Positions 1 to 33,511 of a DNA stretch of 33,511 nucleotides are shown here, piece after piece. The translations under genes were made by a program, and so were the position numbers. Origin of the DNA: a virus; IMG/VR virus record IMGVR_UViG_3300019093_000002, positions 1 to 33,511 of that record; one strand, written 5' to 3'. The notes under the pieces were generated by a model. The model was not told the origin of the DNA and made no database searches. It was given only the letters and a program-made list of their open reading frames with translations. The first letter of the stretch is position 1; every line of letters starts with the position of its first letter.

Positions 1-123
1 CAAGGCTGCCGCCTGCTTCGGAGGCGCTCAGATCGACAAGGTCGCCGCCAGTCTGCAACGCGAGAACCCCGAGGCGTTTTGGCGCGAGTCGGAACTGCAC
101 CAGCGCAACTTCTACCATGAGCC
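1..123. repeat. Terminal direct repeat, left copy (circular-contig overlap)
   Basis: These 123 bases are identical to 33389-33511. The reading frame of the gene starting at 33357 runs straight through the join and continues to a stop at 266-268, so the two ends are the same locus. An exact repeat of roughly assembler k-mer length at both ends is the usual sign of a circular or circularly permuted genome, not of a biological long terminal repeat, although a short physical repeat cannot be excluded. Confidence 0.93.
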
Positions 124-268
124 AATGAGTTACGGGTCACCCGTACCCCACCGGTCCTACGTCCAGCGCCTTGTGGTTCGCCGCCGTGAGCTGGACAATG
201 AGCAGCGCCTGATCATGGCGCAGAACCATTACCTTGAGCAAACCTACCAGATCGGAGTCGGAGCATGA
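1..268 (+). CDS. Hypothetical early protein, C-terminal part (gene wraps the contig ends)
   Basis: This is the end of a gene whose ATG is at 33357. Joined across the 123-bp overlap (33357-33388 plus 1-268) it gives 99 aa. The product is polar and arginine-rich, starts MKLTNYQRSQLKAAACFGG and contains a run QRLVVRRRELDNEQRL that should be helical. No family is recognised. The stop codon overlaps the ATG of the next gene (ATGA at 265-268), which indicates translational coupling in the early block. It has no signal peptide or membrane segment. The function is unknown; an early host-takeover or DNA-associated role is only a guess from position. Confidence 0.8.
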   Translation, partial: KAAACFGGAQIDKVAASLQRENPEAFWRESELHQRNFYHEPMSYGSPVPHRSYVQRLVVRRRELDNEQRLIMAQNHYLEQTYQIGVGA

Positions 269-351
269 AATCCTTAATACTTGACGCGCTGCTCTCAGCA
301 GCAATCCTTGCTGGTTTGGTTTACGTCCTTGCACAATGGTGGTTCGCATGA
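265..351 (+). CDS. 28-aa single-helix membrane peptide
   Basis: A very short gene reads MKSLILDALLSAAILAGLVY and then VLAQWWFA, ending at TGA 349-351. Residues 4-23 form one hydrophobic helix, and the C-terminal WWFA would sit at the membrane interface. It is held between two ATGA overlaps, sharing 265-268 with the upstream stop and 348-351 with the downstream start; this is the main reason to believe it is translated. It would insert in the inner membrane. The function is not recognised. Small early phage membrane peptides can act in superinfection exclusion or host modulation, but nothing here shows that. Confidence 0.6.
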   Translation: MKSLILDALLSAAILAGLVYVLAQWWFA

Positions 352-593
352 ACCCGCTACAAGTTGAAATTGCAAAGACCGTGTTCGCGCACCTTCCTCC
401 CGTTGGGAATATTGGCTTGATATCGCGTGAAGAGTTGGCGACCATGCTGCATACGGCTTGCACCGATGCCGCCCTGGCAGGCTGGGCGCGTGGAACTGAG
501 ACCGCTCAGAAACGCTTGGACGCTGAGATGGCTATCCTACGCCAGGAATTAAAAGCCCTTCAGACCGAATTGGTGTATGAGCAAACAAAATGA
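348..593 (+). CDS. Hypothetical early protein (81 aa), helical
   Basis: The start at 348 (MNPLQVEIAKTVFAHLPPVG) is preferred over the in-frame upstream start at 336 because it makes an ATGA overlap with the preceding stop. The C-terminal half (about residues 45-81, with RLDAEMAILRQELKALQTEL) has heptad-like leucine spacing and is probably a coiled coil. No known domain is recognised. The stop overlaps the next start at 590-593. It is probably a soluble, oligomeric early protein. Confidence 0.75.
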   Translation: MNPLQVEIAKTVFAHLPPVGNIGLISREELATMLHTACTDAALAGWARGTETAQKRLDAEMAILRQELKALQTELVYEQTK

Positions 594-796
594 CAGGCAA
601 CGAAATTAGAAAGCTCTCATGGGATCAGTTCAAAAGACATCCCAGCGAGACCGAGATTGAACTAGCGTTAGCTGCGGTAAAACTTGAACGCAAGATTATT
701 GTGCGTGAAATTAGACGCAGTGCGGCAGGCGTTCAAGCTGGCGTTTCTCAACCCGATTTGTGGGCGTTGTCTAAATATGTTGAGGAGATGAACTAA
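590..796 (+). CDS. Hypothetical early protein (68 aa)
   Basis: This is a small, charged, mostly helical protein that starts MTGNEIRKLSWDQFKRHP and ends WALSKYVEEMN. The segment ELALAAVKLERKIIVREIRR is strongly amphipathic. No family is recognised. The start is fixed by the ATGA overlap with the gene before, and the stop TAA at 794-796 overlaps the ATG of the next gene by one base (TAATG). It lies within the tightly coupled early operon. Confidence 0.72.
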   Translation: MTGNEIRKLSWDQFKRHPSETEIELALAAVKLERKIIVREIRRSAAGVQAGVSQPDLWALSKYVEEMN

Positions 797-933
797 TGAG
801 ACTGATTGAAACCATCTTCGCCCTGATCGGCGTCTGCGCCACTGTCACTGTGGTCTTTTTCTATCTTGGCTACACCTTGTACCACCCGCCGTGCGGCAAC
901 CCGCTGGCGATCTTCACGGAGCATTGCAAATGA
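796..933 (+). CDS. 45-aa single-helix membrane protein
   Basis: A short gene starts at the ATG overlapping the previous stop and encodes MRLIETIFALIGVCATVTVV followed by FFYLGYTLYHPPCGNP. Residues 3-27 make one transmembrane helix; the short C-terminal tail contains two cysteines (Cys33 and Cys44) and a PPCGNP turn. The stop at 931-933 overlaps the next ATG (ATGA at 930-933). It is an inner-membrane protein of unknown role. The two C-terminal cysteines could form a disulfide if the tail is periplasmic; that is inference. Confidence 0.65.
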   Translation: MRLIETIFALIGVCATVTVVFFYLGYTLYHPPCGNPLAIFTEHCK

Positions 934-1181
934 CCGACGACGATAACGAAGACATGATTGATTCAAGAATTGTTAAACAGCAAGGGTTTGTAGTTATATC
1001 TCCAAGTGGTTTTAACTCACAAGGCGCGTTAATATTTACGCGAGAAGGCGCGCTTGAGCATAAAAAAACTATGGACGCTTGGTTTGAAAAATATCCGGAA
1101 GGCTTTGACTTAAACAATTGGCCAGAAAAACCAGAACCTTGGCAGGTTTACGAACTAATGATTAGCAAAAGAATTGTATAA
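930..1181 (+). CDS. Hypothetical early protein, first of a paralogous pair (83 aa)
   Basis: The start at 930 (MTDDDNEDMIDSRIVKQQ) is chosen because it overlaps the previous stop as ATGA; an in-frame start at 891 would lie inside the membrane protein gene. From residue 9 it aligns along its whole length with the next gene: MIDxRIxKxQ, GFVxISP, then MDAW, EKPEP, QVYEL and KRI. The pair therefore arose by tandem duplication. The conserved core is acidic and aromatic-rich with no recognised domain. The function is unknown. Confidence 0.78.
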   Translation: MTDDDNEDMIDSRIVKQQGFVVISPSGFNSQGALIFTREGALEHKKTMDAWFEKYPEGFDLNNWPEKPEPWQVYELMISKRIV

Positions 1182-1185
1182 AAAA

Positions 1186-1416
1186 ATGATTGACCCAAGA
1201 ATTACTAAACATCAACAAGGATTTGTGGCAATTTCGCCAAACGACCCTGGCCAAAAAGGTTTGTTGTATTCCACCGAAACGGCGGCACTTAACCATAAAG
1301 CGAGCATGGATGCTTGGCGTGAAGAATATCCGAAGAAATTTAATACTGACAGCTGGAAAGAAAAGCCAGAACCTGTGCAAGTTTACGAATTAACTATTGG
1401 AAAAAGAATTGCATAA
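1186..1416 (+). CDS. Hypothetical early protein, second of a paralogous pair (76 aa)
   Basis: The product starts MIDPRITKHQQGFVAISP and lines up with residues 9-83 of the upstream gene at roughly half identity by eye, ending in KRIA where the other ends KRIV. The ATG at 1186 matches the alignment; a TTG at 1174 would add only four residues and overlap the previous gene. No clear Shine-Dalgarno sequence precedes it, only an A-run, so translation probably depends on coupling across the 4-base gap. The function is unknown. Confidence 0.75.
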   Translation: MIDPRITKHQQGFVAISPNDPGQKGLLYSTETAALNHKASMDAWREEYPKKFNTDSWKEKPEPVQVYELTIGKRIA

Positions 1417-1425
1417 GGAGCAAAC

Positions 1426-1689
1426 ATGAGAGTATTACGCAGAACAGGTGATGACTTTAAATGGAGCGCAAAGTTAAAGTCAGAATGGGACAGAGATGAC
1501 GAACATCACAAGGAAGCAATGGGTGCGTTTGCGGTTGACATTGTTGAATTAACCGGAACGCGCAACTACTACCTTGACCGCGAGACCTTGCTGAAAATGT
1601 ACGACCAGTACATGGAATACAAACCATCAACGCCTATGTGGGAGCAGAACCAACGGGCGCTGTACGACAAACTGAGGAGAGAAGCATGA
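1426..1689 (+). CDS. Hypothetical early protein (87 aa)
   Basis: It encodes MRVLRRTGDDFKWSAKLKSE and ends YDKLRREA. A good ribosome binding site (AAGGAG, 5 bases upstream of the ATG) makes this a likely internal re-initiation point of the early operon. The protein is acidic and charged, with aromatic residues in the middle (NYYLDRETLLKMYDQYMEY). No family is recognised. The stop overlaps the next ATG (ATGA at 1686-1689). Confidence 0.78.
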   Translation: MRVLRRTGDDFKWSAKLKSEWDRDDEHHKEAMGAFAVDIVELTGTRNYYLDRETLLKMYDQYMEYKPSTPMWEQNQRALYDKLRREA

Positions 1690-2057
1690 AACGGTTTAAT
1701 TTAAAAGGTGTGTCAAAAACCTATGCCTTACGCGCTGCACACTATCGACGCTGCGCTAAAAATCAAGGTGTTACGGGACTAGACTTTAGCGAGACTGCGT
1801 TAAGAGAACTACACGCTTGGGAGTCCCGAGGCGAGGGCAGCGTAGACAAAAGTAAGAACGGGTTTGCATACGGCAAATGGTGCATAGACCTATCTGTAGC
1901 TATGTGGGTTGAAGACCTAAAAAAAGGCAATTTTTGCAAGGTCGAGTTTTTGCGTACACGGATACAGAAACTGCACAACACAAAAAAGATAGAGGCAATT
2001 ATTGCGGGCGCATTTTTTCCCTATGACCTAAAGGAAAAAGCAAATGAAAACACCTGA
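1686..2057 (+). CDS. Hypothetical early protein (123 aa), basic
   Basis: The start at 1686 (MKRFNLKGVSKTYALRAAHY) makes an ATGA overlap with the previous stop and is preferred over 1638, which would lie deep inside the upstream gene. The protein is basic, with many Lys/Arg and aromatic residues and a central LHAWESRGEG segment. It has no membrane segment or recognised domain. Its end overlaps the next gene by 14 bases. A nucleic-acid-binding role would fit the charge but is not shown. Confidence 0.75.
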   Translation: MKRFNLKGVSKTYALRAAHYRRCAKNQGVTGLDFSETALRELHAWESRGEGSVDKSKNGFAYGKWCIDLSVAMWVEDLKKGNFCKVEFLRTRIQKLHNTKKIEAIIAGAFFPYDLKEKANENT

Positions 2058-2472
2058 AGACGAAGCGTTCGATGACCTGGCCCGTAGGCAGGGCGGTGGC
2101 TATCGGGCCAAGCGTGCGGCGGCTGCGGACAAGTTGCAGGAGCCACCATCAGAATGGGCGGGCATCAAAGCAATACTGGATGAGTACGGATTGCAAGCAA
2201 TTGACTTTGTGGCTGATTTCAAAGCAGCCTTAGCACAGCCAGCGCAGGAGCCTGTGGCATGGATGTGCAGTGCTTTTGACGGTGAACCTTGTGAGCAAAC
2301 AAATCACGATGAATGTGGAAATCCAATTCCCCTTTACACCGCCCCACCAAAGCGCGAATGGGTAGGGCTGACGGATGACGAAGTTTACAAGATAGCGTTT
2401 TCTTTACAAGGGGAGCATTGGAGAAAAATAGCCGATGCTATCGAAGCCAAACTCAAGGAGAAGAACACATGA
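2044..2472 (+). CDS. Phage protein with PVAW / IPLYTAPP motif (142 aa)
   Basis: The N-terminal third is acidic to basic and helical (MKTPEDEAFDDLARRQGGGY). The middle carries QEPVAWM followed about 25 residues later by IPLYTAPP and then EWVGLTDDEV. This PVAW-to-LYTAPP plus LTDDE arrangement recurs in small early proteins of many proteobacterial phages, usually annotated only as hypothetical. Four cysteines lie between the two motifs or close to them (CSAF, EPCEQ, DECG), which may bind metal. The stop overlaps the next ATG at 2469-2472. The biochemical role is unknown. Confidence 0.78.
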   Translation: MKTPEDEAFDDLARRQGGGYRAKRAAAADKLQEPPSEWAGIKAILDEYGLQAIDFVADFKAALAQPAQEPVAWMCSAFDGEPCEQTNHDECGNPIPLYTAPPKREWVGLTDDEVYKIAFSLQGEHWRKIADAIEAKLKEKNT

Positions 2473-3101
2473 GTTACATCGTTGCGGCATTGCCGCCATT
2501 GAAATGCTTTGTCAAGCGCGAGTTTTTGCACAACTTCACCAAAGGCCACGGCGAACTGGAGCCAGCCATTTGGGTCAGCATCAAAGCCTTGCGCGGGCAG
2601 GTGTTCAGAATCGAGTCGCTGCTGCCAGCTTACGGGGCGTTGTACGACAAGCTGCCCATTCACGCATATGTCTGGAAAACAGACCACGGCGATTTGCCCA
2701 TTGACTTTTTACAGCTATGGGATTGCATGGGCTACCGGTTTACGGTTGTGGAAAAGATTGCCTTGCGTAACCTAGGTGTGAAATTCTTGGGCAAAGACAA
2801 GCAATGGCATCACGGCACATATCTTTTCACTGTGGATTTCTGCGCTGACGGCATGGAAGTAGACACCGGCTTTACCGAGCAGGCCGAGGAACACAAGTCG
2901 TTCAATTTTATTCGGCTTGAAAACGGGCAGTTTGCTTGCCAGCCAAACAACCGGTGCTTGTGGTACGACCAGTCCTTGGTTCCTGCTGAAACGAAGTTTC
3001 CCGATTTCCAGGCCGCGCAGACCTTTTGGAGCGTAGATGGCACGCGCAAGTGGAGCGCTGGCGACGACTGGTTCTACAACATTGAGGAGAAGAACTCATG
3101 A
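2469..3101 (+). CDS. Hypothetical early protein (210 aa)
   Basis: This is the largest protein of the early block, starting MSYIVAALPPLKCFVKREFL. The start at 2469 overlaps the upstream stop as ATGA; a start at 2418 would lie well inside the previous gene. It is a soluble, aromatic-rich alpha/beta protein (IHAYVWKTDHGDLPIDFLQL; GTYLFTVDFCADGMEVDTG) with no recognised catalytic motif. The stop overlaps the next gene at 3098-3101. Its size and position next to a zinc-ribbon protein suggest a host- or DNA-metabolism role, but no function can be assigned. Confidence 0.82.
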   Translation: MSYIVAALPPLKCFVKREFLHNFTKGHGELEPAIWVSIKALRGQVFRIESLLPAYGALYDKLPIHAYVWKTDHGDLPIDFLQLWDCMGYRFTVVEKIALRNLGVKFLGKDKQWHHGTYLFTVDFCADGMEVDTGFTEQAEEHKSFNFIRLENGQFACQPNNRCLWYDQSLVPAETKFPDFQAAQTFWSVDGTRKWSAGDDWFYNIEEKNS

Positions 3102-3310
3102 TCTGCCCCACTTGCTCCGCATGGACTCGCACGCTTGAGACTAGGCACAAATACGACAACCAGGTCTATCGGCGCTATGAGTGCGCCAACACGCACCGCT
3201 TTTCAACTATGGAAAAAGTTGTCTTACGTCCAGTTAAACAATCACTGAGCCAGTCTGAAGCTGGGCAATCGTTAAGCCCCCGGTGTACTGGAAGTGCGGG
3301 TACTCTTTGA
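3098..3310 (+). CDS. NrdR-like zinc-ribbon protein (70 aa)
   Basis: The first 42 residues look like the N-terminal zinc ribbon of NrdR: MICPTC, then ETR, then YRRYECANTHRFSTMEK. Cys3 and Cys6 form one ligand pair; Cys29 and His33 (ECANTH) form the other, replacing the second CxxC of NrdR. The ATP-cone that follows in NrdR is absent, so this is a stand-alone ribbon, as in many short phage proteins. It could bind DNA near the end of the early block or act on host transcription. The last 77 bases overlap the convergent endolysin gene on the other strand, and the C-terminal 25 residues look unstructured. Confidence 0.7.
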   Translation: MICPTCSAWTRTLETRHKYDNQVYRRYECANTHRFSTMEKVVLRPVKQSLSQSEAGQSLSPRCTGSAGTL

Positions 3311-3650
3311 ACGTCCTCCAGTCGCCAGCCCACTCTAGGCCGCAAGCCTTGCCAATCTCACCAATCTGCTTCCAGACGGCTTGATCGTCCCATATAGCCT
3401 TGCCGTTGACCAGCGGCACAACATCCAAGGCGCAGCGGTGGTTGTGCCAAGACTGCCCTGCCTTGGCTCGGGTCACGATGTTGCCGGGTGCTGTGCGGCC
3501 CTGTGCGTACAGCGCGGTCTGGCTCTCGCTATCCCGGTAGGTAGAGGTCACCAGCAAGTCGATGCCCTTGGCTTTTGCGGCTGCGATAAACGCCTCTGCC
3601 CGCTGCTTTACGGGTGAGGCTAGGTCGTCAAGATTTCTTGAATTGATCAC
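3234..3650 (-). CDS. Endolysin, peptidase M15 (L-alanyl-D-glutamate peptidase type)
   Basis: This 138-aa enzyme should cleave the peptide side chains of peptidoglycan. It shows the M15 (VanY/endolysin T5 type) zinc motifs: SWHNHRCALD, in which His and Asp are ligands (SxHxxxxAxD), and EYPHFQY near the C-terminus carrying the third ligand. The N-terminal region (STYRDSESQTALYAQGR) is also typical of the family. There is no signal peptide, so it needs the holin-like proteins encoded just upstream. It closes the leftward late transcription unit; its 3' end overlaps the convergent zinc-ribbon gene. Length is normal for single-domain M15 endolysins. Confidence 0.92.
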   Translation of the reverse strand: MINSRNLDDLASPVKQRAEAFIAAAKAKGIDLLVTSTYRDSESQTALYAQGRTAPGNIVTRAKAGQSWHNHRCALDVVPLVNGKAIWDDQAVWKQIGEIGKACGLEWAGDWRTFKEYPHFQYTGGLTIAQLQTGSVIV

Positions 3651-3834
3651 TTTTTAGCTCCACATAAACATCAACGCAAATGCCCTCCGCACGGGCGTGG
3701 GTGTTGTCTAAGTACCAGTCCACTTTTTCTTTAATCACTTGTTGGCATAACGCCCGGTCGGTGTAGATGGTCTTCTGTTGGAGGAATTCGCACTTCTCCA
3801 GCACGCAGATGTACATGACGGGAACCCAGATCAT
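3628..3834 (-). CDS. Small lysis-cassette protein (68 aa)
   Basis: It starts MIWVPVMYICVLEKCEFLQQ, with a short hydrophobic N-terminus followed by a polar region with conserved-looking cysteines (Cys10, Cys15, Cys30, Cys53). It overlaps the upstream gene by 4 bases and the endolysin gene by 23 bases, so it is part of the lysis cassette. Small proteins of this shape occur in lysis regions of environmental podoviruses and are annotated as hypothetical. It may be exported, with disulfides in the periplasm; a spanin-like role is possible but no lipobox is seen. Confidence 0.7.
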   Translation of the reverse strand: MIWVPVMYICVLEKCEFLQQKTIYTDRALCQQVIKEKVDWYLDNTHARAEGICVDVYVELKSDQFKKS

Positions 3835-4061
3835 TTTGGCTCCTCATTTGTTTCACCATGAGACAGCTTCACGCCAGCCAACAAGCCGATGAAGCCGCCT
3901 ACGATGGTTTGGAATGCGGGCGAGATGAGTTTGAAAATCTCAGCGTTGTCAACAAGGGGGTTAAACAAGCCAGCCATCAGAACGCCGACCATGCCAATCA
4001 CCACAACGCATAGCGTAAAACTGACCATGAGGGTCACGAGGAACGTCAGTTTGGCTTTCAT
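3831..4061 (-). CDS. Holin-like membrane protein (76 aa, two helices)
   Basis: Two hydrophobic segments are seen: residues about 6-32 (LTFLVTLMVSFTLCVVVIGM then VGVLMAGLF) and about 50-64 (FQTIVGGFIGLLAGV). The protein has a basic start (MKAK) and a charged tail (HGETNEEPK). This size, topology and position between a 3TM-type holin and an endolysin fit a second holin or an antiholin. It overlaps both neighbours by 4 bases. No specific holin family is recognised. Confidence 0.72.
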   Translation of the reverse strand: MKAKLTFLVTLMVSFTLCVVVIGMVGVLMAGLFNPLVDNAEIFKLISPAFQTIVGGFIGLLAGVKLSHGETNEEPK

Positions 4062-4552
4062 TTAGGTGGCTCCGATTTAGCCAGCAATTCGGTCTTGGCT
4101 TGGCTGCTGGCGCTGCTGCCAAAATAGAACGCCATTACGCCCGTCCAGGCCGTTGCCAGACTGCCGAGCATCAGCATCAGCGCGTCACTTGTTTTGAAAT
4201 GCTCGGTCATCAGGCCCAGCAAAATCCCAAAAAATCCGACGGTCACAAACACTGCAAGAAGCGCAGGAATCCACGATTTTGTAGCAATCTGCATATCGCG
4301 GGCAGATTGCTTGTCTTCGGCAATCAGCTTGGCAAAGTCCAAATTCATGGATTGCGCTTGCTTCTTTAGTTCAAGTTCTGCAAGCTGAATAGACGCTACT
4401 TGTTCGGCGGTCAATTTGCCGTTGCTGATAACGTCCTGCACTTCATCGGGTGATACGCCAATAGCTTTGGCAACAGCAGAGACTGCCATGCCAGCCAGTG
4501 GGCCACCAAGCGCGGTGGCAATAGTGGGAGCGATTGTTTTAAGCCATTCCAT
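4058..4552 (-). CDS. Holin of the 3TM / GTA-holin type (164 aa)
   Basis: Residues 6-30 form a glycine- and alanine-rich N-terminal helix (TIATALGGPLAGMAVSAVAK), residues 33-90 form a soluble helical region (SPDEVQDVI, LTAEQVA, then LELKKQAQ), and two strong transmembrane segments follow at about 95-115 (IPALLAVFVTVGFFGILLGL) and 125-145. This is the layout of the phage holin family described from gene-transfer agents, with three membrane-associated helices. It would make inner-membrane lesions that release the endolysin. It is coupled by overlaps to both neighbours. Confidence 0.82.
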   Translation of the reverse strand: MEWLKTIAPTIATALGGPLAGMAVSAVAKAIGVSPDEVQDVISNGKLTAEQVASIQLAELELKKQAQSMNLDFAKLIAEDKQSARDMQIATKSWIPALLAVFVTVGFFGILLGLMTEHFKTSDALMLMLGSLATAWTGVMAFYFGSSASSQAKTELLAKSEPPK

Positions 4553-5042
4553 TAGAAACCCCTATTTGTGATAACGTGAAATGCGACACTGACCAGCGGC
4601 ACAACGATGGCGCTTGCGCCGGAGATCCAGAGTGTATTCATGATGATTTTCACTTTTTCTTCCTTGTCTTTATGCTTGCGTTCTGCCTCTTCTCTCTCCA
4701 ACGTGTTGCGTTCTTTTGTCAGCCTAGTTCGCTCTGCCATCATTTCTTCCCACACTGGCGCGTTGCCGCTGTAGAAGAGTATGTCCTTCAATTCCTTCTC
4801 GTGTTCCCGCAGCGCCTTAGACGCCAGTGCAATTTGGAGTGCTTCGGAACTGATCTGTGCATCAGTTTTTCCTATTGAAGCAATCCTGGCTTTGCTGCTC
4901 GCTAGGTGAACCGTGTCTGCCGCTTGGTAGAAGCTGCTGAATTCTTTGTATAGGCCGTGGATGTCTTTACCAAGGGCGATGGCTTTTTTATCCCGGCTAC
5001 AGCACCTTGTGCCATAGCAAATGCGGTGAACGGGTCAATCAT
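4552..5042 (-). CDS. Lysis-region coiled-coil/TM protein made by -1 frameshift (163 aa if shifted)
   Basis: The ATG at 5042 opens MIDPFTAFAMAQGAVAGIKK, but in frame 0 translation then drifts and stops at 4902-4904 after 46 aa. One base back, the -1 frame continues without a stop from 4983 to 4552 as AIALGKDIHGLYKEF and so on. The fused product (20 + 143 residues) resembles a widespread phage protein of lysis and tail regions: a GIKKAIALGKDI start, a long coiled coil (ERNTLEREEAERKHKDKEE) and one C-terminal TM helix at about 132-158. The join falls exactly on A AAA AAG in the correct phase. Either programmed frameshifting or a one-A deletion explains it. The -1 frame has no ATG in its upstream part, and the first TTG is at 4791. 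Confidence 0.75.
4923..4989 (-). promoter_or_regulatory. Candidate -1 frameshift signal: A AAA AAG plus downstream stem
   Basis: The minus strand reads ATA AAA AAG at codons 18-20 of the gene starting at 5042, so the heptamer A AAA AAG (4989-4983) is in the X XXY YYZ phase required for -1 tandem slippage, the same heptamer as in E. coli dnaX. Eight bases downstream, CTTGGTA (4974-4968) can pair perfectly with TACCAAG (4929-4923), a 7-bp stem with a 38-nt loop. A weak Shine-Dalgarno-like AAGGTG lies 13 bases upstream. The stem is not strong by itself. Confidence 0.6.
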
Positions 5043-5045
5043 TTT

Positions 5046-5654
5046 TTACTCAAAAAGGATGTTTATACTGCCAGCGTCAAAGGTGTCAGTGCCGCCAGCC
5101 GTAGAAATACGTACTCTATCTAATACCCCAGATAATGTTACGTTTCCAGCAGAAACTTGCGTATTACCCGCACTATATCTGACAATAGTTCCTGATTGAA
5201 CGTAAATAAAACCGCTTACTAAAGTAATTACAACATGACCAATATAAGTATCAGCACCAGCTGCATTAATGTTTACTAAAAAAGCAGAGGTTGATGTAGC
5301 TAATGTGGGTGTGGTTGTTATATTTGCACAAGAACTTGTATAACCTGATGAAGTTACAGAACCAGAGCCAATTTGTACTACATAATTACTTGTTCCGTTT
5401 GTACTGACCCCGTTAAACATCACAGTAATGCGCTTCACCCAAGTAGGCAAACTTGTAAAGTCAATGCTTGTTCCGCTTGTGGACGCAACGGCAGTGCCCG
5501 AGGTAATCAAACTTGCGCCAGCAACAAGGCCAGAGCCGAGCGTCTTGTTGGTCAGTGTCTGAGTGTCAGTCGTACCGACAGCAGCGCCAGCAGTGTTGCC
5601 TACGCCGCCTGCGGGGAATGTGACCCCAGTGCTTCCGCTAATTGTGGTTGGCAT
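5046..5654 (-). CDS. Tail fibre-like protein, paralogue 3 (202 aa)
   Basis: The short N-terminus (MPTTISGSTGVTFPAGGVGN, then TDTQTLTNKTLGSG) is typical of phage tail fibre connectors. From about residue 50 to the end lies a module shared with the two upstream paralogues: a GTSxDFTSLP.WVKRITV segment, VSTNGTSN, QIGSGS, LSGVLDRVRI and the C-terminal FDAGSINILFE. The protein is Ser/Thr/Gly-rich and predicted beta-sheet, as expected for a trimeric surface fibre. It is the last structural gene before the lysis cassette, 3 bases upstream of the frameshifted gene. Confidence 0.78.
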   Translation of the reverse strand: MPTTISGSTGVTFPAGGVGNTAGAAVGTTDTQTLTNKTLGSGLVAGASLITSGTAVASTSGTSIDFTSLPTWVKRITVMFNGVSTNGTSNYVVQIGSGSVTSSGYTSSCANITTTPTLATSTSAFLVNINAAGADTYIGHVVITLVSGFIYVQSGTIVRYSAGNTQVSAGNVTLSGVLDRVRISTAGGTDTFDAGSINILFE

Positions 5655-5659
5655 AGTGT

Positions 5660-6460
5660 TTACTCAAAAAGAATGTTGATACTGCCAGCGTCAAAGGTAT
5701 CCGTTCCATTTACGGTGGTGATACGCACTCGGTCAAGGGCTCCGGAAAGAGTTACCCCACCACCACTTACGGCACAAGCCGCTGTGTAATCTGCAAGAGT
5801 TCCTGATGCAATGTAAGTAAAAGACCCTAACGCAGATATGGTCGTAAGGCCATAATTAAAACGCGCAGCCGCAATGCCTTGCGAAACAATAAACCCTGCG
5901 GTAGAAGTAGCAGAAGTGCCCCCTTGTTGGCTGGTAGCTGTGTACCCTGTTGTGGTTACAGACCCAGAACCTATTTGAATTAAATAGTTGCTAGTGCCAT
6001 TTGTAGACACGCCATTAAGCATTACCGTAACGCGCTTGACCCAACTAGGAATGCCGGTAATATCAACGCTTGTGCCGCTGGTAGTAACAACCGAAGTGCC
6101 CTGCACCAACTGCGAACCCGTACCTGGCACGGTGGCTGTGGGATACCAAGAAGCGCCCGTTGTGCGGTAGATGTAGGTCACGCCCGTCTTGGTTGGCAAG
6201 AACGTCACCGCGCCTACAACCGTTTGCCCAGTGTTTCCGTTCAGTGTAAGCGCCGTAATCTGCTGGCTGCTGCTGAACGTGATGGTCATACCATCTGCGG
6301 GCGCAGCGGGCATTGTGATAGTTCCCGTAGCCAGCGTGCCAGCGGGGTTGATGACCAACACCTGAGTGCCAGCAGCAAAAGTGTAGCTAAAGCCCGTGGT
6401 CAGGACTTGGTAGTCGTAGGACTGAAGCAGCCCGTTTGTGCCGGATAGTACAGCGGTCAT
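5660..6460 (-). CDS. Tail fibre-like protein, paralogue 2 (266 aa)
   Basis: Residues 1-115 form a region not shared with the other paralogues (MTAVLSGTNGLLQSYDYQVL, then TITMPAAPADGMTITFSSSQ), which looks like a beta-rich fibre or decoration segment. Residues about 120-266 are the shared C-terminal module: TSGTSVDITGIPSWVKRVTV, LNGVSTNGTSN, QIGSGSVTTTGYT, LSGALDRVRI and FDAGSINILFE. The ATG overlaps the stop of a 57-aa gene upstream. It is probably a receptor-facing tail protein. Confidence 0.78.
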   Translation of the reverse strand: MTAVLSGTNGLLQSYDYQVLTTGFSYTFAAGTQVLVINPAGTLATGTITMPAAPADGMTITFSSSQQITALTLNGNTGQTVVGAVTFLPTKTGVTYIYRTTGASWYPTATVPGTGSQLVQGTSVVTTSGTSVDITGIPSWVKRVTVMLNGVSTNGTSNYLIQIGSGSVTTTGYTATSQQGGTSATSTAGFIVSQGIAAARFNYGLTTISALGSFTYIASGTLADYTAACAVSGGGVTLSGALDRVRITTVNGTDTFDAGSINILFE

Positions 6461-6630
6461 GGTTGTGTTTCCGGCGTTTCTGCCACAGGCTCAGTTACTG
6501 TTTCAGTTACGGCTGTTTCTGCCGCTTGTTGGGCCGCTACTGCCGCATCGTGTGCGGCTTGTTCTTCGGGCGTGTACTCAACTTGAGTAGTTACGCCGGT
6601 TTGTAAGTCAACTACGATTCTGTGTGTCAT
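6457..6630 (-). CDS. Small acidic protein between tail fibre genes (57 aa)
   Basis: It encodes MTHRIVVDLQTGVTTQVEYT and then an alanine/glutamate/threonine-rich tail (EEQAAHDAAVAAQQAAETAV) ending ETQP. The VVDLQTG and TPEEQAA pattern is common in very small proteins next to phage tail fibre genes, possibly assembly helpers. Its stop overlaps the start of the next fibre gene (ATGA at 6457-6460), which supports translation. It starts 5 bases after the previous stop. Confidence 0.72.
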   Translation of the reverse strand: MTHRIVVDLQTGVTTQVEYTPEEQAAHDAAVAAQQAAETAVTETVTEPVAETPETQP

Positions 6631-6635
6631 GATGT

Positions 6636-7259
6636 TTACTCGTAAAGAATGTTAATGGAGCCAGCGTCAAAGGTGTCAGTGCTAGTAGTAATTAACTGAA
6701 CCCTGTCAAGTACGCCAGATAATGTGACTAAACCACCCCCGGCGTAAACTTGATTGTTATTAGTACCGCCTCCTAACCAAGTTTCAACCCAAAGATTAGC
6801 GCCAAAATTTAATAAAGTCATTGCTCCAGCAATATTGTTAGATGCATTGTCTGCGCGAATAAGAAACCCATTTGTAACACTTTGAGTGCTTGGGCCAACT
6901 GTAGCATAAAACGCTGTAGACACATATCCAGTAGTAGTGTATGAACCGCTACCAATTTGAACTAATAAATTGTTTGCTCCCGAAGTGCTTACCACGTTAA
7001 GCAAAAGAGTAATCCGCTTGGCCCACGATGGAATGCCCGTAAACCCTACAGCAGTTCCGCTTGTTGTTGCAACAGAAGTACCCGATGTGATTGAACCACC
7101 TTGGATTGTTTTATTGGTCAACGTCTGCGTAGCGTCTGTGCCCACCAGCGTGGTGGTAGCTGCGGGCAACGTAGCCGTGAAGCTGCTGGCGCTGTTGGGC
7201 GAGGCGAGGGTAAATACACCCGCCCCCGCTGCATTGCCTGTGATTGCGACTGAACTCAT
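6636..7259 (-). CDS. Tail fibre-like protein, paralogue 1 (207 aa)
   Basis: The N-terminal 50 residues (MSSVAITGNAAGAGVFTLAS, then TDATQTLTNKTIQGG) match the fibre-repeat style seen in other tail proteins. Residues about 57-207 are the shared module (TTSGTAVGFTGIPSWAKRIT, VSTSGANN, QIGSGSYTTTGY, then LSGVLDRVQL and FDAGSINILYE). The central part of the module differs most between the three copies, as expected for a surface under diversifying selection. The start is preceded by AAGGAG, 4 bases upstream of the ATG. Confidence 0.78.
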   Translation of the reverse strand: MSSVAITGNAAGAGVFTLASPNSASSFTATLPAATTTLVGTDATQTLTNKTIQGGSITSGTSVATTSGTAVGFTGIPSWAKRITLLLNVVSTSGANNLLVQIGSGSYTTTGYVSTAFYATVGPSTQSVTNGFLIRADNASNNIAGAMTLLNFGANLWVETWLGGGTNNNQVYAGGGLVTLSGVLDRVQLITTSTDTFDAGSINILYE

Positions 7260-7268
7260 GTGTTCTCC

Positions 7269-7964
7269 TTAAACAACTGACCAAGTGGAGCCGGTGGGCA
7301 CGGTCACGGTGATGCCGCTGTCAATAGTCACAGGGCCAAATGTACCCGCGTTGTTACCTGCGGTGATGGTGTAGTTCACAGTGACTGTCTGACCATTCTC
7401 GATGAAAATTTGGTCAGCCCCACCGCCTGTTGCACCGCCGCCCAACGCGCCCCAAGCAGAGGCTCCATAGCCTTCAAACCTGCTAGTTGTGGAGTTAAAG
7501 CGCACCATGCCGGTAGCAGGCGTGGGGCGCTGCCCGGTAGTGCCGACGTTCAGCTTGGCGGCTCCTGTGCCGGTGAAATTTACTTGACCTGAAAAAGTGA
7601 CCGTACCAGTAGCCGACAGCGTGGTAAACGCTCCGGTGTTCGGCGTTACATTACCGATAGGCGGTGGGGATCCAAAAGAATTGATGTCCAGCGGGATGGC
7701 GATATTGTCCACCGTGTACAGCAGCACATCATCCGCGTCCCGAACGATGAACTTGTAGCTGACGGTGTTGAGCAGCCAAATGTTGGCCTGGCCCCGAGAG
7801 TCCAAGATGATGGGGTTGGTGTTGGCCGTAGCAGCGGTGTAGTCAATGTAGGTTGCAATCGGAGTAGATGTTCCCGCAGCGTAGGTGTAGATCTTCCCTC
7901 CGACTAGCGGTTCGCCGTCAGTGCCAAAGACCTGCTGCTTAGGGGGAGGTGATAGTCCAGCCAT
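7269..7964 (-). CDS. Tail fibre / tailspike with head-binding-type N-terminus (231 aa)
   Basis: Residues about 1-95 (PPPKQQVFGTDGEPLVGGKI, YTYAAGTSTP, DYTAATANTNPIILDSRGQA, then SYKFIVRDADDVLLYTVDNI) resemble the virion-attachment domain at the N-terminus of P22-type tailspikes and related fibres. After it come fibre motifs (GNVTPNTGAFTTLSATGTVT; TTGQRPTPATGMVRFNSTT) and a short beta-rich end. No enzymatic beta-helix follows, so this is a short fibre. It probably anchors the tail fibre set to the virion, with the three downstream paralogues as distal or alternative parts. Confidence 0.8.
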   Translation of the reverse strand: MAGLSPPPKQQVFGTDGEPLVGGKIYTYAAGTSTPIATYIDYTAATANTNPIILDSRGQANIWLLNTVSYKFIVRDADDVLLYTVDNIAIPLDINSFGSPPPIGNVTPNTGAFTTLSATGTVTFSGQVNFTGTGAAKLNVGTTGQRPTPATGMVRFNSTTSRFEGYGASAWGALGGGATGGGADQIFIENGQTVTVNYTITAGNNAGTFGPVTIDSGITVTVPTGSTWSVV

Positions 7965-8188
7965 TATTTGTCCTTGTCTTGTTTGTTGTCCAAACGGTCA
8001 AAAATCTTACTTAGCATCTCTTTGACTTCTTTCATGTCGTCGCGGTAGTCCATCCGCGCAACGTAGACCAAGGGTAGTTTACTCAGGTCTGTTTTCAGTT
8101 CCTGCACCGCCGACCACAGTTCACGGGCAAACCATCCAGCCACAGCCAGCGCCGCGCCGAATAGGATGTTGAGTAGTTGCTGTTCCAT
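7964..8188 (-). CDS. Small membrane-anchored coiled-coil protein (74 aa)
   Basis: One N-terminal hydrophobic helix (LLNILFGAALAVAGWFAREL, residues 5-24) is followed by a charged helical tail (DDMKEVKEMLSKIFDRLDNK) ending in lysine and aspartate. It lies between an ejection protein and a tail fibre gene and overlaps both at single bases (TAATG type joins). Proteins of this shape are common in podovirus tail regions and are often annotated as hypothetical or holin-like. A lysis or virion role cannot be told apart from sequence. Confidence 0.7.
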   Translation of the reverse strand: MEQQLLNILFGAALAVAGWFARELWSAVQELKTDLSKLPLVYVARMDYRDDMKEVKEMLSKIFDRLDNKQDKDK

Positions 8189-10068
8189 TATCGTCCTGCT
8201 TCTAGCGCTTGTTGGAATCGTGGGTCAAGAGCCGCATTAGCGCGCAAGAATTCATCAAATGCGCTTTGCTGCTGATTGGCAAGCTGGTTGGCTGCGAGTG
8301 TGCTGGTTTTAATGCCTTGGTTGGCGCGTAGCTGGTTAGCTACTGCTGCCGCACCGGCTGGCCTAGCGGTTAGCGCAGCAGCCGCCAAGCGTTGGCCTGG
8401 TGCTGAGTACAGCGCAGGGCCAGCAAGCATTCCCGCAGCAATCGCTGGGTAACCAGCGCCTGCTGCACCGCCTGATGCAATCAATGCCGCCAATGACCGA
8501 TAAGGTGTGCCGGAGTCCGGCAGCTTGTTGCCCAAGACGGTTTTGCCCGTCTCAGACAGATCCTGCATCAGAGCCTCGCCGGTAGCAAACCTTGACTTGT
8601 CTTTGCTGCGATCCATAGCACGCACTGCGCTTTGCAATTGGGCCGGCGAGAAAATACCCTCTTCAGCGCCCGTGATTCCAGACGCCCGTTGTACTCGCTT
8701 GAAGTTTGCATATCCGGTGTCAATTGCTCTTAATTCCGCAGCATTTTGCGGGTTAGATCGAATCACCAATTGACGGAATTGGTCTTGCACTTCTTGAAGT
8801 GCTTGACCCATTAGTCGCTGATCAGCATCAGTTGAGGCACTAAGCAAATTTATGCGTTCGCGCAAGTCACTCTGAATCTGTTTCAGTGTTTGGCCGGTAA
8901 TCGCTTGTTGGCCTTGGAATTTGTTGACCACATTGGTATCTAGGAATCGGTCAAATGCTCTTACTGCGTTAGGATCAATTGCACCTTGCTGAACCATTTG
9001 ACGAAGATTGCCAATTTCAGCGCCAAATACAGGATCTGCTTGCACCGTCATCCTTGGCAACAAATTTCCATATGCATCGTCCAATCTGTCAGATACAAAT
9101 TGCACTGCTTCGCGGCCAGTAGTGCCTTGGGGTAATGTTTGTCCAATTGGCCTTAGTGCCCTATTAAACGCAGCAGTGTTTAACTGCTCAACTGCTCTGT
9201 TTTGTGCTGACTTGATAAAGTCACCAATCACGGGAATGCTAGTCAAGCCTTCCTCAAAACGCTTGTAGCCACCGCCAAGGATTTGGCCTGTAGTGGGCGT
9301 TACGCCTTCAGCCATCAACGTTCTGACGCCAGGGTCAACCGTTGGGCTAACCATTGCAGCAGCGGGACGGGTGAGCATATTGATTGGGTTGGTGCGCTCA
9401 CCGCCTCGAATCATTGCATTGGCAATTGCATTTGATGTGCCGCCCATGTTAGCGGCTCTAAGCGCAGCACCGCCACCGCCTAGCACCGTGGACACATCAC
9501 CCACAACGCGGAACGGGTCTTCCTCCATCATCTTCTGGAAGCCTGCGCCTGTGCCGTAGGTTCTTGCGTAGTCCTGACCGACTGCGCTTGCCATTGCTTG
9601 CGCCCGTTGCAATGCTGCAGGATTACCTAGCGGGTTGTATGGTGATGTCTCAATGGCCGTCAGACCGCGTTGCACCGGCCCTGGCAGCGCCTTGTACACA
9701 CCACCCGCCACAATGTCGCCAATGCCTTGCGCGGTCTGCAATGGGCTTGATACGGCATCCACCAAACCGCCAATGGTGTTTTGGTACAAGCTAGGAAAAA
9801 AATTAGCAGCAGTCGCAAACGGGTTGTAGCCTGCGGGTTGTTCTGCTTCTACCGCTGGCGCTGCACCAGCACGGGCAGCAGGCATGCCCTCACCGGCTGG
9901 TGCAATGTCAGCTACGCCAAATCTCTGCCGAATAGCGGCCTGCGTAGCAGCATTCGCATTGGCAAAATTAGGGTCTTGGGCTGAAAACTTGTCAAAAATA
10001 GCCTGTTTCGTCGCAGCGTTAGCGTTGACGTAATTGGGGTCTGTCAGAATTGTGCTTAGATCGGCCAT
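8188..10068 (-). CDS. Large internal virion / DNA ejection protein (626 aa)
   Basis: The N-terminus has two copies of a short motif (DPNYVNANAATKQAIFDKFS at about 11-30 and DPNFANANAATQAAIRQRFG at about 32-51). The rest is rich in Ala, Gln and Gly, predicted helical, with an alanine/glycine-rich membrane-prone stretch near residues 525-555. Size, composition and position, last of three large genes after gp10 and before the fibres, match the P22 gp16 position among the ejected proteins. No muramidase motif is obvious. It is most likely injected with DNA into the cell envelope. Confidence 0.72.
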   Translation of the reverse strand: MADLSTILTDPNYVNANAATKQAIFDKFSAQDPNFANANAATQAAIRQRFGVADIAPAGEGMPAARAGAAPAVEAEQPAGYNPFATAANFFPSLYQNTIGGLVDAVSSPLQTAQGIGDIVAGGVYKALPGPVQRGLTAIETSPYNPLGNPAALQRAQAMASAVGQDYARTYGTGAGFQKMMEEDPFRVVGDVSTVLGGGGAALRAANMGGTSNAIANAMIRGGERTNPINMLTRPAAAMVSPTVDPGVRTLMAEGVTPTTGQILGGGYKRFEEGLTSIPVIGDFIKSAQNRAVEQLNTAAFNRALRPIGQTLPQGTTGREAVQFVSDRLDDAYGNLLPRMTVQADPVFGAEIGNLRQMVQQGAIDPNAVRAFDRFLDTNVVNKFQGQQAITGQTLKQIQSDLRERINLLSASTDADQRLMGQALQEVQDQFRQLVIRSNPQNAAELRAIDTGYANFKRVQRASGITGAEEGIFSPAQLQSAVRAMDRSKDKSRFATGEALMQDLSETGKTVLGNKLPDSGTPYRSLAALIASGGAAGAGYPAIAAGMLAGPALYSAPGQRLAAAALTARPAGAAAVANQLRANQGIKTSTLAANQLANQQQSAFDEFLRANAALDPRFQQALEAGR

Positions 10069-10082
10069 TTTTAACCTTTCTA

Positions 10083-12314
10083 TTATTTCAGCAACGGGTT
10101 TTTCTTATCAACATCACCAGCGGGTGCAGCACCTTTTCTGGAAAGCGTAGGGTTAGGTTTATATCCCTGATCTTCAGAGTAAGTTTCTATCAATCCTTGT
10201 TGGTTCATTTTTGCATATTTCAACATGGCTTCAAGTTTGGTCTTGGCGTTGTCTGCCCTATCGGTTGGAGTTGGGATAAATCCTAAACGCTGCATCTCAC
10301 TACCAGATACAGCAGCACCGCTGCGTTCATGTATCACCAAAGATCCAATGTCTCCAATTGCTGACCTTACCGCTACTCCTTTAGGATCTGCTCTGTCTAA
10401 CGCTTGGCCTGGTAAAAGATTTTTCAATCCAATTGCATCAGGGTTTTTCTTAAGCAAATCCAACGCTTCTTGAATTCGTTTAATTGACATATCGTTTGTG
10501 CTGATGGCCGTATTGATATTTGCAGGAATAGGCTTCAATTCTTTTGGCTTATCAGCAGGCCCGCCTGGAATCACTTCAAGGTTTTCGCCACTAGCGTCAT
10601 AACGGTATCCAATAGGCGGTCTGCCTTTGCCGCCAGCACCACCTTCAGAGGCTTTTTTCACTGGAACCAAATCGGAATATTTGCCGCTTGCAACAAACTT
10701 TTCTATGGAGGCTGGCGTAAAGTCATTCGGGTTGACGTTTGCAATATTTTTGCTGTCTTTAGCTTTTTCTGGCCTCAACACTAAATCAGCATAGTTGCCA
10801 CTTATCGCAAACGCCGCTACAGACGCTGGCGTATAGCTGTCAGGATTAACATTAGCAATTGTTCTGTCTACTTTGTCTGCTTTAGCTGGCTTCAATACCA
10901 AATCGCCATAGTCGTTGCTAAGCGAAAAAGCTTTTACAGACTCCGGTGTGTAATCACTTGGATTGACATTGCCAATCAGCTTATCTGCTTTTTCGGCTTT
11001 AGCTGGCTTCAGCACTAAATCTTCATATTTACCACTTACAGCAAACACTGCTAAAGATGCTGGTGTGTAATCACTTGGATTGACATTGCCAATTAGCTTA
11101 TCTGCTTTTTCGGCTTTAGCTGGCTTCAGCACTAAATCTTCATATTTACCACTTACAGCAAATACTGCTAAAGATGCTGGCGTGTAGTCTGATGGATTGA
11201 CATTACCAATCAGTTTATCGGCTTTAGCTGGCTTTAGCTCTAAATCTTCATATTTACCACTTACAGCAAATACTGCTAAAGATGCTGGCGTGTAGTCTGA
11301 TGGATTAACATTGCCAATTAGCTTGTCAACTTTGCCTGCCTTGGGAACTAAATCGCCATAGTTCTTAGACACCAAGAATGCTTTTACAGAATCTGGAGTG
11401 TAGTCAGATGGGTTGATAGCGGCGAAAGTTGTATCGGCTCGCCCAGGCTTCAACGCTTGCTCATAAGCCTTTACCAGCAATTCACGTTTTGATTTCCAGC
11501 CAGGTGCTTGTCCATAAGTGCGGTCGCCTTTTTCAATTTCTTTCTTCAATGCGTCGGCGTTTTGCAACGCACTAGCTACGGCGGGAATCATTGCGTTAAC
11601 CGCAGGCGCAGCGGCAACTGCCGGAGCCAAAGCATTGGCTGATTGCGAAAGCATAATGGCTTCTCTGCCGCTTAAATATTGCTCTTCGGATACTGGTTGT
11701 CCCCCGATAGAAAAATATGGCCCTACTCTGCCGTCTGGCATATCTTTTGTTCCTGCCACAAATCTAGATAAAGCCGAAGCTACATTAGGCGCAGGCGTTC
11801 CAGGCGCAACCATTGGCGCAGCAACATTGCTGACGCTAGGCGCAACTACAGCAGGCGCACCAATAGGCGTAGGCACAACCGCAGCGCCGCCTTCATCTTT
11901 CAAAAATTGCGCTTGTTGTTCATACGCTTGCAGCTTTTGAAATGACTCAAGCAATCGTAAGCCCGCTGCTTGCACTTGAGAATTTGGGTAATTCATCATC
12001 TGCTTTGCCGCTTCAAAAGGATCTGTTGGAGCACTTCCGCCAGATGCTTCGGCCGCTTTAGTCATCACGCTTTTGATATAGGTTTGCGCTTCATTTGCTT
12101 CGTCAAGTGTCAGCTTAGTTGCCGCAGCGCGGTTTTGCTGTTCCTGCATCCGATACGGCGCTAGTTGCCGAGCCTCTTGCATCTGCATTTGTGCAAGCTG
12201 GTTCTGAGTGTCGTTAGACTGTAGCTGCGCCAACTGGTTGTAGCTTGCAATAGGGTCACGGAACTGAACCTGTAGGGGCTGAACGCCCAATGCTATGCGT
12301 GGATCTATAGGCAT
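10083..12314 (-). CDS. Repeat-containing ejection / internal virion protein (743 aa)
   Basis: The first 145 residues are glutamine-rich and helical (NQLAQLQSNDTQNQLAQMQM). A proline/alanine linker (about 145-260) leads to seven tandem repeats at about 297-553, each built on NVNPSDYTPASLAVFAVSGK followed by YEDLVLKPAKA. The C-terminal region (PPIGYRYDASGENLEVIPGG, then IGDIGSLVIHERSGAAVSGS) matches a domain seen in structural proteins of many podoviruses. Position between the gp7-like and gp16-position genes fits P22 gp20. The DNA of the middle repeats is nearly identical, showing recent expansion. Confidence 0.75.
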   Translation of the reverse strand: MPIDPRIALGVQPLQVQFRDPIASYNQLAQLQSNDTQNQLAQMQMQEARQLAPYRMQEQQNRAAATKLTLDEANEAQTYIKSVMTKAAEASGGSAPTDPFEAAKQMMNYPNSQVQAAGLRLLESFQKLQAYEQQAQFLKDEGGAAVVPTPIGAPAVVAPSVSNVAAPMVAPGTPAPNVASALSRFVAGTKDMPDGRVGPYFSIGGQPVSEEQYLSGREAIMLSQSANALAPAVAAAPAVNAMIPAVASALQNADALKKEIEKGDRTYGQAPGWKSKRELLVKAYEQALKPGRADTTFAAINPSDYTPDSVKAFLVSKNYGDLVPKAGKVDKLIGNVNPSDYTPASLAVFAVSGKYEDLELKPAKADKLIGNVNPSDYTPASLAVFAVSGKYEDLVLKPAKAEKADKLIGNVNPSDYTPASLAVFAVSGKYEDLVLKPAKAEKADKLIGNVNPSDYTPESVKAFSLSNDYGDLVLKPAKADKVDRTIANVNPDSYTPASVAAFAISGNYADLVLRPEKAKDSKNIANVNPNDFTPASIEKFVASGKYSDLVPVKKASEGGAGGKGRPPIGYRYDASGENLEVIPGGPADKPKELKPIPANINTAISTNDMSIKRIQEALDLLKKNPDAIGLKNLLPGQALDRADPKGVAVRSAIGDIGSLVIHERSGAAVSGSEMQRLGFIPTPTDRADNAKTKLEAMLKYAKMNQQGLIETYSEDQGYKPNPTLSRKGAAPAGDVDKKNPLLK
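10656..11426 (-). repeat. Seven in-frame tandem repeats of 33-39 codons
   Basis: The repeats lie inside the 743-aa virion protein. Copies 2 to 4 are almost identical in protein (KLIGNVNPSDYTPASLAVFA) and very close in DNA; copies 1, 5, 6 and 7 are more diverged (INPSDYTPDS, VNPSDYTPES, VNPDSYTPAS, VNPNDFTPAS). The linker varies as KAD or KAEKAD. The pattern fits slippage or unequal recombination with changing copy number. Confidence 0.88.
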
Positions 12315-12323
12315 GATGTTTCC

Positions 12324-13112
12324 TTAAGGCCCAAAATTGTCGTAATAGCCCGGCACAATTGACGATTGGGGCGCAGTGTACCCACCGCTACCTTGTCTAG
12401 CTAAATAGCTATTTAGCAAATTGTTTTGCTGCTGATTTTGTTGGTAGCTGAGATATTGGCCTAGCCCACCTGTAATTGCGTTAGCGCCACCAACGTATCC
12501 AGATGCGCGGGCATTGGCAGCATCAGTCATGCCGCCAGCAGTAGCATTTGCACCGCCCATTAAAGCACTGCCCACATTAGATGCATTTGTCTGACCCGCA
12601 ACGCCTAAATTAGACGCGGTGGTTCCGCCCATTCCTGTAAGCGTTCGCAATGGGCCAAGCCGCGCTTCGCGCTCAGTCTGGTAACGGTTGAATGCGTTGG
12701 TGTACTCTTGCGATCCCATCTCTTGGCCAAAGCGTGTAGCGGCCTTCAACGCGCCGCCAGAGATCAATCCGCCGCGCGCAGCCGCAGAACGCTCTAGCGC
12801 CTTTTGGCCTTCCGACAGACGGAATCCGTAGCCTGGGTCAGCCGTAAACTGTTCCATGCTGAATGGCGTGTAGCGAGACGCTTGCACTAACTCAGGCAAA
12901 GCATTAACGCCAACATCGTAAAACGGTTGCTGACGTTTGACGTTTTCCTCGTATTGCTTTTGCTGCAAGTCTGCGGCGTACCTAGACGCAGCCGCTTGCG
13001 TTTCAGCCGCCCGCGTTGCGGCATCGGCTTGTTCGCCTGCGGCCCTATTGGCGGTAATTGCGCCAAACAGGCCGGTTCCTACGATTGCTGCTGGTAACAT
13101 CCATGCGGCCAT
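12324..13112 (-). CDS. DNA transfer / ejection protein, P22 gp7-like position (262 aa)
   Basis: A hydrophobic N-terminus (MLPAAIVGTGLFGAITANRA) is followed by an Ala/Gln helical region. A conserved block then follows: FTADPGYGFRLSEGQKALER, then AAARGGLISGGALKAATRFG, then QEYTNAFNRYQTER. The tail is Gly/Asn/Ala-rich. This block is a hallmark of a large family of phage DNA-transfer or ejection proteins. It probably leaves the virion with the DNA and helps form the channel across the envelope. It lies upstream of the two larger internal proteins, as gp7 does in P22. Confidence 0.82.
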   Translation of the reverse strand: MAAWMLPAAIVGTGLFGAITANRAAGEQADAATRAAETQAAASRYAADLQQKQYEENVKRQQPFYDVGVNALPELVQASRYTPFSMEQFTADPGYGFRLSEGQKALERSAAARGGLISGGALKAATRFGQEMGSQEYTNAFNRYQTEREARLGPLRTLTGMGGTTASNLGVAGQTNASNVGSALMGGANATAGGMTDAANARASGYVGGANAITGGLGQYLSYQQNQQQNNLLNSYLARQGSGGYTAPQSSIVPGYYDNFGP

Positions 13113-13138
13113 ATTAGTTTTCCTTCACGCTTAACATA

Positions 13139-13963
13139 TTAGTTGCGAGTCTGCATGATAATCCAGTTAGTGCCGTCGGACACCAACGTCGCCCAGTTGC
13201 CTATCACACCCAAAATGATAGCCGTACCGGCAGTCGTGCTGCCAATTGGCACGACATTGCTGGACGCTGACACAATCGCTTGGAGTTGTATGGTCTTGAA
13301 AATCAATTGACGCCCGACCCAAGACGCGGCGGCGGGTAGCGTAACGGTACAGGTGGATCCTGACTTGTTATTGATGAGCCAGGCTTCGCCATCGGCCACA
13401 GTGAAGTCGGCTGTTTTGACAACCGGTGCAGATAGTGTGTCTGGAGTTTTCCAAGTTGGAACTCCCGCGCCAGCGCTGGTCAGCACTTGGCCGGAAGTCC
13501 CCACAGCAGTAAACCCGTATGCCGTACCCGTGCCATAGGGCACAGCGCCAGCCGCAGGAGCCGTAGAACCGTTTGTTCCACCATTGGCAATAGCCAATGT
13601 GCCTGCAAGCGTTACAGCGCCTGTGGTGGCCGTTGCTGGCGTCAGGCCGGTAGTGCCGCCTGAGAAAGACAACACGCCCGAATTGGCAACGGTGATAGTT
13701 CCTGCTGCGTTGGTGACCGTGATGCCACTGCTGGCCGTCAGCGTATTAAGGGTATACCCTGTGCCATTACCAATCAGCAACTGGCCGTTGGTAGGGGTGG
13801 CAGACAGCCCTGTGCCGCCATTGGTGGTTGGCGTGATGCCTGTCCCACCGCCGGTTACGGTGTACTGGTTAAAAAACCAACGATACCATTCACGCGAAAC
13901 CGCGCCTGTGCGCGCGTCTACGATTGAAACACGCGGGGGCGTGATTTGCGTATTGTTAGGCAT
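13139..13963 (-). CDS. Fibre-like tail protein in the tail-needle position (274 aa)
   Basis: The N-terminus (PPRVSIVDARTGAVSREWYR WFF) is typical of a family of phage fibre proteins. Then come fibre repeats (NGGTGLSATPTNGQLLIGNG and IANGGTNGSTAPAAGAVPYG) and a C-terminal beta domain (STCTVTLPAAASWVGRQLIF). It overlaps the gp10-like gene by 8 bases. In P22 this slot is held by the tail needle gp26, but this protein is beta/Gly-rich rather than a long coiled coil, so it may be a short central fibre or plug. Confidence 0.74.
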   Translation of the reverse strand: MPNNTQITPPRVSIVDARTGAVSREWYRWFFNQYTVTGGGTGITPTTNGGTGLSATPTNGQLLIGNGTGYTLNTLTASSGITVTNAAGTITVANSGVLSFSGGTTGLTPATATTGAVTLAGTLAIANGGTNGSTAPAAGAVPYGTGTAYGFTAVGTSGQVLTSAGAGVPTWKTPDTLSAPVVKTADFTVADGEAWLINNKSGSTCTVTLPAAASWVGRQLIFKTIQLQAIVSASSNVVPIGSTTAGTAIILGVIGNWATLVSDGTNWIIMQTRN

Positions 13964-15398
13964 TGGTTGGGCTGAGTATCAATTCAGCGCCCATGATGGC
14001 AATCTTGACCGGGTCAGTGCCGGACACCTCGTAGACCCGGTCGCGCAGCTTAAGCGTCATGCCCAGCCGCCGCCAGAAGACGCGCTGGTAGTACGCGCCT
14101 ATCTTGCCCATTGGTGACCAATGCTCATTGCTGAAAGTGTGACCGCCGTCATCTGACCAACGCAACATAGCTTGGGGCTCGGAGCCTTGGCCGTCATTCA
14201 GACCAACGCCCGACTCGCAGTTCAACTGCAAGCTGTGGTGCGCGGTGCGCTTGAGATTGTTCTGCCCTGACGGCAACGCCCGCCATGAACGCAGCCACTT
14301 CTGAATGCCTCCGTTGTCGGCGTAAACATCCAAGTCAAACGTGTAGATGTTGCCGTTCTCGTAGTCGCCCACAATGATGTTGCCGCCAAAATTACACTGG
14401 CAATTGCTGCGGTGGCGGGTGAACTCGCCGTTGTCCCACCCAGCGCGCTCATGCCAGGCTTGGGTTGCAACGTCGTACACCCAAGTGGCATTGCCCGATG
14501 GGAATGTCAGCACATAGAAAGCATGGCCTTCTTGCTGGTAGGTGTAGGCAATAGCGTCTGAGATGTCGCCGTACTGGGCAATTGCATACTCAATCGCGTG
14601 CGTAGAGATGCGCTGGCCGGTGTAGCCATTGGCTCGGTAGACAATGCCTTGGCCGCGTGCATCTTTGCCCAACCAAAACAGGCCGTTGTCCATCTTGGCA
14701 ATGGTGTACGCAGACGCGCACCCGATCTCATTGAAAGCGCCTTGGATGCGGGTCAGTGGGAAGTCAGCCGCGCCTGAGTCGTACCAAACTTCCACGGAAT
14801 CAGTGCCAAACACCCACAGTTCGCGGTGGTCAGCAATCAGGCCCACTACGCCGTCCGGTGAGCCTTCGGCGCTTGCAAAGTCCAACGGGTCAACGGATTG
14901 ACCGTTTAACAATTGCGAAACCCAAATGATTTGGCTGTCCGGCTGGTTGAAGACAAAGTATCCGTCGAGATATGCCACCGTCACAGCGCCAGCAAAATCT
15001 GGGTCTGTGATCTGCGCGAACACGTTGGTGGTCTCGTTGTAAATAAAACCGTCGGGATTGCAGGCAAAGAAAATCTGTGTTCCGTTGTCCGCAATCGACA
15101 CCGGCCCCGTGCCGGTCACCGTGCCCAGCAAGGTAGGCGTGGCCGTCAAGCCGGTCAGCTTGTAAACCTCGTTAGCCGACACAACATAAAAGTAGCCGCC
15201 GCTATTTTGGCTCACCCACAAAGCGCGGATTGGGCCTGTGCCCACTGCTTGCAAAAAATTAAGGCCCGGGGCACGGTTGAGGAAAGCGGCGGTCTGTCCG
15301 TTGTCCGGTGTCATTTCCGGAAACAGGTTGACCATCCGGTTGTCCGCAGCATTGATACTGCGGGCGACGTAGGACGCACCGAGTATCGGGGTCTGCAT
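13956..15398 (-). CDS. P22 gp10-like DNA stabilisation / tail hub protein (480 aa)
   Basis: The protein begins MQTPILGASYVARSINAADN, then RMVNLFPE, the characteristic start of the packaged-DNA stabilisation protein family. It continues with propeller-like repeats (LDGYFVFNQPDSQIIWVSQL; LIADHRELWVFGTDSVEVWY; WVYDVATQAWHERAG). The length is close to P22 gp10 (about 470 aa). In P22 gp10 forms a hexameric ring that closes the portal channel after packaging. It starts next to the stop of the gp4-like gene, the same order as in P22. Confidence 0.92.
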   Translation of the reverse strand: MQTPILGASYVARSINAADNRMVNLFPEMTPDNGQTAAFLNRAPGLNFLQAVGTGPIRALWVSQNSGGYFYVVSANEVYKLTGLTATPTLLGTVTGTGPVSIADNGTQIFFACNPDGFIYNETTNVFAQITDPDFAGAVTVAYLDGYFVFNQPDSQIIWVSQLLNGQSVDPLDFASAEGSPDGVVGLIADHRELWVFGTDSVEVWYDSGAADFPLTRIQGAFNEIGCASAYTIAKMDNGLFWLGKDARGQGIVYRANGYTGQRISTHAIEYAIAQYGDISDAIAYTYQQEGHAFYVLTFPSGNATWVYDVATQAWHERAGWDNGEFTRHRSNCQCNFGGNIIVGDYENGNIYTFDLDVYADNGGIQKWLRSWRALPSGQNNLKRTAHHSLQLNCESGVGLNDGQGSEPQAMLRWSDDGGHTFSNEHWSPMGKIGAYYQRVFWRRLGMTLKLRDRVYEVSGTDPVKIAIMGAELILSPTNA

Positions 15399-16114
15399 CA
15401 GTAGTTTCCTGCGTAGATGTTGAACCGCTGGCGAGTAGCCACAATGGCGTAAGGCATGGACATCACATCGTCAGGGTTGTTGATGCGCTTCAGATTGCGC
15501 TTGCTAGTCATGGCAATGCGGATCACTTGCGGACTAGGCTCAACGCCAAACTCAGGCGCAATTTCCATTGCCAAGTTGTAAGTGAAAGCCCGCAGATAGC
15601 CTGGTGGGAAAGCCAGCACAGTCGTTAGTGTGGCCGGTTCATCCAATTTTTGAACGCTGATAAAGTGCCACTCCAAATCCCGCGTAGGCTGTGGGTAGAC
15701 TGTCATCGTAATGTCGGGGAAAGTCATATTTACAAAAATGACTTGCGGGTAGGTTGACGTTACGGTTTTGACGGCGATACCGTTGTACTGCTGCTGGTTG
15801 ATGAACTTGATGCCAAAGCTGACGTTTGTGCCGGTATCACGGTAGTAAGTTGAGTCGTCCAGCAACACGGGGCGCAGGCCAATAAAGTTGCCCGACGGGC
15901 CAAGCGTGCGCGTAATTTGACCAGCAGGCCAAGTAAAAATTTGATCTTGAGTGTTGAACACCGAAAGACGCTCGGTGTTCCATGAATCAATCATCTGATT
16001 CATTGCCAACAGTGAGTCTTGCGACGCTGATGCGGAGGTAGTCTCGCCTTCGGCAAGGACGCCAAGCAACCGCAGCGCCCGGTTGATCTGGTCACCCGCA
16101 GTGTAAGTTGCCAT
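15398..16114 (-). CDS. P22 gp4-like tail accessory factor (238 aa)
   Basis: The N-terminus MATYTAGDQINRALRLLGVL followed by SQDSLLAMNQMIDSWNTERL is typical of the P22 tail accessory factor gp4 family, a head-completion adaptor that binds the portal ring. The C-terminal LRAFTYNLAMEIAPEFGVEP segment is likewise conserved. At 238 aa it is longer than P22 gp4 (about 166 aa), as in many relatives. It has no obvious muramidase extension. The next gene encodes the gp10-like protein, which binds below it. Confidence 0.9.
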   Translation of the reverse strand: MATYTAGDQINRALRLLGVLAEGETTSASASQDSLLAMNQMIDSWNTERLSVFNTQDQIFTWPAGQITRTLGPSGNFIGLRPVLLDDSTYYRDTGTNVSFGIKFINQQQYNGIAVKTVTSTYPQVIFVNMTFPDITMTVYPQPTRDLEWHFISVQKLDEPATLTTVLAFPPGYLRAFTYNLAMEIAPEFGVEPSPQVIRIAMTSKRNLKRINNPDDVMSMPYAIVATRQRFNIYAGNY

Positions 16115-16116
16115 AG

Positions 16117-16302
16117 CTAGACCCCTTGTGGTTCAACTTTTCTACGTCGCTTTACTTCCAGGACGTTCACGGGAGCCGCCAGCTCAAAATCGGGCGTATC
16201 CTCATTGTATCGCACCCAACCGTTTTTCTCATCGGCGTCTGCTTCAAGATCCATAGTGGCAACTTTTCTGCCGTGGATGGGATGCTTTAGGTATATGACC
16301 AT
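16117..16302 (-). CDS. Small head-tail region protein (61 aa)
   Basis: It encodes MVIYLKHPIHGRKVATMDLE, then ADEKNGWVRYNED and a basic tail (EVKRRRKVEPQG). Small proteins with this KHPxHGxKVA and EKNGW pattern sit before gp4-like genes in many podoviruses. No purine-rich ribosome binding site is visible before the ATG; the leader carries a G/C hairpin instead. The stop is 2 bases before the gp4-like start. The role is unknown, perhaps in head completion. Confidence 0.75.
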   Translation of the reverse strand: MVIYLKHPIHGRKVATMDLEADADEKNGWVRYNEDTPDFELAAPVNVLEVKRRRKVEPQGV

Positions 16303-16311
16303 AAGTGAGAA

Positions 16312-16330
16312 AGGGGGCTTGTGGCCCCCT
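16312..16330 (-). terminator. G+C hairpin after the 153-aa structural gene
   Basis: A 7-bp stem AGGGGGC / GCCCCCT encloses a 5-base loop just after the stop at 16336. On the minus strand it is followed by TTTCTC, a weak T-tract; on the plus strand it is followed by CCTTTTT. It could be a leaky or bidirectional terminator separating highly expressed head genes from tail genes. Confidence 0.6.
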
Positions 16331-16335
16331 CCTTT

Positions 16336-16797
16336 TTAGGACGCGCCGTGGATGATGGAGAAATTGATAATCACTGCTTCAGAATATGAAGTAGCAGCAG
16401 TCAAGTTCCGCAACGTAATCAAGGCAGAGCCAGCAGCAAGATAGGAAACGTAGGTGGTGTAAGCCCCAGCCGCGCTACCAGTCGTATTGCTAGAAACACA
16501 CACAATAATTGTGTCATTAATAGAAATTGTGCTGTTAGTCAAAACAAACGACACAGCAGTGCTTCCCGCCAATGCCGCATCATGCATCGTAATACGACCA
16601 GCAGACTTGTTCAAAGTCACGCCTGTCGATTTACTTGTCAATTGCGTAACAGCACCTTGTGCTGCGGCAGAATAGCCAATTTCGGTTGTAGCGTAAACAG
16701 TAGTGCCAACTACAGTTGAAGGAATAACAGCGCCAATAGTGCCGCCATCAATATCTTGGTCGCTATACGCAACACCAATCGATCGAGTATTACCCAT
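16336..16797 (-). CDS. Head surface / decoration-type structural protein (153 aa)
   Basis: It encodes MGNTRSIGVAYSDQDIDGGT and a Ser/Thr/Ala-rich, beta-prone body (TVVGTTVYATTEIGYSAAAQ; SISINDTIIV-like strands; VIINFSIIHGAS at the end). It has no signal peptide or membrane helix. It lies between two hairpin terminators just after the coat region, which points to a strongly expressed, high-copy virion protein such as a capsid decoration or head fibre subunit. No family is recognised. Confidence 0.75.
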   Translation of the reverse strand: MGNTRSIGVAYSDQDIDGGTIGAVIPSTVVGTTVYATTEIGYSAAAQGAVTQLTSKSTGVTLNKSAGRITMHDAALAGSTAVSFVLTNSTISINDTIIVCVSSNTTGSAAGAYTTYVSYLAAGSALITLRNLTAATSYSEAVIINFSIIHGAS

Positions 16798-16809
16798 TTT
16801 TAATCCTTT

Positions 16810-16832
16810 AAAAAACAGGGGCCGAAGCCCCC
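16810..16832 (-). terminator. Strong intrinsic terminator with TTCG tetraloop
   Basis: On the minus strand the sequence is GGGGC-TTCG-GCCCC followed by TG and TTTTTT: a perfect 5-bp G/C stem closed by a stable UUCG loop and then a T-run. It starts 8 bases after the stop of the 140-aa gene at 16840. It should end or strongly reduce transcription coming from the coat gene. Confidence 0.88.
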
Positions 16833-16839
16833 GTTAGAT

Positions 16840-17262
16840 TTAAGCAACGCGATACACAGTGTACGCAGCATCGCCGGTCTTGCGGAACAAGAACTGCGCC
16901 GCGCCGCCAACACCCGCCGCGCTGCCGGTAATAGCAACAACCAAGTTGCCGACCGCAGTGATGCCAGTTCCAACAGCCATCGTAATCAAGCCAGTTGAAG
17001 TGCCCAAGTTAATGACGGTCAGTTCAAACGTGCTGTTGACTTTTGCGTTGGTAAACACCGCGTCAATTGCCGTAGCAGTTGGAAGCGTGTAAGTCGCCGC
17101 AGTAGTCGACGGGTTGCCAACCAAGATGCCGCCAGTGGTTTGTGCAACGGTCAGAGTGGCCGTAGCAGTCGCCGTATTAGGCGCTGCTTGAACGCCCATA
17201 ATAATTTCATTGGTGTTGCCGTCGGTGAATTGATACCCACCACCAGAATTAGGAATAGCCAT
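16840..17262 (-). CDS. Head fibre / decoration-type structural protein (140 aa)
   Basis: It starts MAIPNSGGGYQFTDGNTNEI and is rich in Thr, Ala and Gly with regular beta strands (TATATLTVAQTTGGILVGNP, then YTLPTATAID, STFELTVINLGTSTGLITMA). It ends in TGDAAYTVYRVA. Proteins of this size and composition directly after the coat gene are usually capsid decoration or head fibre proteins. The start is preceded by AAGGAAA. A strong terminator follows the stop. Confidence 0.76.
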   Translation of the reverse strand: MAIPNSGGGYQFTDGNTNEIIMGVQAAPNTATATATLTVAQTTGGILVGNPSTTAATYTLPTATAIDAVFTNAKVNSTFELTVINLGTSTGLITMAVGTGITAVGNLVVAITGSAAGVGGAAQFLFRKTGDAAYTVYRVA

Positions 17263-17288
17263 GATAATTTTCCTTTAGAAAGAGTTGA

Positions 17289-18500
17289 TTAGCCCCACAG
17301 ACGGCAAGCCATCTGAGGACGAATGGTGCTGAAACCATACAAAACGTCGATACGGCAAGGCATACGGTCGTTGTTGATGTCGTACTGACGAACAACGCGC
17401 AAGCTGATACCGTTGTGGACGGAACGTGCAGCCATGTCAACGCCTTGGGGCAGCAACAGGTCAGCGGTAGCAAAGGTGATTGCATCCTTGTGGTAGATCA
17501 AGTTCTGTGCGTAAGCAGTAGAAGCAGTTCCCACAAAGGTCACAACACCGCCCGTAGCTGGCAGCGCGGTCATGGTCGCCAGTGCGTGAGCAGCGGAGTA
17601 CATGGGCGCAACAGTCACAGTCCAAGTGCCGGACACAGCGGTAGCGTCAGCCACAGCCACAAACTGGAACAGCGAACCAGTGGTTTCACGGGTTTGCGGA
17701 TTCACAGCAAAGCAGCTACCGATAGTGAACACATCACCGGCCTTGATGGTGGTGGTGACGGAGCCTTGTTCCAACAGGATGGTGGACGAACCTTCGCTGG
17801 TCACGCCTGGGGTTTTAACCAAGGTGGATGCAGATGCGTCACGCGAACCGGTGGTGTGCTGCTTGATCGACTGAGACATATTGATCTCGTCAAAGCCCAA
17901 CACGCCAGTGCCCATCATGCCGTTTTTAAACTGCTTGCTGATAGTGTCGGTGGGATTGAACAGACCTTTCATGCCTTCGACCAGACCAGCATTGGCAGCG
18001 GGGTTAACCGTTGCGTAGCGTGGCGACATCACAGCAGCATTCTCGTTCAGCTTCTGCTGGGCTTGCAACAGCACCAACGAAGTGGACGGGGTAGTGCCGG
18101 GAGTGCCGACGGTGTTACCGATGGTCTTGTAAGCGTTGGCAACGTCAGCATCAATGCTGGAGGCCAACTGGCTGATACGCGGCTTAAGAACACGCTCTGC
18201 GAAGTCGTCCAATTGCATGGTCAACTCAGCAGACGTAAAGTTCACGCCGATGTGCTTTTGGCTGGCAACGGACAGGGTTGTAAACTGCTCGTTGTCGTCC
18301 TGCACTTGCAGGGCAGCGCCGTCGGTGACCAAGGCGCGGTCAGGCAGACGAATACGCAGAGTGGAACCGATCTTCGCACCTTCAACAGCAAAGCTGTCGT
18401 CATACTGACGGTTTACGTTACGGGTGAGTACCAGGTTGTTCTCGAGGATTTCGAGAGCCTTCCGGGTAATCATGTCAATGGTTAGGATGCTATTAGCCAT
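17289..18500 (-). CDS. Major coat protein, P22 coat family (403 aa)
   Basis: It starts MANSILTIDMITRKALEILE and continues NNLVLTRNVNRQYDDSF, the typical opening of the P22-type coat family. Other conserved parts are IGSTLRIRLPDRALVTDGAA, VGVNF-like (KHIGVNFTSAELTMQLDDFA) and the end CRIDVLYGFSTIRPQMACRL. The length is close to P22 gp5 (430 aa). It forms the HK97-fold capsid shell. AAAGGA lies 8 bases before the ATG. Position right after the scaffold gene is as expected. Confidence 0.95.
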   Translation of the reverse strand: MANSILTIDMITRKALEILENNLVLTRNVNRQYDDSFAVEGAKIGSTLRIRLPDRALVTDGAALQVQDDNEQFTTLSVASQKHIGVNFTSAELTMQLDDFAERVLKPRISQLASSIDADVANAYKTIGNTVGTPGTTPSTSLVLLQAQQKLNENAAVMSPRYATVNPAANAGLVEGMKGLFNPTDTISKQFKNGMMGTGVLGFDEINMSQSIKQHTTGSRDASASTLVKTPGVTSEGSSTILLEQGSVTTTIKAGDVFTIGSCFAVNPQTRETTGSLFQFVAVADATAVSGTWTVTVAPMYSAAHALATMTALPATGGVVTFVGTASTAYAQNLIYHKDAITFATADLLLPQGVDMAARSVHNGISLRVVRQYDINNDRMPCRIDVLYGFSTIRPQMACRLWG

Positions 18501-18524
18501 GAAAAAAGTCCTTTTAGAAAAAAA

Positions 18525-19310
18525 TTAGCGGTTTGCCTGCGCTTCCCACTTCTTTCTTTGCCGCGCCCTTTCGGCTTCAATCCACTGCGAATCAGTCATG
18601 GTCTTGATAGACCGTGGATCCGTAGTGTCATAGGCCGGTAATCCAGTGGATCGGGCAGAGACAGGCGAAATAGGTGCTGGCGCTGACGATGTACGTCTCA
18701 CAGGAGGGTCTGCGGCCAATTTGGCCTCAATCCGTCCAATCTCTTTAGCCTGGGCAAGTGGCGGCAGTTTGGAAATGCGGTCGGCTTCCTTGGGGTTTGT
18801 GCCGAGGTGGTACGCCAACTCAGGCCCAATATCCGAAGATTGGATTGCTTCTGCCATCACGTTGGTGATTGGAAGTTTGGGGTTGTACGCGACTTGTTCA
18901 AAATCCTCGTATTTGCTCCGTGCTTCTTCTTCCCGTTCGTGGTAGCTTTCAAGAACTTGCGACTGCTGTTTTGCCGCTTCACGCTGTGCAATCAATTGCT
19001 CGGCCTTTTGATAGGCCAGCGCGTCGGCGTAAGCCTCCGTGCTTTCAAATTGATCAGCAGACTGAACCGGCGCGACTCTTAACGCTTGCGTTTCCGCAGC
19101 GCGTTGCGCTTGATCTCGTTCCCACTTCCTTTGCTCTCTTGCAAGGCGTTTGCCAATTGCAGCGTCCAATTCTTCCTGTGTGAAAGTCTTAGATTGCTGG
19201 TCTTCAGCTACTTCCGGCGCTCTAACTTCGGGTTCAGGTGCAGCCGTTGCCACCTGTTCCGGCGCGGGGTCAACTACCGCTAGGTTTTCTTCTGACATTT
19301 TTGATTCCAT
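18525..19310 (-). CDS. Scaffolding protein (261 aa)
   Basis: A highly charged, helical, Glu/Gln/Ala-rich protein with a proline-rich acidic N-terminus (DPAPEQVATAAPEPEVRAPE), a KTFTQEELDAAIGKRLAREQ segment seen in phage scaffolds, and a basic C-terminus (AERARQRKKWEAQANR) suited to binding the coat. No catalytic motif is visible. It sits between the portal and the coat gene like P22 gp8. The ATG at 19310 has AGGGA 4 bases upstream; an internal ATG four codons later is less favoured. A hairpin overlaps the Shine-Dalgarno. Confidence 0.9.
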   Translation of the reverse strand: MESKMSEENLAVVDPAPEQVATAAPEPEVRAPEVAEDQQSKTFTQEELDAAIGKRLAREQRKWERDQAQRAAETQALRVAPVQSADQFESTEAYADALAYQKAEQLIAQREAAKQQSQVLESYHEREEEARSKYEDFEQVAYNPKLPITNVMAEAIQSSDIGPELAYHLGTNPKEADRISKLPPLAQAKEIGRIEAKLAADPPVRRTSSAPAPISPVSARSTGLPAYDTTDPRSIKTMTDSQWIEAERARQRKKWEAQANR

Positions 19311-19333
19311 AGAATCCCTGGTGAACGCACCAG
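19311..19333 (-). promoter_or_regulatory. Hairpin overlapping the scaffold ribosome binding site
   Basis: The minus strand reads CTGGTG-CGTT-CACCAG (19333-19318) and then GGATTCT before the ATG. The last two stem bases are the first two of the AGGGA Shine-Dalgarno (19319-19315). The 6-bp stem could partly mask ribosome entry. Scaffold synthesis in P22 is autoregulated after transcription; whether this hairpin does the same here is inference. Confidence 0.45.
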
Positions 19334-19346
19334 TACGTTTTTTGCA

Positions 19347-19616
19347 TTAATCGAATGCGACTGTAAATGCGGCTGATGTACCGGCCAAAACGATATACAG
19401 TCCCTTGTTGAAGAACAGTCCCGCAGGAATGTTCAGATATGCGGTTCCCGCCGACACGCTAAAAGTGTCTGAGATCTTTGGGTCGCCAGTGCTAGAAGAT
19501 TGCGAGTCATAAATGGTGAGCGTTCCGCTGCTGGACGCCGACACAAAAATCCCGAACAATTTGCCAGCGCCGACCTTGACTTGCTTGGTTGCAGCCAGTT
19601 GCATATAGTTTGCCAT
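19347..19616 (-). CDS. Small virion-type beta protein (89 aa)
   Basis: It encodes MANYMQLAATKQVKVGAGKL and a beta-rich core (SGTLTIYDSQSSST, then GTAYLNIPAGLFFNKGLYIV) ending AFTVAFD. This VxxGAGxLxGIxV plus GLYIVLAGT pattern is common in small structural proteins of tailed phages, often tentatively decoration or capsid-stabilising. It lies between scaffold and a DUF5856-like gene. No enzymatic residues are evident. Confidence 0.75.
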   Translation of the reverse strand: MANYMQLAATKQVKVGAGKLFGIFVSASSSGTLTIYDSQSSSTGDPKISDTFSVSAGTAYLNIPAGLFFNKGLYIVLAGTSAAFTVAFD

Positions 19617-19626
19617 TATTGTTTCC

Positions 19627-19989
19627 TTATGCCAAAAAGCGTAGTTTATACAGGGTTCTTAGATAAATTTCAATGATGTTGTCAATCAACTGCTGGAGCG
19701 AAGAGTCTGATTTATCACAGACATTGTACCGAGCGGCTTCAATTTCAGCCAACGAATCCTCTAGAAACTCAATGACGTTGCTGGTCTTCTTCGCTGAGTG
19801 CAAGGTGATTGGGCCAATCAAACCATGACGGCCTTGGTAGGCTTCGGCAAAATCATCAGCCGCGCCGACAATGCGCTCGTAAAAAATATTCAGCGCCTTG
19901 TGCTTGCTAAAGCTGCGCGTGTTCAGATGGACGCTGTGCGTCACGTCACGAGCTAGGAACAGCAAGCCTAAAAAATCAGCGGGTTTCAT
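19627..19989 (-). CDS. DUF5856-like helical protein (120 aa)
   Basis: An all-helical protein with LFLARDVTHSVHLNTRSFSK, HKALNIFYERIVGAADDFAE and YQGRHG motifs followed by LIDNIIEIYLRTLYKLRFLA. The H-x-H-x(5)-FxxH-like spacing and the E-R-I-D-x-x-E-x-Y helix resemble the Dps/ferritin-like DUF5856 family found beside portal genes of podoviruses. Whether it binds metal is unknown. Its start overlaps the portal stop (ATGA at 19986-19989). It could be a virion-packaged protein that meets host DNA or iron stress, but that is speculative. Confidence 0.72.
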   Translation of the reverse strand: MKPADFLGLLFLARDVTHSVHLNTRSFSKHKALNIFYERIVGAADDFAEAYQGRHGLIGPITLHSAKKTSNVIEFLEDSLAEIEAARYNVCDKSDSSLQQLIDNIIEIYLRTLYKLRFLA

Positions 19990-22199
19990 TGTGGCATTCC
20001 CATTTGTTGTTCAGGTGGCATCATCTCCATCGGCATCTGCTCCATGCCTTCCATTGGCATCTCAGGGCCGGTAATCATTTCACGCCCAGGCATCTCGTTG
20101 ACTAGGTCGCCAGATGTAATCATGCCATGAACGGTTCCCAGCACAACATCTTGAATCTGTTCAAATGTCATACCGGCCTGCACCGCAGCAATCCGTTTGG
20201 TTTCAGCTTCGTATAGCTTCACTTGCGCCTCAAAGTCCTTGCGCTGTTGGTCTTGCATTTCGATGGACTTGCCGACGTTTTGAATCATCTGGAACATCTG
20301 CTCCAACTCTTGGCCCATAGCCTGGATCTGCTGTTCGGCCTGCTGCAACTCAGGCGGCTTGTCGCCGTCTTGCATCAGCTTGGGGTCAATAGTCTTTGCA
20401 AAGCGTTTTGCCATCTCTTGAGCGCCCGGCCAGTCCATGTTCTTCACAAACAGATCACCGGCCACTTGCCACAGTTGCGGGTTGCCTTGCAGCAACTGCG
20501 CCATCGCTTCCAACGCCTCTTGGCGCTTGGTAGCGTAGCCTGGGCCGGTGGTGACCACCACGTCGTATTTGCCGACCGACGGGTTGTAGATCTTGTCGAT
20601 CACAATGCCTTCTTGGTTGACAATCTTCTTGACCGGCTCGGCTTGCATTGGGTCAATCTTGACCATGTCGGTTTCGCCGTCTTCGCCAATGATCCGCGCC
20701 ACCCGCTGGGTGTCGTAAATCTTAGGGATTAGGTCAACCAACTGCCGGGTGATGTGCCGCACGCCGCGCGCCAGGTTGTCGCCGTAGTGGTAAGTGCCTA
20801 CATCGCCCTCACGCTGACGCGCAAGAATCGCTCTTCCTGAGCGTTCGTTGGATGTCATGCCCAAAGAAGCGTTATATTGACCAGTTGACGCCTTTATGTC
20901 CTCGGACGCGCCAGCTTTCGCCTGCAACAACCCGCTGGACGCCATTGGCGGCTGGGCACGCTGCGGTAGGGGCAGAATGCTTCCAGATCCATCGGTTACG
21001 TCTGGGTTTACTTCCAAATACGGCCAATTGGTCGTATTTGCGGTCTTCCACTGGGTCTCGTAACCCTCAAACTGACCGCCATAGCCAATAAATGGCGCTT
21101 TTGGAGCCAAAGCCAGCATTTCTGCCTCTTGGGACACCCAATAGTTGTACATCCGTTGCGCGTCTTTGGCATTTCGCACAATTCCTGACACATACAGACG
21201 CCCGTCAACCTCAAATTCGTTGCCAACGATGCGAACAACGGGAATGTACTTGCCCGCCCACTCGCGTTCTTCCAATATTTCGTACCCGTTGATCTTGCAA
21301 TACTTGATTTTGCGCCGATCAGACTCGCGTGACTTCAACGGTTTGCCAAACTGGCCTTTCAGCATCTTGTCCTCGGGTGTACCGGCAAACGCCGTGATGT
21401 TCCCAGGGTACAAATTCAGCGTGGCGCGGTCGTAGTCAACGTAGTAGTAGTCCGCAATGCGAATCGTGTCTTCGTTGAGCCATTGAGACAGATTCTGGTC
21501 ACCGACGCCCAGCGACTGCAAGGTCGTGATAGGCGCCGAGTCAGGGTAAATACGCGCATAGTCGGCTTTCTTAATGTCCTCAGTGATGAAACACCACTCG
21601 GTATCAGACCCGCACGGGTCTTGGATCGTTGGATCCATGTAGACGCTGAAACTGTTGCGGATGCGCCCGATCTTGATGTCTTGGTCAAAGGTGTCGTCGT
21701 CGCAATATTCCGTCAGGATGCGGATGTAGCCTTCGCCGTAGGAGACCTGGTTCTCGCAGGCGGTGTCGTAAGCGACATCGGCGTCGGAGATGTACTCAAT
21801 GTGCCTGACCATGCCGTTGAAGATTTCGGCGACTGCAACGTCGGCCTTGTCATCGGCAGGAATAACCTTGCCACTTGGGCGGTTTTGGCGTTGGTCATTG
21901 GTAACTTGCCGGACGTGTTGCGGCAGTTTGTTGATGGTCAGGCACGGGCGGGCGTTGATCGTCTGGCCCTGCACCGCGCCGCGAGTCGCTAGCACATCGG
22001 CAGGCCACTGCCAATGATTGTCCGGGCTGCCGGCGTAGAATTTCAGGTCATCAATCTCATCCTCTCGGGACTCAGACAAAGCGCCGATGGCCATATCCAG
22101 ACGGCTGCGGGCAGTCGCCAAGATGTTTGCCGTGGTGTCCTTCTGACCGCCGCCGTTGGATACCGCACCAGCAGCGGCTATGCCGGTGTAATCAGCCAT
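19986..22199 (-). CDS. Portal protein, P22 family (737 aa)
   Basis: The length is near that of P22 gp1 (725 aa) and the family signature regions are present: DDLKFYAGSPDNHWQWPADV, NRPSGKVIPADDKADVAVAE, the GLIR-like stretch FNGMVRHIEYISDADVAYDT and YGEGYIRI. The C-terminus is Gln/Met/Pro-rich (MEGMEQMPMEMMPPEQQMG) after a long helical barrel-type region (QAEQQIQAMGQELEQMFQMI). Twelve copies form the DNA entry vertex that binds terminase, then gp4 and gp10. It is coupled by single-base or 4-base overlaps to its neighbours. Confidence 0.94.
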   Translation of the reverse strand: MADYTGIAAAGAVSNGGGQKDTTANILATARSRLDMAIGALSESREDEIDDLKFYAGSPDNHWQWPADVLATRGAVQGQTINARPCLTINKLPQHVRQVTNDQRQNRPSGKVIPADDKADVAVAEIFNGMVRHIEYISDADVAYDTACENQVSYGEGYIRILTEYCDDDTFDQDIKIGRIRNSFSVYMDPTIQDPCGSDTEWCFITEDIKKADYARIYPDSAPITTLQSLGVGDQNLSQWLNEDTIRIADYYYVDYDRATLNLYPGNITAFAGTPEDKMLKGQFGKPLKSRESDRRKIKYCKINGYEILEEREWAGKYIPVVRIVGNEFEVDGRLYVSGIVRNAKDAQRMYNYWVSQEAEMLALAPKAPFIGYGGQFEGYETQWKTANTTNWPYLEVNPDVTDGSGSILPLPQRAQPPMASSGLLQAKAGASEDIKASTGQYNASLGMTSNERSGRAILARQREGDVGTYHYGDNLARGVRHITRQLVDLIPKIYDTQRVARIIGEDGETDMVKIDPMQAEPVKKIVNQEGIVIDKIYNPSVGKYDVVVTTGPGYATKRQEALEAMAQLLQGNPQLWQVAGDLFVKNMDWPGAQEMAKRFAKTIDPKLMQDGDKPPELQQAEQQIQAMGQELEQMFQMIQNVGKSIEMQDQQRKDFEAQVKLYEAETKRIAAVQAGMTFEQIQDVVLGTVHGMITSGDLVNEMPGREMITGPEMPMEGMEQMPMEMMPPEQQMGMPQ

Positions 22200-22348
22200 T
22201 ATTTCTTACCCTTTGGCATAGGCTTTTGCGCCTCACGCTTGACAGAATATGCAATCGCAACCGCCTGCTTCACCGGCTTACCGGCGGCAACTTCGGCCTT
22301 CACGTTCTTACGAAAAGCCTCGGGTGTTTTTGACTTGACAAGTGGCAT
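22199..22348 (-). CDS. Small basic protein (49 aa) upstream of portal
   Basis: A short gene starts at 22348 and encodes MPLVKSKTPEAFRKNVKAEV, AAGKPVKQAVAIAYSVKREA and ends KGKK. The SxxAFRxNVxxExxAGKPxKQAxAIAYxxKR pattern is frequent in tiny phage proteins near terminase and portal. The protein is strongly basic and helical. Its stop overlaps the portal ATG by one base (TAATG), and its start overlaps the stop of the next small gene in the same way. Confidence 0.82.
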   Translation of the reverse strand: MPLVKSKTPEAFRKNVKAEVAAGKPVKQAVAIAYSVKREAQKPMPKGKK

Positions 22349-22500
22349 TATTTCTTCTTCGCCGTCTTAGCTGCCTGCTTAAAGTCGGCTGCGCTAGGCG
22401 CTGCCTTTGTGCCAGGCTTGTTCATCTTCTCTTTACTGCCAGCCGCAATGCGTGCTTGCTTGGCGTGAATGTTTGCGTATAGTCCGGGTTTGGTAGCCAT
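22348..22500 (-). CDS. Small basic protein (50 aa)
   Basis: It encodes MATKPGLYANIHAKQARIAA and then GSKEKMNKPGTKAAPSAADF ending KKK. The GLYANIHAKxxRIxxGSxExMxxPGxxxAPxxxxF pattern is a common signature of tiny phage proteins located near terminase. It is very basic and probably binds nucleic acid or an acidic partner. It is coupled by a TAATG join to the next small gene and starts 2 bases after the stop of the DUF6321-like gene. Confidence 0.82.
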   Translation of the reverse strand: MATKPGLYANIHAKQARIAAGSKEKMNKPGTKAAPSAADFKQAAKTAKKK

Positions 22501-22502
22501 GA

Positions 22503-22754
22503 TTAACACTTCCATCGTTTAAGAGCAGCTTTAGCGCGTTCGCCGTCTTTGGCGTTGGCCGCTACAGCGCCCATTCTTGCACAAAATGAATCCTTGCGAC
22601 CCTGATCTGCTTTGGTCTTGGGGTTGGGTGCTGGCGGTTTGAGGTTAGACCCAGTCGCCGCGTTGTACTTCTCGCGGCCCTTGGCCGTCAGGCCAGCGCC
22701 TTTGGATGTGGGCAGCTTCTCGCCACGACCAACTGACAGAGATACTTTTTTCAT
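22503..22754 (-). CDS. DUF6321-like small basic protein (83 aa)
   Basis: The start at 22754 (MKKVSLSVGRGEKLPTSKGA) makes an ATGA overlap with the terminase stop; an earlier in-frame start would extend into the terminase gene. The body LTAKGREKYNAATGSNLKPP, then KDSFCARMGAVAANAKDGER and ALKRWKC matches the DUF6321 pattern seen in many phages, usually as a stand-alone 80-aa protein next to terminase or portal. The function is unknown; a nucleic-acid-binding packaging helper is plausible. Confidence 0.85.
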   Translation of the reverse strand: MKKVSLSVGRGEKLPTSKGAGLTAKGREKYNAATGSNLKPPAPNPKTKADQGRKDSFCARMGAVAANAKDGERAKAALKRWKC

Positions 22755-24274
22755 GCGCCCATCCATGAAGTATTAACGCCGCTGCCTTGGGAGTTCACGC
22801 GGCGGGTTGGTTCCGTGTACTGCCGATGCGCCACGGGAAAGGCAAAGGTCACGGCAATCGCGTCTGCCGCGTCAGGTGAAGCCAATCCTCTTGCACGCAT
22901 CTCTTTTTTCCCTTCAAGGAAAATAGTCCCCGATGAATTCGGTTTCTTCATAGGCCCAGTTAGGTCAGCCTTCAACTGCCGGTCTGTGGGAATACTAGCA
23001 GATTTTAGCCACGATCTCATATCGTTCCACATTTCGGCACGCTTATTCCCAAACGCAATAGAGTGTTTTGCCTTGGAACCGAAGTTCACACCGCGCACCT
23101 TATACCTTTGCTCGGTCAGCCGATCTAGTATCCCGTAGCCCAACCCGCCCTCATCAATCACCGTCAGAACAGGCTTGTACTCCTCCATCGCCTCAATGAC
23201 GCGCCCGACAATCGTCATGGTGTCCTCGCCCTGATAACGCTTAATCGCCACAATGTCCCGACCTTGGCGTATCGCAATCACAGTGGCATCAGCACCGCCG
23301 CGGGCCGGATCCACTCCCATCACAATAGGCGCGGTCAGATCCTTGTAACGCGGGCGCTTGGCAGCATCATCCACCAGCAAACCCGATATGAACTGATCTT
23401 CGCCGGCAGACGGAAACTCGCCGTACACCTCAACCTTGGCCTGAGCCGAGTCCTCGCCATACTCTTGAATAATCTGCTCATAGACCGCCTTGTCGGTGTC
23501 CTCCACCGTCCTAGCGTCCACGCACCGCGTGTTCCAAAAATCCCGCTTGGCGTTAAAACACTCAAAGAAATAGCCTTCGTTGCGGCGCGGATTGGAGAAC
23601 GCAAACCAGTATCTATCGGGTGTGTTCTCCGTAAAGAATCCCGCGCCCACTTCCCAAATAGGATTAGGGATACCGCTGGACTCATCAAAGATTAGCATCA
23701 TGCCGTCCTGGTTATGAACACCAGCGTAAGAATCAGGATTCTCCGCAGACCACAGCTTACCCTCGCAGGCCCAATAGCGCGTTCCCTTTTTCAGATCACG
23801 CTCAACCAGTTCCGTCAACCAGTTCGCGGGCACTAGTTTGGTAGCTGATATCTCCCACCAGTGCGAGTTAATCAGCATAGCCGCCCACTTCGTCAAATCG
23901 GCCCAGGTGACCGAGCGCAACTGGTTCTCGGAATTCGCGCTAACCACTACGCTGCCGCCAATCCGTGTTGTCAGCATCCACAGCACCAGCCAGCTAACCA
24001 ATGCCGACTTCCCAATACCGCGCCCAGATGACACCGCCATCCGCACGGTGTCATAGGTAATTTGGCCCTGCTGCTTTTTGATGTGTGCCGTGATGTCTCT
24101 CAGCACCTCGCGCTGCCACTTGCGCGGGCCAGTAAACCTTTCTAATGGCGTGTTCTTGACGCCCCAAGGGAATGCAAACCTTACAAACGCCTCTAGGTCA
24201 TTGGCAATAGCTGGTGACCATAACTCCGTCATCAGCTTTTGCTCTTCCTCGCCTTTGTATATCGGGAGTTGCAT
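22751..24274 (-). CDS. terL: Terminase large subunit (507 aa)
   Basis: This is the packaging motor. The ATPase part has a Walker A-type SSGRGIGKSA (82-91), and Walker B MMLIFDES (192-199). The RNase H-fold nuclease part has GVDPARGGADATV (first Asp at 322), VIDEGGLGYG (Asp374) and SPDAADAIAVTFA (Asp468/Asp471). The length is normal. The start at 24274 overlaps the stop of the 644-aa gene by one base. A headful (P22/Sf6-like) mechanism is suggested by the P22-type head genes, but the terminase class cannot be fixed by eye. Confidence 0.95.
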   Translation of the reverse strand: MQLPIYKGEEEQKLMTELWSPAIANDLEAFVRFAFPWGVKNTPLERFTGPRKWQREVLRDITAHIKKQQGQITYDTVRMAVSSGRGIGKSALVSWLVLWMLTTRIGGSVVVSANSENQLRSVTWADLTKWAAMLINSHWWEISATKLVPANWLTELVERDLKKGTRYWACEGKLWSAENPDSYAGVHNQDGMMLIFDESSGIPNPIWEVGAGFFTENTPDRYWFAFSNPRRNEGYFFECFNAKRDFWNTRCVDARTVEDTDKAVYEQIIQEYGEDSAQAKVEVYGEFPSAGEDQFISGLLVDDAAKRPRYKDLTAPIVMGVDPARGGADATVIAIRQGRDIVAIKRYQGEDTMTIVGRVIEAMEEYKPVLTVIDEGGLGYGILDRLTEQRYKVRGVNFGSKAKHSIAFGNKRAEMWNDMRSWLKSASIPTDRQLKADLTGPMKKPNSSGTIFLEGKKEMRARGLASPDAADAIAVTFAFPVAHRQYTEPTRRVNSQGSGVNTSWMGA

Positions 24275-26208
24275 CAGCGAGAGTTGTCTGGATTTAAGTA
24301 ATTGATTACTGCGCCGGTTCCGGCTGCTGCACCGGCCAATCCTGGCAGCAACGTGGGATCAACTTTGCCGTAGTACAGATTACGCCAATCTGTCTCTTTC
24401 ATAACAGGGTTACGCGCTTGGGTGTATCCGGCTTCTTTGTGCGCGGCCAACGAATCTTTCATTTCTTGCCATGATTGTCTAGGCAAAAATCTGTAATCTG
24501 GATGGGCAAACTCATGCGGCTCCAACCGTTGACGGTAAACGTCCCACTTTCTCCACTGCTCTGGGAATAACTCCAAAACAGGATTTGGACCTCGGGATTC
24601 ATCTACATAATCAACCACTCGCTTATAAAACGGGTTGAAGTCTGTCAATTGTTTTGGCTCATACGCCAACCGGCCAGGCGCTGCAACATCAGGAATGGCA
24701 TTCAATTCGCCAGATGCCAAACGATATTTTTTCTCCATTGAAGAGCCACCAATCACATCAATGGCCGCTTTCTCCACTCGCTTTGTTGGCAATCCCAAAA
24801 TAGCTTCTACGGTTGGCTCAACGCCCAGCTTACCCGCCATGCGCTCACGGAAAGCATCACCAACTAACGGATCATTTAGCATTCGCTCATACGAATTACG
24901 AATCATATGCAAGTCAACTGCCGATGTATTAGCTTTTTCCAAATTCAACCACGGCGTACCAAGTGACGCTGTTTTTGGGCCTAGTCCCGGTACTTGGTTC
25001 ATCACCCTCATAGTGACATCGCGCATAGTCTCGCCAGGCGCCATTTGGAACATCTCCGGCTTATCCAAAATCAGTTTTGCAAGCATGGCCTGGTTCTTCA
25101 GATCCGCAGTGCCCAGCACACCCATGCCACCGCGGGCTGCAGCTTGGACGCCGGTTTGCTGCTGGGCAGTTTGCGACAAACCAGGCTCACCAACGCGGCC
25201 AGCCAATGCCTGCAACTCTTCCATATTCGTCAACCGCATCCGTTGAGCCAAAAACTCATTCGGTGTCAACGGCGCATTCGGAGACAGCAACGCAAAATTC
25301 AGCCGGTTAAAAACATCAACCTGATCAGGATTCTTAACTTCATGCGTGCGAATCAGTTTTTGCATCAAAGCATCATGCGTTGCCTTAGGCAAAGCTGCAG
25401 GATCAATATTGTTAGCCTTCATCCAAAACATATCCGGAATGGTGAACGTACCTTCCAACCCACCAGGAATCTTGATTTCCCGCTTGCTGGTCAAATCAGT
25501 AATCCCCAACGATTGCGGCTCAGTCAACGTCATATTCACGCCATGCTTTTCACCCCATTGCTTCCACTCATCAATGCTCGCCTTGCGGCCTGGCGTTGTG
25601 GCTGGCTGCGCTTTCATAATTTGGCGCGTCATTAATGCCTCGTCAATTGCTGACTGCGGAACAATGCCGGTGTTTTTATATTCTGGGACGCCAAGCAATG
25701 ACCGAATAATGTCCGGCTCATTCCCGACTGCAGCTTTGAGCGCCGCAGCATTTCTAGGTACGCCAGCGCCAACCGTTTTAATACTCCCCCCCACAGGCAA
25801 ATCCTGACCAGCACGAACAATCGCAGGCAACGCTTTAGGCGCAACAATGTTGCCCACAATATTCTGCCCAAGGTTGGCCGCCATGTTCTCCGTGTACTGC
25901 GCCTGCGGCCCAGCGCCAAAGCTGGACAGTGACGGCAGCATCGCCTTAACCCGATCAGACGTAGGTAGCAACGCCTGGGCTGCCATGTTCTTTGCCGTGT
26001 AGCTATCAGGGGCTGCGCCAGACAGCAGTAGCTGCCGCGCTAGTTGCTCAATATCACCAGGCAAACCAGCAACCGTTGCCGCTGTGCCCTTGGCTGCGCC
26101 ATACAGCATCGGGCCTAAACCCTGCGTAAACGCTTCAACCAAATCCTGGCCTGGGTACGCCAGCTTATTCTTTGGCCGCGCTGCGAGTGCGTTGTATCCT
26201 GACGGCAT
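24274..26208 (-). CDS. 644-aa phage protein with HhH-GPD-like signature
   Basis: Residues about 1-200 are Ala/Gly-rich and unassigned, with hydrophobic stretches. The middle has LNFALLSPNAPLTPNEFLAQ (about 303-322), common in large environmental-phage proteins. At 406-414 is VPGLGPKTA, and 16 residues later VDLHMIR (431-437). This mirrors the helix-hairpin-helix LPGVGxKTA and catalytic VDTHxxR of Nth-type DNA glycosylases, with Lys412 and Asp432 in the catalytic positions. The C-terminus ends with another hydrophobic Gly/Ala helix. It lies between the small and large terminase genes. It may be an injected DNA-repair enzyme or a structural protein that reuses the fold. Confidence 0.65.
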   Translation of the reverse strand: MPSGYNALAARPKNKLAYPGQDLVEAFTQGLGPMLYGAAKGTAATVAGLPGDIEQLARQLLLSGAAPDSYTAKNMAAQALLPTSDRVKAMLPSLSSFGAGPQAQYTENMAANLGQNIVGNIVAPKALPAIVRAGQDLPVGGSIKTVGAGVPRNAAALKAAVGNEPDIIRSLLGVPEYKNTGIVPQSAIDEALMTRQIMKAQPATTPGRKASIDEWKQWGEKHGVNMTLTEPQSLGITDLTSKREIKIPGGLEGTFTIPDMFWMKANNIDPAALPKATHDALMQKLIRTHEVKNPDQVDVFNRLNFALLSPNAPLTPNEFLAQRMRLTNMEELQALAGRVGEPGLSQTAQQQTGVQAAARGGMGVLGTADLKNQAMLAKLILDKPEMFQMAPGETMRDVTMRVMNQVPGLGPKTASLGTPWLNLEKANTSAVDLHMIRNSYERMLNDPLVGDAFRERMAGKLGVEPTVEAILGLPTKRVEKAAIDVIGGSSMEKKYRLASGELNAIPDVAAPGRLAYEPKQLTDFNPFYKRVVDYVDESRGPNPVLELFPEQWRKWDVYRQRLEPHEFAHPDYRFLPRQSWQEMKDSLAAHKEAGYTQARNPVMKETDWRNLYYGKVDPTLLPGLAGAAAGTGAVINYLNPDNSR

Positions 26209-26240
26209 GGTGCGTGGAGGGTAGTGGTTGGCTTGGCGCG

Positions 26241-26246
26241 GTTATA
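26241..26246 (-). promoter_or_regulatory. Possible -10 element of a late promoter
   Basis: Minus strand TATAAC lies 33 bases before the ATG at 26208, just after a T-rich tract (complement of the A-runs at 26251-26265). No convincing -35 hexamer is found at 16-18 bases upstream, so the call rests on the -10 and the A+T-rich context. It would drive the packaging and head operon. Confidence 0.25.
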
Positions 26247-26336
26247 GCATAAAAAAAAATAAAAATTGTGCGCGGAGGCTACGTCTCTGTGGCCCTTTCG
26301 CGTCGGCCCTACCCCCCCCTACCGGGCGGGCGGGCC

Positions 26337-26420
26337 ACGGCCAGCGCAGGCGGGCGGCGGGCGGCGCTGACGGCCAGCGCAGGCGGGCGGCGGGCGGCGC
26401 AGGCGGGCGGCGGGCAGCGC
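26337..26420. repeat. G+C-rich direct repeats, 33-bp period
   Basis: The unit beginning ACGGCCAGCGCAGGCGGGCG starts at 26337 and again at 26370, with a third, partial copy (CGCAGGCGGGCGGCGGGC at 26398, 20 bases after the corresponding point in copy 2). The tract is almost pure G+C, in contrast to the A+T-rich sequence on both sides. It is non-coding on both strands except for low-complexity open frames. Confidence 0.85.
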
Positions 26421-26479
26421 ACAATCACTATGCATATGCACTATGCACTATGCACAATCACTATGCATATGCACTATGC
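26421..26479. repeat. Pair of 26-bp direct repeats built of ACTATGC units
   Basis: Copies at 26421-26446 and 26454-26479 are identical and both start ACAATCACTATGCATATGCA. They are 33 bases apart, the same period as the neighbouring G+C-rich repeats. Each contains the perfect palindrome TGCATATGCA, flanked by ACTATGC heptamers, with an extra heptamer between copies. This is iteron-like and could bind a phage protein such as terminase or a replication initiator. Confidence 0.85.
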
Positions 26480-26730
26480 GTTGCCAACCATATCAACATG
26501 GTTACCAATATGATCACTATGTGCAACCACTATTCCTGTGCATAACATTGCTTATGCATTTTCTCCTATGACAAAACGCCGGCATTAATGTAACCCATTG
26601 ATTCCATTAGGATTTTCCCATGTACGTTTTACATAGTTCAACAGAACTACTTAATACAGTGTCCAATATGTGAATGAAAACAAGCTACTTATGGCCTTTT
26701 CTGCTTAAACATTAGGCAAGTGACCATATT

Positions 26731-26780
26731 CTGTGGACAACTTCGGGTACTTTTTACTTTGACCCTGTGGATAACTTCGG
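26731..26780. promoter_or_regulatory. Two DnaA-box-like sites in a direct repeat
   Basis: CTGTGGACAACTTCGG (26731-26746) and CTGTGGATAACTTCGG (26765-26780) form a 16-bp direct repeat with one difference, 34 bases apart. On the minus strand the second contains the consensus DnaA box TTATCCACA (26774-26766); the first contains TTGTCCACA, one mismatch away. The second lies inside the last codons of the terminase small subunit. This may mark a replication origin next to the A+T-rich stretch to the left. Confidence 0.5.
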
Positions 26781-27458
26781 TGTTATGTCCGTGACGTCCA
26801 TTCCGATCTGGACGCGGGAGCGTGCGGCCTCGAGCGCGTCAATGACACTTATGCGGTCATCACGCACGGATACATCAATCTTGTCGCCATACACCTTGGG
26901 ATGCAGCTTGGCCGCGACCCACTTGCGTGCGTCCACTTGCAGGCGCTTCTGCGCTACCCAGGCGCTGATCTCCACGCCTTGCAAGTGGCTGGGTATCTTT
27001 GCGTCCGCCAGTTCAATAATCTCCTCTGCAAGCCGCGACGCTCGAGTCTTCTTCGCCGTCTCATAGGCTTCTGATAGCGCAGGATCCGCGTCTATTAGGC
27101 GCTGCGCGTGCGAATAGCTGATGCCTGGCTCCTTAATCGCCGTTGTCAACGACGCGCCAGCACCTATTTTATCAAATATTCCCTTCCAAATTTCTTTGCC
27201 ATATTCCGTTGGGCGGCCAGCGCCGGGTCGATTCACGCGCGTAGCTATCTCAATATTTCGTGCGCTTTCGCCGCCTTCCGTCGATACAAAAGCACTGCCA
27301 ATTGCCTTTTTCGCAGCACGTTGTGCTGTTTTTGTTTCCGATTGCCCTACAAACGCCATCGCGCTACTTTCTGCGTTTGCCGCTTTGCGCGTGTACTTCC
27401 GCTTCTGCGGTGTCAAAGAGTTTGGTTCCTCTGAATGGCTTGCTGATGTCAATGTCAT
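26754..27458 (-). CDS. Terminase small subunit-like protein (234 aa)
   Basis: Residues about 80-200 resemble the Sf6-type small terminase: RPTEYGKEIWKGIFDKIGAG, ASLTTAIKEPGISYSHAQRL (a helix-turn-helix-like DNA-binding part), then YETAKKTRASRLAEEIIELA and VAQKRLQVDARKWVAAKLHP followed by KVYGDKIDV. The N-terminal 75 residues are basic and low in structure. It should recognise pac and load the large subunit. It overlaps the upstream gene by 95 bases. The ATG at 27458 has GAGGA 9 bases upstream. Confidence 0.87.
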   Translation of the reverse strand: MTLTSASHSEEPNSLTPQKRKYTRKAANAESSAMAFVGQSETKTAQRAAKKAIGSAFVSTEGGESARNIEIATRVNRPGAGRPTEYGKEIWKGIFDKIGAGASLTTAIKEPGISYSHAQRLIDADPALSEAYETAKKTRASRLAEEIIELADAKIPSHLQGVEISAWVAQKRLQVDARKWVAAKLHPKVYGDKIDVSVRDDRISVIDALEAARSRVQIGMDVTDITPKLSTGSK

Positions 27459-28017
27459 TTTTCATGTCCTCAAAACCGCTTGATCCTTGCGCTTCCACTT
27501 TAACCATTGTCGTTCCAGGCAATGCTGCCTTAATATCACGCACCTGGCTTAGTGTTGGCCCGTTCATTACCACTTCCAATTCCGCAAGTGTCCAAACTGA
27601 GCGATTAGCTGGCAGCTTGCGGAACTGGTCGTACCAGGTCGCCATCTGTTTATCCCTGACGATAACCATCAGGCTCCCGTCGCCCATCTGGTACTCCATG
27701 CAATCGATTTTAGGCATCTGCTCTATGCCTGCCTCAGTCGCCCACCTGGTGAGCGCCTTGTAGGCCGCGATCATCCCCTTTACGGCCTTCTCCAACCGTT
27801 CCTCGTCTTGCGCCTGGCTGGCCTCCCAGATGCGCTCCCGCTGTGCGCTGACCTTCCTCCGGAACTCTGCATCCACCAGGTCAATCACTCGGTCTATGCC
27901 CCAGACCTTCTCATGCTCCATCTTCGCGGTCTCCATCTCAACCATGAGCGAATGCTCAAAGACTTTGAAACGGTCGCTCGGATACACATCAGTCTCCAAA
28001 AATTTCTTCGTTGCCAT
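27364..28017 (-). CDS. Hypothetical protein upstream of terminase (217 aa)
   Basis: The ATG at 28017 (MATKKFLETDVYPSDRFKVF) has AGGAG six bases upstream. The protein is helical and charged in its first 100 residues (RRKVSAQRERIWEASQAQDE) and then alpha/beta (IDCMEYQMGDGSLMVIVRDK; WTLAELEVVMNGPTLSQVRD). No domain is recognised. Its last 95 bases overlap the terminase small subunit in another frame, an unusually long overlap. It is the first gene after the iteron-like region and may act in replication or late control. Confidence 0.78.
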   Translation of the reverse strand: MATKKFLETDVYPSDRFKVFEHSLMVEMETAKMEHEKVWGIDRVIDLVDAEFRRKVSAQRERIWEASQAQDEERLEKAVKGMIAAYKALTRWATEAGIEQMPKIDCMEYQMGDGSLMVIVRDKQMATWYDQFRKLPANRSVWTLAELEVVMNGPTLSQVRDIKAALPGTTMVKVEAQGSSGFEDMKNDIDISKPFRGTKLFDTAEAEVHAQSGKRRK

Positions 28018-28061
28018 CCTCAACTCCTCATCTACACAACACTAGACCTAACAGATAGCAT

Positions 28062-28108
28062 CTACGCAACTACACCTTGCATTAAGCAAGGTGTTGCTAG
28101 TTGCGTAG
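28062..28108. repeat. Nested 9+9 bp inverted repeat
   Basis: CTACGCAAC (28062-28070) pairs with GTTGCGTAG (28100-28108), and inside it ACACCTTGC (28072-28080) pairs perfectly with GCAAGGTGT (28086-28094) around the loop ATTAA. The outer arms contain the TACGCAA sites. No T-run follows on the minus strand, so it is not an intrinsic terminator of ordinary type; cruciform or dimer-protein binding are options. Confidence 0.8.
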
Positions 28109-28230
28109 ATTTCTACCTATTTCTACACACTTGCGTATATACGCAATTGCATAGATTTAGCCATCTTGCGTATACTTTTACAACATAAGTACATACGCAA
28201 TTGCCTATACGCAATCTACGCAACTGCGTA
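28062..28230. promoter_or_regulatory. Iteron-like cluster: eight TACGCAA / TTGCGTA sites
   Basis: TACGCAA or its complement occurs at 28063-28069, 28101-28107, 28131-28137, 28140-28146, 28166-28172, 28194-28200, 28208-28214 and 28217-28223, with a ninth partial site TGCGTA at 28225-28230. Two sites form the perfect 16-bp palindrome TTGCGTATATACGCAA at 28131-28146. Two share the extension ATTGC. The cluster fills the gap between the primase-helicase gene and the next gene. It could be an operator array or replication origin. Confidence 0.8.
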
Positions 28231-28239
28231 GACGCACCA

Positions 28240-30312
28240 TCAAAACGGGGAAACATACGGCTCGTCCTTCTTTATTTCTCGCGGCTTGATCCAGCAGTAT
28301 TCACCGACTGATGTCTTGTGGTAGCCCACCAGCCCTTTGTCAAACATGGCCTTCTTGCCGCGATCCCAATCCGTGTAAATGCTCTTGCTGTCGCCCTTGC
28401 GCTTCACAAATGCCTCCCTCCACTCAGCCAACATCACCGTCTTATGGCGCTCCTCACCGACGTTTGTCATGTGCCCGTTCTCGTCCAGTGCCGTCTGGAT
28501 TGACTCAAATGCAGCCAACTGGTTGCCGTACAGCTTGCGTGGCTTGTCTTGTCTTTGCACTGCATCAGCCTGCGCCTGCTGCTGGGTAGCTTCGTCACTT
28601 GCCCTCACGGCCAGGCTAATCTGCGCGTCAGCAATGCCCAATGCGCTGGCCTTAATCTCCACCTTCACCATCTCAAAGCCAATACGCACTCCGTCATGGC
28701 CGTCCTTCTGCTTGCTAATCGTGAGGATGCCGCTGCCCGCTATCGGGCTGGACGGGTTAGGCGTTGCGTCAATCTTCATCAGTTCCAGTTGGGTGTCAAC
28801 TGCTCCGAGCAGGCTGGAATGTCCCCGCAATCCCTTAGTGGCATCCTTACCCGAGTGATGCAGCACCATCATGGCGCATCCCAGCATCCGCTGTATCCTT
28901 CCGGCGTTGTGGATAAACGCTCCCATGTCCTCGCTGTTGTTTTCGTTGCCACCGCCAAATGCCCTAGCTAACGTGTCAATCTGCACAAGTTCAAACTGGA
29001 CGCCTGACTTCTCCATCAGATTCTTGATTGAGGCGACTAATAGGTCGAAGTCCTCGGCGCTCGATCTCATGTTTATGGTTGCCCTGATAACGTATATCTC
29101 GGCTCCAGCTTGCGTGCGGTTGTGCATCTTGCAGGCTTTGATGCGTGCGCCGATGCCGCCAAAGCCTTCTCCTGCTATGTACAGGACAGCACCGGCAGCC
29201 TGCACCTCCCGCCCCATCCACGGCCTGCCCGTTGCCACCGCCTCTGCAATGTCAAGCGCAACAAATGACTTGTAGCTTCCTGGTGGACCGTACAGCGCAG
29301 CAAAAGCCTTCTTCGGCAGGACGTTGTCTATCAACCACTCGACCGGCTCGTCCTCGATGTCATCCCAAGACTCGATGTTTAGCAGTTGCCGTGGGATTAG
29401 GATGGGCGGCTCAGTTCTATCTAAGTTATCGGGTTCTAGCGTAACTTTGGTAGTTTCCACTGGCTCAATCCAATTAGGCGTCAGCACCTGACCCACACTG
29501 GTGATCACCGGTAACGCCTTGGCTAACTCTGCCAGCCTGGTGCGGTCACCGCCATCCGCAACCCACTCGTAGGCATCATCCCCGAGTTCGGGTAGGTTGA
29601 AGTCCAGGACGCGGATTGCCTTAGCGACTGGGAGTAGCGCCTCCACCACCCGCTTGGCGTACTTCCAACCAGGCGCGTCGCAGTCCGGAACCACTATCAC
29701 TACAGCGCCGGTGAAATACTGGGTGATGTCCTCCGGCCAGTGCCCAGCACCAGCGTGCGACGTTGTGGCAATGGCGCCTATGCTGACCAGGGCATCCGCT
29801 GCCTTTTCACCCTCCACCAGGTAGATGGCTCGTCCGGCTTCCCTGGCGTTGATGAGTTCCGGCAGGCGGTAGGGCACTATCCGCGCCCCTGTCATGCTGC
29901 CCTGGCGTCTGCCTGCTGCATCCACCTTGTGCAAGCTGTACGTCTTACCTTTCTCAGAATTTACTTTAAACCGGCGCTTTACAAATAGGGTCTCGCCTTG
30001 CTCATCCTTGTACTCCCACTCGTTCTCCAACTGCGGCATCGTCATCAATTCACCCTTGATAAGTTGGAGACTGTACTCCTGGCGCTGGATGCTTGGCAAT
30101 AGGTTGCGTTCCCTGACAGCGTCAAACACCGAGTGCTGGTCGCATCCGCCATGACAATGAAATAATAATTTTCCATTGTCTTCTTTAACGCTGAGACTCG
30201 GGTTCTTGTCACCGTTGCCGCGGCCATGCCCAGCTACAGGGCAACTCGCAAGCCAGTTCCCGTTAACTTGCTTGGCGTTGCCCAGCGCCTTGGCTATCGT
30301 TTCAGTGTCCAT
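28240..30312 (-). CDS. Primase-helicase fusion (690 aa)
   Basis: An N-terminal zinc-ribbon-like region (CPVAGHG at 24-30; HCHGGCDQH at 52-60) is followed by a TOPRIM domain with YLVEGEKAADAL (164-175) and VVIVVPDCDAPG (204-215), then a RepA/DnaB-type ATPase with Walker A GPPGSYKSF (342-350), Walker B LVQIDTLAR (442-450) and VLHHSGKD (483-490). The C-terminal 100 residues look like a winged-helix region. This protein should prime and unwind at the fork; the phage lacks its own polymerase, so host Pol III is used. It lies between the SSB-like gene and the iteron-like region. Confidence 0.92.
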   Translation of the reverse strand: MDTETIAKALGNAKQVNGNWLASCPVAGHGRGNGDKNPSLSVKEDNGKLLFHCHGGCDQHSVFDAVRERNLLPSIQRQEYSLQLIKGELMTMPQLENEWEYKDEQGETLFVKRRFKVNSEKGKTYSLHKVDAAGRRQGSMTGARIVPYRLPELINAREAGRAIYLVEGEKAADALVSIGAIATTSHAGAGHWPEDITQYFTGAVVIVVPDCDAPGWKYAKRVVEALLPVAKAIRVLDFNLPELGDDAYEWVADGGDRTRLAELAKALPVITSVGQVLTPNWIEPVETTKVTLEPDNLDRTEPPILIPRQLLNIESWDDIEDEPVEWLIDNVLPKKAFAALYGPPGSYKSFVALDIAEAVATGRPWMGREVQAAGAVLYIAGEGFGGIGARIKACKMHNRTQAGAEIYVIRATINMRSSAEDFDLLVASIKNLMEKSGVQFELVQIDTLARAFGGGNENNSEDMGAFIHNAGRIQRMLGCAMMVLHHSGKDATKGLRGHSSLLGAVDTQLELMKIDATPNPSSPIAGSGILTISKQKDGHDGVRIGFEMVKVEIKASALGIADAQISLAVRASDEATQQQAQADAVQRQDKPRKLYGNQLAAFESIQTALDENGHMTNVGEERHKTVMLAEWREAFVKRKGDSKSIYTDWDRGKKAMFDKGLVGYHKTSVGEYCWIKPREIKKDEPYVSPF

Positions 30313-30336
30313 TGTCTCGTTCTCAGTTTTTAGAGG

Positions 30337-30367
30337 AAAAAAAGGCGGTGGAGATCAACCCACCGCC
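30337..30367 (-). terminator. Strong intrinsic terminator between SSB-like and primase-helicase genes
   Basis: On the minus strand GGCGGTGG (30367-30360) pairs with CCACCGCC (30351-30344) around an 8-base loop, followed by seven T (30343-30337). It starts 15 bases after the SSB-like stop and lies 25 bases before the primase-helicase ATG. It should uncouple the two genes or act as an attenuator. Confidence 0.9.
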
Positions 30368-30382
30368 TCACCAGACTACTGG

Positions 30383-30967
30383 TTAGAAAAACTCTTCATC
30401 GTCCATAACTGGTGCAGGCGCAGGCTTGGCTGCCTTGCGTACAGGCGCTGGTGCTGGCTCCGGCTCTGCCCATTGCTCCAGGCCATCTTCAGCGTTCATG
30501 CCAGCAGGACGCGCAACCCACGACACCAGCTTAAAGTTTGGGACTCGCGTGTTGCCCTTGCCAACCTTCTCGGGCGTTGAGTTGATGTACTCAATCACGG
30601 GCAGCTTTCCTGCATTGTCACCGGCAGATTTCTCGCACTCGTTGTAAATCTTTTCAAAGCCCTTGCAGACTCCATACGAATTAGCCGACCAGTCTACTAA
30701 GGACAACTCTTTTGAGTACAGGGTCACTTGGAACCCCCTCTTATAACCCTCGCCAGGCGATTGCGACTTAGCGCCCAGCACTTCGTCAGGCTGCCAATCA
30801 CGCATTCCTGCGGCAATTAGCAACCAGCCGGTCTGCACCGAGTCCAGGTCCATGACCACCTTCTTTAGTTGAATTTCCTCACCGTCGCGGTTCGTCCAAG
30901 CGTTGGCCTGCGGTGCAAAGCGGATGTAGCTGTTTCCACTACCGTTGTTGTTTGAAAGATTTAGCAT
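30383..30967 (-). CDS. Single-stranded DNA-binding protein-like (194 aa)
   Basis: The product ends with a Pro/Ala/Lys linker (PAPVRKAAKPAPAPV) and an acidic hydrophobic tip MDDEEFF, the layout of SSB C-terminal tails. The N-terminal 150 residues are beta-rich (YIRFAPQANAWTNRDGEEIQ; LKKVVMDLDSVQTGWLLIAA) and contain GFQVTLYSK and FKLVSWVARP strands typical of phage SSB-like proteins of this type. It probably coats single-stranded DNA at the fork and recruits partners through the tip. Placed immediately before the primase-helicase and after a nuclease gene. Confidence 0.8.
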   Translation of the reverse strand: MLNLSNNNGSGNSYIRFAPQANAWTNRDGEEIQLKKVVMDLDSVQTGWLLIAAGMRDWQPDEVLGAKSQSPGEGYKRGFQVTLYSKELSLVDWSANSYGVCKGFEKIYNECEKSAGDNAGKLPVIEYINSTPEKVGKGNTRVPNFKLVSWVARPAGMNAEDGLEQWAEPEPAPAPVRKAAKPAPAPVMDDEEFF

Positions 30968-31001
30968 TTCAGTTCCTAAAGTTACGGGCTTGCGCCCAAT
31001 G

Positions 31002-32063
31002 TTAGATGGCAGAGGATTCCACCATCTTTGCCAAAGTCAGCCCACTTGAGACCTTCTCTGTCAAATCGTTAAGCATATGCAACTCATCTTTATTAAGAAG
31101 TTTTTCAAGTTGCGCTGGTGTAATGCGTTTCCGTGGAAACAATTTCTCAAATGAAATAGGAAATTTTTCAATTTCTTTATCAACAATACTTTCTTTCCAT
31201 TGGCGAGTAGCGCGTTTCGGGACTAGGTTCCAGCCTGGCACTGCACCGCCACCTTCTAAGCGAGTAAACGCCACCTTCTTCAATTCTTCGAAAAACGCTT
31301 CCACCAGTTCGCCTTGCGCCAGCCACTCGCTGATCTCATCCGCGCTCAACTCTTTAACCGGCACGGGTGGAGATGCTGCCATCGCTTTAAGCGCAGGGCA
31401 ATGCAGCTTGGCAGGGCAATACTTGCAAGCGCTGGTGGATGGCGTAGGATAGGTGTCAGGGTTGTATGCCTTCTCAATGGCAGGCATTACTACGTCTTGC
31501 TCCCATGCCTGCAGATCAGCAAGCGGCATCTCATGCGTGCGGTTAGCGCCTGTCTGAGGCTGCACAATCGTCAGCTTGATGCGCTGAAAGTCACCCATCA
31601 ACTTAATAGCGCCCAGAGCGTATAGCTTCATCTGGCTGCTATCAGCGTCCACATAACCGCGCCCGGTCTTCAGATCCGCAATCTCCAAGCACTCGCCTTC
31701 GTTGTCCCATGCCACAACGTCAGCAGTACCTTGGCAGTTAGCTTTCTTGGTGTCCAAGATTGACAGATGCTCTTCCACCGTCACGTTGTCGTAGTTAGCT
31801 TCCAGTTCTTTGATGGTGTCAAGGTGTAGCTGCGCGAAGTCGGCGTTGTCTTGCGTAATCGTAATGCCCTCAACGATTGAGCCAACATGGTTAGCCGGCA
31901 CATCACCTGATAGCCAGCAGATTTCGGCCAGCGAGTGAATAGCCGTGCCAATCTGGGCGGCTTCACCTGATGGCGAATCAGGAATGCCCTCAGATAGCCT
32001 GACGCTTGCGGGGCAAGCAATCCAGCGAGACGCTGCACTCGGCCTTAGTTTGATACGTTCCAT
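31002..32063 (-). CDS. Cas4/RecB-like PD-(D/E)XK nuclease with Fe-S cysteines (DUF2800-like, 353 aa)
   Basis: The core has GTAIHSLAE (His43), GTADVVAWD (Asp115), ECLEIADLKTG (Glu127/Asp130 and Lys132) and QMKLYALGA (Gln144), the motifs of the RecB/Cas4 nuclease fold. Four cysteines, Cys17 in WIACPAS and CKYCPAKLHC at 213-222, have the Cas4/AddB spacing for a 4Fe-4S cluster. The C-terminal 100 residues (WNLVPKRATRQW; FEKLFPRKRITPAQLEKLL) match the DUF2800 architecture. It may process DNA ends for recombination or degrade host DNA. It overlaps the gene upstream by 19 bases. Confidence 0.88.
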   Translation of the reverse strand: MERIKLRPSAASRWIACPASVRLSEGIPDSPSGEAAQIGTAIHSLAEICWLSGDVPANHVGSIVEGITITQDNADFAQLHLDTIKELEANYDNVTVEEHLSILDTKKANCQGTADVVAWDNEGECLEIADLKTGRGYVDADSSQMKLYALGAIKLMGDFQRIKLTIVQPQTGANRTHEMPLADLQAWEQDVVMPAIEKAYNPDTYPTPSTSACKYCPAKLHCPALKAMAASPPVPVKELSADEISEWLAQGELVEAFFEELKKVAFTRLEGGGAVPGWNLVPKRATRQWKESIVDKEIEKFPISFEKLFPRKRITPAQLEKLLNKDELHMLNDLTEKVSSGLTLAKMVESSAI

Positions 32064-32266
32064 TTTTCCCGTTCCCTTTCGTGTTCGTCGCTGATGATGA
32101 TGTAAGCCTGCTTGCGTACTTCGGCGGTGACCGCGTGCCCCAAGTCATCTGGGTCAAGCAGGCGCTTGAGCAGAACAGTCTTATCGCGTGAAGACTCGCG
32201 CTCTTTCTCTAGCTGAGTGCCCAGCCAGACAATGTGCTCGCGCATAGTTCTGAGTTGGTCAAGCAT
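32045..32266 (-). CDS. Hypothetical helical protein (73 aa)
   Basis: It encodes MLDQLRTMREHIVWLGTQLE and continues with charged coiled-coil sequence (KERESSRDKTVLLKRLLDPD) and VRKQAYIIISDEHERERE. It overlaps the resolvase gene by 8 bases and the nuclease gene by 19 bases. This places it in a recombination/repair cluster, perhaps as an accessory protein. No domain is recognised. Confidence 0.72.
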   Translation of the reverse strand: MLDQLRTMREHIVWLGTQLEKERESSRDKTVLLKRLLDPDDLGHAVTAEVRKQAYIIISDEHEREREKWNVSN

Positions 32267-32741
32267 TTTTCGTTATGTACCAGTAAGCAATGAGTGCAGC
32301 ATCTGCGCGGCCATCGTCCTTCGCACGCTTAAACAGATCGGCTTTGGCTGCAGGAAACAATTCCATCGCCCTCATGCGAGATGCATCCTTACCCGCTGCG
32401 CGGCCTACAGCCTTTGTCCAAGTGGCAGGCGTGACATATGTATGTGAAATCTTCAAACCTACCACAACGCCTTCAATAATGCCTGCGCTGCGTCCAAAGT
32501 TAAACATGGACGTCACGCCTTGACCTGGCATAGCGCCCACCTTCTCAATCACGACGTGAGAGTCAGGGTAGCCCTCCAATATGTTGCGTAACCCTGCCGC
32601 GCTGATGTGCCGCTTCTTTGTCTTACCTGAGTCCACCTCCAATGTAGGCATATCAATCACGTCAAACAAGGTGTGAGTGATTGCGCTGAACACACTGATG
32701 GCTCCGCTGATGCCTGGGTCAATGCCAATGACAAAGCTCAT
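32259..32741 (-). CDS. RuvC-like Holliday junction resolvase (160 aa)
   Basis: The motifs of the RuvC fold are all present: VIGIDPGISGA with Asp8, VVIEKVGAMPGQG with Glu66, and DDGRADAALIAYW near the C-terminus with Asp143 and Asp147. The MPGQGVTSMFNFGRSAGIIE stretch is typical of phage and bacterial RuvC-like resolvases. It should cut four-way or branched DNA before packaging. The length is normal. It is coupled to the XRE-type gene by an ATGA overlap at 32738-32741. Confidence 0.92.
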   Translation of the reverse strand: MSFVIGIDPGISGAISVFSAITHTLFDVIDMPTLEVDSGKTKKRHISAAGLRNILEGYPDSHVVIEKVGAMPGQGVTSMFNFGRSAGIIEGVVVGLKISHTYVTPATWTKAVGRAAGKDASRMRAMELFPAAKADLFKRAKDDGRADAALIAYWYITKNA

Positions 32742-32968
32742 GCCTGGCTCTCCTTCTGTAGCTGCGCCAGCCTAGCTTCCACCAAAGCGTCGCAAGCCTC
32801 TTGCAAATTGATGACGGCGCTGTACAGGGGAACGACCTTGCCGGTAGACCAGCGCGAGACCTGGGCCTTGTCAATGCCTGCCGCGTATGCGACATCGCTC
32901 AGAGTGAAACCTGACCTCTCCGCTTTCTCGCGGATGGCCCTGATAGCAATTTGTGTAGTGGATTCCAT
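32738..32968 (-). CDS. XRE/Cro-type regulator (76 aa)
   Basis: The helix-turn-helix is clear: RSGFTLSDVAYAAGIDKAQV followed by SRWSTGKVVP, a Cro/CI-type fold at about residues 18-48. The C-terminal helix (CDALVEARLAQLQKE) may dimerise. The start MESTTQIAIRAIREKAERSG at 32968 is preferred; an in-frame ATG at 32998 has no better ribosome site. It is transcribed away from the early block, so it may repress the divergent early promoter. No integrase is present, so a role in timing rather than lysogeny is likely. Confidence 0.82.
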   Translation of the reverse strand: MESTTQIAIRAIREKAERSGFTLSDVAYAAGIDKAQVSRWSTGKVVPLYSAVINLQEACDALVEARLAQLQKESQA

Positions 32969-33039
32969 GATGGTATTGTCAACTCCTAAGTGACGCATTA
33001 TGCATTCTTTTTTCTAAGGGTTATCCCTAGTGCTTTTCT

Positions 33040-33069
33040 TTGTGATGTAGTAGTCATCTGCGATATGAT
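33040..33069 (+). promoter_or_regulatory. Candidate early promoter of the rightward block
   Basis: TTGTGA (33040-33045) and TATGAT (33064-33069) are spaced by 18 bases, and the ATG of the first rightward gene is 31 bases downstream of the -10. The same gap contains a perfect -35-like TTGACA on the minus strand (33080-33075) but with a poor -10, which might serve the divergent regulator. An imperfect palindrome CTAAGGGTTATCCCTAG (33014-33030) could be an operator. Confidence 0.42.
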
Positions 33070-33099
33070 GCGTCTGTCAACAACAACCGGAGCAGCAAC

Positions 33100-33333
33100 A
33101 TGAATAGCAAGCAAACCAAAACGATACAGTTGGTAACCAAACCTAGCTACATCACTTGGAAATGCAACAACGTACACATTGATGGCAACATGGCATTCAG
33201 CGTCACTGAAATAGGCGACACCGTTATGGTTCATGGATCAAACACGGCTAGCATTGAATGGTGGCACAAACATTTCATCATTCAGTTTTTTATCGGCCCA
33301 CGCGGTGGCATCAACAAAATCAAAGTTTGCTAA
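33100..33333 (+). CDS. First early gene, hypothetical protein (77 aa)
   Basis: It encodes MNSKQTKTIQLVTKPSYITW and is beta-rich (KCNNVHIDGNMAFSVTEIGD; VMVHGSNTASIEWW) with an aromatic end (FIIQFFIGPRGGINKIK). A GGAG box lies 7 bases before the ATG and a candidate promoter upstream. The opposite strand also has an open frame here but it lacks a good ribosome site. No family is recognised. It is divergent from the XRE regulator, the place where phages often put a partner regulator or an early anti-host protein. Confidence 0.7.
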   Translation: MNSKQTKTIQLVTKPSYITWKCNNVHIDGNMAFSVTEIGDTVMVHGSNTASIEWWHKHFIIQFFIGPRGGINKIKVC

Positions 33334-33356
33334 CTTAACCACTAGGAGAAACCACT

Positions 33357-33511
33357 ATGAAACTCACCAACTACCAGCGCAGCCAGCTCAAGGCTGCCGC
33401 CTGCTTCGGAGGCGCTCAGATCGACAAGGTCGCCGCCAGTCTGCAACGCGAGAACCCCGAGGCGTTTTGGCGCGAGTCGGAACTGCACCAGCGCAACTTC
33501 TACCATGAGCC
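33357..33511 (+). CDS. Hypothetical early protein, N-terminal part (continues at position 1)
   Basis: The ATG at 33357 is preceded by AGGAG 9 bases upstream. The frame is open to the end of the contig and continues after position 1 to the stop at 266-268, giving a 99-aa product starting MKLTNYQRSQLKAAACFGG. The last 123 bases repeat the first 123 of the window, so this is one gene on the circular genome and not two. No family is recognised. Confidence 0.8.
   Translation, partial: MKLTNYQRSQLKAAACFGGAQIDKVAASLQRENPEAFWRESELHQRNFYHE
33389..33511. repeat. Terminal direct repeat, right copy
   Basis: Exact copy of 1-123. It shows that the contig closes on itself; the unique sequence is 33,388 bp. 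Confidence 0.93.

Follow-up and report, generated by a model that had tools for sequence, protein, structure and literature searches.

Identification of the glycosylase signature

In the 33.5 kb record of an uncultivated virus (the window, that is, the whole stretch of 33,511 nucleotides that was analyzed here), an open reading frame on the minus strand, 24274..26208, encodes a protein of 644 amino acids and is flanked by the genes for the two terminase subunits. The head of this virus is P22-like, and the window contains genes for the portal, coat and scaffold proteins, the terminase subunits, a head-closure protein and a DNA-ejection protein; profile matches identify, all on the minus strand, the P22-like portal protein (19986..22199), the terminase large subunit (TerL; 22751..24274) and an Sf6-like terminase small subunit (TerS; 26754..27458). 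The initial annotation of this DNA, made from the sequence alone, had noticed in the intervening protein a signature of the HhH-GPD DNA glycosylases. The locus raises the question of whether a base-excision enzyme is encoded among the packaging genes of a phage and, if so, in which cell and on which DNA such an enzyme would act.

Translation of the minus strand at 24898-24993 yields VPGLGPKTASLGTPWLNLEKANTSAVDLHMIR, residues 406-437 of the 644-residue product, in which VPGLGPKTA is followed, after 16 residues, by VDLHMIR, the distance between the same motifs in E. coli Nth being 14 residues. The signature, its spacing, and the positions of Lys412 and Asp432 are, thus, exactly as annotated; of the coordinates that had been assigned to it, 24907-24993, the end stops at VDLH, whereas the whole of VDLHMIR extends to 24898. 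A single instance of the pattern PG[LIV]GxKTA-x(10-24)-VDxH is present in the window, and 2000 shuffles of the window ORFs gave none. In 1.29 million ORF residues, comprising the ORFs of all loci fetched to that point, mostly relatives of the glycosylase gene, there are 160 occurrences, all of them in members of the glycosylase family or in genuine Nth controls. A fortuitous motif within an unrelated structural protein could be argued for on the grounds that no profile library reported a glycosylase at threshold; however, the absence of matches in the shuffles, together with the invariance of the catalytic residues and the confident model of a glycosylase fold described below, practically refutes this explanation, to which we give almost no credence.

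Conventional searches were, indeed, uninformative. Scanning of the protein with hmmscan against Pfam, NCBIfam and PHROGs produced nothing above threshold, and phmmer and hmmsearch against PDB sequences produced nothing related. The HhH-GPD model PF00730 had no match in the window or in the records of seven relatives; because divergent members can escape this model, the HhH-GPD assignment rests on the fold and the catalytic residues. Likewise, neither Ogg-HhH (PF22175) nor the NCBIfam Ogg2 model (PRK01229/NF002305) matched the record, and the Pfam HHH model gave a sub-threshold match at 24964-24996, inside the helix-hairpin-helix. Weak matches to INT_rpt, DUF411, phrog_6587 and acetoacetate-CoA ligase fit no consistent picture and were set aside. 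In an HMM-HMM comparison of the family with an Nth+MutY profile (hhalign), Lys412 was aligned to the lysine of the lyase and Asp432 to the aspartate of catalysis, and the score of 37.3 (P 2e-4) exceeded the best score among 250 column-permuted controls (27.8); the reported probability was only 46%.

A complete HhH-GPD fold predicted for the phage protein

Two structure models were built, one with 24 close relatives as input and another, by AlphaFold2, with 44 more diverse relatives. The first model (pLDDT 58, poor at the HhH) was counted only for yielding the same fold ranking and not for structural detail: 11 of the 17 solved structures that it matched are HhH-GPD glycosylases, and these fill the first seven places, with MUTYH, OGG1, NTHL1 and MutY as the leading matches. 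In the second model (pLDDT 89.5, pTM 0.88; adding 143 to the model numbering gives the protein numbering), the VPGLG hairpin lies between helices 252-262 and 268-278, which form the predicted helix-hairpin-helix (residues 395-421; 24946..25026, minus strand). The predicted Schiff-base lysine, Lys412 (24973..24975, minus strand), begins the second HhH helix, in its first turn, and the predicted catalytic aspartate, Asp432 (24913..24915, minus strand), which comes after a Gly/Pro-rich stretch, directly precedes the following helix, model 290-300; this is the canonical layout. Two helical domains flank the HhH in the predicted structure, as they do throughout the HhH-GPD superfamily; their lack had been named in advance as the outcome that would speak against a glycosylase, and both are present in the model.

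Structural comparison of the second model with VIA-align retrieved 95 PDB chains at Z >= 5, and among the matches listed, HhH-GPD enzymes account for 50 of 50. The top match is TmOgg (Z 12.7, 194 of 208 residues, 3.0 A), with MjOgg at the same Z of 12.7, these two matches covering 194-198 of 206-208 residues; SsOgg follows at Z 11.8 and, below the Ogg2 enzymes, OGG1 (Z 8-10), then MagIII, endonuclease III, MutY and AGOG. Foldseek alone also placed MjOgg at the head of its list, although with a weak E-value (0.07; probability 0.96). With helical proteins, a Z of up to about 13 may be uninformative when taken alone, and we consider the assignment safe because the match list consists of a single superfamily, the coverage of the targets is nearly complete, and the motif evidence is independent. 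We are highly confident that the protein adopts the HhH-GPD fold with intact catalytic residues.

The region that superposes on complete Ogg2 enzymes in the AlphaFold2 model spans residues 269-565 (model 126-422; 24514..25404, minus strand), so that the glycosylase-like part encompasses about 300 residues and extends well beyond the motif. The earlier impression that the rest of the protein is unlike a glycosylase, accordingly, does not hold, and neither does the choice of Nth as the nearest type: as modeled, the HhH-GPD fold is complete and is nearer to Ogg2/OGG1 than to Nth. A complete enzyme of this kind was missed by the profile libraries and by the plain sequence searches that were tried; it took a diverse alignment of the family, together with a predicted structure, to recover it.

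Comparison with known glycosylases

The OGG2 enzymes (MjaOGG2, TmaOGG2 and SsoOGG2) share with the phage domain the HhH with its lysine and the aspartate followed by histidine, and 194-201 of their 206-214 residues superpose on it (Z 11.8-12.7). Unlike these enzymes, to which it is only 10-14% identical, the phage domain has about 100 residues of insertions, is embedded in a virus protein with further modules, and continues past the position of the C-terminal lysine. The OGG1 enzymes (human, mouse, Clostridium) resemble the phage domain in structure (Z 8-10) and, by end offset, at Gln315/Phe319, where the phage protein has Gln551/Trp555, but outside the motifs there is no detectable sequence similarity. 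The HhH of OGG1 is followed by VDVHM, compared with VDLHM in the phage family; by motif alignment, the phage domain appears to have no arginine at the place of Arg204 of OGG1. Nth (endonuclease III) shares the PGxGxKTA and VDxH motifs and gives the best profile alignment, with a Z of 7.5 for 1orn; however, the structural score is below that of Ogg, the phage domain lacks the FeS cysteine cluster, and the spacing from the HhH to the aspartate is longer. We regard the phage domain as a new family of the known HhH-GPD superfamily that occurs in a new context. Glycosylases encoded by phages are already known, for example, T4 endonuclease V (PMC7824862), and a literature search found no description of this glycosylase family or of an HhH-GPD domain in polyvalent proteins.

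Reading of the active site

Several further residues of the phage domain fall at places that are functionally important in characterized enzymes. The motif LLSPNAP (residues 307-313; 25270..25290, minus strand) is at the place of the DNA wedge, LLSAQAT in Nth and SSNNN in OGG1; at a loose hhalign setting, the alignment spans the barrel and places LLSPNAP near LLSAQAT of Nth. By sequence, Asn311 may be the equivalent of Asn149 of OGG1. By motif, His434 (24907..24909, minus strand) falls where hOGG1 has His270 and MjaOGG2 has His148; these histidines, which come after the catalytic aspartate, bind phosphate, and the contacts to the base are made by pairs of residues four positions apart, Gln315-Phe319 in OGG1 and Asp194-Trp198 in OGG2 (PMC3397491). 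The superpositions on OGG1 end at a constant model-chain offset of 93, which maps Gln551 to 315 and Trp555 to 319, whereas in the Ogg2 superpositions the offset is one residue out for this pair. Gln551 and Trp555, which have the same i, i+4 arrangement, could thus occupy the Gln315/Phe319 positions of OGG1 in the model. With respect to MjaOGG2, His434 and Gln551/Trp555 are conserved and are plausibly placed to be the counterparts of His148 and Asp194/Trp198.

The C-terminal part of the domain differs from that of Ogg2. OGG2 senses 8-oxoguanine (8-oxoG) through the carboxylate of its C-terminal lysine (PMC3397491). The phage chain runs about 80 residues past the aligned Ogg2 end, so this lysine is absent, and an invariant EPHE (Glu563, His565 and Glu566) falls near the Ogg2 C-terminus; the substrate, therefore, need not be 8-oxoG. 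The EPHE belongs to the C-terminal stretch with the highest conservation (residues 547-571, LFPEQWRKWDVYRQRLEPHEFAHPD; 24496..24570, minus strand), within which EPHEFAHPD contains HEFAH, a resemblance to the HExxH of zincins. EPHE(F/M/I)xHPD is invariant in all relatives, no metallopeptidase match was found for HEFAH, and a proline directly follows the motif; a structural or substrate-binding role appears probable here.

Under the proposed mechanism, residues ~144-621 would form an Ogg2/OGG1-type HhH-GPD base-excision domain that carries additional insertions. Its HhH hairpin would hold the DNA, Asn311 would be inserted into the duplex, and the base would flip into the pocket, where Asp432 and Lys412 would cut the glycosidic bond; beta-elimination at the abasic site would probably come next. 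We consider it quite probable that the protein is an active glycosylase, and it probably has AP lyase activity as well. The identification of its substrate as an oxidized purine is more tentative, and we would put it at somewhat less than an even chance.

Conservation of the family and the case for catalysis

The conserved domain (residues 144-621; 24346..25779, minus strand) is common to about 100 viral contigs. Scans of viral contigs with successively broader queries confirmed 52, 87, 92 and, finally, 96 relatives, the most distant of which are about 44-50% identical across the domain. In 84,980 genomes of bacteria and archaea, scanned twice from exact peptide patterns, a prefilter that can miss distant relatives, no pattern match was confirmed as a relative; tblastn against annotated phages and plasmids, with distant members also used as queries against the phages, gave no match. 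BFVD contains one true relative, A0A6J5LUD9, an uncharacterized protein of an uncultured Caudovirales phage.

Among 69 distinct domain sequences, both Lys412 and Asp432 are conserved in 69/69; the loss of both in homologs had been proposed as evidence against the glycosylase reading, and no relative loses either, which, together with the predicted fold, supports the original suggestion of an HhH-GPD glycosylase that retains its catalytic residues. These sequences share 92 invariant positions, including Gly408, Leu409, Thr413, Gln551, Trp555, Glu563, His565 and Glu566; Asn311 is present in 68/69, His434 in 67/69, and Gln551 and Trp555 in 68/68. In residues 401-440, pN is ~0.01-0.08 in most close relatives, with pS of ~0.5-0.9, and across the whole domain pS is ~0.7-0.9, that is, synonymous sites are near saturation. 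The protein is under strong purifying selection. In one close relative, L074 (8001-9409; a contig shared with L037), the glycosylase ORF is broken near residue 195-198 into two frames, owing to a frameshift or to a mistake in the assembly.

Utilization of a glycosylase fold for DNA binding only, for example, to protect or bend the genome ends, is not without parallel, since some HhH proteins are non-catalytic and the glycosylase homolog Mag2 sculpts abasic DNA (4b21). Binding alone, however, does not require the conservation of Lys412 and Asp432 in 69/69 sequences along with that of the pocket residues, and we regard this explanation as improbable.

Modules, gene neighborhood and proposed delivery

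The rest of the protein bears on where the enzyme would act. The N-terminal module (residues 1-143, FTQGLGPMLYGAAKGTAATVAGLPGDIEQLARQ...LPTSDRV; 25780..26208, minus strand) recurs on two proteins whose C-terminal parts differ, to which it is 86-90% identical, and, at about 50% identity, inside larger proteins with matches to ART-PolyVal, the ADP-ribosyltransferase of polyvalent proteins; among the proteins that share this module, ART-PolyVal is above the cut-off in L216 and below it in L211 and L215. Two loci, L052 (4247-5716) and L050 (5968-7152), encode the module together with other C-terminal parts that have no Pfam match, and that of L050 looks ADP-ribosyltransferase-like by eye. The glycosylase domain itself is one module among several in larger proteins: in relatives of 900-1800 amino acids it stands beside other modules, and in four relatives (L093, L080, L089 and L104) it is fused to ART-PolyVal above the Pfam cut-off.

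These features are reminiscent of the polyvalent proteins described by Iyer et al. (2017, PMC5512222), for which packaging and injection along with the DNA have been proposed. The ART-PolyVal fusion in four relatives, the long proteins with variable modules and the packaging-gene neighborhood are all shared with that class. The window protein differs in having only one recognized enzymatic domain, along with the shared N-terminal module, whereas there are several enzymatic domains in L093, L080, L089 and L104. The words 'glycosylase' and 'base excision' are absent from the main text of the survey of polyvalent proteins (PMC5512222). The earlier proposal that the protein looks like injected cargo thus gains support from the fusions and the shared module; as for the Ala/Gly-rich ends that had been read as a sign of a virion or injected protein, the N-terminal one belongs to a separate module that is shared with polyvalent proteins.

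Three proteins encoded at 8188-13112 resemble, by position and one PHROGs match, the standard ejection proteins of P22-type phages. That these look like the standard ejection set, and that in this phage the glycosylase domain is the sole recognized enzyme of its protein, speaks against packaging of the latter; on balance, we rate packaging followed by injection as somewhat favored. Two large proteins of 743 and 626 amino acids, encoded after the DNA-ejection protein gene (10083-12314 and 8188-10068), have neither a match in Pfam nor a good one in PHROGs and, judged by position, could be the counterparts of P22 gp20/gp16.

The gene order admits a different interpretation. The stop codon of the glycosylase ORF overlaps the TerL start (TGATG), and in close relatives, too, the gene separates TerS from TerL, which suggests that the protein is probably made during DNA packaging; a genuine HhH-GPD glycosylase produced late could, then, act in the producing cell, for example, by cleaning the replicated DNA at the motor that packages it. 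Across the family, the gene sits in the terminase-portal-capsid block, beside terminases and portals of differing families. In other phages its neighbor is a portal or tail gene and not always the terminase; moreover, the ART-PolyVal fusion and the exchangeable N-terminal module suit delivered proteins better. Action in the producing cell, accordingly, appears unlikely to us. In L067 (8001-17212), the glycosylase gene is upstream of genes for an exonuclease, a g30383-like protein and a primase-helicase and is not beside terminase genes; in L112 (IMGVR_UViG_3300025934_000001), which at 109 kb is three times the usual size, the domain adjoins a tail-fibre-like gene.

The probable target

The N-terminal module and the position in the packaging block would mark the protein as polyvalent-type cargo of the head that reaches the cell along with the DNA. 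Its target there would most likely be a lesion in the phage DNA that has just entered, or a modified base of that DNA, with oxidized purines as the most probable class of substrate. We lean toward repair of the entering DNA rather than attack on that of the host, since the nearest folds are those of repair enzymes.

The opposite use of the same enzyme, as a weapon, deserves consideration: the injected glycosylase would excise normal or modified bases of host or restriction-marked DNA, and the resulting abasic sites would cripple the host or its defenses. Polyvalent proteins serve mostly in host take-over or counter-defense (PMC5512222), the C-terminal recognition region is unlike that of Ogg2, and a DNA glycosylase is known to function in phage-host conflict with the roles reversed, as a weapon of the host, namely, the host-encoded anti-phage Brig1, which, unlike the phage domain, belongs to the uracil-DNA-glycosylase superfamily (PMC11078745). 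However, no modified-base pathway was recognized among the scanned window genes, the nearest folds are those of repair enzymes, and the DNA of the phage would have to be protected within the same cell, so we consider a weapon unlikely as well.

Overall, we find it likely that this is an Ogg2/OGG1-type glycosylase that is packaged, enters with the DNA and most probably acts on the incoming phage DNA; the statement that a virion-delivered HhH-GPD glycosylase of a new family serves as a polyvalent module, repairing DNA that was damaged while the virion was extracellular or excising host bases as a weapon, seems to us evenly balanced. The computations establish the gene, the motif, its invariance, the predicted fold and the fusion to polyvalent domains, and it is on this basis that catalysis, the lyase step, packaging, target DNA and substrate are proposed. 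If true, a base-excision enzyme joins the arsenal that is presumed to accompany phage DNA into the cell, and it becomes a testable question whether a phage brings in its own repair or base-cutting enzyme, so that a genome damaged extracellularly is mended, or the DNA of the host attacked, before any phage gene is expressed. In the remainder of the window, scans for promoters and terminators found fewer sites than in shuffles, Rfam and tRNA scans were empty, and the segment 32259-32741 gave a below-threshold match to RuvC resolvase (E 0.002).
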